DNA of 64,000 nt, taken from Campylobacter lari (GTDB taxonomy: Bacteria > Campylobacterota > Campylobacteria > Campylobacterales > Campylobacteraceae). How positions within the stretch are numbered: the stretch's first letter is position 1; every line of letters begins with the position of its first letter. The stretch spans positions 1 through 64,000 of the forward strand of contig NZ_SMTT01000003.1 of the NCBI RefSeq assembly GCF_004357905.1, in the 5' to 3' direction. The notes beneath the pieces are model-generated. The model was not told the DNA's origin and made no database searches. It saw nothing but the letters and a program-made list of their open reading frames with translations. Shown one piece after another: positions 1-64,000 of the stretch. The position numbers and the translations under genes were made by a program.

Positions 1-276
1 TTTATATTCATTGAAAAAGTCCTTTCAAAAATAGTTAATGTATTTGATTGATTCATTATTTGTTTGTGTGTTTTACAATACCCATTGCTAATATTTTAAC
101 AATAAGTGTAGAATATTAATATTTTATTTATAAATTTTTACTTAAGTATAATTTAAGATAAGAAGTATCTTAAATTTAAAATTACTATAAAATAGACTTT
201 ATGGTTAAAAAATAATATTTTTGCTTCCATGGCTTCATAATTATTTTTCTAAAACACATTGTTATAAAAAATATTT
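1..276. other. AT-rich intergenic region, no gene seen
   Basis: This 276-base stretch lies beyond the 3' end of cmoA and carries no convincing open reading frame; the longest ATG frame I followed on the plus strand (from base 39) stops after 17 codons. It is extremely A+T-rich even for this genome. Its one clear structure is a perfect 11-bp inverted repeat at 150-176. It could hold the upstream region of a gene outside the window or the transcription end of the long minus-strand operon. I see no T-rich canonical terminator directly after cmoA. Confidence 0.6.
150..176. repeat. perfect 11-bp inverted repeat
   Basis: The left arm is AATTTAAGATA (150-160), the spacer AGAAG (161-165) and the right arm TATCTTAAATT (166-176), an exact reverse complement. 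The stem is almost all A/T, so it would be a weak RNA hairpin; a protein-binding dyad is at least as likely. No T-run follows it on either strand. What it controls is unknown because the neighbouring gene lies outside the window. Confidence 0.7.
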
Positions 277-981
277 TTATTTAAAAGCTATGAAAGTTTC
301 AAAATTTACCCATTTAAAAACACTTTCTACTTTAGAAAATCCTGCCTTTTTAAGCATAGTTATGTTTTCATTTTGAGTATAAGGAATGAGGACATTTTCT
401 AAGGCTTCTCGTTTGCTTGAAATTTCTAGCTTACTATAACCTTGCTCTAGTTTATATTGCTCATAAATTTGTATCATTTTTTTAGCTATTTTTACATCTT
501 CATAAAGAATTTTTTCACTAAGCACAAATATACCATTTTCTTTTAAGTTTTGATAGATTTTATCAACTAATTCTTGTCTTTTAGGTGGGCGGATAAACTG
601 CAAAGTATAAGTAGCTATAAAAACATCATTTTTAAAAAACTCAAAATCATCTAAATTTTTTTGATGAAATTCCACCCTAGCTCCAAAGGCTTGACATTTG
701 TTTTTGGCGATCTCTAACATAGCATTAGCTTCATCAACCCCGCTTAAAAGAAAATCTTTTCTTTTTTCATAAAGTGCAAGCAATAAACTAGCCGTAGAAC
801 AACCAAGATCACAAATTCTCGCATTTTGTGGTGCAAAATGATCAATAAGTTCGACTATGAGTTTTAAATTTTGCGTATAAAAAGGCACAGATCTTGACAC
901 CATATCATCAAAAACACTTGCTACGCTTTTATCAAATTCAAATTGTTTTTCCAAGGGTTTTTTAAAAATTTCATCTTTCAT
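277..981 (-). CDS. cmoA: carboxy-S-adenosyl-L-methionine synthase CmoA
   Basis: Predicted to convert S-adenosylmethionine and prephenate into carboxy-SAM, which CmoB uses to make 5-oxyacetyluridine at the wobble base of tRNAs. The 234-residue protein has a Rossmann methyltransferase fold: motif I CDLGCSTASLLLAL near residues 57-70 and the CmoA-typical YTLQFIRPPKRQ near 125-136. The N-terminal VFDDMVSRSVPFY matches the family pattern. It is the last gene of the minus-strand operon; its start overlaps the ribF stop by 11 bases, so translation is probably coupled. CmoB is not in the window. A generic SAM methyltransferase is the alternative, but the motif set favours CmoA. Confidence 0.85.
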   Translation of the reverse strand: MKDEIFKKPLEKQFEFDKSVASVFDDMVSRSVPFYTQNLKLIVELIDHFAPQNARICDLGCSTASLLLALYEKRKDFLLSGVDEANAMLEIAKNKCQAFGARVEFHQKNLDDFEFFKNDVFIATYTLQFIRPPKRQELVDKIYQNLKENGIFVLSEKILYEDVKIAKKMIQIYEQYKLEQGYSKLEISSKREALENVLIPYTQNENITMLKKAGFSKVESVFKWVNFETFIAFK

Positions 982-1787
982 TTAATCTTCCTAAAATTTC
1001 TTTTGCTTTGTCAATATCTTTACTAATTTGTGCTTTTAATAAGGCTAAGTCGTTAAATTTTTCATTAGCTCTTATATAGTCAATAAAACTTAACTCAACT
1101 GAAATTGCTTTTGTATTTGTGAAATTTTCATCTAAAATATGCGTTTCTAAAGCAAAATTTTCATCAGTAGATCTTATGCCTATAAAACTTACACTATGAT
1201 AGCTTTTATTTTCAATCTTTACTAAAGTCGCATATACGCCATCTTTGGGTAAAAAGAAGTCTTTTGTATGTAAATTTAAAGTTGCAAAAAGCTCTTTAGC
1301 GCCTATGCCTTGACCTTTGATGATATTTGCTTGTATATTATAAAATCTACCTAGAAAATTTTTAGCTTCTTTGACTTTTGCTTCTTTAAGTAAGGTTTTA
1401 ATCATACTTGCATGAACACTTTTATTTTGAATTTTAAACTCATCTACGATGATGGTGTTTATACCACAAAGACTTTGTATGTCTTTGGCACTGCATTTTC
1501 TTTCTTTGCCAAATTTAAAATCATAACCTACAATGATCTTTTCTAGTTTGGGAAATTCTTGCTTTAAAAGCTTTAAAAAATCCTCGCCTTTATAGTCCTT
1601 GATTTTATCAAAATCACAAAAAATCAAAGGAAAATCAACCAAATTTACTCTAAAATCCTTAGGTGTTAGGGCTTCTTTTTCCTCTTTAGTGATGATAAAT
1701 AAGGCACCATTTTCATCTAAATGCTTAAAAAGCTCAAAATGCCCCAAATGCATACCATCAAAACGCCCCATGGCTAAATTTGTGATC

Positions 1788-5586
<3,799 letters not shown>

Positions 5587-5600
<14 letters not shown>

Positions 5601-6243
5601 TTTTTCTCTCATGTAAAATTAAAGCTATGGTGCTTAGTAAAATAGTTGGCTTTGCATTTAATTTAGCAAGCTCATAAGCTTTATAAAAAAATTCAATTTC
5701 TTCATCGTTTAATTTTATATCTTGTTTAAAACACTCATAGCTTAAAGCACTAATTAAATCTAAACATTCATGCTTGTCTATATTTTCATATTGTTTTAAT
5801 AATGAAGCAATTTGAGCTAGATCCATTTTTTTAGGATCTAAATTTAAAGACATCTTTTCTTTTTGAATTTTATGCTTTTCTATGATAAATCTTGAAAGTA
5901 TAGTAGGTAAAAAAACATTTTTTGAAGGAGCTACGATAATAAAATATACATTTTTTGGTGGCTCTTCAAAAAGCTTTAATAAAAAATTTTGTGCTTCTTC
6001 ACGAAAAGACTTAGCTAGTATAACAATAATTTTAGCTTGTGCTTCAGCCATATAACTTTCTTTCATAATAGCCCTTGCCGTTGCTTGAGCGTTTTTGTCA
6101 TAAGTTAAGTCATTTAATCTTAATTCTAAATCAGGGTTTTTAGGTATGAAAAATCTAAGATTTTTTGCTCCATATTCTTCTGTGAGTTTTTCTTGCATAA
6201 ACTCAAAATCATTATGGATAATGATTTTATTTCTTAGATTCAA
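5587..6243 (-). CDS. holB: short DNA polymerase III delta' subunit HolB
   Basis: A clamp-loader subunit. The 218-residue protein contains the delta'-like stretch LLKLFEEPPKNVYF followed by PTILSRF, the counterpart of the Ser-Arg-Cys sensor region, here without the Cys. It lacks the C-terminal collar domain expected in delta' of 300 or more residues, and no zinc-binding cysteines are present. The start is TTG at 6243 with AAGG about 8 bases upstream; it overlaps the hobA stop as TTGA. Its position between hobA and folP fits the Campylobacter order as I remember it. Confidence 0.8.
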
Positions 6244-6776
6244 ATTTCTACCTTAGAAAAAAGCACAGCCTCTAAGCTTTGCTCAAATACTTTGTATAAA
6301 GAAATAAGTTTATAGTCTAATTCCTTATCGCGCGAGGAAAGATAAAAGCTATTTTGCAATTGCTCATCAAAAAGCCAAAGCATACTTTCTGCTTTAGAAT
6401 TAGCGATTTTAAATTTAAACCCTGTATTAGTTCCTATATAAAAAAAGGCATAACCATTGGGAAAAGAAATACTCAAAAGATCATTTAGCAAATCTATATC
6501 TTCTTGGGTATTGCAAGCCTTATTATAAATTCCTTTTAAAGACACAAAAGGCACTAAAGGTCTTGTGGTGTTAGCATTGATTTGGCTTAAAAAATACTCT
6601 TCAAACCAAGCTCTTTGCTCATCAGTAATCACAATAAAAGTATAACCTTGTAAAAGCAAAGCTAATTTAGAAGCTATCAAAGGCGACCATTCAAGACGCC
6701 TTTCTTCTAACCAACTTGTATAAGTGCCATTTTCTCGGATTTGCTCTAGGGTAAATTTTAAAAAACTATTGCTCAT
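6240..6776 (-). CDS. hobA: DnaA-binding initiation regulator HobA
   Basis: HobA is the epsilonproteobacterial counterpart of DiaA: it binds DnaA domains I-II and promotes oligomerisation at oriC. This 178-residue protein matches the recalled Helicobacter HobA pattern: WLEERRLEWSPLIA near the N-terminus, the LWLFDEQLQ segment, and the C-terminal LDYKLISLYKVFEQSLEAVL. The fold is a sugar-isomerase-like alpha/beta sandwich. ATG follows the lysC stop directly (TAAATG), so translation probably depends on termination of lysC. Confidence 0.85.
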   Translation of the reverse strand: MSNSFLKFTLEQIRENGTYTSWLEERRLEWSPLIASKLALLLQGYTFIVITDEQRAWFEEYFLSQINANTTRPLVPFVSLKGIYNKACNTQEDIDLLNDLLSISFPNGYAFFYIGTNTGFKFKIANSKAESMLWLFDEQLQNSFYLSSRDKELDYKLISLYKVFEQSLEAVLFSKVEI

Positions 6777-7979
6777 TTATACATCTAGTTTATAAACTTC
6801 ATGCAATACTCTTACAGCTAATTCGCCGTATTTTTCATGCACGATGACTGAAATTTTAATTTCGCTTGTAGAAATCATTTGTATGTTAATATTTTCATTT
6901 GCCAATGCTTTAAAAGCTGCTGAAGCTACTCCAGAATGTGATTTCATACCCACACCCACAACTGAAACTTTTACCACTGCACTATCTGTTTCTATATTAG
7001 CATTAGCACCTAAAACTTTTTTCATAGCATTAGTTGCTAAATCAAGCTCGTTTTCAGGCACAGTAAAGCCCAAATTTGTAGCTCCATCTACACCTACATT
7101 TTGGATAATCATATCTACATTGATATTTTCATTTGCTAAAGTCCCAAAAATTTCAGCAGCAATTCCTGGCTTATCATCAATATTTCTTAAAGTAACCCTT
7201 GCTTGGTTTTTATCTAGTGCTATACCACTAACCAAAGCTTGTTCCATATTTTCCTCCTTAGTAATGATCGTCCCTTCATTTTCATTAAAGCTACTTCTAG
7301 TAACTAATTTTACATTTAATTTTTTAGCAAGCTCTACAGAGCGATTTTGTAAAACTTTAGCTCCCAAACTTGCAAGCTCTAGCATTTCTTCATAAGAAAT
7401 TTTATCTAGCTTTTTAGCCTTTGGCTCAATTCTAGGATCGGTAGTATATACCCCATCTACATCAGTATAAATTTCACACAAATCAGCATTTAAAGCTCCT
7501 GCTAATGCAACTGCACTTAAGTCACTTCCACCACGACCTAAAGTAGTAACATTACCCATTTTGTCGATACCTTGAAAGCCAGCAACTACTACAATATACC
7601 CCTCATCTAAGGCTTTATTGATATTTGTAGTATCAATGTGTTCAATTCTTGCTTTAGTATAAACATCATCTGTAATAATCCCTGCATTGCGTCCGGAAAA
7701 TGCAGTAGCTTTTAAACCCATTTCATTTAATGCAATAGCAAGTAAAGATGAAGTTACACGCTCACCACTACTTAAAAGCATATCCATCTCACGACCTGAA
7801 GGATTTTTACTAAAATGATGTGCAAAATCAATAAGCTCATTGGTAACTCCACTCATTGCAGAAACTACTACAACTAATTTATCGCAAGTTTTTTTACTTT
7901 TTGCCACTCTTTTAGCAACTTCATCAATACGCTCAAGCGTTCCTACACTCGTTCCCCCATATTTTTGTACGACCAGCAT
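6777..7979 (-). CDS. lysC: aspartate kinase LysC
   Basis: Phosphorylates aspartate, the first step toward lysine (and diaminopimelate for peptidoglycan), threonine and methionine. The N-terminal kinase domain has VQKYGGTSVGT at residues 4-14 and VTTLGRGGSDLSA; two ACT domains occupy the C-terminal third (around GVDGATNLGFTV and IQMISTSEIKISVIVHEK), consistent with feedback control by lysine and/or threonine. Length (400) is normal. Its ATG overlaps the rppH stop by one base (TAATG). Confidence 0.95.
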   Translation of the reverse strand: MLVVQKYGGTSVGTLERIDEVAKRVAKSKKTCDKLVVVVSAMSGVTNELIDFAHHFSKNPSGREMDMLLSSGERVTSSLLAIALNEMGLKATAFSGRNAGIITDDVYTKARIEHIDTTNINKALDEGYIVVVAGFQGIDKMGNVTTLGRGGSDLSAVALAGALNADLCEIYTDVDGVYTTDPRIEPKAKKLDKISYEEMLELASLGAKVLQNRSVELAKKLNVKLVTRSSFNENEGTIITKEENMEQALVSGIALDKNQARVTLRNIDDKPGIAAEIFGTLANENINVDMIIQNVGVDGATNLGFTVPENELDLATNAMKKVLGANANIETDSAVVKVSVVGVGMKSHSGVASAAFKALANENINIQMISTSEIKISVIVHEKYGELAVRVLHEVYKLDV

Positions 7980-8449
7980 TAAATATACCCCCTTTCTTTA
8001 AAATATTTTAAAACTCTAATATATATAGGCTTTTTAAAATGATTAATCATATCATACACATCTTCTAATGAAGCAAATTTATAAGCATCAAATTCAGGAT
8101 TTTTAGTATTTAGATTAACAATAGCTTTGTTTTTTAATCTAACTAAAAAATATTTTTGATTTTGACCATCATAAGGATACATTTTTTGTGCAACCTTAGG
8201 TGGAAAATCATAACTAATCCATTCAGGATGTTCGGCTAAAATTTCAATCTCATCTGTACCTATTTCTTCTTTTAATTCTCTAAATAACGCACTTTTAGCA
8301 TCCTCTCCCTCATCTATTCCACCTTGAGGAAACTGCCATATATTTTCCATATCATTGCGTTTAGCGAGTAAAATTTTACATTCAAAAGGATAAGCTGATG
8401 ATAGCACTATTGCGGCTACATTTGGCCTATATTTTTTTTCTTTTTCCAT
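7979..8449 (-). CDS. rppH: RNA pyrophosphohydrolase RppH/NudH (Nudix)
   Basis: A Nudix hydrolase expected to remove pyrophosphate from mRNA 5' ends (and dinucleoside polyphosphates), starting RNA decay. The full Nudix box lies in GGIDEGEDAK followed by RELKEEIG, preceded by the NIWQFPQGG typical of RppH. The frame is open to an ATG at 8491, but I chose the ATG at 8449, which gives MEKEKKYRPNVAA and has AAGGA 10 bases upstream. It is the first gene of the nine-gene minus-strand operon. Confidence 0.9.
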   Translation of the reverse strand: MEKEKKYRPNVAAIVLSSAYPFECKILLAKRNDMENIWQFPQGGIDEGEDAKSALFRELKEEIGTDEIEILAEHPEWISYDFPPKVAQKMYPYDGQNQKYFLVRLKNKAIVNLNTKNPEFDAYKFASLEDVYDMINHFKKPIYIRVLKYFKERGYI

Positions 8450-8529
8450 GATTTTCTTATCCTTGACTTTTTGATAATATAATTCTAACAAAAAAATACG
8501 AATTTATAATCACATTTTAAAGAAGTTTT
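8450..8529. promoter_or_regulatory. divergent promoter region rppH / hemW
   Basis: The 80-base gap separates two divergent operons. On the plus strand TATAAT at 8505-8510 precedes hemW, with an AAAGAAG ribosome site near 8519-8525. On the minus strand a TATATT-like box (around 8475-8482) and AAGGA just upstream of the 8449 ATG serve the rppH-cmoA operon. As is common in Campylobacter, I see no clear -35 element. Assignments are by eye only. Confidence 0.5.
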
Positions 8530-9579
8530 ATGCATTTATATATACATATACCATTTTGCGAAAGTAAATGTTTTTATTGTTCTTTTACTTCACTTAAAAA
8601 AAAGGACTTTGAAAAAGATTATTTAAATGCTTTAATGCAAGATATAAAATATCAACTAGATTTTTTTATGCTGGATAAAAATTCCATAAAAACTATTTTT
8701 ATAGGTGGTGGTACTCCTAGTTTAATGAGTGTTAATTTTTATGAAAAAATTTTTATTTTTTTGCAAAGTTATTTACAAAAAAATAATGAAATAAGTATAG
8801 AAGCAAATCCTAACTCAAGCAATTTTTCTTGGCTTAAAGAGATAAAAAATTTAGGTTTTAACCGCATTTCTTTTGGGGTGCAAAGTTTTCATGAAAAAAA
8901 ATTACAATTCCTTGGGCGTATTCATGATCAAAAAAACATTTTTACAAGTATAGAAAACGCAAAAAAAGCAGGATTTAATAATATAAATTTAGACTTAATT
9001 TATGATACAAAACTCGATGATAGTAAAATGCTTGATTATGAAATTTCTAAACTCGCTTTAATTGATATTAGCCATGTGAGTGCTTATAATTTAACTATAG
9101 AAGAAAAGACAAGATTTGCTAAAAAATTTCATTATAAAAAAAACGCTCCACGCCTTGCAAAACATTTTATCAAAGCAATTGAAAATCTTGGTTATAAACA
9201 ATATGAAATCAGTAATTTTGGACAAATTTGCAAACATAATCTTGCTTATTGGCAAGGAAAAGACTATATAGGATGTGGTTTAAGTGCAGTAGGATTTTCA
9301 AAAAATCAAAGATTTTATACTAAAAAAAGTTTAAAAGATTATATAGCAAATCCTTGTTTTAGGGAGGTTGAAAATTTAAATTCAAAAGATTTGTGTTTAG
9401 AACATATTTTTCTAGGACTTAGAAGCATTATAGGAGTGGATGAAACAAAGCTAGAACCTTTAGAAAAAGAAAAGGCAATGTTTCTTAGCAAAAAAGGGAA
9501 ATTAGTATATAAAAATGGAATTTTTTATAATACTAATTATCTTTTAAGCGATGAACTAGCTTTGTATATTAGCACTTAA
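8530..9579 (+). CDS. hemW: radical SAM haem chaperone HemW-like protein
   Basis: A radical SAM protein with HIPFCESKCFYC at residues 6-17, giving the CxxxCxxC 4Fe-4S cluster motif at Cys10, Cys14 and Cys17, then the SAM-binding FIGGGTPSLM. True coproporphyrinogen dehydrogenase HemN has a further cysteine after the cluster (CxxxCxFCxC); here the residue is Ser/Thr, and length (349) fits HemW, the haem-transfer protein often annotated as oxygen-independent coproporphyrinogen oxidase. Its stop overlaps the convergent arsR stop by four bases. Confidence 0.8.
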   Translation: MHLYIHIPFCESKCFYCSFTSLKKKDFEKDYLNALMQDIKYQLDFFMLDKNSIKTIFIGGGTPSLMSVNFYEKIFIFLQSYLQKNNEISIEANPNSSNFSWLKEIKNLGFNRISFGVQSFHEKKLQFLGRIHDQKNIFTSIENAKKAGFNNINLDLIYDTKLDDSKMLDYEISKLALIDISHVSAYNLTIEEKTRFAKKFHYKKNAPRLAKHFIKAIENLGYKQYEISNFGQICKHNLAYWQGKDYIGCGLSAVGFSKNQRFYTKKSLKDYIANPCFREVENLNSKDLCLEHIFLGLRSIIGVDETKLEPLEKEKAMFLSKKGKLVYKNGIFYNTNYLLSDELALYIST

Positions 9580-9893
9580 GCTTTGCATTCACAAGAAATT
9601 CTTTTAAATTCAGGAAGCTTTATAGAAAGTTCATTGATATTTTTTAATATATCGCTGCAAAAATTATTTAAATTTTCTTTTACTCCATAATACGCCCAAA
9701 CACCCTGTCTATCTACTTCTAAAAAATTAGCTTCTTTTAAAATTTTTAAATGTCTTGAAAGCCTTGATTGACTCATATTTAAAGAGCTTTGCAAATCACA
9801 CACACAAAGTTTTCCATATTTTTGTAAAAAAGCTAGGATTAAAATCCTGCTTTCATCGTTAATTGCACTTGTTATTTTTAAAAATTCTTGCAT
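9576..9893 (-). CDS. arsR: ArsR-family metalloid-sensing repressor
   Basis: A 105-residue winged-helix repressor with the DNA-recognition helix in SQSRLSRHLKILKEA. The helix before it carries CVCDL (Cys30, Cys32), the As(III)/Sb(III)-sensing site of classical ArsR proteins, and the tail has another pair, Cys101 and Cys103. It follows arsP by 8 bases, so both are one transcript. By family precedent it represses its own operon until arsenite or trivalent organoarsenical binds. The likely operators are the AT palindromes upstream of arsP. Confidence 0.85.
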   Translation of the reverse strand: MQEFLKITSAINDESRILILAFLQKYGKLCVCDLQSSLNMSQSRLSRHLKILKEANFLEVDRQGVWAYYGVKENLNNFCSDILKNINELSIKLPEFKRISCECKA

Positions 9894-9901
9894 AAAATTC
9901 C

Positions 9902-10882
9902 TTATATAAAAAACATTAAAAGTCCAAAACTAATTGCAATAAAAACAATCATACCTGCAAATAAAAACAAAAAGCTTGTTTTAAAAATTCTTTTAAGCAA
10001 AATAAGCTCAGGTAAAGAACACCCTGCTCCTGCTATTAAAAAACTCATCATTATACCAAGCGGAATTCCACTGGTAGTTAAAGCTAGTGCTACAGGAATC
10101 ATAGCAGTGCAATTCATATAAAGCAAAACCCCTATAAATGCTGCTATAAATACACCCAATACCCCATAATCTTTCATATAATTTTGAAAAAAATCTTGCG
10201 GAAAAAAGCCGTGTATAAAAGCCCCAATACCCATACCAATAATAATATATGGCAGAATTTTTTTGTATTCATTAAAGCTTTGCATAAATAATATTTTGAT
10301 TTTATTTTCTTTTGTTTTAGTCTTAAATTTTAAAATTTTACTGCTAATTTTAGAATTTTTAACAAAAATAGAGCTAGGTTTTTCACAGCATAAACTTTTA
10401 GAAGTATCATTAGAACAACACTTTGAAGTTTGCTCTAAATCATTTTTTAAAAAGTCTTCATTAAAAAATCTTTGAGTGTTTATTTTTGAAACACAAAAAG
10501 CAATAAATAAAATCACGCTAAATAAAAATCCCACATAAAATAAAGAGATTTTTAAGCCAAAACTTACTACAAACATCACTACTATAATAGGATTAATTAA
10601 AGGCGAAGTTATCAAATAAGCTATGCATACTCCAAGTGGTACTTTAGCTTTTAAAAATGCATTTAAAAGTGGTATGCTTGAACATGAACAAAAGGGAGTT
10701 AAGCTACCCAAAAGAATAGCCTTTATATAACTTACAAAAGAATCTTTCTTTAAATGTTCATTGAAAAATTTAGCATAACGCTCATTAAGATAAGCAATGA
10801 GCATACTAACTAATATAAATAAAATAGAAATTTCAACAAATAAAATCAAAAAATCTTTAAAAATAAAAAATAACTTTTCCAT
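9902..10882 (-). CDS. arsP: ArsP-family (organo)arsenical efflux permease
   Basis: A 326-residue permease with about eight membrane helices in two halves. The first half has PFCSCSSIPL (Cys65, Cys67) and the second MNCTAMIPVALAL (Cys258), the conserved features of the DUF318/ArsP family. The central loop (residues about 140-190) is polar and holds two Cys-Cys pairs at 155-156 and 165-166. Campylobacter ArsP exports trivalent organoarsenicals such as reduced roxarsone; a related group moves other thiophilic metals, so the substrate is inferred from the arsR neighbour. GGAG precedes the ATG by about 9 bases. Confidence 0.8.
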   Translation of the reverse strand: MEKLFFIFKDFLILFVEISILFILVSMLIAYLNERYAKFFNEHLKKDSFVSYIKAILLGSLTPFCSCSSIPLLNAFLKAKVPLGVCIAYLITSPLINPIIVVMFVVSFGLKISLFYVGFLFSVILFIAFCVSKINTQRFFNEDFLKNDLEQTSKCCSNDTSKSLCCEKPSSIFVKNSKISSKILKFKTKTKENKIKILFMQSFNEYKKILPYIIIGMGIGAFIHGFFPQDFFQNYMKDYGVLGVFIAAFIGVLLYMNCTAMIPVALALTTSGIPLGIMMSFLIAGAGCSLPELILLKRIFKTSFLFLFAGMIVFIAISFGLLMFFI

Positions 10883-11036
10883 AATCTTTCACTCCATTTC
10901 ATTTTAAAATAAGCATAACAAAAATATATTAATATATCAATATATCTTTATATATTAATATTATAAAAGTAATAGTATTTTTAAGTATTTTTATGTAAAA
11001 TGCAAACTATATATTTAAGCGAAAGAAGATAAAATA
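10883..11036. promoter_or_regulatory. arsP/tatB divergent control region with AT dyads
   Basis: This 154-base gap holds two copies of ATATTAATAT centred about 26 bases apart (within 10924-10937 and 10952-10961) and a tandem AATATATC duplication at 10931-10946. These lie upstream of the arsP start, with a TATGCT- or TAAAAT-like box between, and are strong candidates for ArsR binding. For the plus strand, TGTAAAAT near 10994-11001 may be the tatB -10, with GAAAGAAG at 11021 as ribosome site. Confidence 0.5.
10924..10961. repeat. duplicated ATATTAATAT palindromes (putative ArsR operator)
   Basis: ATATATTAATATAT (10924-10937) is a perfect 14-bp palindrome. A second, 10-bp perfect palindrome ATATTAATAT occupies 10952-10961. 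ArsR/SmtB repressors bind AT-rich dyads of this general type, and the first structural gene downstream is arsP. A role in tatB transcription cannot be excluded since the gap is shared. Confidence 0.5.
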
Positions 11037-11429
11037 ATGAGTTTTGGAGAAATTTTAGTTATTTTAGTTATAGCTATTTTAGTTCTTGGGCCTGAAAAAC
11101 TACCTTCAACTATAGTTGAAATTGCAAAAATTTTAAAAGCCATTAAAAGTAATATTGATGAAGCAAAAGCAAGTATCAATAAAGAATTAAAAATAGCAGA
11201 GTTAAAAGATGAAGCACAAAAATACAAAGATGAATTTTCACAAACGAACGAAAATATCAGAAAAAAACTGAGTTTTGAAGAATTTGATCAACTCAAAGAA
11301 GATATTTTAAATAATACCAAAGAGTTAAAAAGTGAAATTAATGATTTAGAAAAAGATATACAAGAACTTTCGCGTGTAGAAGAAAAAACTCAAAAAGATG
11401 AAAAAAATACTCAAAAAATGGAAAGCTAA
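11037..11429 (+). CDS. tatB: Sec-independent translocase subunit TatB
   Basis: A 130-residue protein with one N-terminal membrane helix (residues about 3-20), the hinge LGPEKLP, an amphipathic helix and a long charged tail (65-130) likely to form a coiled coil. With TatA and TatC it exports folded proteins with twin-arginine signals. The GPEKLP hinge, long tail and direct pairing with tatC (2 bases apart) favour TatB over TatA; TatA must be encoded elsewhere. Starts at an ATG preceded by GAAAGAAG. Confidence 0.8.
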   Translation: MSFGEILVILVIAILVLGPEKLPSTIVEIAKILKAIKSNIDEAKASINKELKIAELKDEAQKYKDEFSQTNENIRKKLSFEEFDQLKEDILNNTKELKSEINDLEKDIQELSRVEEKTQKDEKNTQKMES

Positions 11430-11431
11430 GA

Positions 11432-12172
11432 ATGTTTGAAGAATTAAAACCGCATTTAGTAGAACTTAGAAAAAGATTATTTATAAGCGTAGCTTGTGTT
11501 GTTGTAATGTTTTTTGTATGCTTTAGTTTTAATAGTTATATCATAGATATACTAAAAGCACCCGTTGAAGCAGCCTTACCTGAAATTTCAAAACAAATGA
11601 CTTTCGTTGAATTACAAGAGCCTTTATTTACTGCAATGAAAGTTTCATTTTTTACAGCTTTTTTAATTTCTTTACCGGTTATTTTTTGGCAGTTTTGGAA
11701 ATTCGTAGCACCAGGACTTTATGATAATGAAAAAAGACTAGTAGTGCCTTTTGTAAGCTTTGCTAGCATTATGTTTGCGCTTGGAGCTTTGTTTTGTTAT
11801 TATATAGTCATACCTTTGGCTTTTAAATTTTTAATTGATTTTGGGGTGCAAACTCAAGATTTTAAACCTTTAATCAGCATAGGCTTGTATGTGGGATTTT
11901 TTACTAAACTTGTAGTTGCCTTTGGCTTAGCGTTTGAAATGCCTGTGATAACCTTTTTCTTTGCCAAACTTGGACTTATTGATGATGCATTTTTAAAAAA
12001 ACACTTTAGGGTTTCAGTTTTAGTGATTTTTGTTTTTTCAGCTATGATGACACCACCTGATATAATCTCACAATTTTTAATGGCCGTTCCTTTGTGCGGG
12101 CTTTATGGAATTTCTATTTACATAGCCAAAAAAGTTAATCCTAGTCAAAAAGAAAATGATGAAAACGATTGA
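11432..12172 (+). CDS. tatC: Sec-independent translocase subunit TatC
   Basis: The twin-arginine signal receptor of the Tat translocase. The 246-residue protein has six predicted membrane helices and the family N-terminus HLVELRKRLF, plus the conserved FVELQEPLFTAMKVSF and the periplasmic loop FWKFVAPGLYDNEKR. It follows tatB by 2 bases and overlaps queA by 17 bases, so the three genes are one transcription unit. Confidence 0.95.
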   Translation: MFEELKPHLVELRKRLFISVACVVVMFFVCFSFNSYIIDILKAPVEAALPEISKQMTFVELQEPLFTAMKVSFFTAFLISLPVIFWQFWKFVAPGLYDNEKRLVVPFVSFASIMFALGALFCYYIVIPLAFKFLIDFGVQTQDFKPLISIGLYVGFFTKLVVAFGLAFEMPVITFFFAKLGLIDDAFLKKHFRVSVLVIFVFSAMMTPPDIISQFLMAVPLCGLYGISIYIAKKVNPSQKENDEND

Positions 12173-13187
12173 TAAAGATCTTTTGCTTTCTAGTTATGAT
12201 TATGATTTACCTAATGAACTTATAGCAAATTTTCCTATCTTACCCAAGGAGAATGCTAAACTTTTAGTTTATGAAAGATGTAAAGATCAAATTTTACATT
12301 TACATTTTAAGGACTTAGCTAAAATTTTACCACCTTGTGAAATTATCTTTAATGACACTAAAGTAATAAAAGCAAGAATTTATGGATTTAAAGAAAGTGG
12401 TAGCAAAATAGAACTTTTCATTAATCACCCTTTAAAAAATAATGATTTTTTAGTTCAAATTCGTGGTAAGGTTAAAGAAGGACAAATTTTATATTTTGAA
12501 AATTCTTTAAAAGCTAAAATCAAAAAATTACACGATGATGGCACAAGAGAAGTAGAATTTTTTAATGATGAAAAAAAATTCAATCATCATGAAGTTTTTG
12601 AAATTTTAGAAAAAATAGGCCATATACCTTTACCACCATATATTAAAAGAGCAGATGAAGCACAAGATAACATTAACTATCAAAGCATTTTTGCCAAAAA
12701 TCAAGGTGCGGTTGCTGCACCCACTGCAAGCTTGCACTTTGATGAAGCAATGATAAAAGAACTTAAAAAAAATCATAATATCCATACTATCACACTTCAT
12801 GTTGGTGCGGGAACTTTTAAAGGTGTAGAATGCGAAGATATACGCGAGCATAAAATGCATTCAGAATTTTTCTATGTTGATGATGAAACTTGTGCTTTGA
12901 TTAATTCTTCTAAAAAAATACTTGGTGTAGGCACCACAGTTACTCGTTGCATAGAGTATTATCATAGAAAAAAATTAAAAGAAGGTTTTTGTGATTTGTT
13001 TTTACACCCACAAAATACCCCACAAAGACTTGATTTTTTACTCACTAATTTTCACTTACCAAAATCAACTCTTATTATGCTTGTGGCCTCTTTTATAGGT
13101 AGAGAAAAAACTTTAGAACTTTACCATGAAGCTATAAAAAACAAATATCGTTTTTATTCTTATGGCGATGGAATGCTAATCATTTAG
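12156..13187 (+). CDS. queA: tRNA preQ1(34) S-adenosylmethionine ribosyltransferase-isomerase QueA
   Basis: Transfers and isomerises the ribosyl moiety of SAM onto preQ1 in tRNA to give epoxyqueuosine. The 343-residue protein has the family N-terminus YDYDLPNELIA, FNDTKVIKARI, and the catalytic-domain signature TLHVGAGTFKGV with HSEFFYV downstream. There are two in-frame ATGs in tandem (12156, 12159). The stop is convergent with mrdA and overlaps its end by 8 bases. Confidence 0.95.
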   Translation: MMKTIDKDLLLSSYDYDLPNELIANFPILPKENAKLLVYERCKDQILHLHFKDLAKILPPCEIIFNDTKVIKARIYGFKESGSKIELFINHPLKNNDFLVQIRGKVKEGQILYFENSLKAKIKKLHDDGTREVEFFNDEKKFNHHEVFEILEKIGHIPLPPYIKRADEAQDNINYQSIFAKNQGAVAAPTASLHFDEAMIKELKKNHNIHTITLHVGAGTFKGVECEDIREHKMHSEFFYVDDETCALINSSKKILGVGTTVTRCIEYYHRKKLKEGFCDLFLHPQNTPQRLDFLLTNFHLPKSTLIMLVASFIGREKTLELYHEAIKNKYRFYSYGDGMLII

Positions 13188-13194
13188 CTTTTTT
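13175..13194 (+). terminator. weak queA terminator candidate
   Basis: GCTAA (13175-13179) and TTAGC (13184-13188) form a short stem around the queA stop codon, followed by six Ts (13189-13194). The stem is only 5 bp, so strength is doubtful, but placement between convergent genes fits. Confidence 0.3.
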
Positions 13195-15006
13195 CTTAAT
13201 ATATTTTTTATCAATATAACCCAAATCTATAAGTTTTTGATAAATTTTAGCAAGTACAGGTCCGCCTGCGCTACTACCACTTTTTCCATGTTCGATTAAA
13301 ACTACTACTACATATTGAGGTTTTTCATAAGGCGCATAAGAAGTAATCCAAGCATGAGATCTTAAAAAATACTCTAAATCCTCTTCTTTAATACGCTTTT
13401 TTTCACTTTGGGAAATTCCAACTACTTGAGCTGTTCCTGTCTTGGCTGCTATAGTAATAGGAGAATTTCTTAAAAATCTTGCTGTAGTTCCACCATCAAC
13501 ATTGGCCACCTCATACATCGCACGCCTTAAAAGTGGAAGTTTTGATAATTCAAAAGTCGTAAAAACACTTTCATTATTGTCAAAATTTACCTTAGTAACA
13601 TTATCATCAATACTATGTAAAAAATGCGGTGTGATATTTTTAGCCGTAGCAATCATAGCTGTAAATTTAGCCACTTGCATAGGAGTAGCAAGAAAATCAC
13701 CTTGACCTATGCTTGTATTTAAAGTTTCACCTTGATACCAAGGTTGATTGTATTTTTCTTTTTTCCAAATTCTATTAGGAACTGTTCCTATAAATTCATT
13801 AGGTAAATCTACTCCTGTTTTTGCACCAAAACCTATTCTTTCAAAAACAGAACTAATGATGTCAATACCAACCTCCAAAGCTCCTTTATAAAAATATACA
13901 TCACAGCTTTCTCTAATAGCATCTGTCATATCTACATAACCATGACCTATAGCCTTCCAACATCTAAATTTTCTACCACCAAGTTCAAAGTTAGAATCAC
14001 ACAAATATTTATGATTTTCATTCACTTTTCCACTATCTAAAAATGCTAAAGCTGTTCCCATTTTTATAACTGAACCTGGAGGATAAAGACCATTAATGAG
14101 TTTATTAGTAAAAGGATGGTTTAAATCATTAGAAAGTTTATCCCATTCTTCTTGACTAATACCGGTAACAAAAGGATTGAGATTATATTCAGGAAAACTA
14201 CCCGCTGCTAAAATAGCTCCACTTTTTACATCCATTACTATAGCAGCGCCTGCTAAATTTTCAAAAATACTAGCCAAGTATTCTTGCAAATCAAGATCAA
14301 TGCTTAAAGTGATATTACTTGAAGTAGGTTTTTTATAAGAAAGTTCTTCTATTTCTTTATTTAACGCATTTACTTTGCTAACCTTTTCACCCTTTTGACC
14401 TTGCAAAATTTCATTATAAGAACGCTCTATACCGCTACGCCCTACATAGCTAGTTAATCTTGCAATTTCATTTTCATTCATATCGTTTAAATTTGCTTTT
14501 CCAACATAACCTATAACATGGCTAGCTAAAGCATCATAAGGATAAAATCTTTGAGTAGTAGATTTAACTTGCATATTTTCACGCAAATTAAGCTTAGTAA
14601 AATGCTTAATCATAGCATCATATTCTATAAATGGAACTACTTCTATATAATCTTGATTATAATAAGAATCTGCTTTTATATAATTTCGTTTTAATTTAGT
14701 TATGTTTAAATCAGGAAAAGCATCTACTATAACTTGCAATTCCTGCTCTAAAAGATTTCTGTTTTTCTTTTTTATATACAAATATGGCTTTATAGAGATT
14801 GAAAAACCTAATTTATTTACTGCTAAGGGCCTACCTTTAACATCTAAAATTTGCCCTCTTACAGGTGCTAAAAATTGCGTTTTAATGGCATTTTGTTTAG
14901 CTATTTCTTCATAATAAACATTAGATTTAATGCTTATATAATACACTCTAGCAAGTAAAAGTATAAAAAAACAAGCTATAAATCCCATCACCAAACGCAT
15001 ACGCAT
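13180..15006 (-). CDS. mrdA: penicillin-binding protein 2 (elongasome transpeptidase)
   Basis: A class B penicillin-binding protein that cross-links peptidoglycan during cell elongation. One membrane anchor near the N-terminus is followed by a dimerisation domain with RGQILDVKGRPLA, then the transpeptidase with SxxK in PPGSVIKMG, SxN-like SCD in RESCDVYFY, and KTG in AAKTGTAQVVG. The frame extends to an ATG at 15033, but the ATG at 15006 is preceded by AAGGGA at proper spacing, so I start there (608 residues). The small membrane gene just upstream may be its MreD-like partner. Confidence 0.9.
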   Translation of the reverse strand: MRMRLVMGFIACFFILLLARVYYISIKSNVYYEEIAKQNAIKTQFLAPVRGQILDVKGRPLAVNKLGFSISIKPYLYIKKKNRNLLEQELQVIVDAFPDLNITKLKRNYIKADSYYNQDYIEVVPFIEYDAMIKHFTKLNLRENMQVKSTTQRFYPYDALASHVIGYVGKANLNDMNENEIARLTSYVGRSGIERSYNEILQGQKGEKVSKVNALNKEIEELSYKKPTSSNITLSIDLDLQEYLASIFENLAGAAIVMDVKSGAILAAGSFPEYNLNPFVTGISQEEWDKLSNDLNHPFTNKLINGLYPPGSVIKMGTALAFLDSGKVNENHKYLCDSNFELGGRKFRCWKAIGHGYVDMTDAIRESCDVYFYKGALEVGIDIISSVFERIGFGAKTGVDLPNEFIGTVPNRIWKKEKYNQPWYQGETLNTSIGQGDFLATPMQVAKFTAMIATAKNITPHFLHSIDDNVTKVNFDNNESVFTTFELSKLPLLRRAMYEVANVDGGTTARFLRNSPITIAAKTGTAQVVGISQSEKKRIKEEDLEYFLRSHAWITSYAPYEKPQYVVVVLIEHGKSGSSAGGPVLAKIYQKLIDLGYIDKKYIKKKAK

Positions 15007-15007
15007 A

Positions 15008-15499
15008 TTAGATTTTCCCTTTAAAAATAACAAAAGAAATCAAAGCTTCAACGACAAAAAACCATAGATATTCAATACCAAATTTTAAAATTTGACTATT
15101 ATCTAAATATGCCAAAAATACATCAAAAAGATAGATAAAAATATAAGCACAAAAGGTAAATATAACGAGCAAATAATGGCCTAGTTTTAATTTACTTTTA
15201 AACCAATCAACAAAAAGATGATAAAAAACAAAAAAAGCTATCCAAGAACTAAAAAGATAAAATCCATGGATAATATCAATTAATAAAAGATAAAACAAAG
15301 AAAAATACCATCTAAAATCAAGCTTATTAAGAGTTCTTTCTTTTTCTTTTAAAAGCACTATCATATAACAAAAAAACACGCCAAACAAAGGAGGCATCCA
15401 ATAATAAACAGAGCTTAGCACTTGATAAAAAATCAAAGATAAATAAAAAAATAAATAAGAAAAATCAAATCTATTTTTTACTAAATTTCTACTCCTCAT
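15008..15499 (-). CDS. small integral membrane protein in the MreD position
   Basis: A 163-residue, very hydrophobic protein with about five predicted membrane helices and a basic N-terminus (MRSRNLVKNRF). I recognise no catalytic motif. It ends one base before the mrdA start region and overlaps ysxC by 11 bases. MreD is a roughly 160-residue, 5-6-span protein encoded directly before PBP2 in many bacteria, so size, topology and position fit an MreD-like elongasome subunit. That is inference from context; sequence similarity to MreD is not something I can confirm by eye. Confidence 0.65.
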   Translation of the reverse strand: MRSRNLVKNRFDFSYLFFYLSLIFYQVLSSVYYWMPPLFGVFFCYMIVLLKEKERTLNKLDFRWYFSLFYLLLIDIIHGFYLFSSWIAFFVFYHLFVDWFKSKLKLGHYLLVIFTFCAYIFIYLFDVFLAYLDNSQILKFGIEYLWFFVVEALISFVIFKGKI

Positions 15500-16088
15500 T
15501 AAAACCTAAGCTCTCTAAAATAATTTTTTGTTCTAATTTATCAATACCACTTTTTTTCAAATTTGAAACTAAAATGGCATTTTTATTTACATTTAAAATT
15601 TTTGCTTTTTGACTTTGATTGAGCTTATCTGCTTTTGTATAAACTATTATTTTTTTTTGATCAGCTCTAATAAAAGAATCTAAATACAAATCCAAATTTG
15701 CATCAATATCTAAATTTTCATGTCTTGAATCTATTAGATGAATAAAAAGTTTGATAGAACTACGCTCTTTTAAAAACTCATCTAAATTTTTATTCCAAAT
15801 AGCCTTAGTTTTTTTGCTCACTTTAGCATAACCAAAACCAGGTAAATCAATAAACATCAATTTAAATTTATCCTCATCTTTTTTACAATCAACTTCAAAA
15901 AAATTAATGAGTTGGGTTTTGCCTGGAGTTGAAGAACTTTTTGCTAAATTTTTATTCTTACAAAGAGTATTAATCAAAGAACTTTTTCCTACATTAGAGC
16001 GGCCTAAAAATGCAATTTCAGTATATATAGGCTGTGGAGCTTCATTTATTTTAGAAGCAGAAGTTAAAAATTTAGCATTTAATATCAT
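15489..16088 (-). CDS. ysxC: ribosome-biogenesis GTPase YsxC/EngB
   Basis: A 199-residue TRAFAC GTPase: G1 GRSNVGKSS, G3 DLPGFGYAK, G4 TKADK. YsxC-type proteins act in large ribosomal subunit assembly. The length and the GFGYA sequence identify the EngB branch. Its start overlaps the lptA stop by 4 bases. The gene lies between LPS-transport and cell-wall genes, an order I recall from C. jejuni. Confidence 0.95.
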   Translation of the reverse strand: MILNAKFLTSASKINEAPQPIYTEIAFLGRSNVGKSSLINTLCKNKNLAKSSSTPGKTQLINFFEVDCKKDEDKFKLMFIDLPGFGYAKVSKKTKAIWNKNLDEFLKERSSIKLFIHLIDSRHENLDIDANLDLYLDSFIRADQKKIIVYTKADKLNQSQKAKILNVNKNAILVSNLKKSGIDKLEQKIILESLGFNEE

Positions 16089-16543
16089 TCTTTTACTTCA
16101 AATACAAATTTAGCAGGTTTTTTATCTTTACTAACTACTCTATAAGTCATATTTTTTCTATCTACTATAATTTTATCACCTATAAGCTCTTTTTTTGACT
16201 GCACTTCTATAATTTTTGCATTACCATTAATTTCATATGTATCTTTAGCTACATTATAAACAAACTCATCACCACTTCCATGATAAATCTTATCTTTCAT
16301 CATAATTTTAAATTTAGCATCTTTAGTAGCTATATACTTAATGGGTTGTTTATTTTTCATATAAATGACTAATTTTTGCGAATTTAAAATATCTTTACCT
16401 TTTTTTACTTCCACATCACCGGTTAATATGCTCGTTTCATTTTTCTCATCCAAATAAAAATCTTTAGCATAAACTTCTATTTTTTGAGCACTAAATGCAA
16501 ATAAATTTAACAAACACAAAAAAATTATTGCTCTAAAAACCAT
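16085..16543 (-). CDS. lptA: periplasmic LPS-transport protein LptA
   Basis: A 152-residue secreted protein with a signal peptide (hydrophobic residues 3-17, cleavage likely after AFSA) and an OstA-like beta-jellyroll: LTGDVEVKKGKDILNSQKL, IKYIATKDAKF and YEINGNAKII. LptA polymerises into the bridge carrying LPS or lipooligosaccharide across the periplasm. It overlaps lptC upstream by 19 bases and sits next to kdsC, a Kdo-pathway gene, supporting the assignment. Confidence 0.85.
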   Translation of the reverse strand: MVFRAIIFLCLLNLFAFSAQKIEVYAKDFYLDEKNETSILTGDVEVKKGKDILNSQKLVIYMKNKQPIKYIATKDAKFKIMMKDKIYHGSGDEFVYNVAKDTYEINGNAKIIEVQSKKELIGDKIIVDRKNMTYRVVSKDKKPAKFVFEVKE

Positions 16544-17031
16544 GCTTTTATTCCTTGAATTTTTAATTCTTTTTGACTCACATCATATAAAAAATTATCC
16601 CCAAAAACCTCATTTAACCCTATATATGCCTTAAATTTTTCATTGGAAAATAAAATTTTATTTTTCATATCATAAATTGCTTTTTGAGTAAAAATAGAAG
16701 TTTGATTTTGATCAAAATAACTTACATTACCTTCTAAAATGGATTTTTCATCATTTCTTACTAATAAATCCGAACTTAAATTATAATCAAGTGCTTGCAC
16801 TTTAAAATCATCAAAAATATCTTTATCTTGGTATTTTACCCAACGACTTGCTTGATAGCTAGCTTTTGTAACAGATGTATTAAGCTCATAATCAAGCACA
16901 TCAAAAGCTTGCATATTTGCCACATCTACCTTTTGCGGTTTTATTGCAAACAAATAAGGATCTTGAGTACTTAAAATCACCATAACAAAGGCAAATAAAC
17001 TCATTAATATAGCAAAAATTTTTATCGCCAA
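16525..17031 (-). CDS. lptC: inner-membrane LPS-transport protein LptC
   Basis: A 168-residue bitopic protein: one N-terminal membrane helix (residues about 4-21) and a periplasmic LptC/OstA-like domain containing ILEGNVSYFDQNQTSIFTQ. It links the LptB2FG transporter to LptA. The family is poorly conserved, so the call relies on topology, the jellyroll-type repeats and its position between kdsC and lptA. It overlaps both neighbours. Confidence 0.75.
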   Translation of the reverse strand: MAIKIFAILMSLFAFVMVILSTQDPYLFAIKPQKVDVANMQAFDVLDYELNTSVTKASYQASRWVKYQDKDIFDDFKVQALDYNLSSDLLVRNDEKSILEGNVSYFDQNQTSIFTQKAIYDMKNKILFSNEKFKAYIGLNEVFGDNFLYDVSQKELKIQGIKAWFLEQ

Positions 17032-17510
17032 AGTTTATCCCATTGAGCTTGCATATTATTATGTTCAATTAAAATTTCTATCATCTCACTCACTGCTCCA
17101 TTACCACCTTTTCTGTTTAAAACTTTATCAGTTTTTAAAGCCTTATGCGCATCTTTTGGCTTAAAACTATAAGCAACTGCTTCAAGTAAGCTCATATCAT
17201 TATAATAATCCCCAATAGCAGCACATTGAGAAAAGTCTAAATTTAATTTTTCTAAAATTTCTTTAGCGCAAGTTAATTTATCACTAATACCTTGATATAC
17301 TAGATCAATTTTTAAATCTCTAGCTCTAAAATACACACACTCGCTAGTCCTGCCTGTAATAATAGCAACTTTTTTGCCAAGCTTTTGCCAAGCCTCAATT
17401 GCTGCACCATCTTTTACATTAAACTCTTTAATTTCACCATAATTTTGTGTGTAGATGATTTTACCATCTGTTAGACAACCATCTACATCTAAAAAAATAA
17501 GCTCTATCAT
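17022..17510 (-). CDS. kdsC: 3-deoxy-D-manno-octulosonate 8-phosphate phosphatase KdsC
   Basis: A 162-residue HAD phosphatase that makes free Kdo for the LPS/LOS inner core. HAD motif I is FLDVDGCLTDG, motif II ITGRTS, motif III the lysine in the DKLTCAKEIL region and motif IV AIGDYYNDMSLL. The lack of a cap domain and the LDVDGCLTDG signature are typical of KdsC (DxDGxxTDG). It is directly upstream of lptC-lptA, tying Kdo synthesis to LPS transport. Confidence 0.9.
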   Translation of the reverse strand: MIELIFLDVDGCLTDGKIIYTQNYGEIKEFNVKDGAAIEAWQKLGKKVAIITGRTSECVYFRARDLKIDLVYQGISDKLTCAKEILEKLNLDFSQCAAIGDYYNDMSLLEAVAYSFKPKDAHKALKTDKVLNRKGGNGAVSEMIEILIEHNNMQAQWDKLWR

Positions 17511-17514
17511 AATT

Positions 17515-18354
17515 TTACTCTCTTACTATAAACGCACCGGGAAAAGAACCACCATCAACAAAATCCCTTGCTTCTTGCTCGCTTCTAAAGCCTTTTAAAA
17601 ATACTCTATGTAAACCATCTTTAGCACTTGTTTGTATTGTTGAAGTATAAGAATTATAATTTTTATATCTACTTGCTATTAACTCTGCGCCACTTTTATT
17701 TCTAAATGCCCCAATTTGCACCATAAAAGCTCCACCTTGGAAAATATGGCCACTATCAGCAATCTCCCCACTGCTACCTAAATTAGAATTAGTATGCACT
17801 GAACCTGAATTTGCACTTGTTCCAAAACCAATTACTTCAAGTCTTACAGGAGCCGTTCCTGCTTGAATCATATCAATATCTCTTGCGGCCATATTAGATA
17901 AATCTATAATCCTACCTGCTACAAAAGGTCCTCTATCATTTATTCTTACGGTAGTTTGACGATGATTTTTTAAATTAGTTACCTTTACTATAGTATTCAT
18001 AGGTAAAGTTTTATGAGCTGCTGTATAAGCATGTTGATCATAAGTTTCACCATTGGAAGTTTTTTTACCATGAAAGCCCGGTCCATACCAACTAGCTATA
18101 CCATCAGCAGTCTCACCTACTTCTACTACGGTTGGATAATATGTTTTACCATTAATAGTATAAGGTTTCATAGTGCCTTTTAAGCCTGTATTATTATGCT
18201 TTATACTTTTAAAATCTCTTTCTGGATAATACACAGTAGGTGTGCTAATAGGCACCATACTACAAGCACTAAATAAAACCCCTACACAACTAACGACTAA
18301 CGACTTTTGTATGAGAGTTTTTTGGTAATTTTTGAGTAGTTTTGATTTTTGCAT
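17515..18354 (-). CDS. rlpA: RlpA-like septal lipoprotein (DPBB + SPOR)
   Basis: A 279-residue lipoprotein with a signal ending FSACS (lipidated Cys at about 31). A double-psi beta-barrel (residues about 80-175) carries GIASWYGPGFHGKKTSNGE and RINDRGPFV, the RlpA signature. A SPOR domain (residues about 207-279) beginning FMVQIGAFRNKSGAE binds denuded glycan at the septum. In some bacteria RlpA cleaves such strands. The start at 18354 lies 65 bases inside the upstream transglycosylase gene, and AAGGAG 7 bases before it confirms this. Neighbourhood and domains point to septal peptidoglycan processing. Confidence 0.9.
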   Translation of the reverse strand: MQKSKLLKNYQKTLIQKSLVVSCVGVLFSACSMVPISTPTVYYPERDFKSIKHNNTGLKGTMKPYTINGKTYYPTVVEVGETADGIASWYGPGFHGKKTSNGETYDQHAYTAAHKTLPMNTIVKVTNLKNHRQTTVRINDRGPFVAGRIIDLSNMAARDIDMIQAGTAPVRLEVIGFGTSANSGSVHTNSNLGSSGEIADSGHIFQGGAFMVQIGAFRNKSGAELIASRYKNYNSYTSTIQTSAKDGLHRVFLKGFRSEQEARDFVDGGSFPGAFIVRE

Positions 18355-19441
18355 TGTTATTCTCCTTAATTTTTAACACAAGTTTTTGATTAATATTAAT
18401 CAAGTTTCCTTTGATTTTATTATATTCTTTAATGCTTTCAACACTAATTTTATGTTTTTTTGCAATAGTATAAAGACTATCACCCTTTTTTACTATATAA
18501 ATTTTTGTATGCGGAATAGTTGTATCCACTTTAGCTAGCTTTACATTCTCTAATGCATTTTCCACAGCCACACTTTTACTTAAAGGAATATACATATAAT
18601 AATCTTTTTTATCAGGCGGAGTAAAGTCATAATTAAAATGTGGATTATAACGCTTAAATTCATTATAAGACATCTTAGCTACTTTAGCAAGCTCTCTTAA
18701 AGAAACACTTGGTGGAACAGGTATTTTTTTAACTTCACTCGATAGAGCATAATTAAGCAAAGCACTATCTTGTGAAATCAAAAAATCATTATTATTAGCC
18801 AAAAATGCCATAGTAAGAATTTTTCTAATAAAAATTCTAGTTTCCAATGGTAAATATTTCTTATCAGGATCAAGCAAGATTCTTAAATCATCACTTTTTG
18901 CTTTTTTTATAGCTTGGCGTAATTTACCATCACCACAATTATAAGCTAAAATTGCTAAATACCATTTTCCAAACTGCTCTTTTAATTGCTTTAAATAAGC
19001 AATGGCTGCATAAGTTGATTTGACTAAATCTCTTCTCTCATCAACATAAGGATCTATTCTTAAACCTAAAGTTTGTGCTGTTGGCTTCATAAACTGCCAA
19101 ACACCTACTGCTTTAGTTCTAGAAACACTATGAATTTTTAAACCAGATTCTACAATTGCCAAATATAAAAATTCTTGAGGAATATTTTCTTTTTCTAAAA
19201 TTTTACGGATAATTGGAGTGATTTTATAAAATTCTCTCATGGTATCAACTAAAGTTTTAGAATGCATATTTAAAGAAGATTCTTTAAATTCTAAAAATAA
19301 CATATCACTAAGATAGCTTGCTTCTATGTCTAAATTTCTTAGAATTTGAGCTTGCTGAGTATAATATTCAGGAGTTACCTGCAAGGCTTTAGCATTTAAA
19401 CATAATAATACTAATATAAAAAATATAAAGTTTTTTTTCAT
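18290..19441 (-). CDS. mltD: LysM-containing lytic transglycosylase (MltD-like)
   Basis: A 383-residue secreted muramidase that cleaves glycan strands. A signal peptide (MKKNFIFFILVLLCLNAKA) is followed by an SLT domain with catalytic Glu98 in AIVESGLK, then AVGVWQFMKPTAQTLGL and ILAYNCGDGKL. One LysM domain near the C-terminus (YIVKKGDSLYTIAKKHKIS) binds peptidoglycan. No lipobox is visible, unlike E. coli MltD, which also has more LysM copies. Its 3' end overlaps rlpA by 65 bases, and its start overlaps the tatD stop (TAATG). Confidence 0.85.
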   Translation of the reverse strand: MKKNFIFFILVLLCLNAKALQVTPEYYTQQAQILRNLDIEASYLSDMLFLEFKESSLNMHSKTLVDTMREFYKITPIIRKILEKENIPQEFLYLAIVESGLKIHSVSRTKAVGVWQFMKPTAQTLGLRIDPYVDERRDLVKSTYAAIAYLKQLKEQFGKWYLAILAYNCGDGKLRQAIKKAKSDDLRILLDPDKKYLPLETRIFIRKILTMAFLANNNDFLISQDSALLNYALSSEVKKIPVPPSVSLRELAKVAKMSYNEFKRYNPHFNYDFTPPDKKDYYMYIPLSKSVAVENALENVKLAKVDTTIPHTKIYIVKKGDSLYTIAKKHKISVESIKEYNKIKGNLININQKLVLKIKENNNAKIKTTQKLPKNSHTKVVSR

Positions 19442-20238
19442 TATAAACCTTGAAAAAACAAACGATTAGCATTTAAATTCGTAAGTTTTACTACTTCAAC
19501 TTTAGATAATTTTAAAAGATCAGATATTTTTTGTGCTACAAAATGCGTTAAAATAGGATCATTTACTTTACCACGATGTGGTTCTGGAGTTAAATAAGGC
19601 CCATCTGTTTCCAAAACAAGTTTATCTTTTGGAATTTTAGATAAAATTTCCACTAATTTTTTTGCATTTTTAAAAGTTAAAACCCCGCCTATACCAAAAT
19701 AAAATCCTTCATCTGCTAGTTGAAGTAAAAGCTCGCTTGCATTAAAGCAATGCAAAACACCGCCTTGTAATTCTTTTGAGTATGTTTTTAGAATATTAAA
19801 GCTGTCTTCATTAGCTTCACGCACATGCACAATCAATGGCTTTTTATATTCAATAGCTAGTTGTATTTGAGCTATAAAAACTTCTTTTTGTCTTGTTTTG
19901 ATAGTATCATCATTAGTATTTAAACGATAATAATCAAGCCCACACTCACCCACTGCGATACATTTTTTATCATCTATAAATTCTTTTAAAACTTCTAAAT
20001 CAAAATCATCTATATCATAAGGATGCACCCCACAAGAAAAATACACATTATCATAAGTATGTGCTATCTCTCTTGCTCTTGGTAGATCTTTTATATCTGC
20101 ACCTGGTATAATGATTTTATCTACACCATTTTCAAATGCATGCGTTAACATCTCATCTAAATATCCAAAATAAGCTTGACTATCTAGATGACAATGAGTA
20201 TCTATGATTTTTTCGCTAAAATCACAATCTAAAAACAT
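19441..20238 (-). CDS. tatD: TatD-family metal-dependent hydrolase/DNase
   Basis: A 265-residue TIM-barrel hydrolase with metal ligands visible in DTHCHLDSQ (N-terminal), GECGLDYYR, PLIVHVREA and LHCFNAS, and the late aspartate in LETDGPYLTPEPHRG. TatD family proteins are 3'-5' DNases involved in repair or turnover; despite the name it is not part of the Tat translocase. It overlaps cbrR and the transglycosylase gene. Confidence 0.9.
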   Translation of the reverse strand: MFLDCDFSEKIIDTHCHLDSQAYFGYLDEMLTHAFENGVDKIIIPGADIKDLPRAREIAHTYDNVYFSCGVHPYDIDDFDLEVLKEFIDDKKCIAVGECGLDYYRLNTNDDTIKTRQKEVFIAQIQLAIEYKKPLIVHVREANEDSFNILKTYSKELQGGVLHCFNASELLLQLADEGFYFGIGGVLTFKNAKKLVEILSKIPKDKLVLETDGPYLTPEPHRGKVNDPILTHFVAQKISDLLKLSKVEVVKLTNLNANRLFFQGL

Positions 20239-21473
20239 ACCTCTACCCTATTTTTTCCATTAGCCTTAGCTAAATCTAATGCCTTTTGTGCGTTATTGAG
20301 CAAATCTTGCATTTGGCTTCCTTTACTACCAAAAGCAACCCCCACAGAGATGCTATAATCAACCTCGTCTAAAGCTATTAAAACGCTTTCTTTGGAAATA
20401 TTAACTCTTATATTTGAAAAAGCTTTTAAAGCCTCTTTATTGCTTATATTTTTTAAAGCAATGTAGAATTTACCATCTTCAATTCTAGTAGCTAAATCCA
20501 TACCACGAATTTGATCTTTAATCTTTTCGGCTGTATGTTTTATCACTCCATCACCGCAATCATAACTTAATTCATAATTAATTGTTGCAAGATTATCAAT
20601 ATCAATCAAAGCCAACGCCATTTCTTCATTTTCTTGTATATCTTCTAAATAATCTAAAAATCTTTTTTCAAAAGTAGCATAATCATCAAGTCCTGTTAAT
20701 AAATCTTTACCTAAACTATACTCATCTAGCAAAACACACTTTTGCATATAATCTAAACAATTATTTACTCTACAATTAAGTGATTCTTTTTGGAAAGGTC
20801 TAATCACATAATCATTCACACCTTTTCTAAAAGCTCTTGCTTCTAATGCATCATCTTTATCCCCAACCATAATCACACCAAGTTCTATTTTAGAATATTT
20901 TGAGCGAATTTCTACAAGTAAATCTTCCCCATTAATTACCGGCATAGTAGCATCGCAAATTACTAATTTTGTATCAGGATGATCACTTAAATAGCTTAGT
21001 GCCTCTTCCCCATGAGCTGCTGCTAAAACATTAAAAAGCTGATTGTTTAAGTTTTTCTTCATTTCTGCGCGTAAAGTTACATTTGCAATTGCTAAAATTA
21101 TCTTAGTTTTATTATTTTTTTGAAGCATTCTAATAGAATTTAACATTTCATTAATACAATCTTCACTTTCTTTTTGAATATAATTAATAATATCTTTTTC
21201 CATAAATTTTTTACGAGTTTGTCCGTCATTACTTCCTGTAAGAACAATAGCGGGGATATTTTTTTCTAAAACTACATCAACCACTTCACCATTAGGAGCA
21301 TCTGGTAAACAAAGATCTACAAAAGCCATAAAATAATCATTTTTTAATAAATCTTTTGCACTATTCATATCAAAAGCAACATCTACCTTTAATCCTAAAG
21401 TATTTTCTACTTTTTTTGCTAAAAGTTTAGTTAGCATCTTATTATCATCAATGATTAAAATTTTTTCTTCCAT
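20229..21473 (-). CDS. cbrR: CbrR-like response regulator (REC-REC-degenerate GGDEF)
   Basis: Architecture and context match Campylobacter CbrR, a regulator linked to bile-salt resistance. Receiver 1 (residues 1-115) is intact: Asp9/Asp10, acceptor Asp53, Thr79, Lys101. Receiver 2 (about 123-238) keeps acceptor Asp174 but has Ala-Asn (130-131) in place of the acidic pair, Gly at the Thr position and Arg225 for Lys. The GGDEF-like domain (about 250-414) has EDGKF at 332-336 in place of GGDEF, so cyclase activity is unlikely. It probably works as a signalling or dimerisation module. A minus-strand TATAAT (21510-21515) lies upstream. Confidence 0.85.
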   Translation of the reverse strand: MEEKILIIDDNKMLTKLLAKKVENTLGLKVDVAFDMNSAKDLLKNDYFMAFVDLCLPDAPNGEVVDVVLEKNIPAIVLTGSNDGQTRKKFMEKDIINYIQKESEDCINEMLNSIRMLQKNNKTKIILAIANVTLRAEMKKNLNNQLFNVLAAAHGEEALSYLSDHPDTKLVICDATMPVINGEDLLVEIRSKYSKIELGVIMVGDKDDALEARAFRKGVNDYVIRPFQKESLNCRVNNCLDYMQKCVLLDEYSLGKDLLTGLDDYATFEKRFLDYLEDIQENEEMALALIDIDNLATINYELSYDCGDGVIKHTAEKIKDQIRGMDLATRIEDGKFYIALKNISNKEALKAFSNIRVNISKESVLIALDEVDYSISVGVAFGSKGSQMQDLLNNAQKALDLAKANGKNRVEVCF

Positions 21474-21509
21474 GGTAAAACACTCTCTTTAAATAATTTT
21501 AAAAAACTA

Positions 21510-21515
21510 ATTATA
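21510..21515 (-). promoter_or_regulatory. putative -10 element upstream of cbrR
   Basis: Read on the minus strand the hexamer is TATAAT, about 37 bases upstream of the cbrR ATG, inside the 67-base gap after recN. It suggests cbrR-tatD and the following genes can be transcribed separately from recN. Confidence 0.45.
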
Positions 21516-21540
21516 TCATATTGAAATTTACTTTTTGTTT

Positions 21541-23055
21541 TTAAAGCAAAGTTCTAGTAAATTCTAAAGCTTCTTGGGTAATATTTTCCCCGCTTACCAT
21601 TCTAGCAAGTTCTTTTACTCTTTCTTCTTTTTCTATCTTTCTTACCCTACTTTCATTTCCTATTTTTTCTACTAGGAAGTGATTGCTTGCTTTTGATGAA
21701 AGCTGTGGTAAGTGTGAAATTGCAAAAATTTGATAAAACTTAGCAAGCTCTTTTAAAACTTCAGCTATACTCATTGCTTCTTTACCACTTAAATTTGCAT
21801 CAATTTCATCTAAAAATATTATCCCACTAGCTTTATTAGTAACATTACATTCAGTTGCGATAAAAGAAAGTCTTAAACGATTTATCTCACCTGAGCTTAA
21901 ATTTTTCAAACTAGCTTCATTTATATTTAAATTCACTTCATCTTTACCTAAAATACTCAAAGCACAATCTTTAAGCTCTAATTTAATCTCTTTCATATAA
22001 AGTTTTTCAAGATAAAAATTAAGTAATTTCTCAAGCTCTTTTAATCTTTTTTTGCGCAAAGTACTTAATTTTTGGCTTTTCTCATCTAAAAGTATTTTAG
22101 CATTTTGCACTTTCTCTTCTAATTCTTTTTTTTCAAAACTTAAATTTTCATAATGAGCTAATTCTGCTTTTTTCTTCTCTAAAGCTTCTAAAGCTTCTTC
22201 TATACTTCCATATTTTGAAATCAAAGAAGAAAGTTTTTCTATCCTATCAAGCACTTCTTCTATATCAAAATCAAAATCATCAAAACTTTGATTTTCCCAC
22301 ACCACCCTTAGTTCATTTAAACACTCTGAAAAAAATGAACTATCAACATCACTAATTTGCAAAGCTTCAATCACTGCTGATTCTAATTCAAAAATTTTGC
22401 TTGCCCTGTTCCAAGCTGCATCAATTTTGTCTTTTTTAGAAAGCCTTTTTTTTAAACTCATCAACTCATCAAATTCGCCTATTTTTGGGTTAATACTTTG
22501 GATTTTTTGTATTTCAAAGCTTGTAAATTCTTTTAATTCTTCTACCTTTTTTTCTTCTTCTTGAATTTTTTCTAATTTAATTTTATTTTCTATATATTCT
22601 TTATAAACATTTTTATATTCATTTAAAAAATCTTTAAATTTCTTATCTTCTTTTGATTGCATAAAATCAAGTAAGTTTAAAAATCTTTCATTTGAAAACT
22701 CATTATTTTCCTTAGCTGAAAGATATTTTACAAATTTCTTAGAAAGTAAGGCTAAATTCTTTTTTGAAATAAGTTGATTATTGACAAAATAACGCGAGCT
22801 TTTATCTTTTAAAAGTTTAAATACATTTAATTCTTCATTTTCAATGCCAAACTCATCTAATTCAAGCTCATCATTTAATAAAACTTCCACCATTTTAGCT
22901 TCGCTCTCACTTAAAGCAAATGCTGCTAAAATAGCCTTAAAAAGCACAGACTTTCCAGCACCACTTAAACCAGTAAAGACAGTAAGCCCCACTTCTAAGT
23001 CTAATTTTGCTTGTTTAAAACCTAAATTTTCTTTGATTAAAATACTTTCTATCAT
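21541..23055 (-). CDS. recN: DNA repair ATPase RecN
   Basis: An SMC-like ATPase acting in double-strand break repair. Walker A is [11 protein letters not shown] near residue 30; a long coiled coil spans the middle (about 140-350); the ABC signature [13 protein letters not shown] and Walker [14 protein letters not shown] follow, then the His-switch ISHLPQL. The 504-residue length is slightly short of the usual 550. I take the ATG at 23055 rather than the GTG at 23058; it overlaps the nadK stop as TGATG. Confidence 0.95.
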
Positions 23056-23885
23056 CACTTACCCCAATTTAACTTTTCTTTTAAAACTTGGAAATAATCT
23101 CTATCTTTTTTATGTATAAAACTAAGTTCTTTTTTACTAAGTCCTATAAGAATTTTATCATATTCTTTAGGATCAACCACTTCTTGCCCGTCTAAATACA
23201 ACAAACAATGCTCAACTTTTAGCTCAAGCTCGAAACCATAAGGCAAAACTATAGGCCTTTGAGTTAGAGAATGAGAACAAACCGGAGTTAGAACAAAAAT
23301 TTCACTCCAAGGATGTACTATAGGCCCACCTGCGCTAATATTATAAGCAGTTGAACCACTTGAACTAGCTATAATCAAACCATCTCCATAATAAGCATTA
23401 AAAAGTTTATTTTCAAAAAAAACTTCCACATTTGCCATTAAAGCATTATCACGAGAAAAAACCGCGTCATTAAAAGCAAATTTTTTAATGATTTTATTCT
23501 TTTTACAAAGCGTTATTTGAAGCATTTTAGCTTTTTCTATTTTAAAATCATTTTTAAAAAAATCTTTAAAAAAACTTTCTACTTCATTAAAAGAAAAAGC
23601 AGTTAAAAAACCTAAATTTCCTGCATTTATCCCTAAAATAGGCTTTTTTGCTTGATAAGCTTGCCTACATAAAGACAAAAGCGTGCCGTCCCCACCTAGA
23701 GAAATTAAAAAATCTAATTTCTGTAAATCTTTAAGATTATTTTTTTTCTGATCTAATAGCACAAGCTCTATATTTTTTTGCAAAAAAATTGTTTTTAAAA
23801 AAGCAATTTGCTCATTTAAATTTGTATTTAACCTGCAAAATAAGCCTACTTTTTGAATTTTTTCTATATTTATACATTTTTTCAT
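23055..23885 (-). CDS. nadK: NAD kinase NadK
   Basis: Phosphorylates NAD to NADP. The 276-residue protein has the diagnostic LGGDGTLLS motif (residues about 78-86), FNDAVFSR, and the glycine-rich [16 protein letters not shown]. The C-terminal half is the beta-sandwich domain of the family. The ATG at 23885 lies only 7 bases from a minus-strand TATAAT, with no ribosome site between, so the mRNA may be leaderless. It overlaps recN, forming a nadK-recN unit. Confidence 0.95.
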
Positions 23886-23892
23886 AAAAAAA

Positions 23893-23898
23893 TTATAA
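23893..23898 (-). promoter_or_regulatory. putative -10 of nadK (leaderless start)
   Basis: TATAAT on the minus strand ends 7 bases before the nadK ATG. Transcription starting 6-8 bases downstream of the box would begin at or next to the start codon. The intervening bases are a T-run without purine-rich ribosome site. Confidence 0.45.
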
Positions 23899-23929
23899 CA
23901 AAACTTAGCTAAGCAAAAGAATAAAATAC

Positions 23930-23935
23930 TATAAT
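23930..23935 (+). promoter_or_regulatory. putative -10 of aspS-adk-ppa
   Basis: TATAAT 35 bases upstream of the aspS TTG start, in the 85-base gap divergent from nadK. AAGGA at 23960-23964 serves as the ribosome site. Confidence 0.5.
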
Positions 23936-23970
23936 AACAAAATTGAACAAAATTAAGCTAAGGAAAAATT

Positions 23971-25722
23971 TTGAGAACTCATTATAATACAGAGCTTAAC
24001 ATACAAAATGTTGGCGAGGAAGTAACATTATGTGGTTGGGTAAATTCTTACCGTGATCATGGAGGTGTAATTTTTATCGATCTTAGAGATCGTAGCGGAC
24101 TTATACAATTAGTATGTGATCCAGCAGATAATCAAGAAGCACATAATATAGCTTCATCAGTAAGAAATGAATATGTTTTAATAGCACAAGGAAAAATTCG
24201 CCCACGCGGTGAAGGACTTGTAAATCCAAAATTAAAAACCGGAGAAATAGAAGTTGTTATAAATAAACTTACTATTGAAAATGAAAGTGCTGTAGTACCT
24301 TTTGCTATAGGCGATGAAAGTGTAAATGAAGAATTAAGATTGAAATATAGATTTTTAGATTTAAGAAGCAAAAAACTTTATGATAATTTTGCTCTAAGAT
24401 CAACTGCTTGTATAGCAACAAGAAATTCTTTAGCAAAAATGGGATTTTTAGAGGTTGAAACCCCTATTTTAACCAAAGCTACCCCAGAAGGCGCAAGGGA
24501 TTATTTAGTACCATCACGCGTACATCAAGGTGAATTTTATGCCCTACCTCAAAGCCCTCAGCTTTTCAAACAACTTTTAATGTGTTCAGGATTTGATAGA
24601 TATTTTCAAATTGCAAAATGTTTTAGAGATGAGGATTTAAGAGCAGATCGCCAACCTGAATTTACTCAAATAGACATAGAAATGAGTTTTTGTGAGCAAA
24701 AAGATATCATAGCCATGGCAGAAAATTTACTTAAAGATATTTTCAAAGCTTGCGGAAAAGAAATTAGCATACCTTTTAGACAAATGAGTTACAAGGAAGC
24801 TATGGAAAATTATGGCTCTGATAAGCCTGATTTAAGATTTGATATGAAATTTATTGATGTGATTGATATTTTTGCAAAATCAAATAATGAAATTTTTGCA
24901 AATATTGCAAAAGACACGAAGAAAAATCGCATTAAAGCTTTAAGAGTTCCAAAAGGCGATACGATTTTTTCTAAACGCCAAATGCAAAGATTTGAAGAAT
25001 TTGTGCGTAAATTTGGAGCAGCAGGACTTGCATTTATACAAATGAAAGAAGATGGTCCTAAAGGCCCACTTTGTAAATTCTTTAGCGAAGAGGACTTAAA
25101 TGCTTTAATCCAAAGATGTGAATTAGAAGTTGGTGATGTAGTATTTTTTGGCGCAGGGATTAAAAAAACTGTGCTTGATTATATGGGCAGATTTAGATTA
25201 TTCCTTGCCGATGAAATGAAAATTATCGATGAGGATAAATTAGAATTCTTATGGGTTATTGATTTTCCTATGTTTGAGCAAAATGATGATGGAAGCTATT
25301 CTGCAATGCACCATCCATTTACTATGCCAAAAAATATTGATGAGCAAGACTTAGAAGAAATTAATTCTATTGCACATGATGTGGTGTTAAATGGTGTAGA
25401 ATTAGGTGGTGGTAGTATAAGAATTCACAAAAGTCCTATCCAACAAAAAGTATTTAAGCTTTTAAATATTGATGAAGAAGAACAAAGAAAGAAATTTGGC
25501 TTCTTACTTGATGCATTAAGTTTTGGAGCACCACCACATGGTGGTATAGCAATAGGCCTTGATAGACTTATCATGCTTTTAACAAAATCTTCAAGTATTA
25601 GAGAAGTTATAGCATTTCCTAAAACACAAAGAGCACAATGTCTTATGACTCAAGCTCCAAGCGAAGTAAGCAATGAACAAATGAGAGAACTAGGTATAAG
25701 ATTAAGGGAGAATACTAAATGA
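23971..25722 (+). CDS. aspS: aspartyl-tRNA synthetase AspS (TTG start)
   Basis: Class II synthetase, bacterial type of 583 residues with an N-terminal OB anticodon domain ([15 protein letters not shown]), class II motif 2 in [17 protein letters not shown], the bacterial GAD insertion and motif 3 [16 protein letters not shown]. The start is TTG at 23971: an in-frame stop lies 12 bases upstream and AAGGA is well placed. Campylobacter uses the GatCAB amidotransferase, so this enzyme is probably non-discriminating and also charges tRNA-Asn; that is family knowledge, not visible here. It overlaps adk by 4 bases. Confidence 0.95.
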
Positions 25723-26291
25723 AACAATTATTTTTAATCATAGGCGCACCAGGTAGTGGTAAAACAACCGATGCAAGCATTATAGCTACAGATGATGCAA
25801 ATATTACTCATTATTCTACAGGTGATTTGCTAAGAGCAGAAGTGGCTAGTGGAAGCGAACTTGGAAAGACTATTGATAGTTTTATTTCTAAAGGAAATTT
25901 GGTTCCTTTGGAAGTGGTAGTTAATACTATCATCACTGCTTTAAAAAATGCACCAACTAATACTATATTAATAGATGGTTATCCAAGAAGTGTTGAGCAA
26001 ATGCTTGAGTTTGATAAGGTATTAAAAAATCAAAGTGAAGTAATTTTAAAAGGTGTGATAGAAGTTAAAGTTAGCGAAGAAGTTGCTAGAGAAAGAGTTT
26101 TAGGGCGTGCTAGAGGTGCTGATGATAACGAAGAAGTTTTTAATAATAGAATGAAAGTTTATTTAGAACCTTTAGAAGAAATAACAAATTTTTATACTAA
26201 AGAAAATATCCACCATGTAATCAATGGTGAAAGAAGTATTGAAGCTATCGTAGCCGATATGAAAAATTTAATCAATGATTTATTAAAATAA
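25719..26291 (+). CDS. adk: adenylate kinase (short-LID form)
   Basis: Interconverts ATP+AMP and 2 ADP. P-loop [11 protein letters not shown] at residues 8-18, AMP site [11 protein letters not shown] and GYPRSVEQM, and [17 protein letters not shown] as a short LID without the roughly 30-residue zinc-type insertion, explaining the 190-residue length. Start ATGA overlaps the aspS stop; ppa follows 10 bases later, forming aspS-adk-ppa. Confidence 0.95.
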
Positions 26292-26301
26292 AGGATAAAA
26301 A

Positions 26302-26820
26302 ATGGATATTAGCAAAATCAAAGTTGGAGAAGTACCAAATAAACTTAATGCAGTTATTGAAATTCCTTATGGATCAAACATTAAATACGAACTTGACAAA
26401 GAAAGCGGAGCCATCATGGTTGATCGCGTGATGTATTCAGCTATGTTTTATCCAGCAAACTATGGTTTTATACCAAATACTCTTGCAGACGATGGCGATC
26501 CTATTGATGTTTTAGTATTAAATGAATATCCTATCCAAGCAGGAGCTGTGATTCCTTGTCGTTTAATAGGGGTATTATTAATGGAAGATGAAAGCGGTAT
26601 GGATGAAAAATTACTTGCTGTTCCTGTAAGTAAAATAGATCCAAGATATGATAATATTAAATGTTTAGATGATTTACCAAAAGCAAGCCTAGATAAAATC
26701 AAAAATTTCTTTGAAACATATAAAATGCTTGAGCCAAACAAATGGGTAAAAGTAAAAGAATTTGCAGGTATTGAAAAAGCAAGTGAAATTTTAAAAAATT
26801 CTATTAAAAATTATAAATAA
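26302..26820 (+). CDS. ppa: inorganic pyrophosphatase (soluble family I)
   Basis: Hydrolyses pyrophosphate, driving tRNA charging and polymer synthesis. The 172-residue protein has the family I metal site DDGDPIDVLVL, with further conserved residues in YPANYGFIPNTL and KWVKVKEF. It is co-transcribed with aspS and adk, both PPi- or nucleotide-linked. A small hairpin follows the stop. Confidence 0.95.
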   Translation: MDISKIKVGEVPNKLNAVIEIPYGSNIKYELDKESGAIMVDRVMYSAMFYPANYGFIPNTLADDGDPIDVLVLNEYPIQAGAVIPCRLIGVLLMEDESGMDEKLLAVPVSKIDPRYDNIKCLDDLPKASLDKIKNFFETYKMLEPNKWVKVKEFAGIEKASEILKNSIKNYK

Positions 26821-26823
26821 TCA

Positions 26824-26841
26824 AAGTCCTTTTGAGGACTT
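26824..26841 (+). other. intercistronic hairpin after ppa
   Basis: AAGTCCT (26824-26830), loop TTTG, AGGACTT (26835-26841): a perfect 7-bp stem starting 3 bases after the ppa stop and just before the ribosome site of the next gene. No T-run follows, so it is more likely an mRNA stabiliser or partial attenuator than a terminator. Confidence 0.55.
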
Positions 26842-26856
26842 CACAAAGGATAAAAA

Positions 26857-27894
26857 ATGAAAAGTATTATTGCTTTTAGTATAGCTTTTGTGGTGCTAAT
26901 AGGCGCTAGTATTGGTTTTTATATGTGGTATTTTGAAGATGATTCAAATACTTATGTATATGATTATAAAAAAAGTAGTTCTTATCAAAGCTACACTCCG
27001 CCAAGTACTCAATACAATCAAGAAAGAAATAATATAAGTGATAATACTTATTATCCATCACAGCAAATAAATCCGGAGTCTTTAAAAGAAGAAACTCCGG
27101 TACAAAATAATCCTATCATAGATGAAAATACAAGCACTCAAGAAGTCGCACCAACAACCCAAACAAATATAGCTGAAGTTTCTAAAAATGAAACTATTAC
27201 TCCTAAAGTAGCCCAAGAAGAACAAAAAGTTCTCGTTGAAAACAACAAACAAACAAGTGTAAAAAAAGAAAAAACAACAAAATATAAAAATACTATGCAA
27301 GAATACATTACAAAAGGTAAAACTAGCAGATATGAACCAAGATTAAGTAATGATTTTGTTAAAGTTTATGTATTGGATGGAAAAAGTTTAAGTGATTATA
27401 GGGTTGATATGTTAAAAGAAATGATTAATCCTGTTAAAATTAATTCTCAAGATTACAATTTAACTATTTTTATCGATATGCTTTCAAATGACAATATGAA
27501 ACTAAGCATATATAATAAAGATATTGTTTTTGCTAAAAATAAGAAAAAATACAATTATGTAGATGTTAAAATTTCTGATTTGAAATTTTTATTTGAAAGA
27601 AATGGATATAGTGAATACAGCAATGAAAATCTACTTGAAAAAATCAATCAAAATCTAGCAAGAGAAGATATACTCAAAAGAGTTAAAATTCAAGGTTATG
27701 CAGACGATAGAGGTAGTACTTTTGCAAACTATATGATAGGATTAAATAGAGCAATGAATGTGGCTAAACATTTCTTTAGTTTTACTGAGGTTATAGAAAT
27801 AGAATCTTTGGGAAAAGACACCTATCCTACTAAAGATAAGTCTGATTCTCAAAGACAAAATAATCGTAAAGTAGAAATTAGTTTTTATAACTAA
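26857..27894 (+). CDS. membrane-anchored protein with C-terminal OmpA-like domain
   Basis: A 345-residue protein with a signal-anchor helix at residues 4-23, a long low-complexity linker rich in Ser, Thr, Asn, Gln and Pro (about 30-150), and a C-terminal OmpA-like peptidoglycan-binding domain (about 265-345): IQGYADDRGST, then GLNRAMNVAKHFF and the closing SQRQNNRKVEISF. The expected role is tethering the inner membrane or an envelope complex to peptidoglycan, as in MotB- or TolR-type anchors. No other domain is recognisable in residues 150-260. ppa lies upstream, and its stop codon is embedded in a hairpin. Confidence 0.7.
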   Translation: MKSIIAFSIAFVVLIGASIGFYMWYFEDDSNTYVYDYKKSSSYQSYTPPSTQYNQERNNISDNTYYPSQQINPESLKEETPVQNNPIIDENTSTQEVAPTTQTNIAEVSKNETITPKVAQEEQKVLVENNKQTSVKKEKTTKYKNTMQEYITKGKTSRYEPRLSNDFVKVYVLDGKSLSDYRVDMLKEMINPVKINSQDYNLTIFIDMLSNDNMKLSIYNKDIVFAKNKKKYNYVDVKISDLKFLFERNGYSEYSNENLLEKINQNLAREDILKRVKIQGYADDRGSTFANYMIGLNRAMNVAKHFFSFTEVIEIESLGKDTYPTKDKSDSQRQNNRKVEISFYN

Positions 27895-27900
27895 TTTCTA
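27872..27900 (+). terminator. hairpin overlapping the stop of the OmpA-like gene
   Basis: TAGAAATTAGTT (27872-27883), loop TTTAT, AACTAATTTCTA (27889-27900) is a perfect 12-bp inverted repeat, with the stop codon in the right arm. The downstream tract is only moderately T-rich, so termination may be partial. valS starts 68 bases further on. Confidence 0.5.
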
Positions 27901-27968
27901 AATTTCAAAACTTCTTTAACAATTTTAAGCTAACATAACAATTTATTTTCATTCTCAAGGTAGCAATT

Positions 27969-30581
<2,613 letters not shown>

Positions 30582-30584
30582 TAA

Positions 30585-31541
30585 GTGATAAAAATACAAA
30601 ATCTTAAAAAATATTATGGCAAAGAATTAGTTATAAATGATGTTTCTTTGGAAGTTAAAGAAGGAGAAATTTATGCTCTTGTTGGACACAGCGGGGCAGG
30701 AAAATCAACTTTGCTAAGATGTATTAATGGTTTAGAAAATTATCAAAGCGGTAGTGTGGAAGTTTTTGGTAAAGAAATAGCTACTTTAAAAGAAAAAGAG
30801 TTAAGAGTATTTAGAAAAGATATAGGGATGATTTTTCAGCATTTTGCGCTTATGAGTAGAAAAAATGTATTTGAAAATGTAGCTATGCCTTTAGAAATTC
30901 ATAATTTTGACAAAAGCACAATTCAAAAAAGAGTTAATGAACTTTTAGATCTTGTGGGACTTTTAGCTAAAAGCAAAGCTTATCCAAATGAGCTAAGTGG
31001 TGGGCAAAAACAAAGAGTAGCCATAGCTAGAGCCCTTGCTTTAAATCCTAAAATTTTACTAAGTGATGAAGCTACTTCTGCGCTTGATCCAAATACTACA
31101 AATAATATTTTAGAACTTATTGCCAAAATCAATCAAGAATTTAACATCAGTGTAGTATTAGTAACCCATGAAATGGAAGCAGTAAAACAAATAGCACAAA
31201 AAGCTGTATTGCTAGAGCATGGACAAATCATAGGTCAAGGGAAAATCGAAGATTTATTCTTAAAACCAAGTGAAAAAATGCGTGAATTTCTAGGAGAAAG
31301 TGATTTTTTACCACAAAATGGAGTCAATGTGCGCTTATACTTTTGCAAAGAAAAGGCAAACCAAAGCATAATCACTCATATGGCTAGAAGTTTAAATATT
31401 GATTTTAATATAGTTTGGGGTAAGATAGAAAAACTAAACAACAATGCTTTGGGAAATTTGGTAATCAATATAGAAGCTAAAGATCAAGAAAAAGTTTTAA
31501 ATTATTTACAAGAAAATGGCGTTATTTGGGAGCTTGTGTAA
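30585..31541 (+). CDS. metN: methionine ABC transporter ATP-binding protein MetN
   Basis: ATPase of the MetNIQ importer. Walker [11 protein letters not shown]-loop MIFQHFALM, signature LSGGQKQR, Walker [14 protein letters not shown] and the His-switch VTHE. A C-terminal extension (about 240-318) is the NIL/C2 domain that senses cytoplasmic methionine and inhibits transport. The start is GTG at 30585, 3 bases after valS, with AAGG inside the valS end. Length 318 is slightly shorter than E. coli MetN (343). Confidence 0.9.
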
Positions 31542-32206
31542 TGAACTTAGAAACAATTTTAAGAAATTTTGAAAATATACTTTATCCAGCATTACTAGAA
31601 ACTCTTTATATGAGTTTTACAGCCACTTTTTTAGCCTTTTTAATCGCACTTATCCCTGCAATTGTGCTTACTGTAACTGATAAAGGTGGCTTATGGGAAA
31701 ATAAAAGCATTTACAGTGTGCTTGATTTTATCATTAATATTTTAAGATCTTTTCCATTTTTAGTACTTATTGTAGTTTTAAGTCCTTTTACAAAATATCT
31801 CATTGGTATTAGCATAGGAACAACTGCTACCATAGTACCACTTACCATAGGAATTGCACCTTATTTAGCCAAAATGATAGAAAGTGCTTTTAAAGAAATT
31901 GATCCTGCTATCATTGAAGCAGCAAGATCTTATGGAGCTAGTAAAACACAAATTATCTTTAAAGTTATGTTTAGCGAGGCTTTACCAAGTATTATTAATG
32001 GTATTACTTTAATTTTGATTATTGTTATTGGTTTTTCTGCTATGGCAGGAACTGTTGGTGGTGGTGGTTTAGGTGATGTGGCCATTCGCTATGGTTATGA
32101 GCGCTTTAGAACTGATATTATGATTCAAACTGTTGTGGTTTTAATTGTTTTAGTTCAAATCATACAATTTATAGGAAATATTCTTTATAAAATCACCAAA
32201 AGATAA
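31541..32206 (+). CDS. metI: methionine ABC transporter permease MetI
   Basis: A 221-residue permease with five predicted membrane helices and the EAA loop containing EAARSYGASKTQI, which docks on MetN. The ATG at 31541 overlaps the metN stop as TAATG; a TTG 15 bases upstream is open but has no support. It imports D- and L-methionine together with MetQ. Confidence 0.9.
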   Translation: MNLETILRNFENILYPALLETLYMSFTATFLAFLIALIPAIVLTVTDKGGLWENKSIYSVLDFIINILRSFPFLVLIVVLSPFTKYLIGISIGTTATIVPLTIGIAPYLAKMIESAFKEIDPAIIEAARSYGASKTQIIFKVMFSEALPSIINGITLILIIVIGFSAMAGTVGGGGLGDVAIRYGYERFRTDIMIQTVVVLIVLVQIIQFIGNILYKITKR

Positions 32207-32209
32207 ACA

Positions 32210-33415
32210 ATGAAACATAAACTTGGTATCTTACTAGCAGCGACTAAAAATTCAAGTTTTACCATAGGAACCTTGCTCATTAACATCATGGATGTTATGG
32301 GCGAAAAGGTAGATATATTTTATATTTTACATGATGGTTTTAGCTTGAATGATCAAAATATCATGCAAAAAATTGTTAAAAATAAAACAATTAAATTTAT
32401 TCTTTTTACCCAAGAAGATTTTTTAACCACTCTTGATAAAAATCAAAACGATATTAATAATTTATTTTTCTTAAAAAGATGGACGCATATGGCTTTTGCA
32501 AGATTTGAAGCTTTTAAGTTTTTAGATGAATGCGAAAGTATTATCTATCTTGATTTTGATGTTTTACTTTTAAAAAGTATAGATGAACTTAGTAAATTAA
32601 GAGCTAGAAAATATCATTTTGGTGCAAGATTAGGTAAAACATTAATTCACACAGCACTGCCTTTAGAAAAAAAATATTTCAATAAGCGTGTATATCAAAC
32701 AGGAATTTTAGTCTTTAACGATCTTATACCAAATCCTTCACAGTGTTATCAATTCATTTATAATTATCTTTCACAAAATACTAAAAATTGGCAAGATCAA
32801 GGAATTTTTTCCTTAATGGTTTATGAAAATCACTTTAAAGTCAAAGATTTAAAAGACAAATACACTGGAAGTACTCATTATCTTACAAATCTTACACAAA
32901 ATGCTTCTATAGTTCATGCTTGTGGCACCAACAGTCGTTTTTGGAATAGTAAATTTTGCAATCAAACATGGCCTAAATGGCAAGAATATTATGAAAAATG
33001 GTTAAAATTTGGAGGAAGTAAATATATAGGCTCTTTTCACAAAGACAATAAGCAATCCATCCAACGCACAAGATATCATTTATCATACAAACTAGGTTAT
33101 GCCTTTATAGAGTGTGCTAAGAATAAGAAAAAAATTCCTTTTTTACCTTTTACTCTACTAAAGATTTATTACAAACACACAAAACTAGCTAAACAATACC
33201 AAAAAGATTTGAAAACAAAACCTTACCTTAAACTTCCACCTTTATCAAGCTATGATGATTACAAAAGCGAAGGTATTAAAAATCAAAATACTTATTCTTA
33301 TAAAATTGGAAAAGCCCTTATTAATGCTCAAAAAAGTTGGTATAAAGGTGGTTATATAAAATTTATAAAAGAACTTAAATGCTTTTCTAAAGAATATAAA
33401 AACAAACAAAAATAA
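32210..33415 (+). CDS. glycosyltransferase family 8 protein
   Basis: A 401-residue cytoplasmic glycosyltransferase without signal or membrane helix. The GT8 pattern is FARFEAFKFL, then the DXD metal site in YLDFDVLLL (Asp115, Asp117), then GILVFND and WQDQGIFSL. The C-terminal 130 residues are basic (many Lys, Tyr), suiting membrane association. GT8 enzymes of Gram-negatives mostly add glucose or galactose to LPS/LOS outer core. It lies 3 bases after metI and before metQ, an unexpected place; a lateral insertion into the methionine locus is inference. Acceptor and sugar are unknown. Confidence 0.75.
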   Translation: MKHKLGILLAATKNSSFTIGTLLINIMDVMGEKVDIFYILHDGFSLNDQNIMQKIVKNKTIKFILFTQEDFLTTLDKNQNDINNLFFLKRWTHMAFARFEAFKFLDECESIIYLDFDVLLLKSIDELSKLRARKYHFGARLGKTLIHTALPLEKKYFNKRVYQTGILVFNDLIPNPSQCYQFIYNYLSQNTKNWQDQGIFSLMVYENHFKVKDLKDKYTGSTHYLTNLTQNASIVHACGTNSRFWNSKFCNQTWPKWQEYYEKWLKFGGSKYIGSFHKDNKQSIQRTRYHLSYKLGYAFIECAKNKKKIPFLPFTLLKIYYKHTKLAKQYQKDLKTKPYLKLPPLSSYDDYKSEGIKNQNTYSYKIGKALINAQKSWYKGGYIKFIKELKCFSKEYKNKQK

Positions 33416-33446
33416 AACTTTTCTCATCTTATTAATATTTTTACAA

Positions 33447-33452
33447 TATAAT
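33447..33452 (+). promoter_or_regulatory. putative -10 of metQ
   Basis: TATAAT 35 bases upstream of the metQ ATG, with AAGGAG at 33477-33482 as a strong ribosome site. It implies metQ has its own promoter despite belonging functionally to metNI. Confidence 0.55.
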
Positions 33453-33487
33453 CAAACATTTTAAAAAACTATAAAAAAGGAGTTAAT

Positions 33488-34258
33488 ATGAAATTGTTAA
33501 AATTGCTCGCTGTAAGCACAATTTTAGGTGCAAGTTTATTTGCTAATGAAGTTATCACTGTAGGTGCAACACCTGTTCCTCATGCTGAAATTTTAGAACA
33601 AACTAAAGATTTATTAAAAAAAGAAGGTTACACATTAGAAATTAAAGAATTTAATGACTATGTTTTACCAAATCTTAGTACAGATAGTAAAGAACTTGAT
33701 GCGAATTTCTTCCAACACCAACCTTATTTGGATGAGTTTAATGCCAATAAAGGCACAAAATTAATTAGCGTTGCAAAAGTTCACATCGAACCAATGGCTG
33801 TTTATTCTAAAAAATATAAAAATATCCAAGATCTTCCACAAAATGCTACTATAGCTGTACCAAATGATCCGACAAATGAAAGCAGAGCTTTAGATATTAT
33901 CGCTAGTACTAAACTAGTTAGTTTTAAAAATATCGCATTAAAAACTCCACTTGATATTAAAGATAATCCAAAAAATATCAAATTTAAAGAGTTAAAAGCA
34001 GCACAACTTCCAAGAGCTTTAGATGATGTTGATTTTGCAGTGATTAATTCAAACTATGCTTTATCGGCAAATTTAAATCCTGTAAAAGATTCTATTTTAA
34101 TAGAAAGTAAAGAAAGTCCTTATGCAAATATCTTAGTAACTACACAAGATAATAAAGATAATCCTAAAATCAAAGCTTTAATAAAGGCTTTGCAAAGTCA
34201 AAAAGTAAAAGATTTTATCAATGAAAAATACCAAGGTGCCGTAGTTCCTGCATTTTAA
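33488..34258 (+). CDS. metQ: methionine-binding periplasmic protein MetQ (NLPA family)
   Basis: A 256-residue substrate-binding protein of the NLPA/MetQ family: TVGATPVPHAEIL, YVLPNLS, the FFQHQPYLDEFN aromatic stretch, and VPNDPTNESRALDII. The signal peptide ends GASLFANE without a cysteine, so this version looks like a soluble periplasmic protein cut by signal peptidase I, not a lipoprotein as in E. coli. It delivers methionine to MetNI, separated from it here by a glycosyltransferase gene. Confidence 0.85.
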   Translation: MKLLKLLAVSTILGASLFANEVITVGATPVPHAEILEQTKDLLKKEGYTLEIKEFNDYVLPNLSTDSKELDANFFQHQPYLDEFNANKGTKLISVAKVHIEPMAVYSKKYKNIQDLPQNATIAVPNDPTNESRALDIIASTKLVSFKNIALKTPLDIKDNPKNIKFKELKAAQLPRALDDVDFAVINSNYALSANLNPVKDSILIESKESPYANILVTTQDNKDNPKIKALIKALQSQKVKDFINEKYQGAVVPAF

Positions 34259-34262
34259 AACA

Positions 34263-34300
34263 AACCTTGAGTTTAAAACTCAAGGTTATTTATTTTTTAA
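34263..34300. terminator. bidirectional terminator between metQ and ackA
   Basis: AACCTTGAGTTT (34263-34274) and AAACTCAAGGTT (34276-34287) form a perfect 12-bp stem, followed by a T-rich tract on the plus strand. On the minus strand the stem follows the ackA stop closely and leads into a T-rich segment. It is the clearest intrinsic terminator in the window. Confidence 0.85.
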
Positions 34301-35471
34301 TAAGTTCTGTGGTAATTTTAGCTATTTCTAATTCTTCTTCTGTTGGAACAATTAAAATTTTAATTTTAGAGTCTTTTTTATTAATCTCACCATTTCTAAG
34401 TTGTGTATTTTTATCTAAATCTATATCAAATCCCAAATGTGCTAGTCTTTGACAAACTTTTGCTCTAACAATATTATCATTTTCTCCAATACCAGCTGTA
34501 AAAATCAACGCATCGACTCTAGGTAAAATCGCAAAATATGAGCCAATATATTTACTCAAACGATAACAAAACATATCAAGAGCAAGTCTTGCTTTTTCGT
34601 TATTTTCTTCAATTTGCGCTTCAATATCTCTAAAATCATTAAACCCACAAATTCCATAAACACCACTTTTTTTATTCATTATAGTATCTAAATCAGATGG
34701 ATTTAAATTTAATTCTTTTGCTAAAAATGGCAATACAGCAGGATCAATATCACCACATCTAGTTCCCATAATCAAACCTTCTAGTGGAGTAAAACCCATA
34801 GAAGTATCTACGCATTTTCCATTTTCTATAGCACAAACACTCGCACCATTTCCAAGGTGAGCGCTAATTGCATTAAATTCATTAATATTTTTACCAAGTA
34901 TATGTGCAGCTTGTTTACTTACATAAGAATGTGAAGTACCGTGAAAGCCGTATTTTCTAACTTGGTGTTTTTCATAAAACTCATAAGGCAAAGCATACAT
35001 ATAAGCATAATCAGGCATGCTTTGATGAAAAGCTGTGTCAAAAACTGTCACATTGGGAACTTTTGGAGCTGCTTTTATCATAGTTTTAATACCTATTAAA
35101 TGTGCAGGATTATGTAAAGGTGCTATATGAGAAACCCTATCAATTTCTTTTAAAATTTCATCATCTACTAAACAATGTTTAGTTAAATTTGGACCTCCAT
35201 GAACTATCCTATGTCCACACCCATCAAGCTCATTTAAATCATGTAAAATTCCACTTTGAGAAAATAATTCATTTACTAATTCAATACCTTGCTCATGATC
35301 TTTAATTGCTAATTCTTTTTGGTATTTTTGACCACTTTTTAGATCTTTTAGTTCTATTTTAGAGCTTTGCTCGCCTATTTTTTCCACTAAACCAGATGCT
35401 AGGGCTTCATCTTTTTCAAAAAGCTTAAATTTAATTGAAGATGAACCTGAATTTAAAACTAATATTTTCAT
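34290..35471 (-). CDS. ackA: acetate kinase AckA
   Basis: Interconverts acetyl phosphate + ADP and acetate + ATP. The 393-residue protein has the N-terminal signature LVLNSGSSSIKFKLF, the second motif MGFTPLEGLIMGTRCGDIDP, and the conserved HGTSHSYVS. AGGAG precedes the ATG by 5 bases. It is encoded 8 bases after pta; together they form the acetate overflow and acetyl-phosphate pathway. Confidence 0.95.
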   Translation of the reverse strand: MKILVLNSGSSSIKFKLFEKDEALASGLVEKIGEQSSKIELKDLKSGQKYQKELAIKDHEQGIELVNELFSQSGILHDLNELDGCGHRIVHGGPNLTKHCLVDDEILKEIDRVSHIAPLHNPAHLIGIKTMIKAAPKVPNVTVFDTAFHQSMPDYAYMYALPYEFYEKHQVRKYGFHGTSHSYVSKQAAHILGKNINEFNAISAHLGNGASVCAIENGKCVDTSMGFTPLEGLIMGTRCGDIDPAVLPFLAKELNLNPSDLDTIMNKKSGVYGICGFNDFRDIEAQIEENNEKARLALDMFCYRLSKYIGSYFAILPRVDALIFTAGIGENDNIVRAKVCQRLAHLGFDIDLDKNTQLRNGEINKKDSKIKILIVPTEEELEIAKITTELIKK

Positions 35472-35479
35472 TTTTCTCC

Positions 35480-36949
35480 TTATTCTTGTGCTTGAATAGC
35501 ACTTAAAATCACAGTATTAACAATATCTTCCACCAAGCAACCTCTACTTAAATCATTAATTGGCTTTTTAAGACCTTGTAAAATCGGGCCAATAGCTAAA
35601 GAATTTGCTGTTCTTTGTACTGCTTTATAGCAAATATTTGCCGCATTTAAATCAGGAAACACATATACATTTGCCTTTCCTGCTACTTTAGAATTTGGCA
35701 TTTTACTTTTTGCTGTTAGCATATCATATGCTGCATCAAATTGTATAGGACCTTCTAGCTCAAGTTGAGGATATTTTTCTTTAGCTATTTTAGTAGCTTC
35801 TTTAATTGCATCCACGCTAGCTCCACTCCCACTATCTCCACTAGAATATGAAAGTAAAGCCACTTTAGGTTCAAGTCCAAAAGCTTTAGCACTATTTGCA
35901 CTCACATAAGCAATTTCAGCAAGTTGTTCAGGGGTTGGATTTGGCATAACAGCACAATCAGCAAAAACCAAAACCTTATCTTCTAAAGACATAAAAAACA
36001 TACCAGAAACCAAACTCACATCAGGTTTTGTTTTGATAATTTGCAAAGCAGGACGAATAGTTTCAGCAGTAGTTGTACTTGCACCACTTACCATAGCATG
36101 GGCTTTTTGAGTATGTACAAGTAAAGTCGCAAAATAAGTTTTATCTTGCACGAGTTTTTTAGCTTCTTCTTTACTCATACCTTTGCTTTTTCTAGCTTCA
36201 TATAAAAGCTCTTCAAATTCTTCATTATATTGAGAATTTTTAGGATTTATAATACGCACACCATCGATATTGATATTTAAACTATTGGCTTTCGTACAAA
36301 TTTCATTGCTATCACCTAGCAAAATCAAATCAACAATTTCATTTTGTATTAAAAATTCACTAGCTTTTAATACTCTTTCATCAAAACTTTCAGGTAAAAC
36401 TACTATTTTTTTATCTGCTTTTGCTTTTTCAAAAAGCTCATAAGAAAATCTTGCCTGAGTTTTATAAGTATATTCTTGTAATAAATCTTGAGTAAAATCT
36501 TCATTTTCTTTTAACAAAACAAAGTCACTAAGCTTTTGGCTTAGTAAAAAATTTAACATAGTATGATTTTCATCTTGACTTTTTGCATACAATGGAGTGT
36601 TTAGCTCTTTAGCTAAGGCTATATTTAAACTTAAATCCCCCATCAAGCCAAAATCATCTACTCCAACTACTATAGTAAAATCATTTTCTTTTTTTGTTTT
36701 CTCAAAATCTTCAATAATTTTTTTAAAAAAATCATTTAAATTTTGAGTGAATTTACCTTGATACTCATTTTTTTCAAAACTACTAAAAAAATCTATTTTA
36801 AGATTTCTTTTTGTGCAAAATGAAGTAATTTTTTCTTTATTTTTTTCACAAAAAACAGGAAAGTAAAAAGCTATTTTACCTCGTACCTTTTCTAAACACT
36901 GCTGCAAAAATTTTTCATCAATGCAGTTTAATAAAAACATAGATTTCAT
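35480..36949 (-). CDS. pta: phosphate acetyltransferase Pta
   Basis: Makes acetyl phosphate from acetyl-CoA. The C-terminal PTA/PTB catalytic domain covers about residues 165-489 (KIVVLPESFDERVLKA, SGASTTTAETIRPALQ, LSYSSGDSGSGAS, GPIQFDAAYD). The N-terminal third is a divergent P-loop-like regulatory region, shorter than in the 700-residue E. coli enzyme. The frame extends to a TTG at 36970, but I chose the ATG at 36949, preceded by AGAGGA. Confidence 0.9.
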   Translation of the reverse strand: MKSMFLLNCIDEKFLQQCLEKVRGKIAFYFPVFCEKNKEKITSFCTKRNLKIDFFSSFEKNEYQGKFTQNLNDFFKKIIEDFEKTKKENDFTIVVGVDDFGLMGDLSLNIALAKELNTPLYAKSQDENHTMLNFLLSQKLSDFVLLKENEDFTQDLLQEYTYKTQARFSYELFEKAKADKKIVVLPESFDERVLKASEFLIQNEIVDLILLGDSNEICTKANSLNINIDGVRIINPKNSQYNEEFEELLYEARKSKGMSKEEAKKLVQDKTYFATLLVHTQKAHAMVSGASTTTAETIRPALQIIKTKPDVSLVSGMFFMSLEDKVLVFADCAVMPNPTPEQLAEIAYVSANSAKAFGLEPKVALLSYSSGDSGSGASVDAIKEATKIAKEKYPQLELEGPIQFDAAYDMLTAKSKMPNSKVAGKANVYVFPDLNAANICYKAVQRTANSLAIGPILQGLKKPINDLSRGCLVEDIVNTVILSAIQAQE

Positions 36950-36983
36950 TTTTTCCTCTTTATTTAACAAAATAATTGTTTTT

Positions 36984-36989
36984 TATAAT
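36984..36989 (+). promoter_or_regulatory. putative -10 of flgH in the pta/flgH divergent gap
   Basis: TATAAT 46 bases upstream of the flgH ATG. The overlapping minus-strand sequence TATATTAT could serve pta. I looked for the GG-N10-GC element of sigma-54 promoters used by many Campylobacter flagellar genes and did not see one in the gap. Confidence 0.4.
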
Positions 36990-37034
36990 ATAATTATTTT
37001 AAAATTCATCATAATAATATAAGGTTATAAAGCT

Positions 37035-37736
37035 ATGAAATTTAAAAATGTTAATTTTTACTTGTTACCTTTTGTAATGTTTGGCTGTAGTGCCACAGTT
37101 GATCCACATATTAATATGAAACCACCTACTTATGTAGAAGAACTAGCTCCTAAGCAAAATCATAATACTCAAAGCAATCCTGGATCGCTGTTTGGTAAAG
37201 GAGATAACCCTTTATTTTCTGATAAAAAAGCAATGAATGTAAATGACTTGGTAACCGTAGTCATTAGAGAAAATGCTACACAAAATTCACAAGGCTCTAA
37301 ATCTACAAGCAAAAACAACAATGTAAATTTAGGCGGTGGACAAATAACTACAGGTGCTGGACTTAGCAAAGTTAGAGATTTTGTTAATGACTATACAAAT
37401 ATAGGCTATACCACAGCAAGTACTTCACAATATCAAGGCACAGGAAGCCAAACTAGAAGTGAAAATTTCCAAACTACAATTTCTGCTAGAGTAATTAAGG
37501 TTTTATCTAATGGAAATTATTTTATAGAAGGAAGTCGTGAGCTTTTAATCAATGGAGAAAAACAAATCATTCAACTAAGTGGGGTTATAAGACCTTATGA
37601 TATTTCTCAAGATAATATGATAGATAGTAAATATATAGCTGATGCAAAGATTCTTTATAAAACCGAAGGCGATATAGACAAATCTACACGCAAGCCTTGG
37701 GGGACAAAATTTATGGAGACCATTTGGCCTTTTTAA
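37035..37736 (+). CDS. flgH: flagellar L-ring lipoprotein FlgH
   Basis: Outer-membrane ring of the flagellar basal body. The 233-residue precursor has a lipoprotein-type signal ending MFGCSA (Cys at about 18), then GSLFGKGDNPLFSDKKAMNVNDLVTVVI and the C-terminal IIQLSGVIRPYDIS typical of FlgH. It stands alone among non-flagellar genes, as scattered flagellar genes do in Campylobacter. AAGG lies 11 bases upstream of the ATG. Confidence 0.95.
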   Translation: MKFKNVNFYLLPFVMFGCSATVDPHINMKPPTYVEELAPKQNHNTQSNPGSLFGKGDNPLFSDKKAMNVNDLVTVVIRENATQNSQGSKSTSKNNNVNLGGGQITTGAGLSKVRDFVNDYTNIGYTTASTSQYQGTGSQTRSENFQTTISARVIKVLSNGNYFIEGSRELLINGEKQIIQLSGVIRPYDISQDNMIDSKYIADAKILYKTEGDIDKSTRKPWGTKFMETIWPF

Positions 37737-37750
37737 GCTAAATGGTTTTA
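37719..37750 (+). terminator. flgH terminator with stop codon in the loop
   Basis: ACCATTTGGC (37719-37728) pairs with GCTAAATGGT (37737-37746), ten pairs including one G-U, around a loop holding the flgH stop codon. TTTTA follows. Since murF ends at 37748 on the other strand, the element may also limit convergent transcription. Confidence 0.65.
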
Positions 37751-39148
37751 CATAAAACTTGGCGCATCATTGGAAAATAAAATCAAATCCCCATTTTGAG
37801 TTAATCTTGATAAAGTTTGCACAAGTTGAGATTTTTCTTTTAATACATAAAAATCTAATGTGATATGTTTTTGTAAAATCACGCTATTAGTCTCTGAAGT
37901 AATAATCACAAAATCAAAACATTCATTAATAATTTTACATAATTTTATATTTTCTTCTTCATTAACTTCAACTATACCAGGAGTTACTAAAACTCTTCTT
38001 CCTTGATAGCTTTTACAAAGCTCATAGCTTTGACTCATACCTTTAAAATTTCCATTAAAGCCATCATCTATGATAAATTTAGGCTCTTTAGAAATCACTT
38101 GCAAGCGATGTTCTACTGCCTTTAAATTCGATACGCTTTTTGTAATATTTTCTATTTTAATTCCTAAATAATGTGCAAGCAAAATACACACGCTAATATT
38201 ATAAGCATTAAAAGCACCTAGTAATTTTGCATGAAAATCATAAATACTATCATCTAATCTTATTTTAAAATCCAATCCTTCCAAACTTGCCCTAACATCA
38301 CTTAAATACTCATCATAAAATTCATTTTCATATAAGGTGCTTGAGTGTAAAAAGTATTTTTCTAAACGCTTGGATTTTAAAGCTTGCAACTTAGCTTTGC
38401 GGATATTATCTTGAGTTTTAAAATATTCCAAATGCGCCAAACCAATCTCACCTACTATGCAAATTTGAGGATTTAAAAACTCTGTAATTTCTAAAATATC
38501 ATTTTGCTCTCTTGCACCAGCTTCTACGATATAAATTTCAGTATTATTTTCCAAATTTTCATTGATATCTTTTACTATACCCATAAAAGTATTAACACTT
38601 CTTGGAGTCTTATAGCACTTAAACTCATCTTTTAAAAGTTCGTATAAAAAATTTTTTATACTTGTTTTTCCAAAACTTGCAGTTATTAGAATAATTTTTA
38701 AATTTGGATTATCGCAAATCTTTTTACTTGCTTTTTTTATAAAACTTTTCTGATTAATTTTTTCCACAAAAAAGCTTAATAAAAATGTAACTACTAAAGC
38801 TTCTAAACCTATCCAAAAAAATGGCATAAATATCAAGCTAAAAAGTAACAAAAATAAAAAATAACGCTTAATCCTAGCAGTAAAAACTAGCTTTTTATCT
38901 AAATTTTTATATAAATATCCACCATATAGTAAAGATAGAGCAAAAACTATAAAATATAAATAAAAATTTCCACTATACAAAGAAAACACAAAAGCAAAAT
39001 AAGGAATTATTAAAAAATACAAATGCCATAAAGGTTTGGGAAAGTGTAAAATTATGCGTGAAAATTTATAAGAATACCATTGTAAGGCTAAAATCAGATA
39101 AAATCCAAGTAAAAAATTCAAACTTAAAAAAGCTATCATACTAATCAT
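37748..39148 (-). CDS. murF: membrane-anchored MurF (D-Ala-D-Ala adding ligase)
   Basis: Adds D-Ala-D-Ala to UDP-MurNAc-tripeptide, the last cytoplasmic step of precursor synthesis. The Mur-ligase core starts near residue 150: P-loop-like ITASFGKTSIKNF (usual GSNGKTT altered), VEAGAREQNDI, GAFNAYNIS, VEHRLQ and DDGFNGNFKGM. The first ~140 residues are about five hydrophobic segments, in place of the usual soluble substrate-binding domain. Campylobacter MurF proteins share such a hydrophobic N-terminus as I recall. Start ATG at 39148 overlaps the hydrolase gene by 8 bases; ddl lies three genes upstream. Confidence 0.85.
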   Translation of the reverse strand: MISMIAFLSLNFLLGFYLILALQWYSYKFSRIILHFPKPLWHLYFLIIPYFAFVFSLYSGNFYLYFIVFALSLLYGGYLYKNLDKKLVFTARIKRYFLFLLLFSLIFMPFFWIGLEALVVTFLLSFFVEKINQKSFIKKASKKICDNPNLKIILITASFGKTSIKNFLYELLKDEFKCYKTPRSVNTFMGIVKDINENLENNTEIYIVEAGAREQNDILEITEFLNPQICIVGEIGLAHLEYFKTQDNIRKAKLQALKSKRLEKYFLHSSTLYENEFYDEYLSDVRASLEGLDFKIRLDDSIYDFHAKLLGAFNAYNISVCILLAHYLGIKIENITKSVSNLKAVEHRLQVISKEPKFIIDDGFNGNFKGMSQSYELCKSYQGRRVLVTPGIVEVNEEENIKLCKIINECFDFVIITSETNSVILQKHITLDFYVLKEKSQLVQTLSRLTQNGDLILFSNDAPSFM

Positions 39149-39884
39149 TTTTTAAAAATTCCTCATGTATTTTTTCATTTATAAAATCAGCATGTTTTAA
39201 AAAGAAAAAATGATCCCCATCTAATGCAAAAAATTTCCCTTTTTGTGCTAAAGAATGGATAATTGCTCCGCTTTTTAAAGGTGTAGCCTTATCTTCATTA
39301 CCCCAAAAAATCAAAATAGGATTTTTAAGCTTTTGAAATTCATTTTCTAAATTTTCATTAACAACCCTTTTAAAGGTTTCATACATCACTTCATTCATGC
39401 CTTGAGCGTCTTTACTAATAAAAAATTTCCTCCAAAAATCCCCATAAGGGAGATTTTTCAAAATTTTAAACAAGGCTATTTTAAACTTCACTTTAAAACT
39501 TTTTGGTAAAACTACGCCTGCACTAGAAAGCAAAATCAAACCTTGAAAATTAGCATTTTGGCACATAATAGTCGCAACTTTTCCGCCAAAAGAATGCCCC
39601 ATTAAATAATCTACTTTTTGCTCAATTGTAGTTAAAAAGTCTTCTACAACCTTTGCATAAGCATAAGAATCCATAGGTGCATCTATACTTGAATTTCCAA
39701 AACCAGGTAAATCTAAATAAATTTGCTTAAAATCGCTCAAAGGCTTTTCAAAAGCTTGTTTCATAAGCTCTTTATTAGCACCCCAACCATGCAAAACAAG
39801 AATTGTTTTTTCACATTTTGGATTGATGATTTCATAACTTAAATTATAAAAATACCCATTAGAATATACTCTAGTTTTTGCCAT
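39141..39884 (-). CDS. alpha/beta-fold hydrolase
   Basis: A 247-residue alpha/beta hydrolase: oxyanion motif LVLHGWGANKE, nucleophile elbow MGHSFGGK (Ser about 95), acid in IFWGNEDKATP and the catalytic His in DGDHFFFLKH. There is no signal peptide, so it acts in the cytoplasm. The substrate cannot be told from sequence. It sits between the murF and ddl genes with tiny gaps and no cell-wall link can be shown; BioH-like esterases and lactonases share this form. Confidence 0.75.
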   Translation of the reverse strand: MAKTRVYSNGYFYNLSYEIINPKCEKTILVLHGWGANKELMKQAFEKPLSDFKQIYLDLPGFGNSSIDAPMDSYAYAKVVEDFLTTIEQKVDYLMGHSFGGKVATIMCQNANFQGLILLSSAGVVLPKSFKVKFKIALFKILKNLPYGDFWRKFFISKDAQGMNEVMYETFKRVVNENLENEFQKLKNPILIFWGNEDKATPLKSGAIIHSLAQKGKFFALDGDHFFFLKHADFINEKIHEEFLKND

Positions 39885-39886
39885 TT

Positions 39887-40102
39887 CTAGCCTTTTTTAT
39901 CTTTGTAAATCTTTTCTAAAAGCATCACAGCTTCATTTAAACGCTCATATTCTTCAAAGTTCAAAAGTACAGCTTCAAATTTATTGTTTTTCACAATCAC
40001 CACTCTACCATTTTCACTTTTTTTTGTTTTTTCAAGCATAGTGCTGAAATTTCTTACCACTTCAGTTGCAGTATAAATTTCATCTTTGCTAAAAGTAGCC
40101 AT
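39887..40102 (-). CDS. orphan Phd/YefM-family antitoxin-like protein
   Basis: A 71-residue protein with the Phd/YefM pattern: YTATEVVRNFSTMLEK (DNA-binding N-terminal half), VVIVKNNKFEAVLLNFEEYERL, and a charged C-terminal helix. Such antitoxins repress their own operon and neutralise a RelE/YoeB or Doc toxin. No toxin gene is adjacent: ddl is 2 bases upstream and the hydrolase 2 bases downstream. It may be a domesticated DNA-binding regulator of the ddl-murF cluster; that is inference. Confidence 0.7.
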   Translation of the reverse strand: MATFSKDEIYTATEVVRNFSTMLEKTKKSENGRVVIVKNNKFEAVLLNFEEYERLNEAVMLLEKIYKDKKG

Positions 40103-40104
40103 GA

Positions 40105-41145
40105 TTATAGCTTACCTTTTTGTCCATTAATGCTGTGAATAAAAGCATAATCAATCTTAATTTGCTTTTCTAGTTCTATACTTTTTGCTAAATTATCAAC
40201 TGTATTAGTAAAATCTTCAAATAAATAATTTGCTAAAGATCCTGGATTTGGATTGATCTCATTTAAATAAACCTCATCATCTATCACAAAAAAATCACAG
40301 CGAATCAAAGCTCCTTTAAATAAAGGATTATAAATTCTCGTAAAATTATCCCTTAATTTTTGTTTTAATTCTTCACTAATATTTGCTTCACTTACTTTAG
40401 AACTTTCTGAAAAACCTAAATATTTTTGTTCAAAATCTAAAATTTCATTTTTTCTAGGCTCTTCAATAATAGAAAATTCCATTTTTTCATCTATCATACA
40501 ACCTGCTAAGTTATATTCTTTAATATTACTTACAAATTGTTCTATCACAACATCCTCATCAAATTCAAAAGCAACATCTTTGGCATACTTAAGCTCGCTT
40601 TCATCTTTAACTATGCTTATACCTATACTACTACCTAATCTTGCAGGCTTTAAAATACAAGGAAAATCCAAAGATACATTTTGCTCTTTATGCAAATTTA
40701 AAACCTTATAATCAAGTGTTTTCACCCCTACGCTTTGTGCATAAAGTTTAGTTAAAACCTTATTAAAAGATAAAACACTAGCTTCTATGCGTGGGCCTAT
40801 GTATTTTATACCATAAAAATCAAACAAAGCAGCTATTTTGCCATCTTCACCATCTTTTCCATGTATGATATTTATCGCTATATCAATGTCAAGTTTTTTC
40901 TCACCTAACATAGTTTTTATAAAAAACCCACCCTGCTTTAGCACCAAGGCTTTTTCTTTTTTATAAGCACCGCTGCTAAAAGTTTTTGCATTCATTTTTT
41001 CTTCATCTATAAGAAAAAATTCCTTATTTTTATCACAAAATATAAATTTTTTTTGTGCTTTGAGTACTTTTTTTAATACCACAGCACTTACAATGCTAAT
41101 TTCATGCTCATAAGAATTTGCGCCAAAAATTACACCATATATCAT
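40105..41145 (-). CDS. ddl: D-alanine--D-alanine ligase Ddl
   Basis: Makes the D-Ala-D-Ala dipeptide used by MurF. ATP-grasp enzyme of 346 residues: [16 protein letters not shown] (N-terminal Glu-His site), [36 protein letters not shown] and the C-terminal metal site [23 protein letters not shown] precedes the ATG. It heads a sub-cluster that ends with murF, consistent with a shared pathway. Confidence 0.95.
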
Positions 41146-41161
41146 TATATTTTTCCTTTTA

Positions 41162-41713
41162 TTATGCTAATTTTTTCAAAGCCTCTTTAATAAGCTCACT
41201 AGTATTTTTACTCTCACAAGTTCTTAAAACCTTTAAAATATTTTCTTGTTTAAAACCAAGTGAAAGTAAAGCTGCCAAAGCTTGTGCTTGGTCTTGATTA
41301 GAATTTTCTATATTGATTTTTGTATCACTTAACTCAGCTATAATTCTTTTTGCACTCTTTGGACCAATACCAGGAACTTTTTTAAATACACTCTCATCGC
41401 CACTTTGCAAAGCTGCATAAAAAGTATTAGTATCTAAGCTTGAGCAAAGTGCCATAGCAGTAGTTGCTCCTATACCACTAATTTTGATTAATAATTCAAA
41501 CATTTTTTGCTCATTTATATCTAAAAATCCATATAATTTATGAGAGTCTTCTTTGATAATTTGTGTGATTAAAAACTCAATCTTTTGATCTTTTTCAAAA
41601 TTACTTGAGCAAAAAAGCGAAACAAAAACACCATAACTTACCCCACTTGAAGTTTTCAAAACTACAAAAGTAGGTTCTTTTTTACTCACTATTCCTTCAA
41701 TTGCCACTATCAT
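41162..41713 (-). CDS. ruvA: Holliday junction helicase subunit RuvA
   Basis: Binds four-way junctions and loads RuvB. The 183-residue protein has the N-terminal OB domain ([20 protein letters not shown]), two HhH motifs ([13 protein letters not shown] and [16 protein letters not shown]) and the C-terminal RuvB-binding three-helix domain ([15 protein letters not shown]). It overlaps the FapA-like gene upstream by 4 bases. Confidence 0.95.
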
Positions 41714-43566
41714 TTAGTTTCTTCCTTGTAATTACTAATAGCACGAATTTCAAAAAGTTCCATCTCATTTTCTGTATTAATTTTTTGAAGCTCAAAACAT
41801 TGAATTTTTTCTTCATCATGAGGATAATAGCTTAATTCTTTTCTAGGATTTAACAAAATGAATTTAATTTCATTTAAATCCATCCATTTTCCACTTTTAT
41901 TAATAATCTTAGATTTTAAAAGTTTTTCTTGAATTTTCTTAAGCTTTTCCATATTTGCTTTTTCTTCTTCTTTTAAAGATTCTATTTTATTGGCAAAAAT
42001 ACTTAGATTTTCAATCTTTTGATTAAAATCTTTAATAGTAGCTTTATAAGCTTGCGGTATAGCTCTTTTTGCACTCATTAATTCTTTTACTTTTTGCTGT
42101 AAAATTCGTATGGAGTCTTTACTTATATTGATTGTGTGTTTAGTCTCTTCTATTTCTTTAACTAAATTTTCTTGTTCTTTTTTCAATCCATCAACATGTA
42201 TTAGTATCTCTTCTCCGCTTTTTTCTTCTCCAAAAGCTTTAAGATCTTGAATTATAAATTTATTTCCACTGCCTTGAATTTTTTCAACATGGATTAAACT
42301 TTTAGCACTACATAAACAATTTCCGCCGAGTTCTTGTATGTAAATTTCATCAGCAATAATCTCTCCGCCCATAGCCTTTTTAATATTTACTTTTTTAGCC
42401 TTGATAGAGCCATTTTCCAAAGTTTCAGCAAAAATCTCCTCAGCCTCACAATATCCTCTTAAGATATTAACCTCAACCTTTTGTCCTATAATAGTGCTTT
42501 TATGATGCATATTGCCTTTAAGAATTATCTTTTTACCTCTTAAAACAGAATCTTGAGCCATATTACCAATAACTTCTAATTCCTGAGCCTCAACAGTAAT
42601 TCTAGGACCTATTGCATCTTCTAGAGTGTTTGTATTTTTAATCACAATAATAACTTGCTTATCAAAACCCGCCCAAATAGAACCTGTACTTTTAAAATCA
42701 ACTTTACTAAATTCTAAATAATTTTCTATCTCATAAATGGATTTTCTTTGTATAATAAAACCATCTTTTTTAGCAATATATTTTATACTCTCATCATCTT
42801 CTTTAACTTCAAATTTATCAGAACAAACAACTTTTTCTTTATTTATTTTTGGTGGAAGTGCTTTTAAAATTTTAAATCTTAAATCCTTGCCATCGCTACC
42901 CTCTTTTGGCTTGATTCTCTCAATAGCCACCTCATCTTTTCCTATAGGTGCTACATAGTTTCTATTCATCACATCATTATACTTTTTTAGATTTTCTAAA
43001 TAATGATATTTTATTTCTTCATTTGTAGGCTCTTGCGGATTAATTCCTTTACATACTTCAAATTCAACTTCAAAATCAAATTTTTGCTTTTCTTTAACTT
43101 TAGTATTAAAATCAATAATTTGCTTTTTAAAATCAAAAATTCTAAACCCAAGCAAATATTTTTCTTTTATCATCGCTTTATAAATAGCTTCTAAAAGCTC
43201 TAGAGCTAATTTGTCATGAAAAGCAATAGTTTCACTAGCTCTAACGCTAGCTTTTAATAAAGTACAAAGCTCATTAGTATATAAACTAACTTCAAAAGTT
43301 GAAATGCGTGCAAATTTTTTAAAATAAATTTCTATTTTATATTCTTGTTCTATATTTAATTCATGATTTAAAAATTTCTCATCTTCTTCAAAAATTTTCA
43401 ACTCTTTTTCATTAACTTTTATCCATTCTTGATTATCATAAGTATAAGAAGTACTAAAACTTAACAACCTAAAATCAAGTTCATCAACTTCACATTTATT
43501 TTCAGAAGCAAATATTAAAAGCTCTCTATAAGGGTCTTTAGTGTATAAAATTTTCTTTTCTTCCAT
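41710..43566 (-). CDS. FapA-like (DUF342) protein
   Basis: A 618-residue cytoplasmic protein. The N-terminal ~180 residues are Lys/Glu-rich without a known domain. The middle (about 210-460) resembles the FapA/DUF342 beta-helix family: IEVVGNMAQDS-like turns (seen as [18 protein letters not shown]), [10 protein letters not shown] and [16 protein letters not shown] repeats typical of stacked beta rungs. A coiled coil follows (about 470-570). In Vibrio FapA affects polar flagellar assembly and localisation; in Campylobacter the role is not established. It leads the ruvA-ddl-murF unit. Confidence 0.7.
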
Positions 43567-43591
43567 AGCTTAAGCTTCCTTATTATATATA

Positions 43592-43626
43592 AAATTTTGA
43601 TTTTAGCAAAAATAAAATCAAAATTT
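43592..43626. repeat. 14-bp perfect inverted repeat between divergent genes
   Basis: AAATTTTGATTTTA (43592-43605), spacer GCAAAAA, TAAAATCAAAATTT (43613-43626). It sits in the 124-base gap between the FapA-like gene (minus) and murJ (plus), upstream of both, so it is not a terminator for either. A regulator-binding dyad acting on both promoters is the simplest reading. Confidence 0.65.
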
Positions 43627-43653
43627 AGTTAAAATTAGCTCTATTAAAAATTT

Positions 43654-43659
43654 TATAAT
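43654..43659 (+). promoter_or_regulatory. putative -10 of murJ
   Basis: TATAAT 31 bases upstream of the murJ ATG, within a T- and A-rich tract. A minus-strand TATAAT (43582-43587) near the FapA-like gene is its probable divergent counterpart, though it lies close to that start. Confidence 0.5.
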
Positions 43660-43690
43660 ACTCAAACTAATATTTAAAGAATGAAAATTA

Positions 43691-45145
43691 ATGAGAAAAA
43701 ATATTGTTTTTAAAAATTTCATCATCAATGCCTTAGGAATTTTATTTTCTAGGATTATGGGCGTTTTAAGAGATATTGTTTTAGCTTTATATTTAGGAGC
43801 TGGAATTTATAGCGATATTTTCTTTGTGGCTTTAAAAATGCCTGCTTTTTTTAGAAGAATTTTTGCAGAAGGGGCCTTTGGACAAGCTTTTTTACCAAGT
43901 TTTTTAAAAGCAAGTAAAAAAGGTGCTTTTTGTATAAATGTTTTATTGCAATTTAGTATTATAGTGTTTTTAACCTGTATTTTAGTGAGTTTTTTTGCTG
44001 AATTTTTTACAAAGATTTTTGCTTTTGGCTTTAATAAAGAAACAATTATCTTGGCTGCGCCTTTGGTTTCTATTAATTTTTGGTATTTGTTTTTTATTTT
44101 TTTGGTAACTTTTTTAGGCTCTTTATTAAATTATAAACAAAATTTTTTCATCACTTCTTTTTCTGCTTCATTTTTTAATCTTTTTGTTGTGATTGCAGGT
44201 TTTTTTGTCAATCAAGATGAGCCTTTAGAGGCCTTGTATTATTTTTCATATGCGACTGTCTTAAGTGGTTTAGCTCAACTTATATGGCATATTTTTGCTT
44301 TAAAAAATACTAGAATTTTAAAAAGCATGTATTTAAGCATAAAACTTAAAAAAACAAAGACTAGTTTAGATAAATTTCATTCTACTTTTACCCATGGACT
44401 TTTAGGCTCTTCGGCAAATCAAATTAGTTCATTATTAGATACTACTATAGCTAGTTTTTTAATGGCTGGAAGTATTTCGTATTTGTATTATTCTAACAGA
44501 GTTTTTCAGCTTCCTTTAGCTCTTTTTGCAATCGCTCTAAGTCAAGTAAGCTTTCCAAAAATACTAAGACATTTAAAAGCAAATGAAGAACAAAAAGCCT
44601 TAGCTTTTATGCAAAAAGCTTTTGAATATTTAAGTGTGCTTTTGATTTTAGCTAGTATAGTTGGGATTATCTTAGCTAAAGAAATTGTGGAGTTTTTATT
44701 TCAAAGAGGAAATTTTAATCAAGAAGATACAAAAATCACTGCATTTTTATTACAAGCTTATCTTTTAGGACTTTTACCTTTTGGTTTGCAAAAACTTTTC
44801 TCTTTGTGGCTTTATGCTAAATTTAAACAAAAAATAGCCGCTGTAATCGCCTTTAAAACACTTTTTATATCAGCATTTTTTAGCGTAGCGATTATTTTAC
44901 TTATCAAAGAAGAAACTTATAAGAGCTTAGGCATTGCATTAGCTTCATCTATTAGTGCTTTTTATTTATTATATGCTAATATTAAAGAATTTGGCTTTAA
45001 AAATCTTTGGGGTATTTTTAGGGTTAAATTTTGGCTTATTAGTATAGTATTTTTAAGTTTATTTGCTCTAGGCTTATTTGAAATTAAAGATATTTTAATA
45101 CAATTTTTAATTGGAATTTATCATTTTTTTAAAGGTTTATTTTAA
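43691..45145 (+). CDS. murJ: lipid II flippase MurJ
   Basis: A 484-residue MOP-superfamily transporter with about 13-14 membrane helices. The family signatures are SRIMGVLRDIVLALYLGAG near the N-terminus, RRIFAEGAFGQAFLPSF, and PLALFAIALSQVSFPKI with the FQRGNF stretch after helix 8. It flips lipid II to the periplasm, directly following the Ddl/MurF steps encoded by the divergent cluster. It overlaps cysS by one base (TAATG). Confidence 0.95.
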   Translation: MRKNIVFKNFIINALGILFSRIMGVLRDIVLALYLGAGIYSDIFFVALKMPAFFRRIFAEGAFGQAFLPSFLKASKKGAFCINVLLQFSIIVFLTCILVSFFAEFFTKIFAFGFNKETIILAAPLVSINFWYLFFIFLVTFLGSLLNYKQNFFITSFSASFFNLFVVIAGFFVNQDEPLEALYYFSYATVLSGLAQLIWHIFALKNTRILKSMYLSIKLKKTKTSLDKFHSTFTHGLLGSSANQISSLLDTTIASFLMAGSISYLYYSNRVFQLPLALFAIALSQVSFPKILRHLKANEEQKALAFMQKAFEYLSVLLILASIVGIILAKEIVEFLFQRGNFNQEDTKITAFLLQAYLLGLLPFGLQKLFSLWLYAKFKQKIAAVIAFKTLFISAFFSVAIILLIKEETYKSLGIALASSISAFYLLYANIKEFGFKNLWGIFRVKFWLISIVFLSLFALGLFEIKDILIQFLIGIYHFFKGLF

Positions 45146-46527
45146 TGGTTTTTTTTGATAGTGTTTTAAAGAAAAAATGCGAATTTATCCCAAATGAGGC
45201 AAAAAAAGCAAACATTTATCTATGCGGACCTACTGTATATGATGATGCACATTTAGGACATGCAAGAAGTAGTGTTTGTTTTGATTTTTTAAGAAGAGTT
45301 TTACTAGCAAGTGATTATGAAGTGATTTTTGCTAGAAATTACACTGATATTGATGATAAAATTTTAAAAAAAATGCAAGAAAGTGGTAAAAGCTTAGAAG
45401 AAATTACAAATTTTTATATTAAAAGATATGATGAGGATATGCAAGCGCTTAATATCTTAGAACCTAACTTTAAGCCAAAGGCTACAGCTTATATTGAGCA
45501 AATGATTATATATATAGAAAAACTTTCAGAATTAAACCTAGCGTATAAACTTGAAGATGGAATTTATTTTGATACCAGCAAAGATGATAAATACTTTTAT
45601 ATCTCTAAAAGAAATTTAGAAGATAATCAATCACGCTTAGAAGAAAGTGTAGCCAAAAAAAATGATAGCGATTTTGTTTTATGGAAATTTGATGAAAAAT
45701 TTTATCCTGCAAGTTTTGGTAAAGGAAGACCAGGCTGGCACACAGAATGCGTTGTGATGATAGAAAGTATTTTTAAAGATAAACTTGATATTCATGCAGG
45801 AGGCATAGATTTACTTTTTCCTCATCATGAAAATGAAGCTTGTCAGTGTCGTTGTAAAAACAATCATGAGTTGGCTAATTTTTGGCTGCATAATGGCTTT
45901 GTGCAAATTAATGGTGAAAAAATGAGCAAAAGCCTGGGAAATAGCTTTTTTCTAAAAGATTCTTTAAAACTTTTTAGTGGAGAGGTTTTGAGATTTTATC
46001 TTTTAAGTGTGCATTATAGAGCGCATTTTAACTACGCTTTAGAAGACTTACAAGCTACTAAAAAAAGACTTGATAAATTTTACCGTTTAAAAAAACGCTT
46101 AAATTTAAATGCTTTTATAGATGAAAAAACTACCATAGAAAGTGAAGTAGCTAAAAATATCTTAGAAGTTTTAAATGATGATTTAAATGCCTCTAAAGCC
46201 TTGGCTTTACTTGATGAGTTTATCAATGAAAGTAATATTTACTTAGATCAAAACCTAAAAGACAAAGCTTATAAAATACAATTAGAAAAAACCTTAAAAG
46301 AACTCGCTTTTATTTTTGGTATAGGTTTTATGGATACTATAAAATATTTTCAATTTGGCATTAGTAAAGAAAAATGTCAGGAAATAGAAGAAAAAATCGC
46401 TCTACGCAACAAGGCAAAGCAAGAAAAAAACTATGCCTTAGCAGATCAAATTCGTGATGATTTAGCTAAAGAGAATATTCTTTTAATGGATACACCAAAT
46501 GGTGTGGTATGGGAGAAAAATGGATAA
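45145..46527 (+). CDS. cysS: cysteinyl-tRNA synthetase CysS
   Basis: Class I synthetase of 460 residues. Zinc-binding Cys in YLCGPTVYD, the HIGH-equivalent DDAHLGHARS, then PGWHTECVVM, GGIDLLFPHHENEACQ and the KMSKS loop KMSKSLGN. The C-terminal DALR and anticodon domains are present (LRNKAKQEKNYALADQIRD). It overlaps murJ by one base and msbA by eight. Confidence 0.95.
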   Translation: MVFFDSVLKKKCEFIPNEAKKANIYLCGPTVYDDAHLGHARSSVCFDFLRRVLLASDYEVIFARNYTDIDDKILKKMQESGKSLEEITNFYIKRYDEDMQALNILEPNFKPKATAYIEQMIIYIEKLSELNLAYKLEDGIYFDTSKDDKYFYISKRNLEDNQSRLEESVAKKNDSDFVLWKFDEKFYPASFGKGRPGWHTECVVMIESIFKDKLDIHAGGIDLLFPHHENEACQCRCKNNHELANFWLHNGFVQINGEKMSKSLGNSFFLKDSLKLFSGEVLRFYLLSVHYRAHFNYALEDLQATKKRLDKFYRLKKRLNLNAFIDEKTTIESEVAKNILEVLNDDLNASKALALLDEFINESNIYLDQNLKDKAYKIQLEKTLKELAFIFGIGFMDTIKYFQFGISKEKCQEIEEKIALRNKAKQEKNYALADQIRDDLAKENILLMDTPNGVVWEKNG

Positions 46528-48283
46528 AAATTACAAAGAAATGAAGCTTAAAGAGGTTTTTACTCGCTTTAAGCCTTATTATAAAGATTATTGGTTTTAT
46601 TTTGTTTTAGCTATTATTGGTATGCTTTTAACTAGTGGTGGAACAGCTGCTAGTGCATACATCATAGAGCCTATTTTAAATAAAATTTTTATAGAAAAAA
46701 ATGTTGATTTGCTTTATTATATGCCTTTACTTGTTGTTTTAATTTATGCTTTAAAAAATCTTGGTGCTTATATGCAAGTTTATTATATATCTTATGTTGG
46801 GACAGATATTTTAAGAAGATTAAGAGAATTAGTTCTTGGCAATCTTTTGCGCTTAGATATGAGCTTTTTTCATAAATACAGAAGTGGAGAATTAATCAGC
46901 AGATGTACTTCTGATATTGGAGCTTTACAAAATATAGTTTCTACTATAATACCTGAAATTTTAAGAGAAAGTTTAACCGCGATTGGACTTTTAAGTGTGG
47001 TAATTTATCAAAGTCCAAAACTTGCTTTTTTTGCTTTAGTTATTTTACCTTTAGCAATTTACCCTCTTGCTATTTTTGCTAAAAAAATCAAAAAAATAGG
47101 ACGCAATACTCAAGAAAAAAATTCTGATCTTACTTCAAGATTAAGTGAAATCTTTTCTAATATAGAACTTATTAAAGCTTCTAATGCAGGTAAAAATGAA
47201 ATGCAAAAATTCAGCCAAACTAATAGCGAAGTTTGCAAACTTTCCTTAAAAGGCATTAGAATTGAAGCTTTAAGTAGCCCTTTAATGGAATCTATGGGTT
47301 CAATTGGCTTTGCAATAGTAATTATAATAGGTGGTAAAGAAGTAATTGATGGAAGTTTAAGCATAGGTTCTTTTTTTAGCTTTACTACAGCTTTATTTAT
47401 GGCTTATACTCCTATTAAAAGACTTTCTTCACTTTATACAAGATTGCAAAATGCAGTAGCAGCTAGTGAGAGAACTTTTTATTTAACTGATTTAGAACCA
47501 CAAATTAAAGGTGGCGATGAAAAACTTACAGAAAATATCCAAAATATTCATTTTAAAAATGTCTCTTTAAGCTATCAAAAAGATAAAACGGTATTAAAAG
47601 ATGTAAATTTTTCTTTTGATAAAGGAGAAATTCTAGCCTTAGTTGGATCAAGTGGTGGAGGAAAATCTTCTATTATCAATCTTTTGATGTATTTTTTTGA
47701 AAAAGATAGTGGTGAGATTTTAATCAATCAAAAAGACATTAGCTCTTTTGATATTATTAGTTTAAGAGAAAATATTTCTTTGGTAACTCAAAATATTTAT
47801 ATATTTAATGACACTATAGCTCAAAATATTGCTTATGCTAAAGAATATAACGAAACACGCGTGATAGAGGTTTTAAAACAAGCTAATGCTTATGATTTTG
47901 TCCAAGAACTTGGTGGTATACATACTGAATTAAAAGAACATGGAAAAAATCTCTCCGGCGGACAAAAACAACGCATTGCCATAGCAAGGGCTTTATATAA
48001 AAATCCTCAAATTTTAATTTTTGATGAAGCAACCTCAGCACTTGATAATGAAAGTGAAAAAGCCATAGTAAAAACCATAGAAAGCTTAAAAAAAGATCGC
48101 TTAATACTCATCATCGCTCATAGGCTTAGCACTATAGAAAATGCTGACAAAATTGCTGTGCTTGATAAAGGAAAAATAGCTTCTATAGGAAATGATGCTT
48201 ATTTAATGCAACATTGTGAAATTTATCAAAAATTAAAACAAAAAGCACAAAAAACTGATAAAGTTAAAGAAAATGAAAACTAA
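46520..48283 (+). CDS. msbA: lipid A/LOS export ABC transporter MsbA
   Basis: A 587-residue half-transporter: six membrane helices (about 20-310) followed by an ATPase with Walker A GSSGGGKSSI, Q-loop LVTQNIYIF, signature LSGGQKQR, Walker [14 protein letters not shown] and His-switch IAHRLS. It probably flips lipid A-core across the inner membrane; related Campylobacter half-transporters such as PglK are the alternative. The frame opens at 46499, but the ATG at 46520 follows GGGAG, so I start there. Confidence 0.85.
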   Translation: MDKNYKEMKLKEVFTRFKPYYKDYWFYFVLAIIGMLLTSGGTAASAYIIEPILNKIFIEKNVDLLYYMPLLVVLIYALKNLGAYMQVYYISYVGTDILRRLRELVLGNLLRLDMSFFHKYRSGELISRCTSDIGALQNIVSTIIPEILRESLTAIGLLSVVIYQSPKLAFFALVILPLAIYPLAIFAKKIKKIGRNTQEKNSDLTSRLSEIFSNIELIKASNAGKNEMQKFSQTNSEVCKLSLKGIRIEALSSPLMESMGSIGFAIVIIIGGKEVIDGSLSIGSFFSFTTALFMAYTPIKRLSSLYTRLQNAVAASERTFYLTDLEPQIKGGDEKLTENIQNIHFKNVSLSYQKDKTVLKDVNFSFDKGEILALVGSSGGGKSSIINLLMYFFEKDSGEILINQKDISSFDIISLRENISLVTQNIYIFNDTIAQNIAYAKEYNETRVIEVLKQANAYDFVQELGGIHTELKEHGKNLSGGQKQRIAIARALYKNPQILIFDEATSALDNESEKAIVKTIESLKKDRLILIIAHRLSTIENADKIAVLDKGKIASIGNDAYLMQHCEIYQKLKQKAQKTDKVKENEN

Positions 48284-48333
48284 GAATTATCATTTTTTTA
48301 GTAAAATATGCTATTTTGTAAAAAAGGAAAAAT

Positions 48334-49392
48334 ATGACTTATGAAAGTTTAAAACCTTTAATATATAAATTAGATCCAGAAAATGCCCATGCTTTAGCTG
48401 AATTTAGTATGCGAACGCTAGATTGTATATTTCCTGGAGGGCTTAGTTTTTTTGCAAAAGATTGTATAATAAATGATGAAATTTTAAATCAAGAAATTTT
48501 TAATTTAAATTTTTACAATCCTGTGGGCTTAGCAGGTGGCTTTGATAAAAATGCAACTATGATAAGACCGCTAAGTGCTTTAGGTTTTGGCTTTTTAGAA
48601 TATGGAACTTTCACCCCAAAACCTCAAAATGGCAACGAAAAACCTAGACTTTTTAGACTTGTTGAACAAGAAAGTATTCAAAATGCTATGGGTTTTAATA
48701 ATAAAGGTAAAGATGCTATCGCAAAAGAAGTAAAAAAAGTCTATCCTTTTAGCATACCTTTAGTAGCAAATATAGGCAAAAATAAAATCACTCCAAATGA
48801 AGAAGCTATTAATGATTATATTATTTTATTAAAAGAATTTAAAGATTTGTGCGATTTGTTTGTGATTAATATATCCTCTCCAAATACCAAAAATTTAAGA
48901 GATTTACAAAGTGAGGAATTTGTAAACACCCTATTTAATCAAGCAAAAGAAATCACAAAAAAACCTGTGATTTTAAAAATTGCTCCAGATATGAGTATAG
49001 ATAGTGCAATTTCACTTTGCAAAAGTGCTATTAGTGCAAAAGCTGATGGTATTATCATGGCAAATACTAGTATAGATTATTCTTTAATTGATAATACAAG
49101 AACCTTTGGTGGAATTAGTGGTAGATTAATCACTCAAAAAAGTGCGACATTTTTTAAAGAAGTAGCTAAAGAAATTTATCAAGATACTATTTTAATAGCA
49201 AGCGGTGGTATAGATAGTGCTGAACTTGCTTATGAACGCATTAAAAATGGAGCTAGTTTGGTTCAAATTTATACAGCTATGATTTTTAAAGGACCAAGTA
49301 TTGTTAAAAATATCAATCAAGGATTAATTGAACTTTTAAAACAAGATGGTTTTAATCATATTAGTCAAGCTATAGGAGTTAATTTTAAATGA
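48334..49392 (+). CDS. pyrD: dihydroorotate dehydrogenase (quinone, class 2) PyrD
   Basis: Oxidises dihydroorotate to orotate with quinone as acceptor. The 352-residue protein has the amphipathic N-terminal membrane-associating helices (about 1-40), FYNPVGLAGGFDKNA, FNNKGKDA, the class 2 Ser site NISSPNTKNLR and the FMN phosphate site IASGGIDSAE. AAGGA precedes the ATG by about 5 bases. It overlaps the next gene by 4 bases. Confidence 0.95.
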   Translation: MTYESLKPLIYKLDPENAHALAEFSMRTLDCIFPGGLSFFAKDCIINDEILNQEIFNLNFYNPVGLAGGFDKNATMIRPLSALGFGFLEYGTFTPKPQNGNEKPRLFRLVEQESIQNAMGFNNKGKDAIAKEVKKVYPFSIPLVANIGKNKITPNEEAINDYIILLKEFKDLCDLFVINISSPNTKNLRDLQSEEFVNTLFNQAKEITKKPVILKIAPDMSIDSAISLCKSAISAKADGIIMANTSIDYSLIDNTRTFGGISGRLITQKSATFFKEVAKEIYQDTILIASGGIDSAELAYERIKNGASLVQIYTAMIFKGPSIVKNINQGLIELLKQDGFNHISQAIGVNFK

Positions 49393-50642
49393 TTAATTAT
49401 AAAAAAATCACCCTTGAAAATGAACTTGAAATTTACACTTTACCTGTAAATAAAAAAAGCGGGGTTATAAGTGTAGATATTTTTTATAAAGTTGGCTCAA
49501 GAAATGAAAAAATGGGAAAAAGCGGCATAGCTCACATGCTTGAACATTTAAATTTTAAAAGTACAAAAAATTTAAAAGCAGGCGAATTTGATGAGATAGT
49601 CAAGGGTTTTGGTGGAGTGGATAATGCAAGTACTGGTTTTGACTATACGCATTATTTTATAAAATGCTCTAGTGAAAATTTAGACAAATCTTTGTGGCTT
49701 TTTGCTGAATTAATGCGTAATTTAAATTTAAAAGATGATGAGTTTCAGCCTGAAAGAAATGTAGTTTTAGAAGAAAGGCGTTGGAGAACTGATAATAATC
49801 CTTTAGGATATTTATATTTTAGATTATACAATCATGCCTTTTTACATCATCCATATCATTGGACTCCAATAGGCTTTTTTAAAGATATACAAAATTGGAA
49901 AATAGGAGATATACAAGATTTTCATCAAACTTTTTATCAACCCAAAAATGCTATTTTGCTTGTGAGTGGCGATATTAATGAAGATGAAGTTTTCAATCTT
50001 GCTAAAAAACATTTTCAAGATATAAAAAACACCAAAGAAATCCCTATAGTTCATGAAAAAGAACCTGAACAAGATGGTGCTAAACGCGTGATCTTGCACA
50101 AAGAAAGCGATACACAACTACTAGCACTTGCATACAAAATTCCTGCATTTAATCATGAAGATATGCCAAAACTTTGCGCATTGAGTGAGCTTTTAGGAAA
50201 TGGAAAAAGTTCTTTAATAAGTGAAATTTTAATTGATAAATTAGAACTAATCAATGAATTTTATGCCTATGCAAGTGAAAATATAGATGAGAATTTATTT
50301 ATATTTATTTGTGTTTGTAATGAAGATATAAAAGCAGAAGATGTTGAAAAAGAGCTTTTGAAAATTCTTGAAGATGTAAAAAATGCCAAATTTGATGATG
50401 CTATCATGGAAAAAATCAAAAATACCGTAAAAAGTGATTTTATTTTTTCACTAAGCAATGCAAGTAGCGTTGCAAATATTTATGGATCTTATCTTGCAAA
50501 GGGTGATTTAAAACCTTTGCTTGATTATGAAAAAAATATAGAAAATCTAAGCAAAGATGATTTAATTCATTGTGCTAGAAAATACTTCAATGAAGACAAA
50601 TCTACAACAATAATCTTAAAAAGGGGCGAAAATGGACAATAA
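49389..50642 (+). CDS. M16-family zinc peptidase
   Basis: A 417-residue pitrilysin/M16-like peptidase with the inverted zinc motif HMLEH (His49, Glu52, His53) and a downstream Glu in NVVLEERRWR. The N-terminal catalytic half is followed by a non-catalytic half (about 210-417). No signal peptide is visible, so it may be cytoplasmic or need another route. The gene lies between pyrD and dapA, overlapping both. The substrate is unknown; relatives process peptides in the periplasm or cytosol. Confidence 0.85.
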   Translation: MINYKKITLENELEIYTLPVNKKSGVISVDIFYKVGSRNEKMGKSGIAHMLEHLNFKSTKNLKAGEFDEIVKGFGGVDNASTGFDYTHYFIKCSSENLDKSLWLFAELMRNLNLKDDEFQPERNVVLEERRWRTDNNPLGYLYFRLYNHAFLHHPYHWTPIGFFKDIQNWKIGDIQDFHQTFYQPKNAILLVSGDINEDEVFNLAKKHFQDIKNTKEIPIVHEKEPEQDGAKRVILHKESDTQLLALAYKIPAFNHEDMPKLCALSELLGNGKSSLISEILIDKLELINEFYAYASENIDENLFIFICVCNEDIKAEDVEKELLKILEDVKNAKFDDAIMEKIKNTVKSDFIFSLSNASSVANIYGSYLAKGDLKPLLDYEKNIENLSKDDLIHCARKYFNEDKSTTIILKRGENGQ

Positions 50643-51528
50643 CATCATCATAGGAGCAATGACAGCTTTAATAACTCCATTTAAAAATGGAAAATTAGAT
50701 GAGCAAACTTACCATAAACTTATCAAAAGACAAATCGCAAATGGAATTGATGTAGTAGTGCCTGTTGGAACAACCGGAGAAAGTGCCACCTTAACCCATG
50801 AAGAGCATAGAATTTGTATAGAAATAGCACTAGATGCATGCAAAGGAAGTTCTTGTAAGGTTTTAGCAGGAGCAGGAAGCAATGCCACACATGAAGCTGT
50901 AAGTTTAGCTAAGTTTGCACAAGAGCATGGAGCTGATGGAATTTTAAGCGTTACTCCATATTATAACAAACCCACACAAGAAGGTTTATATCTTCATTAT
51001 AAAGAAATAGCAAAAAGTATAGATATACCTGTACTTTTATATAATGTCCCAGGAAGAACAGGGTGTGAGCTTCAAACAGAAACTATTATAAGATTATTTA
51101 GAGATTGTGAAAATATTTACGGGGTAAAAGAAGCTAGTGGAAGCATTGATAAATGCGTTGATTTGCTAGCGCATGAACCTAGAATGATACTTTTAAGCGG
51201 GGAAGATGCGATTAATTATCCTATACTTTCAAATGGCGGTAAGGGTGTGATTTCAGTTACTTCAAATTTACTTCCTGATATGATTTCAAAATTAACTCAT
51301 CTAGCTTTAAAAGAAAAATACATTGAAGCTAAAAAAATCAATGATGAGTTATATAATATTAATAAAATTTTATTTTGTGAAAGCAATCCTATACCTATTA
51401 AAGCGGCAATGTATATAGCAGGTTTAACCCCTACTTTAGAATATCGTTTGCCACTTTGCAAACCTAGTGATTGCAATTTAACAAAAATAGAAGCGATTAT
51501 GAAAAACTATAATATAAAAGGATTTTAA
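50632..51528 (+). CDS. dapA: 4-hydroxy-tetrahydrodipicolinate synthase DapA
   Basis: Condenses pyruvate with aspartate semialdehyde in the lysine/diaminopimelate pathway. The 298-residue TIM barrel has PVGTTGESATLTHEEH, the catalytic Tyr in LLYNVPGRTGC and the Schiff-base Lys in YGVKEASGS. Campylobacter DapA is typically feedback-inhibited by lysine. It supplies mDAP for the cell-wall genes nearby; lysC, the pathway's first enzyme, is at the other end of the window. Confidence 0.95.
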   Translation: MDNNIIIGAMTALITPFKNGKLDEQTYHKLIKRQIANGIDVVVPVGTTGESATLTHEEHRICIEIALDACKGSSCKVLAGAGSNATHEAVSLAKFAQEHGADGILSVTPYYNKPTQEGLYLHYKEIAKSIDIPVLLYNVPGRTGCELQTETIIRLFRDCENIYGVKEASGSIDKCVDLLAHEPRMILLSGEDAINYPILSNGGKGVISVTSNLLPDMISKLTHLALKEKYIEAKKINDELYNINKILFCESNPIPIKAAMYIAGLTPTLEYRLPLCKPSDCNLTKIEAIMKNYNIKGF

Positions 51529-52307
51529 TGGATACTTTTTTTCAAAATAAAACTTTAGTAATTAGCGGTGGAACAAGAGGGATTGGTAAAGCTATTGTAT
51601 ATGAGTTTGCAAAAGCGGGAGCCAATGTAGCTTTTACTTATAATTCTAATGCAGATTTAGCTCAAGAAATTGTGAAAGATTTAGAAAATAATTATAAAAT
51701 CAAAGCAAAGGCTTATGAATTTAATATACTTGAACCAGAAACATATAAAGAGTTGTTTGAAAAAATTGATCAAGATTTTGATAGAATAGATTTTTTCATC
51801 TCTAATGCTATCATTTCAGGTCGTGCTGTTGTAGGTGGATATACTAAATTTATGAAATTAAAGCCAAAAGGTATTAATAATATTTTCACAGCAACCGTAA
51901 ATGCTTTTGTTGTTGGAGCGCAAGAAGCGGCAAAAAGAATGGAAAAAGTTGGTGGGGGTAGTATATTATCTATTTCTTCAACAGGAAATTTAGTTCATAT
52001 TGAAAATTATGCTGGTCATGGTACAGCTAAAGCAGCGGTTGAAGCTATGGCAAGATATGCTGCAACCGAGCTTGGTTCTAAAAATATCCGTGTAAATGTA
52101 GTTAGCGGTGGACCAATTGATACTGACGCGCTTAAAGCATTTACAAATTATGAAGAGGTAAAAAATGCAACTATCAATCTTAGTCCGCTAAACCGCATTG
52201 GACAGCCACAAGATCTAGCTGGCGCATGTTTATTTTTATGCTCTGATAAGGCAAATTGGATCACAGGCCATACTTTGATCGTAGATGGTGGCACCACCTT
52301 TAAGTAA
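51528..52307 (+). CDS. FabL-type enoyl-ACP reductase (SDR family)
   Basis: A 259-residue short-chain dehydrogenase with nucleotide motif GGTRGIG (residues 14-20). The active site reads Tyr161-x6-Lys168 (ENYAGHGTAK), the spacing of enoyl-ACP reductases, not the YxxxK of ordinary SDRs. The rest closely follows the recalled Bacillus FabL sequence: QEAAKRMEK, GGGSILSISS, AVEAMARYAATELG, VSGGPIDTDALKAF and the closing LIVDGGTTF. It likely performs the last step of fatty-acid elongation, possibly alongside a FabI encoded elsewhere. It overlaps dapA by one base. Confidence 0.75.
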   Translation: MDTFFQNKTLVISGGTRGIGKAIVYEFAKAGANVAFTYNSNADLAQEIVKDLENNYKIKAKAYEFNILEPETYKELFEKIDQDFDRIDFFISNAIISGRAVVGGYTKFMKLKPKGINNIFTATVNAFVVGAQEAAKRMEKVGGGSILSISSTGNLVHIENYAGHGTAKAAVEAMARYAATELGSKNIRVNVVSGGPIDTDALKAFTNYEEVKNATINLSPLNRIGQPQDLAGACLFLCSDKANWITGHTLIVDGGTTFK

Positions 52308-52323
52308 TATTACCTTAAGGGTG
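52295..52323 (+). other. hairpin spanning the FabL-like gene's stop codon
   Basis: CACCTTTAAG (52295-52304) pairs with CTTAAGGGTG (52314-52323), ten pairs with one U-G; the stop codon TAA lies in the 9-base loop. The following sequence CTTTATAAAGG is not a T-run, so partial termination or mRNA protection before pgsA is more likely than full termination. Confidence 0.55.
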
Positions 52324-52345
52324 CTTTATAAAGGATTTTAAAAGT

Positions 52346-52882
52346 ATGAATTTACCCAACATCTTAGCTTTTATAAGGATATTATTAGCTCCACTTTTGT
52401 TTTTTTTACTTATTAATGATTTTGAAAATATCCATCCTAGTTGGGTAGATTATTTTGCTTGTGTTATTTTTAGCATAGCTGCTTTAACTGATTTTTTCGA
52501 TGGCTATATTGCAAGAACTTGGAATCAAACTACTAAACTTGGAGCTATTATAGATCCTTTAGCAGATAAAATGCTTATTCTAGCTGCATTTTTAGGGTTA
52601 TTACTTACGCAAAAAGCTGATCCATGGATGGTTTACATTATCTTAGTAAGAGAATTTTTCATCACCGGCTTTAGAGTGGTTATGGTAAGTGAAAAATTTG
52701 ATGTAAGTGCTTCTTTTGCAGGCAAAATAAAAACAACCTTTCAAATGATAGCTATTATATTTTTAATCATGCAATGGCCTTTTGCCAATACATTGTTATT
52801 TATTGCTTTAGTGCTTACACTTTATTCAGCTTTTGAATACATACTAGCTTATGTAAAACATTTAAAAAAAGGTATAAATTGA
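52346..52882 (+). CDS. pgsA: CDP-diacylglycerol--glycerol-3-phosphate phosphatidyltransferase PgsA
   Basis: First committed step to phosphatidylglycerol. The 178-residue integral membrane enzyme has the CDP-alcohol phosphotransferase motif DFFDGYIARTW followed by LGAIIDPLADK (D-x2-DG-x2-AR...G-x3-D-x3-D) and several membrane helices. GGATTTT near the start gives a plausible ribosome site. The last bases overlap the rseP-like start (TTGA). Confidence 0.95.
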   Translation: MNLPNILAFIRILLAPLLFFLLINDFENIHPSWVDYFACVIFSIAALTDFFDGYIARTWNQTTKLGAIIDPLADKMLILAAFLGLLLTQKADPWMVYIILVREFFITGFRVVMVSEKFDVSASFAGKIKTTFQMIAIIFLIMQWPFANTLLFIALVLTLYSAFEYILAYVKHLKKGIN

Positions 52883-53985
52883 AATCATATTTATTTTTAT
52901 TTATTATCTTAGCTATTGGCTTTAAATTTTATTCTTTTAGTTTTTTAATAACACTTTTAGTGATATCTTTTTTAATTTTTTTTCACGAATTAGGACATTT
53001 TTTAGCTGCAAAACATATGAGAGTTGATGTAGAAATTTTTAGCATAGGTTTTGGAAAAGCTATTTTTAAAAAAACTTACAAAAATACAGAATATCGCTTA
53101 TCCGCCCTACCATTTGGTGGTTATGTTAAGCTTAAAGGACAAGATGATTTAAATCCTAGTGAAAAAAATTATGAGCCAAATAGCTATAACACTTTAAGTC
53201 CTTTAGCTAGAATTTATATACTTTTTGCAGGACCATTTTTTAACTTTTTTCTAGCATTTTTACTTTATATAGCCATAGGTTTTTTAGGAGTTCAAAAACT
53301 TGCGCCTGTTGTTGGAGATATAGCGCCAAACTCAGCTGCACAAAAAGCAAATTTACAAATTGGTGATAAAATCCTAGCTATAGATGGGGTTCAAATTCAA
53401 AGTTTTGAAGAAATTGGCAAACTTGTTCACGCAAAACCAACCCTGCTTGACATAAAACGCGATAATAAATTTATCAATATCACTTTAACACCGCAAATTG
53501 ACCAAGGTTATAATGAGTTTTATCAAAAAGTTCAAAAACCTCTTATTGGTATAGCACCTAAGGGTGAGTTTGTTACTATTTATCACTCAGGAATTAGCAG
53601 TTTGAAATATGCTTATGAAGAAAGCATAAATGCTTCTTTGCTTATTTTCAAAGGTCTTGCTAAAATCATCAGTGGGGAATTAGATGCTAAAAATATGGGT
53701 GGAATCATCACTATGGTGGATATAACCTCCAAAGCAGCAAATACTAGTATAGTAGTTTTATTTTTAATCACAGCTTTAATTTCCATCAATCTTGGAGTAC
53801 TAAATTTACTTCCGATACCAGCACTAGATGGAGGACATATACTTTTTAATCTTTATGAATTAATTTTTAAAAAAGAAGTACCAAAAGTATGTTTTGAATA
53901 TCTTAGTTATTTTGGCATGGCTTTACTTTTAAGCTTAATGGTATTTGTAACTTACAACGACATTACTCGTTTTATAAGCAATTAA
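52879..53985 (+). CDS. rseP: site-2 membrane metalloprotease RseP-like (M50)
   Basis: A 368-residue intramembrane zinc protease: HELGH at residues 36-40 in the first catalytic helix, FGGYVKLKG, one PDZ domain (about 135-185: VGDIAPNSAAQKANLQIGDK) and the third zinc ligand in LLPIPALDGGH. It probably cleaves anti-sigma factors, signal-peptide remnants or other bitopic proteins. The start is TTG at 52879, overlapping pgsA by 4 bases; AAGG lies upstream. Its stop overlaps the convergent outer-membrane gene by 4 bases. Confidence 0.9.
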   Translation: MKSYLFLFIILAIGFKFYSFSFLITLLVISFLIFFHELGHFLAAKHMRVDVEIFSIGFGKAIFKKTYKNTEYRLSALPFGGYVKLKGQDDLNPSEKNYEPNSYNTLSPLARIYILFAGPFFNFFLAFLLYIAIGFLGVQKLAPVVGDIAPNSAAQKANLQIGDKILAIDGVQIQSFEEIGKLVHAKPTLLDIKRDNKFINITLTPQIDQGYNEFYQKVQKPLIGIAPKGEFVTIYHSGISSLKYAYEESINASLLIFKGLAKIISGELDAKNMGGIITMVDITSKAANTSIVVLFLITALISINLGVLNLLPIPALDGGHILFNLYELIFKKEVPKVCFEYLSYFGMALLLSLMVFVTYNDITRFISN

Positions 53986-54812
53986 TAAGTCCTAGTAGCA
54001 AAATCATAGCGATTAAACTCGGCTATACTATTTTTACGATAAAAGCTATTATAAAATTGCTTACTTAAACTTTGTTCATAATTTAGTCTAAACTTAACCC
54101 ACATTGCCGTTTGATCTTTTGCACTTGTTTTTTCATCTTGATAATTAAGTGATAAATCCAAAATAGAAATTGGAGAATAAGTAATGTTATACTGATTTTG
54201 TGTTTCTTTCATGTTAGAATTTACATTTAAAACATTTAAATAAGGTAAATCAAATATAACCCCAAACTCTGTACTATCATCACTATTATTTTCTTTTATA
54301 TCATAATGATTAGCATATGCTTTAAAATATTGACTAAATTGCAATTCAGCACCAAAACTATTTTTTGCATAAGCTTGTTTATATTGATCGTTAAAATAAT
54401 TAAAACCAAAATTGATTTCATCAAATTCATAACGATTAATAATTCCCAAAGAATAAGCTTGCTCTAACTGCCCTATTCTTGCTTGTTTTTCTAAAAGTAA
54501 AGTAGCATTATCATAATCTAAAATTGAGTTGATATTTTTAATATTTACATTTAAAGCGTTATAATCTAAACTAGCTTCTGTTTTATCCTTTGAGCTTAAA
54601 TTTAAAACCTGTGCTAAAGAATTACTAGCAAAAGTACCAAAATCAACATTTTGAGCTTGATACTCCTGCGGTTTTTGAAAAAATACTTGTTTGGAAATTG
54701 CATTTGTTTTTTGTTCTTTAGTTATATTAACATCACCCTCACTTAAGCTTTCTTCTAAATTAGAAGCAAGCACATTTAAACATATACAACTTAAAAAAAT
54801 GTATTTTTTCAT
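53982..54812 (-). CDS. outer-membrane protein resembling a passenger-less inverse-autotransporter barrel
   Basis: A 276-residue secreted protein (signal MKKYIFLSCICLNVLA). From about residue 85 on it looks like the last strands of the intimin/invasin (inverse autotransporter) beta-domain: alternating amphipathic strands, FGFNYFNDQY, GAELQFSQYFKAYANHY (154-170), YSPISILDLSLNYQDEKTS, and the ending LNYEQSLSKQF...RYDFATRTY, close to the family's barrel-to-linker segment. The protein stops where a passenger would begin. AAGAGG precedes the ATG; it starts 11 bases after the cetA-type gene, so they are co-transcribed. Function unknown. Confidence 0.55.
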   Translation of the reverse strand: MKKYIFLSCICLNVLASNLEESLSEGDVNITKEQKTNAISKQVFFQKPQEYQAQNVDFGTFASNSLAQVLNLSSKDKTEASLDYNALNVNIKNINSILDYDNATLLLEKQARIGQLEQAYSLGIINRYEFDEINFGFNYFNDQYKQAYAKNSFGAELQFSQYFKAYANHYDIKENNSDDSTEFGVIFDLPYLNVLNVNSNMKETQNQYNITYSPISILDLSLNYQDEKTSAKDQTAMWVKFRLNYEQSLSKQFYNSFYRKNSIAEFNRYDFATRTY

Positions 54813-54823
54813 TTAACCTCTTA

Positions 54824-56197
54824 TTAAATATGTTTTTTATGCTCTATTTCGCTTATCATTTTTTCATTTATATCTTGAATTTGCTTAATATGTGCATAAA
54901 TTTTTCTTTCCTCTTTGACTATTTGATTGTTTCTTATATAATCAAATAATTTTTCTATATAAGAATTTAAATTTTGATTTAAAACATAAATATTACTTGT
55001 AGAATCAAATTTGGCTAAATTTTTATCTTCTATATCTTCTATTTTGGAATTAATCACACAAGAGCAAGCTAGATATGTTTTTAAGCAACACTCTAAATAA
55101 AGCAATATTTTATTAGTATCAACACTTGTCTTAGAAATCTCATCTAATAAAATTTTAGCTTTTTCATCAACACCGGTAAACACCTCTTGAAATTCTTCTA
55201 AACTTGAGTTAGATTTTTTAGCAACTTTATAAGCTTCATTAGTTATATTTTTAATATTACTCATTTGCTCTATTGATACTTTAATCATCACAGAAATTTC
55301 TTTGGCGGCCTCTTGAGTTTTTTCAGCTAAATGTCTTACCTCATCTGCAACTACCGCAAAACCTCTACCATGCTCTCCTGCACGAGCTGCCTCAATAGCT
55401 GCATTTAATGCTAAAAGATTGGTTTGCTCTGTAATATCTTCTATAATAGATATAAAAGAAGAAACATTATTAATTTGCTGTGAAAAAGTATCCATTAAAG
55501 TATGAATTTGAGTGATATTTTCACCTAAATTTTGCAAATCGACTGAAATTAATTCTGCATTTTTGGCACTTTTTGAAGAATGAGTAGAAATATCATTTGC
55601 CTGCTCATATATATCATGCATAGTGCTTGCATTATCATTTAATTTCACATTAATCAAAGCTAATTCTTTTTGCAAAGAATCTGACATATCCTTAGAAACA
55701 TTTTCAACGACAATACTTCTTATGGATAAATTTTGAGTTTTTTCTATTTCTAAAGTAGCTTCATTAATAATTTTAGCATTATATGCGAAAGTACCCATTA
55801 AGCCTTCTAATCTTGCTTTTCTATAAAATCTTTGTTCTTTTACAGCTAAAATAGCATTAAGAATTTCTCTGTTAAAAGCCTCCATTTGATCAGCTAAATC
55901 ATTCACAACCCAACTTAATTTTCCTACTCCAGATTTTGGAACAGCTATATGAGTAATTCTTGCTTCCAAATTTCCTTTTGTAAGCTCATTTAAAACTTGA
56001 GTAATCCTTAAAACTTCTTTATTTCTATAATAAGCACTAGCAAGCCCAAATAACACCACTAAAGTTCCAATCACACAAAAAATAAAACCAAAAATATTAT
56101 TTTCTACTATTTCCAAGATTGCCATCAAACAAAATAAAAATAAAGCAAAATAATTTACAGATTGATTGATATTATATTGATAAAACCAATTCTTCAT
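54824..56197 (-). CDS. cetA: energy-taxis receptor CetA (Tlp9-like)
   Basis: A 457-residue chemoreceptor without a periplasmic sensor: two membrane helices (about 15-30, 35-55) as a hairpin, a HAMP-like segment (56-110), and the MCP signalling domain with the conserved tip [29 protein letters not shown]. CetA transduces redox state detected by a partner PAS protein to CheA/CheW. The PAS gene lies directly upstream and overlaps it by 26 bases, a split version of Aer. Confidence 0.9.
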
Positions 56198-56678
56198 AAC
56201 TCATCCCTTTTGTATTTAAATAATCATCAAGTTTCTTCCTTGATGCACCTTTTCCACCTTTTTGCTCTTCAATCAAAAGCTCTTTGTATAATTTTTCTAT
56301 TTTTTCAACTGCTTCTTTTTTGGGTTTTAAACGCATAGAATAATACCCAACAACTTCTCCTTTGGAATCAAACGAAGGACTGATAAAAGCCAAAACCCAA
56401 TAAAATGATCCATCTTTTGATAGATTCTTAACATAAGCTATAATCTCTTTTTTACTCTTAAGTCTTTCCCAAAGTAATTCAAAAACAACTTTTGGCATAT
56501 CCGGATGACGCACTATATTATGAGGTTTTCCCAATAATTCTTCCTCACTATAGCCCGAAAGAGAAATAAAGATTCTATTGCAATATATGATTTTTCCTGT
56601 AGTATCTGTTTTGGAAATAATCATTTGTCCGTCATTGAAAAATTTTTGATTATTATTTGGCAAAATTTTTCTTTTCAT
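56172..56678 (-). CDS. cetB: PAS-domain energy sensor (CetB/CetC-type, Aer-like)
   Basis: A 168-residue cytoplasmic protein made mostly of one Aer-type PAS domain: [19 protein letters not shown], then [17 protein letters not shown] and [15 protein letters not shown], the FAD-binding pattern of Aer. It should sense redox through FAD and signal to CetA. A perfect ribosome site AAGGAGGG precedes the ATG. In C. jejuni, as I recall, cetB follows cetA and a second PAS gene (cetC) precedes it; only one PAS gene is here, upstream of the receptor, so it may be the CetC position or a rearranged CetB. Confidence 0.8.
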
Positions 56679-56695
56679 ATACCCTCCTTAAAATA

Positions 56696-56726
56696 TTAAT
56701 TTTAATATACCAATATATAAAATTAA
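56696..56726 (-). other. AT-only hairpin upstream of the PAS gene
   Basis: A 13-bp A/T stem with a one-base bulge and CCAA loop lies between the mnmC stop and the PAS-gene ribosome site. On the minus strand it contains TATATT, so it may be promoter sequence instead of an RNA structure. Confidence 0.35.
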
Positions 56727-56737
56727 TAAATCAAGGA

Positions 56738-58573
56738 TTAAATAAGTCCTTTTTTAAGCTTTCTAATTAAGAATCTTGCAGGATGTAAGGCATATAAAAA
56801 TTCTTTTTTTATTCTTGGCTCATCAAAAATCAATGAGCTCATCACTCTAGCACAAACAATAGCACTAGCAAAAGCTCTAGATCCATGAGCAATAGAAAAA
56901 TACAAAGGAATAAAATCATTTGGTATGACTTGATTTTTATTTTTATGCCATAAAAGTGCTTTATAATTTTGCATATAAAAATTTTCATCATAGGCTTGAC
57001 CTGCTATGGCAAATCTATCACTAGAATATGATCTAAATCCTACTTTACCGCCCATTATCTCTAAATTTTCATCGTGCAAAAACTCTTTTACATTTTCAAT
57101 ATTTTGCAAATCATCATTTTTTAAAAGCGTTGTATCTTGATTAAGCCTATCATAACTTGCGCCAATAAGTTGTAAATTAAGCTCCTCATTAATAGGACAA
57201 ATATATCCTTTAGAAGATAAGGCATGCGGGTTTTTTAAAAATGGTTTTAAATGAGTACATTGACCTCTTACACTACTTAATTTCATATATTTATACTCTA
57301 AAAAATTCTTAACATCAGCACCTTGAGCATAGATTAACACATCATAATCTTTTAAAATTTTTTGATTATTAAAATTTAAAAAAAACTTTTCATTTTTATA
57401 AGAATAATCTTTAAATTCATACTCAAAAAATACCCTAGCCTTGCTTTTTTGCAAAAGTGTCTTCACAAGCTCTTGAGGTTTTATACAAAATCCATCTTTT
57501 AAAAAGGCTTGATTATTAATAATTTCAAATAAAACATTATCTTTTTGACTATCAAAACGCTCTTGCATAAGCTCATTATGAGCAAATTCATAAACCCCTT
57601 GTGGAATTAAATTTAAAATTTGTCTATAAAATCTACTTGCTTCTAAAAAAGCATATTGTGAAAACTCACCCAATAAAACATCTGGTTTTAAAATCAAAGA
57701 ACTTAAAATTCCATTGATATTTCCAGAAGCGCCTTTTCCTAATGAATTTTCTTTTTCAAAAACATCTACTTGAACATTTCTTAAAGAAAGCTCATAAGCC
57801 ATGCTTGCTCCGGCTATACCTGCTCCGATAATAGCTATTTTTTGAATCTCTTTTTTTAAAGATGGGGTATTAAAATATGCAAATTTATCTTCAAATTCTA
57901 AACCATTAAAAATGGCTTGTATCATTTCTCTTTTTCTAAAACCTTTTATCTTTTGCACTTGAAAATTGTTGTTAATTAAAGCCTTTTTTAAAACACTAGC
58001 AGAAGAAAAAGTTAAAACCTTAGCATTTATTTTTGAGTTTTTAGCAACATCGTTTATAATATTATCATCAAACATATCTTGATTTTTAGAAGGTGAAAAA
58101 CCATCTAAATACCAAATATTTGCCTTAAAGTCTAAATTTTGTAGATTTTCTTTAGCATCACCAAACACCAAATCTAAAAAACAATCTTGAAAATAAAACC
58201 TATAAACTCCATCCTTACATGGAGGATAAAAATTTAAAAATTGCTCTAAAACTTCTTTAAATTCCTCATAAAAACCAAGTTTTTTATAAATTTCTCTTAA
58301 TTTATCTTTTTCTATATAAAAATTTTCAAAGCTAAGATAAAAAAGTCTTTGATTGTGTTTTTTTTCTTTTAAAAAACGCTTTAATGTAAGAAAGAAATTT
58401 AAGCCTATACCAAAACCAAGTTCTGCTACAATAGTTTGTTTGTTTTCAAAGTCAAAAGCATTTGTATATATAAATTTGCTTTCACTTAAACCATCACTAG
58501 AATTAAAATAATAATCATCAAAATCCAAAGAAAAAGGCGCATTATTTTTTATAATAATATTTGCTTTTTTCAT
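56738..58573 (-). CDS. mnmC: bifunctional tRNA mnm5s2U biosynthesis protein MnmC
   Basis: Final steps of 5-methylaminomethyl-2-thiouridine formation at wobble U34. The N-terminal methyltransferase (about 1-235) has [16 protein letters not shown] and [16 protein letters not shown]; the C-terminal FAD-dependent oxidoreductase (from about 246) opens with [17 protein letters not shown] and includes [10 protein letters not shown]. In E. coli the oxidase acts first, then the methyltransferase. The fused 611-residue form is complete. It overlaps the amidase gene by 4 bases. Confidence 0.9.
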
Positions 58574-60447
58574 TGATTCTTATAAAAATAACTTTCAATT
58601 CCATTGGCAATACCAATGGCTAATAATTCTTGGAAATTTTTATTTGTCAATCTATTTCTTTCACTAGGATGGCTAATATAACCTGTTTCAATCAAAATCG
58701 CTGGCATTTGTGCTCCTACTAAAACCCAAAACGGAGCCTCTCTAACCCCACCATCAACAACTTTATATTTTTTTCTTACATTGCTCAAAATTTTTTTCTG
58801 CACATCGATAGCTAATTTATTTGAAGCAACTATTTTTTCACGATTTAAAAAATTTAAAAATGTTTGCTTGGAAAAATAATTCATTTCTTCAAAATCTGAT
58901 TGATTTTCTGCTTCAGCAGCTTTTTTACTTCTTTCGCTTCTTGCAGGAGATAAAAAGAAAGTTTCAATTCCTTGCAAAGTCTTAGCTCTTTGTTTATTTG
59001 GTGCTGCATTTGCATGGATAGAAATAAACAAATCTGCCATTTTCTCATTAGCCATGGAAGTTCTATCTCTAAGGTTTATAAATTTATCAGTACTTCTTGT
59101 GTAATAAATTTTATATCCTCTTTTTTTTAGCTCATTTCCAAGTTTTAAAGCCACACTTAAAACTACATCCTTTTCTCTAACACCCTTATCTCCTAAAGTT
59201 CCTGGATCCTTGCCTCCATGACCTGGGTCAATTACTATAATTTTGCCTGATTTTTTGATAGTAGCTTTTGCTACTTTTGAAGTATTTTTTACTGGCGTTT
59301 TCTTAATCTTTTTCTCAAATCCTACAAATAGCTCATCATCATCCAAATCAAGACTAGTCTTAAAATCACTAGTAGAATTTAAAACAATTCTTACTGTAGT
59401 TTTATTAAACTGCACTATTGTGATAGATTGATTTTTATTAATATCAATTTTTTTTCTATCACCTTCTAGAATGGCTTCAAAACTCACAATAGAACGATAC
59501 ATTTTACCATCTTTAAAAGAGTTGATTTTAATATCTTCAATATCAATATCATTGTTTAATTTTAAATTAACACCACTTTTATCTTTACTTGATTTTAAAA
59601 TATATAAAGGTTCATTTCTAACAACTTCTTTTTTAACTTCTGTTTTTTTAATCTCGCTTTGTTTTTTAACTATAGGTTTAGGTTCTTCTTTTTTTTCTAT
59701 TTTTTCAAGTCCCATAAAAAGACTTTGATCTTTAAGCTCTATTTTTACTTTTAACTCTTTTTTAGAACTCAAAACTAAACGCATGCTAGTTGGATTAAAT
59801 TGTGATACAATAATATCAAAATCTTTAAATTCAAAATTTCTCTTTGGCCCTTTTAAAATTCCATCAAAATCTGCAACATAACGAAAATTATCACCTTTTA
59901 AAGTAAAATTTTTTATATCTTTTTGGCTAATTTTTTCACTCAAATCAAGCAAAACACCATTATCTAATTTTTTAACATCAAGAATAAAAAGCTCTTTTTG
60001 TGCCGAAGTTTTTTTATCTTCTTTTTTATCTTCTTTTTTATCTTCTTTTTTATCTTCTTTTTTATTAGTAAAAGCGGTAGCATTAGTTTCGTTTTTTACT
60101 AGCTCTTTTTTTATTTTTTGATCTTGTATAACTTTTAAAGCATTTTTTAAACGCGAAATTTCTTCTTCACTTACTCCACTTTCTTTAAGCTCTTGCACAT
60201 AAGCCTTATCATCAAAACCTAAAAAATTTGAACTAATGATTAATCTTTTTAAAATCTCATTTTTTTCTTCATTATTATCATTAATTACGCTTTGTATATA
60301 TAAAGATTTTAGTTGTTGATGTAATTGTAATTTTTCTTCTGCATTAGAGGTTAAAAAGTTTTGATCAAATTTTTTAACCTCTACATTAGCAAAAACACCA
60401 ATATAAAATAATAAAAAAATAAAAAATATTCTAAGCATCTTCACCAT
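58570..60447 (-). CDS. amiA: N-acetylmuramoyl-L-alanine amidase (AmiA-like, AMIN domains)
   Basis: A 625-residue secreted zinc amidase that splits daughter cells by cutting stem peptides. After a signal peptide come a helical region, a Lys/Glu/Asp repeat (about 128-146), two AMIN-like beta domains that localise to septal peptidoglycan (about 150-255 and 280-380) and the Amidase_3 domain (about 400-625) with [20 protein letters not shown] and [16 protein letters not shown]. jejuni has one such amidase needed for cell separation and shape. It overlaps its upstream neighbour by 17 bases. Confidence 0.9.
60010..60064. repeat. 12-bp in-frame tandem repeat in amiA
   Basis: The unit TTTTTTATCTTC occurs four times in perfect tandem (60010-60057) with a partial fifth copy. 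On the coding strand each unit adds Lys-Lys-Glu-Asp, so changes in copy number keep the frame and only alter the length of a charged linker before the first AMIN domain. Confidence 0.85.
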
Positions 60448-61528
60448 AAACTAATTTTTTCATTAGTTCTTCTACACTAATAAGTTTATCTAATCTATGC
60501 CCATTAGCTCCTGTAAAAAATAAACCTGTTTCTTTTTTGCCACTCCAAGCATCGTATAATCTATCCGCTATACAATAACCTACTTTAGTAGCCTCCTTGC
60601 CTCTACCACATGGTGCAACGCAGTTGCTCACACAAGAAATTTTTGGCCCCATTCTTTTATCTACTAAATTTAAAAGATTAGTTCTTACTCCTCTTGCAGG
60701 ATAACCAACCGGGGATTTTAAAAGCTCAATATCTTCTTTTTTACAATCAAGTAATACTTGTTTAAAATCATCACTCGCATCACACTCAAAAGTTCCTATA
60801 AAACGAGTTCCCATTTGAACGCCACTTGCTCCTAAAGACATCATCTTTTCTATATCTTGCTTATCCCAAATTCCACCTGCAGCAATCAGTGGTATGTCGC
60901 CCCAATTTTTAATTTCTTGCGCAACTTGTGGCACCACATTTTCTAATTGATATTCATCCATTAAACATTGCTCATAAGTAAAACCCTGATGTCCGCCGCT
61001 TTTTGGTCCTTCAACTATAACTGCATCAGGTAAGCGATTGTATCTACTTTGCCATCTTTTACAAATAATTTTTAAAGCCTTAGCTGATGATACAATAGGT
61101 ACCAAAGCAACATCAGGATAATCTTGTGTAAATTCAGGTAAATTTGTAGGAAGTCCTGCTCCTGAAACTATCACATTAAAACCAACCTCACAAGCATTAC
61201 GAGCAATTTGTGCATAATTATTACTTGCATATAAAATATTACAGCCCAAAGGTGCGTCTTTGCAAACCTTTCTAGCATTATCTATCAAAGCTTTTAAGCC
61301 TGCTTTTGAGTAAAAATTATCACTACCATAAGGTTTTGCATTAAGTTCTTTATCTATATGTGTTCTATTTTCATAATACCCAGTTCCCACTGAAGAAATA
61401 ATCCCTAAACCACCATTTAAAGAAACTGCAGAAGCAAGCTTATCCCAACTTATACCAAGCCCCATTCCACCTTGAAAAATAGGATATTTTATCTCATGCT
61501 TTCCAATTTTTAAAGCTTTAAAACTCAT
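60431..61528 (-). CDS. nitronate monooxygenase-like FMN enzyme
   Basis: A 365-residue TIM-barrel FMN protein of the 2-nitropropane dioxygenase family: IFQGGMGLGISWD at the N-terminus, EGPKSGGHQGF, IPLIAAGGIWDKQDI and GASGVQMGTRFIGT for phosphate binding. The family also contains the enoyl-ACP reductase FabK, so a fatty-acid role is possible but unsupported. A C-terminal cysteine group (CVSNCVAPCGRG) is unusual. It overlaps tyrS and the amidase gene in one operon. Confidence 0.75.
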   Translation of the reverse strand: MSFKALKIGKHEIKYPIFQGGMGLGISWDKLASAVSLNGGLGIISSVGTGYYENRTHIDKELNAKPYGSDNFYSKAGLKALIDNARKVCKDAPLGCNILYASNNYAQIARNACEVGFNVIVSGAGLPTNLPEFTQDYPDVALVPIVSSAKALKIICKRWQSRYNRLPDAVIVEGPKSGGHQGFTYEQCLMDEYQLENVVPQVAQEIKNWGDIPLIAAGGIWDKQDIEKMMSLGASGVQMGTRFIGTFECDASDDFKQVLLDCKKEDIELLKSPVGYPARGVRTNLLNLVDKRMGPKISCVSNCVAPCGRGKEATKVGYCIADRLYDAWSGKKETGLFFTGANGHRLDKLISVEELMKKLVYGEDA

Positions 61529-62730
61529 TATATTACCTTTAATTTTGCAAATTTTCTTTTTCCAACTTGTATAATATATTCTCCACTTTCTAGTTGGTAT
61601 TGTTCATCTTGAACTTTTTCTCCATTAATACTTACTGCATTAGAACTAATCAATCTTCTAGCAGCTGAAGTAGAACTTTCCATTTTACATTCCACTATAG
61701 CTTTTGCAAGCCAAATACTACCTTCTAAAGTAAAACTTGGCATATCACTAGGAAGCTCTTTTGCACTATGAACTTTGTCAAATTCTTCCTTGGCTTTTAA
61801 AGCACATTCATTTGAGTGAAAACGAGCTGTTATTTCTAAAGCTAAATTTTCCTTAGCTTTTTTAGGATGCAATGAGCCATTTTTAATATCATCTTTCATT
61901 TGTGAAATTTCATTTAAGCTTTTTTCGCTTAAAAGCTCATAATATCTAAACATCAACTCATCACTTATACTCAAAACCTTAGCATACATATCTTTAGCAT
62001 TTTCTGTTACACCGATATAATTTCCTAAGCTTTTACTCATTTTATTTACACCATCAAGACCTTCAAGCAATGGCATCATCACCACCGCTTGCTCTTTTTG
62101 GCAATTATATACTCTTTGAAGCTGTCTACCCATTAAAAGATTAAATTTTTGATCCGTTCCACCCATTTCTATATCACTTTTTAATGCAACGCTATCATAA
62201 CCTTGTAAAAGTGGATATAAAAACTCACAAATTGATATAGGACTTTGCTCTTTAAAACGCTTAGTAAAATCATCTCTTTCAAGCATTCTAGCAACACTAA
62301 AAGTCGAAGTAAGCTCTACTATGCCAGCAGCACCAAGCTCATTTAGCCATTTAGAATTAAAATGAATTTGAGTTTTACTTGGATCTAAAATCTTAAAAAC
62401 TTGCTCTTCATAAGTTTTGGCATTTTTAAGTACTTCTTCTTTATCAAGTTTTTTTCTTGTGACACTTTTTCCTGTTGGATCGCCTATTTGAGCGGTAAAA
62501 TCACCTATTAAAAATTGTACTATAGCTCCATGCTTTTGAAGTAAAGCCATCTTGCTTAAAACTACAGTATGACCCAAATGCAAATCAGCGGCCGTAGGAT
62601 CAAAACCAGCTTTTACAAAAAAGTTTTCACCTTTTTCATAATAATTTTTTACCAAAGAAATCAATCTTTCCTCATCAATAATTTCTGCTATTCCTCTTTT
62701 AATTTCTTTAATAATTTCTTCAATATTCAT
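61528..62730 (-). CDS. tyrS: tyrosyl-tRNA synthetase TyrS
   Basis: Class I synthetase: AGFDPTAADLHLGHTVVL (HIGH equivalent), GGTDQKFNLLMGR, KMSKS in KMSKSLGNYIG and a C-terminal S4 domain (SSTSAARRLISSNAVSINGEKV). HLGH plus KMSKS places it in the TyrRS branch common in epsilonproteobacteria. The frame extends to 62766, but the ATG at 62730 (MNIEEIIKEIKRG) has AAAGG upstream and avoids overlap with the RelA/SpoT gene, so I chose it (400 residues). Confidence 0.95.
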   Translation of the reverse strand: MNIEEIIKEIKRGIAEIIDEERLISLVKNYYEKGENFFVKAGFDPTAADLHLGHTVVLSKMALLQKHGAIVQFLIGDFTAQIGDPTGKSVTRKKLDKEEVLKNAKTYEEQVFKILDPSKTQIHFNSKWLNELGAAGIVELTSTFSVARMLERDDFTKRFKEQSPISICEFLYPLLQGYDSVALKSDIEMGGTDQKFNLLMGRQLQRVYNCQKEQAVVMMPLLEGLDGVNKMSKSLGNYIGVTENAKDMYAKVLSISDELMFRYYELLSEKSLNEISQMKDDIKNGSLHPKKAKENLALEITARFHSNECALKAKEEFDKVHSAKELPSDMPSFTLEGSIWLAKAIVECKMESSTSAARRLISSNAVSINGEKVQDEQYQLESGEYIIQVGKRKFAKLKVI

Positions 62731-62743
62731 TATAAAACCTTTT

Positions 62744-64000
62744 TTAGTGATTATTATATGCATCATTTAAAGATGTAAAATCTAAAATTTTATACCTAGC
62801 TTTTAATCTTTCTTTTGCATTTTCAACATCTATATTATTAGGTAATTCAACTTGCACTTCAAAATAATTTGCCACCACAGGCTCTGAATCGGCTGAATTA
62901 ATACTTAAAACATTAATCTGCATTTTAGCCAAAGTAGTTAGAAAATCCGCTAAAGAGCCTTTTTTATTTTCTATAGAAACAATGATTTTGTAACTTTTTA
63001 TCGAGCTATCATTCCAAGAAACAAAAACCATTTCTTTGTTATCTTCTATCATCTTCATTGCTTGTTCGCAAAGTTTATGGTGTATTGTAGCACTAGTTGA
63101 ATGTCTAAAAGCGATGATTTCATCTCCTCTTTTAGGTCTACAACAATAATCAAAATTAATAGTAGTTATTTTATAATTAGAACCAATCACTATGCTTTCA
63201 AATTTTTGTTCATTTTGTTCAAATTTAGCTGCTTGATTTTGTCCTACATATTTTCTAAGAGCTATAATTACCTCTTTAAAATAATTAAAATCTAAAGCAA
63301 TTTGTCTGAGCTTTTTATTAAATTTTTCTTTTTCAAGCCATTCTTCTATAAGTTTAGAATCTTTATTAAATGCCGTAGATAAAAGATTAATGGCGATTTT
63401 ATTGTTTAATTCTTTTTTCTTTTGCTTACAAAAATCTCTTATACTAGCTCTAGCTTTTCCTGTTTTAACACTATCTATCCAAGAGCATCTAAAAAATTCT
63501 TCCTCTGAAGTTTCAATACTAACTATATCTCCATTTTTAAGCACAGTTAAAAGCGGAACTCTCATACGATTTACAAAGGCGGTTTTTGCATGAAGTCCTA
63601 CTTTAGTATGAACCTCATATGCAAAATCCAAAGCCGTAGCTCCACGCGGTAAGGTAAAAATTTCACCTTTAGGAGAATATACTGCTATATCCTCAATATA
63701 TAAACTATCCTTTGCATATTCATAAAGCTCAATAGCATCACAATCTTGTATATTATTTCCTTCTTCTTTACCATGCATAGAAATATCTTCAAGCCAATCT
63801 AAATTTGGTGTTGCAATATTTCCTTCTTTATATTTCCAATGTGCTGCAACGCCAAATTCAGCAGTTTTATGCATATCAAAGGTGCGAATTTGAGCCTCTA
63901 TGATATTTTTTGCATCAAAAAGTGTTGTATGTAAGGTTTGATAACCATTTTGTTTTGGCAAGGCTATATAGTCTTTAAATCTTGAAATCAAAGGATTAAA
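62744..64000 (-). CDS. spoT: bifunctional (p)ppGpp synthetase/hydrolase SpoT, C-terminal part
   Basis: The gene continues past the window edge; the first visible codons encode [20 protein letters not shown], the end of the RelA/SpoT synthetase domain. Then come the TGS domain ([20 protein letters not shown]), a helical region, a conserved Cys pair in [13 protein letters not shown] and the C-terminal ACT domain ([16 protein letters not shown]). Campylobacter has a single Rsh enzyme that makes and degrades (p)ppGpp. The hydrolase domain is outside the window, so activity balance cannot be judged. Confidence 0.9.

Follow-up and report, generated by a model that had tools for sequence, protein, structure and literature searches.

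Inverse autotransporters (IATs, type Ve; Pfam PF11924), among them intimin, invasin and YeeJ, are defined by the possession of a passenger. They have been described as almost exclusive to the Gammaproteobacteria (PMC6714894). The intimin barrel is plugged at its bottom by a helical turn, its lumen is crossed by a linker that contains the conserved arginine R434, and the short strand that ends this linker (residues 446-449) forms a sheet at the pore mouth together with loops 4 and 5 (PMC13078405). Replacing the linker strand abolished hairpin formation and secretion, and deleting it destabilised the full protein, whereas deletion or replacement of loop 4 or loop 5 had little effect (PMC13078405). 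A variation on this layout is found in the ZirTSU pathway of Salmonella, where the IAT-type barrel ZirT secretes a separate protein, ZirS, that is encoded beside it (PMC2270342). Our search of the open-access literature returned no paper on passenger-less IATs or on IATs in Campylobacter.

The window, a stretch of 64,000 nucleotides from Campylobacter lari (NZ_SMTT01000003.1, positions 1 to 64,000), carries a gene for a barrel of the IAT type that ends without a passenger (Table 1). The features on which a sequence-only reading of this locus had drawn are all present: the segments GAELQFSQYFKAYANHY, LSKQF and the C-terminal RYDFATRTY in the protein, the convergent rseP gene, and a spacing of 11 bp between the cetA-type stop at 54824 and the beginning of the barrel ORF. 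The N-terminus, MKKYIFLSCICLNVLAS, resembles a signal peptide by eye. Co-transcription with the cetA-type gene is plausible from the 11-bp spacing; promoter and terminator scans stayed at chance level, promoter sites being no commoner in a simple scan than in shuffled sequence. The PAS and cetA-type genes themselves share a 26-bp overlap (window positions 54824-56678).

Table 1. Position of the barrel gene, the parts of its product and the adjoining genes in the window.
Feature	Coordinates	Strand	Basis or remark
Passenger-less inverse-autotransporter-type barrel gene	53982..54812	-	276 aa ORF; orthologues and family matches
Signal-peptide-like start, residues 1-17	54762..54812	-	Read by eye; helix in AlphaFold models
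Variable N-terminal segment, periplasmic, residues 18-57	54642..54761	-	Predicted disordered; pLDDT < 50; low conservation
12 predicted beta strands, residues 77-241	54090..54584	-	pLDDT about 73-91 by block; PDB matches invasin/intimin
Helix after last strand, residues 249-257	54042..54068	-	AlphaFold; alignment with full-length IATs
Conserved C-terminal tail FNRYDFATRTY, residues 266-276	53985..54017	-	Corresponds to inner IAT linker; ends before surface strand
cetA-type MCP-signalling gene, upstream of barrel gene	54824..56197	-	Lineage-specific neighbour, not a conserved partner
PAS-domain gene, paired with cetA-type gene	56172..56678	-	
rseP, convergent with barrel gene	52879..53985	+	4-bp overlap with barrel stop

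Sequence comparison assigns the barrel protein to the IAT (type Ve) beta-domain family, as a divergent member. On its own, the window protein has no match to PF11924 (IAT_beta), and phmmer with this single sequence found no IAT. The orthologues are more informative: a genome search placed the orthologous locus above the curated Pfam cut-off for PF11924 in 23 genomes, one of the proteins (G010, 80% identical to the window protein) scoring 27.1 bits against a cut-off of 22.3, and 26/35 orthologues match as single sequences at E <= 0.1 (best 8e-13). The HMM check against the family that the sequence-only reading had proposed is thus positive for the orthologues and negative for the window sequence. 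A profile built from the 35 orthologues (A1) gave E 4e-6 in hhalign against IAT barrels of the same order and E 4e-5 against full-length Campylobacter IATs alone. As negative controls, classical autotransporter barrels gave E 0.29 and MOMP gave E 0.023, the latter aligned over the signal peptide only. The same profile picks up the full-length IATs of three genomes (G000, which contains the window, G023 and G025) at E 1e-4 to 7e-4. When PDB sequences were searched with a profile, no IAT matched; only the fold search gave such a hit. The orthologue matches to PF11924, the controlled profile-profile comparison and the fold search show that the likeness to IAT barrels exceeds chance.

AlphaFold, run with the 35 orthologues, predicts the 12 strands and the following helix of Table 1, and a second run with ten true IAT barrels added returned the same elements with no gain in confidence or TM-scores. 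The top three PDB entries in both fold searches were invasin (4e1t) and intimin (4e1s and 5g26), at E 2e-8 to 5e-7, with the next barrel about three orders of magnitude behind at about 5e-4. TM-scores of the model to intimin and invasin are low, at 0.37-0.45 (rmsd about 9 A), so that the number and order of the strands are supported but closure of the barrel is not. Both models agree with the 12 strands that the sequence-only reading expected, and invasin and intimin are the best PDB matches. The suggestion in that reading that the protein exposes only its loops is weak, as the predicted loops span 2-7 residues and both loop 4 and loop 5 are reduced.

The likeness to IATs extends beyond the predicted strands to the helix after the last of them, the inner linker motif R-Y-x-F/L-x-x-R and conserved residues of the barrel core. 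In the orthologues, the helix region and the inner linker with its conserved arginine are kept after the last strand, and alignment with full-length IATs places the helix where intimin has its alpha-helical plug. All 35 orthologues terminate within the linker at the motif RYDFxxR; in the window protein the linker tail reads NRYDFATRTY and stops a few residues on, before the linker strand. Tyr 269 is invariant (35/35), and arginine occupies position 268 in 30/35 and position 274 in 32/35 orthologues. The tail belongs to the best conserved parts of the protein, and the loops at 173-179 and 228-232 to the least. This common end point agrees with the earlier proposal that the barrel stops where a passenger would begin.

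What the Campylobacter protein lacks in comparison with IATs is the passenger, the surface linker strand and a LysM domain, and two loops are reduced. Measured between the same anchors, loop 4 comes to 11-17 residues in the orthologues and loop 5 to 16, versus 27-31 and 37-38, respectively, in full-length Campylobacter IATs; these are the two largest surface loops of IATs, and loops 2, 3 and 6 are of about the same length in both groups. The linker strand is absent and loops 4 and 5 are short, which means that none of the three elements of the mouth sheet is retained in full. The parallel with intimin is not a simple one, since deletion of its loop 4 or 5 had little effect and deletion of its strand was destabilising. 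As judged from these alignments, the Campylobacter barrel has lost the passenger and the parts of the exit gate, and is probably not a device for secretion but a plugged membrane protein that stands alone.

Of the 49 genomes of the genus, 47 have an orthologue; the 11 further genera of the family that were sampled have none. A scan of named genomes, for which a six-member alignment was used because the alignment of 35 was too divergent, includes C. jejuni subsp. jejuni 414, C. coli, C. volucris and C. bilis among its members, and the barrel is carried by nearly all thermotolerant Campylobacter species, including C. jejuni. The orthologues are under purifying selection, with dN/dS of 0.08-0.15 between the window gene and four close relatives and a median of 0.21 across the lari-type members; the copy of a single genome (G062) is broken. 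Phylogenetic analysis joined the 35 orthologues in a single clade (support 100/99) to which the full-length IATs do not belong, with a long-branch warning between the two groups. These separate clades led us to reject the idea that the gene arose by recent truncation of the IAT in its own genome.

Such a full-length IAT of the window's own genome lies about 10 kb past the window end (G000:C3 about 73567-80697; L101:3568-10698), has 2376 aa and matches both PF11924 and Ig-like domains. Its barrel is of the same family as the window protein, with 51/217 aligned residues identical, but it keeps the loops, the linker strand and the Ig-like passenger and falls in the separate clade. A tract of ten G stands just upstream of its start codon, and tracts of nine or ten G also occur in G011, G023 and G025, which suggests phase-variable expression of the full-length IAT. 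Barrel-only IAT_beta proteins of about 300 aa with no Ig passenger are also present in two other families of the Campylobacterales (L088 and L089); unlike the Campylobacter barrel, these keep the linker strand (IVVER and LIIEK) and longer loops 4 and 5, and they sit on a different branch. Tandem IAT_beta genes of 556 aa were seen at two further loci (L090 and L097), where, by eye, the C-terminal portion resembles repeats of the beta-helix type and not Ig domains.

The surroundings of the barrel gene differ between clades, and no neighbour is conserved as a partner across them. The following gene is convergent and overlaps the stop in 27/35 orthologues; this, with the same end in all orthologues, led us to reject a passenger hidden by a frameshift, in agreement with the sequence-only reading. 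Lari-type genomes have the barrel gene between mnmC and rseP. In four of them (G000, G034, G021 and G066) the PAS/cetA-type pair lies between mnmC and the barrel gene, and in G011 it stands directly upstream of the barrel gene at the point where the contig ends; the adjoining pair is thus intact in 5/49 genomes and decayed in a sixth (G007). The pair is a paralogue, a second and lineage-specific CetA-like pair: the window cetA-type product shares about 34% identity with the other CetA of this genome, which is encoded elsewhere (G000:C1:136809) and in turn shares 55% with the jejuni-type CetA. Jejuni-type genomes have a divergent permease on one side of the barrel gene and a convergent dctA on the other; a PAS-cetA-PAS cluster follows beyond dctA, in many of them about 3 kb from the barrel gene (L021-L023, L028-L031, L036, L039, L041 and L042). 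Divergent and convergent neighbours in most jejuni-type loci imply no operon partner. Outside the adjacent and the 3-kb arrangements, the cet genes are far from the barrel gene.

The proposed tie to motility, in which the protein would be the outer-membrane partner in energy taxis and co-expressed with the cetA-type gene, could draw on the 11-bp spacing in the window and on the cluster that lies across dctA in jejuni-type genomes. It is not supported. The adjoining pair is the paralogue with its narrow distribution, sister genomes have no such pair at the site and show the barrel gene directly after mnmC, and the dctA that intervenes in jejuni-type genomes is on the opposite strand. We therefore give this reading little probability, and the two different cet-type loci near the same barrel family may be a coincidence. 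A larger, though still small, probability goes to a translocator in trans, which would export a passenger encoded by another gene in the manner of ZirT and ZirS. No partner gene was found for the Campylobacter barrel, which has no neighbour conserved across clades and mostly no co-directional operon partner, and a search of the genus for Ig-like Big_1 stretches gave only single, weak hits in five genomes, mostly in large frames that include full-length IATs. ZirT, moreover, is a protein of 72.7 kDa with a long C-terminal region after the barrel (PMC2270342), unlike the Campylobacter protein, from which the linker strand is missing as well.

Low TM-scores and a window sequence with no PF11924 match would also be expected if the protein were a small porin of the ordinary kind, or some other outer-membrane barrel, that resembles IATs only in a generic way. 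This is improbable in view of the curated matches among orthologues, the specific linker motif that ends the protein and the negative controls with two other barrel families. The same protein might be regarded as the decaying remnant of a full-length IAT, given its absent passenger and the broken copy in G062. That account has next to no probability: the clade is separate from the full-length IATs of the same genomes, and the open frame is conserved across the genus, intact in nearly all species and with dN/dS well below 1.

We consider it likely that the barrel protein is a plugged stand-alone outer-membrane protein that descends from an IAT beta-domain and no longer secretes. From its family and predicted fold, it would be expected to pass through Sec and to be inserted into the outer membrane by BAM, forming a barrel of 12 strands. 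The alignment suggests that after strand 12 the helix and the short conserved RYDFxxR tail would re-enter and plug the lumen in an intimin-like manner, the chain stopping immediately short of the surface-reaching linker strand. Lacking this strand, and with loops 4 and 5 reduced, the protein could not build the extracellular sheet tied to hairpin formation as intimin does; having neither such a mouth sheet nor a passenger, it most likely secretes nothing of its own. It is probably a closed small outer-membrane protein with a role in the envelope or at the surface, maintained by selection across the genus.

Because DctA is Cj1192, the C. jejuni orthologue is, from gene order, probably Cj1193c. 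The identity of DctA as Cj1192 is published (PMC4178425), and Cj1193c is listed as hypothetical, with its protein detected by proteomics (PMC4004267). A hypothetical protein of C. jejuni, probably this one, is thereby given a testable identity. The barrel alone is a near-core gene in a major enteric group that had gone unnoticed as such in the open-access papers searched, and it offers a natural test of which barrel parts serve secretion and which serve folding. It is doubtful that the stripped barrel has been reused across the genus as a regulated channel or as a translocator of cargo in trans; if that were true, it would represent a new subclass of type V outer-membrane protein.
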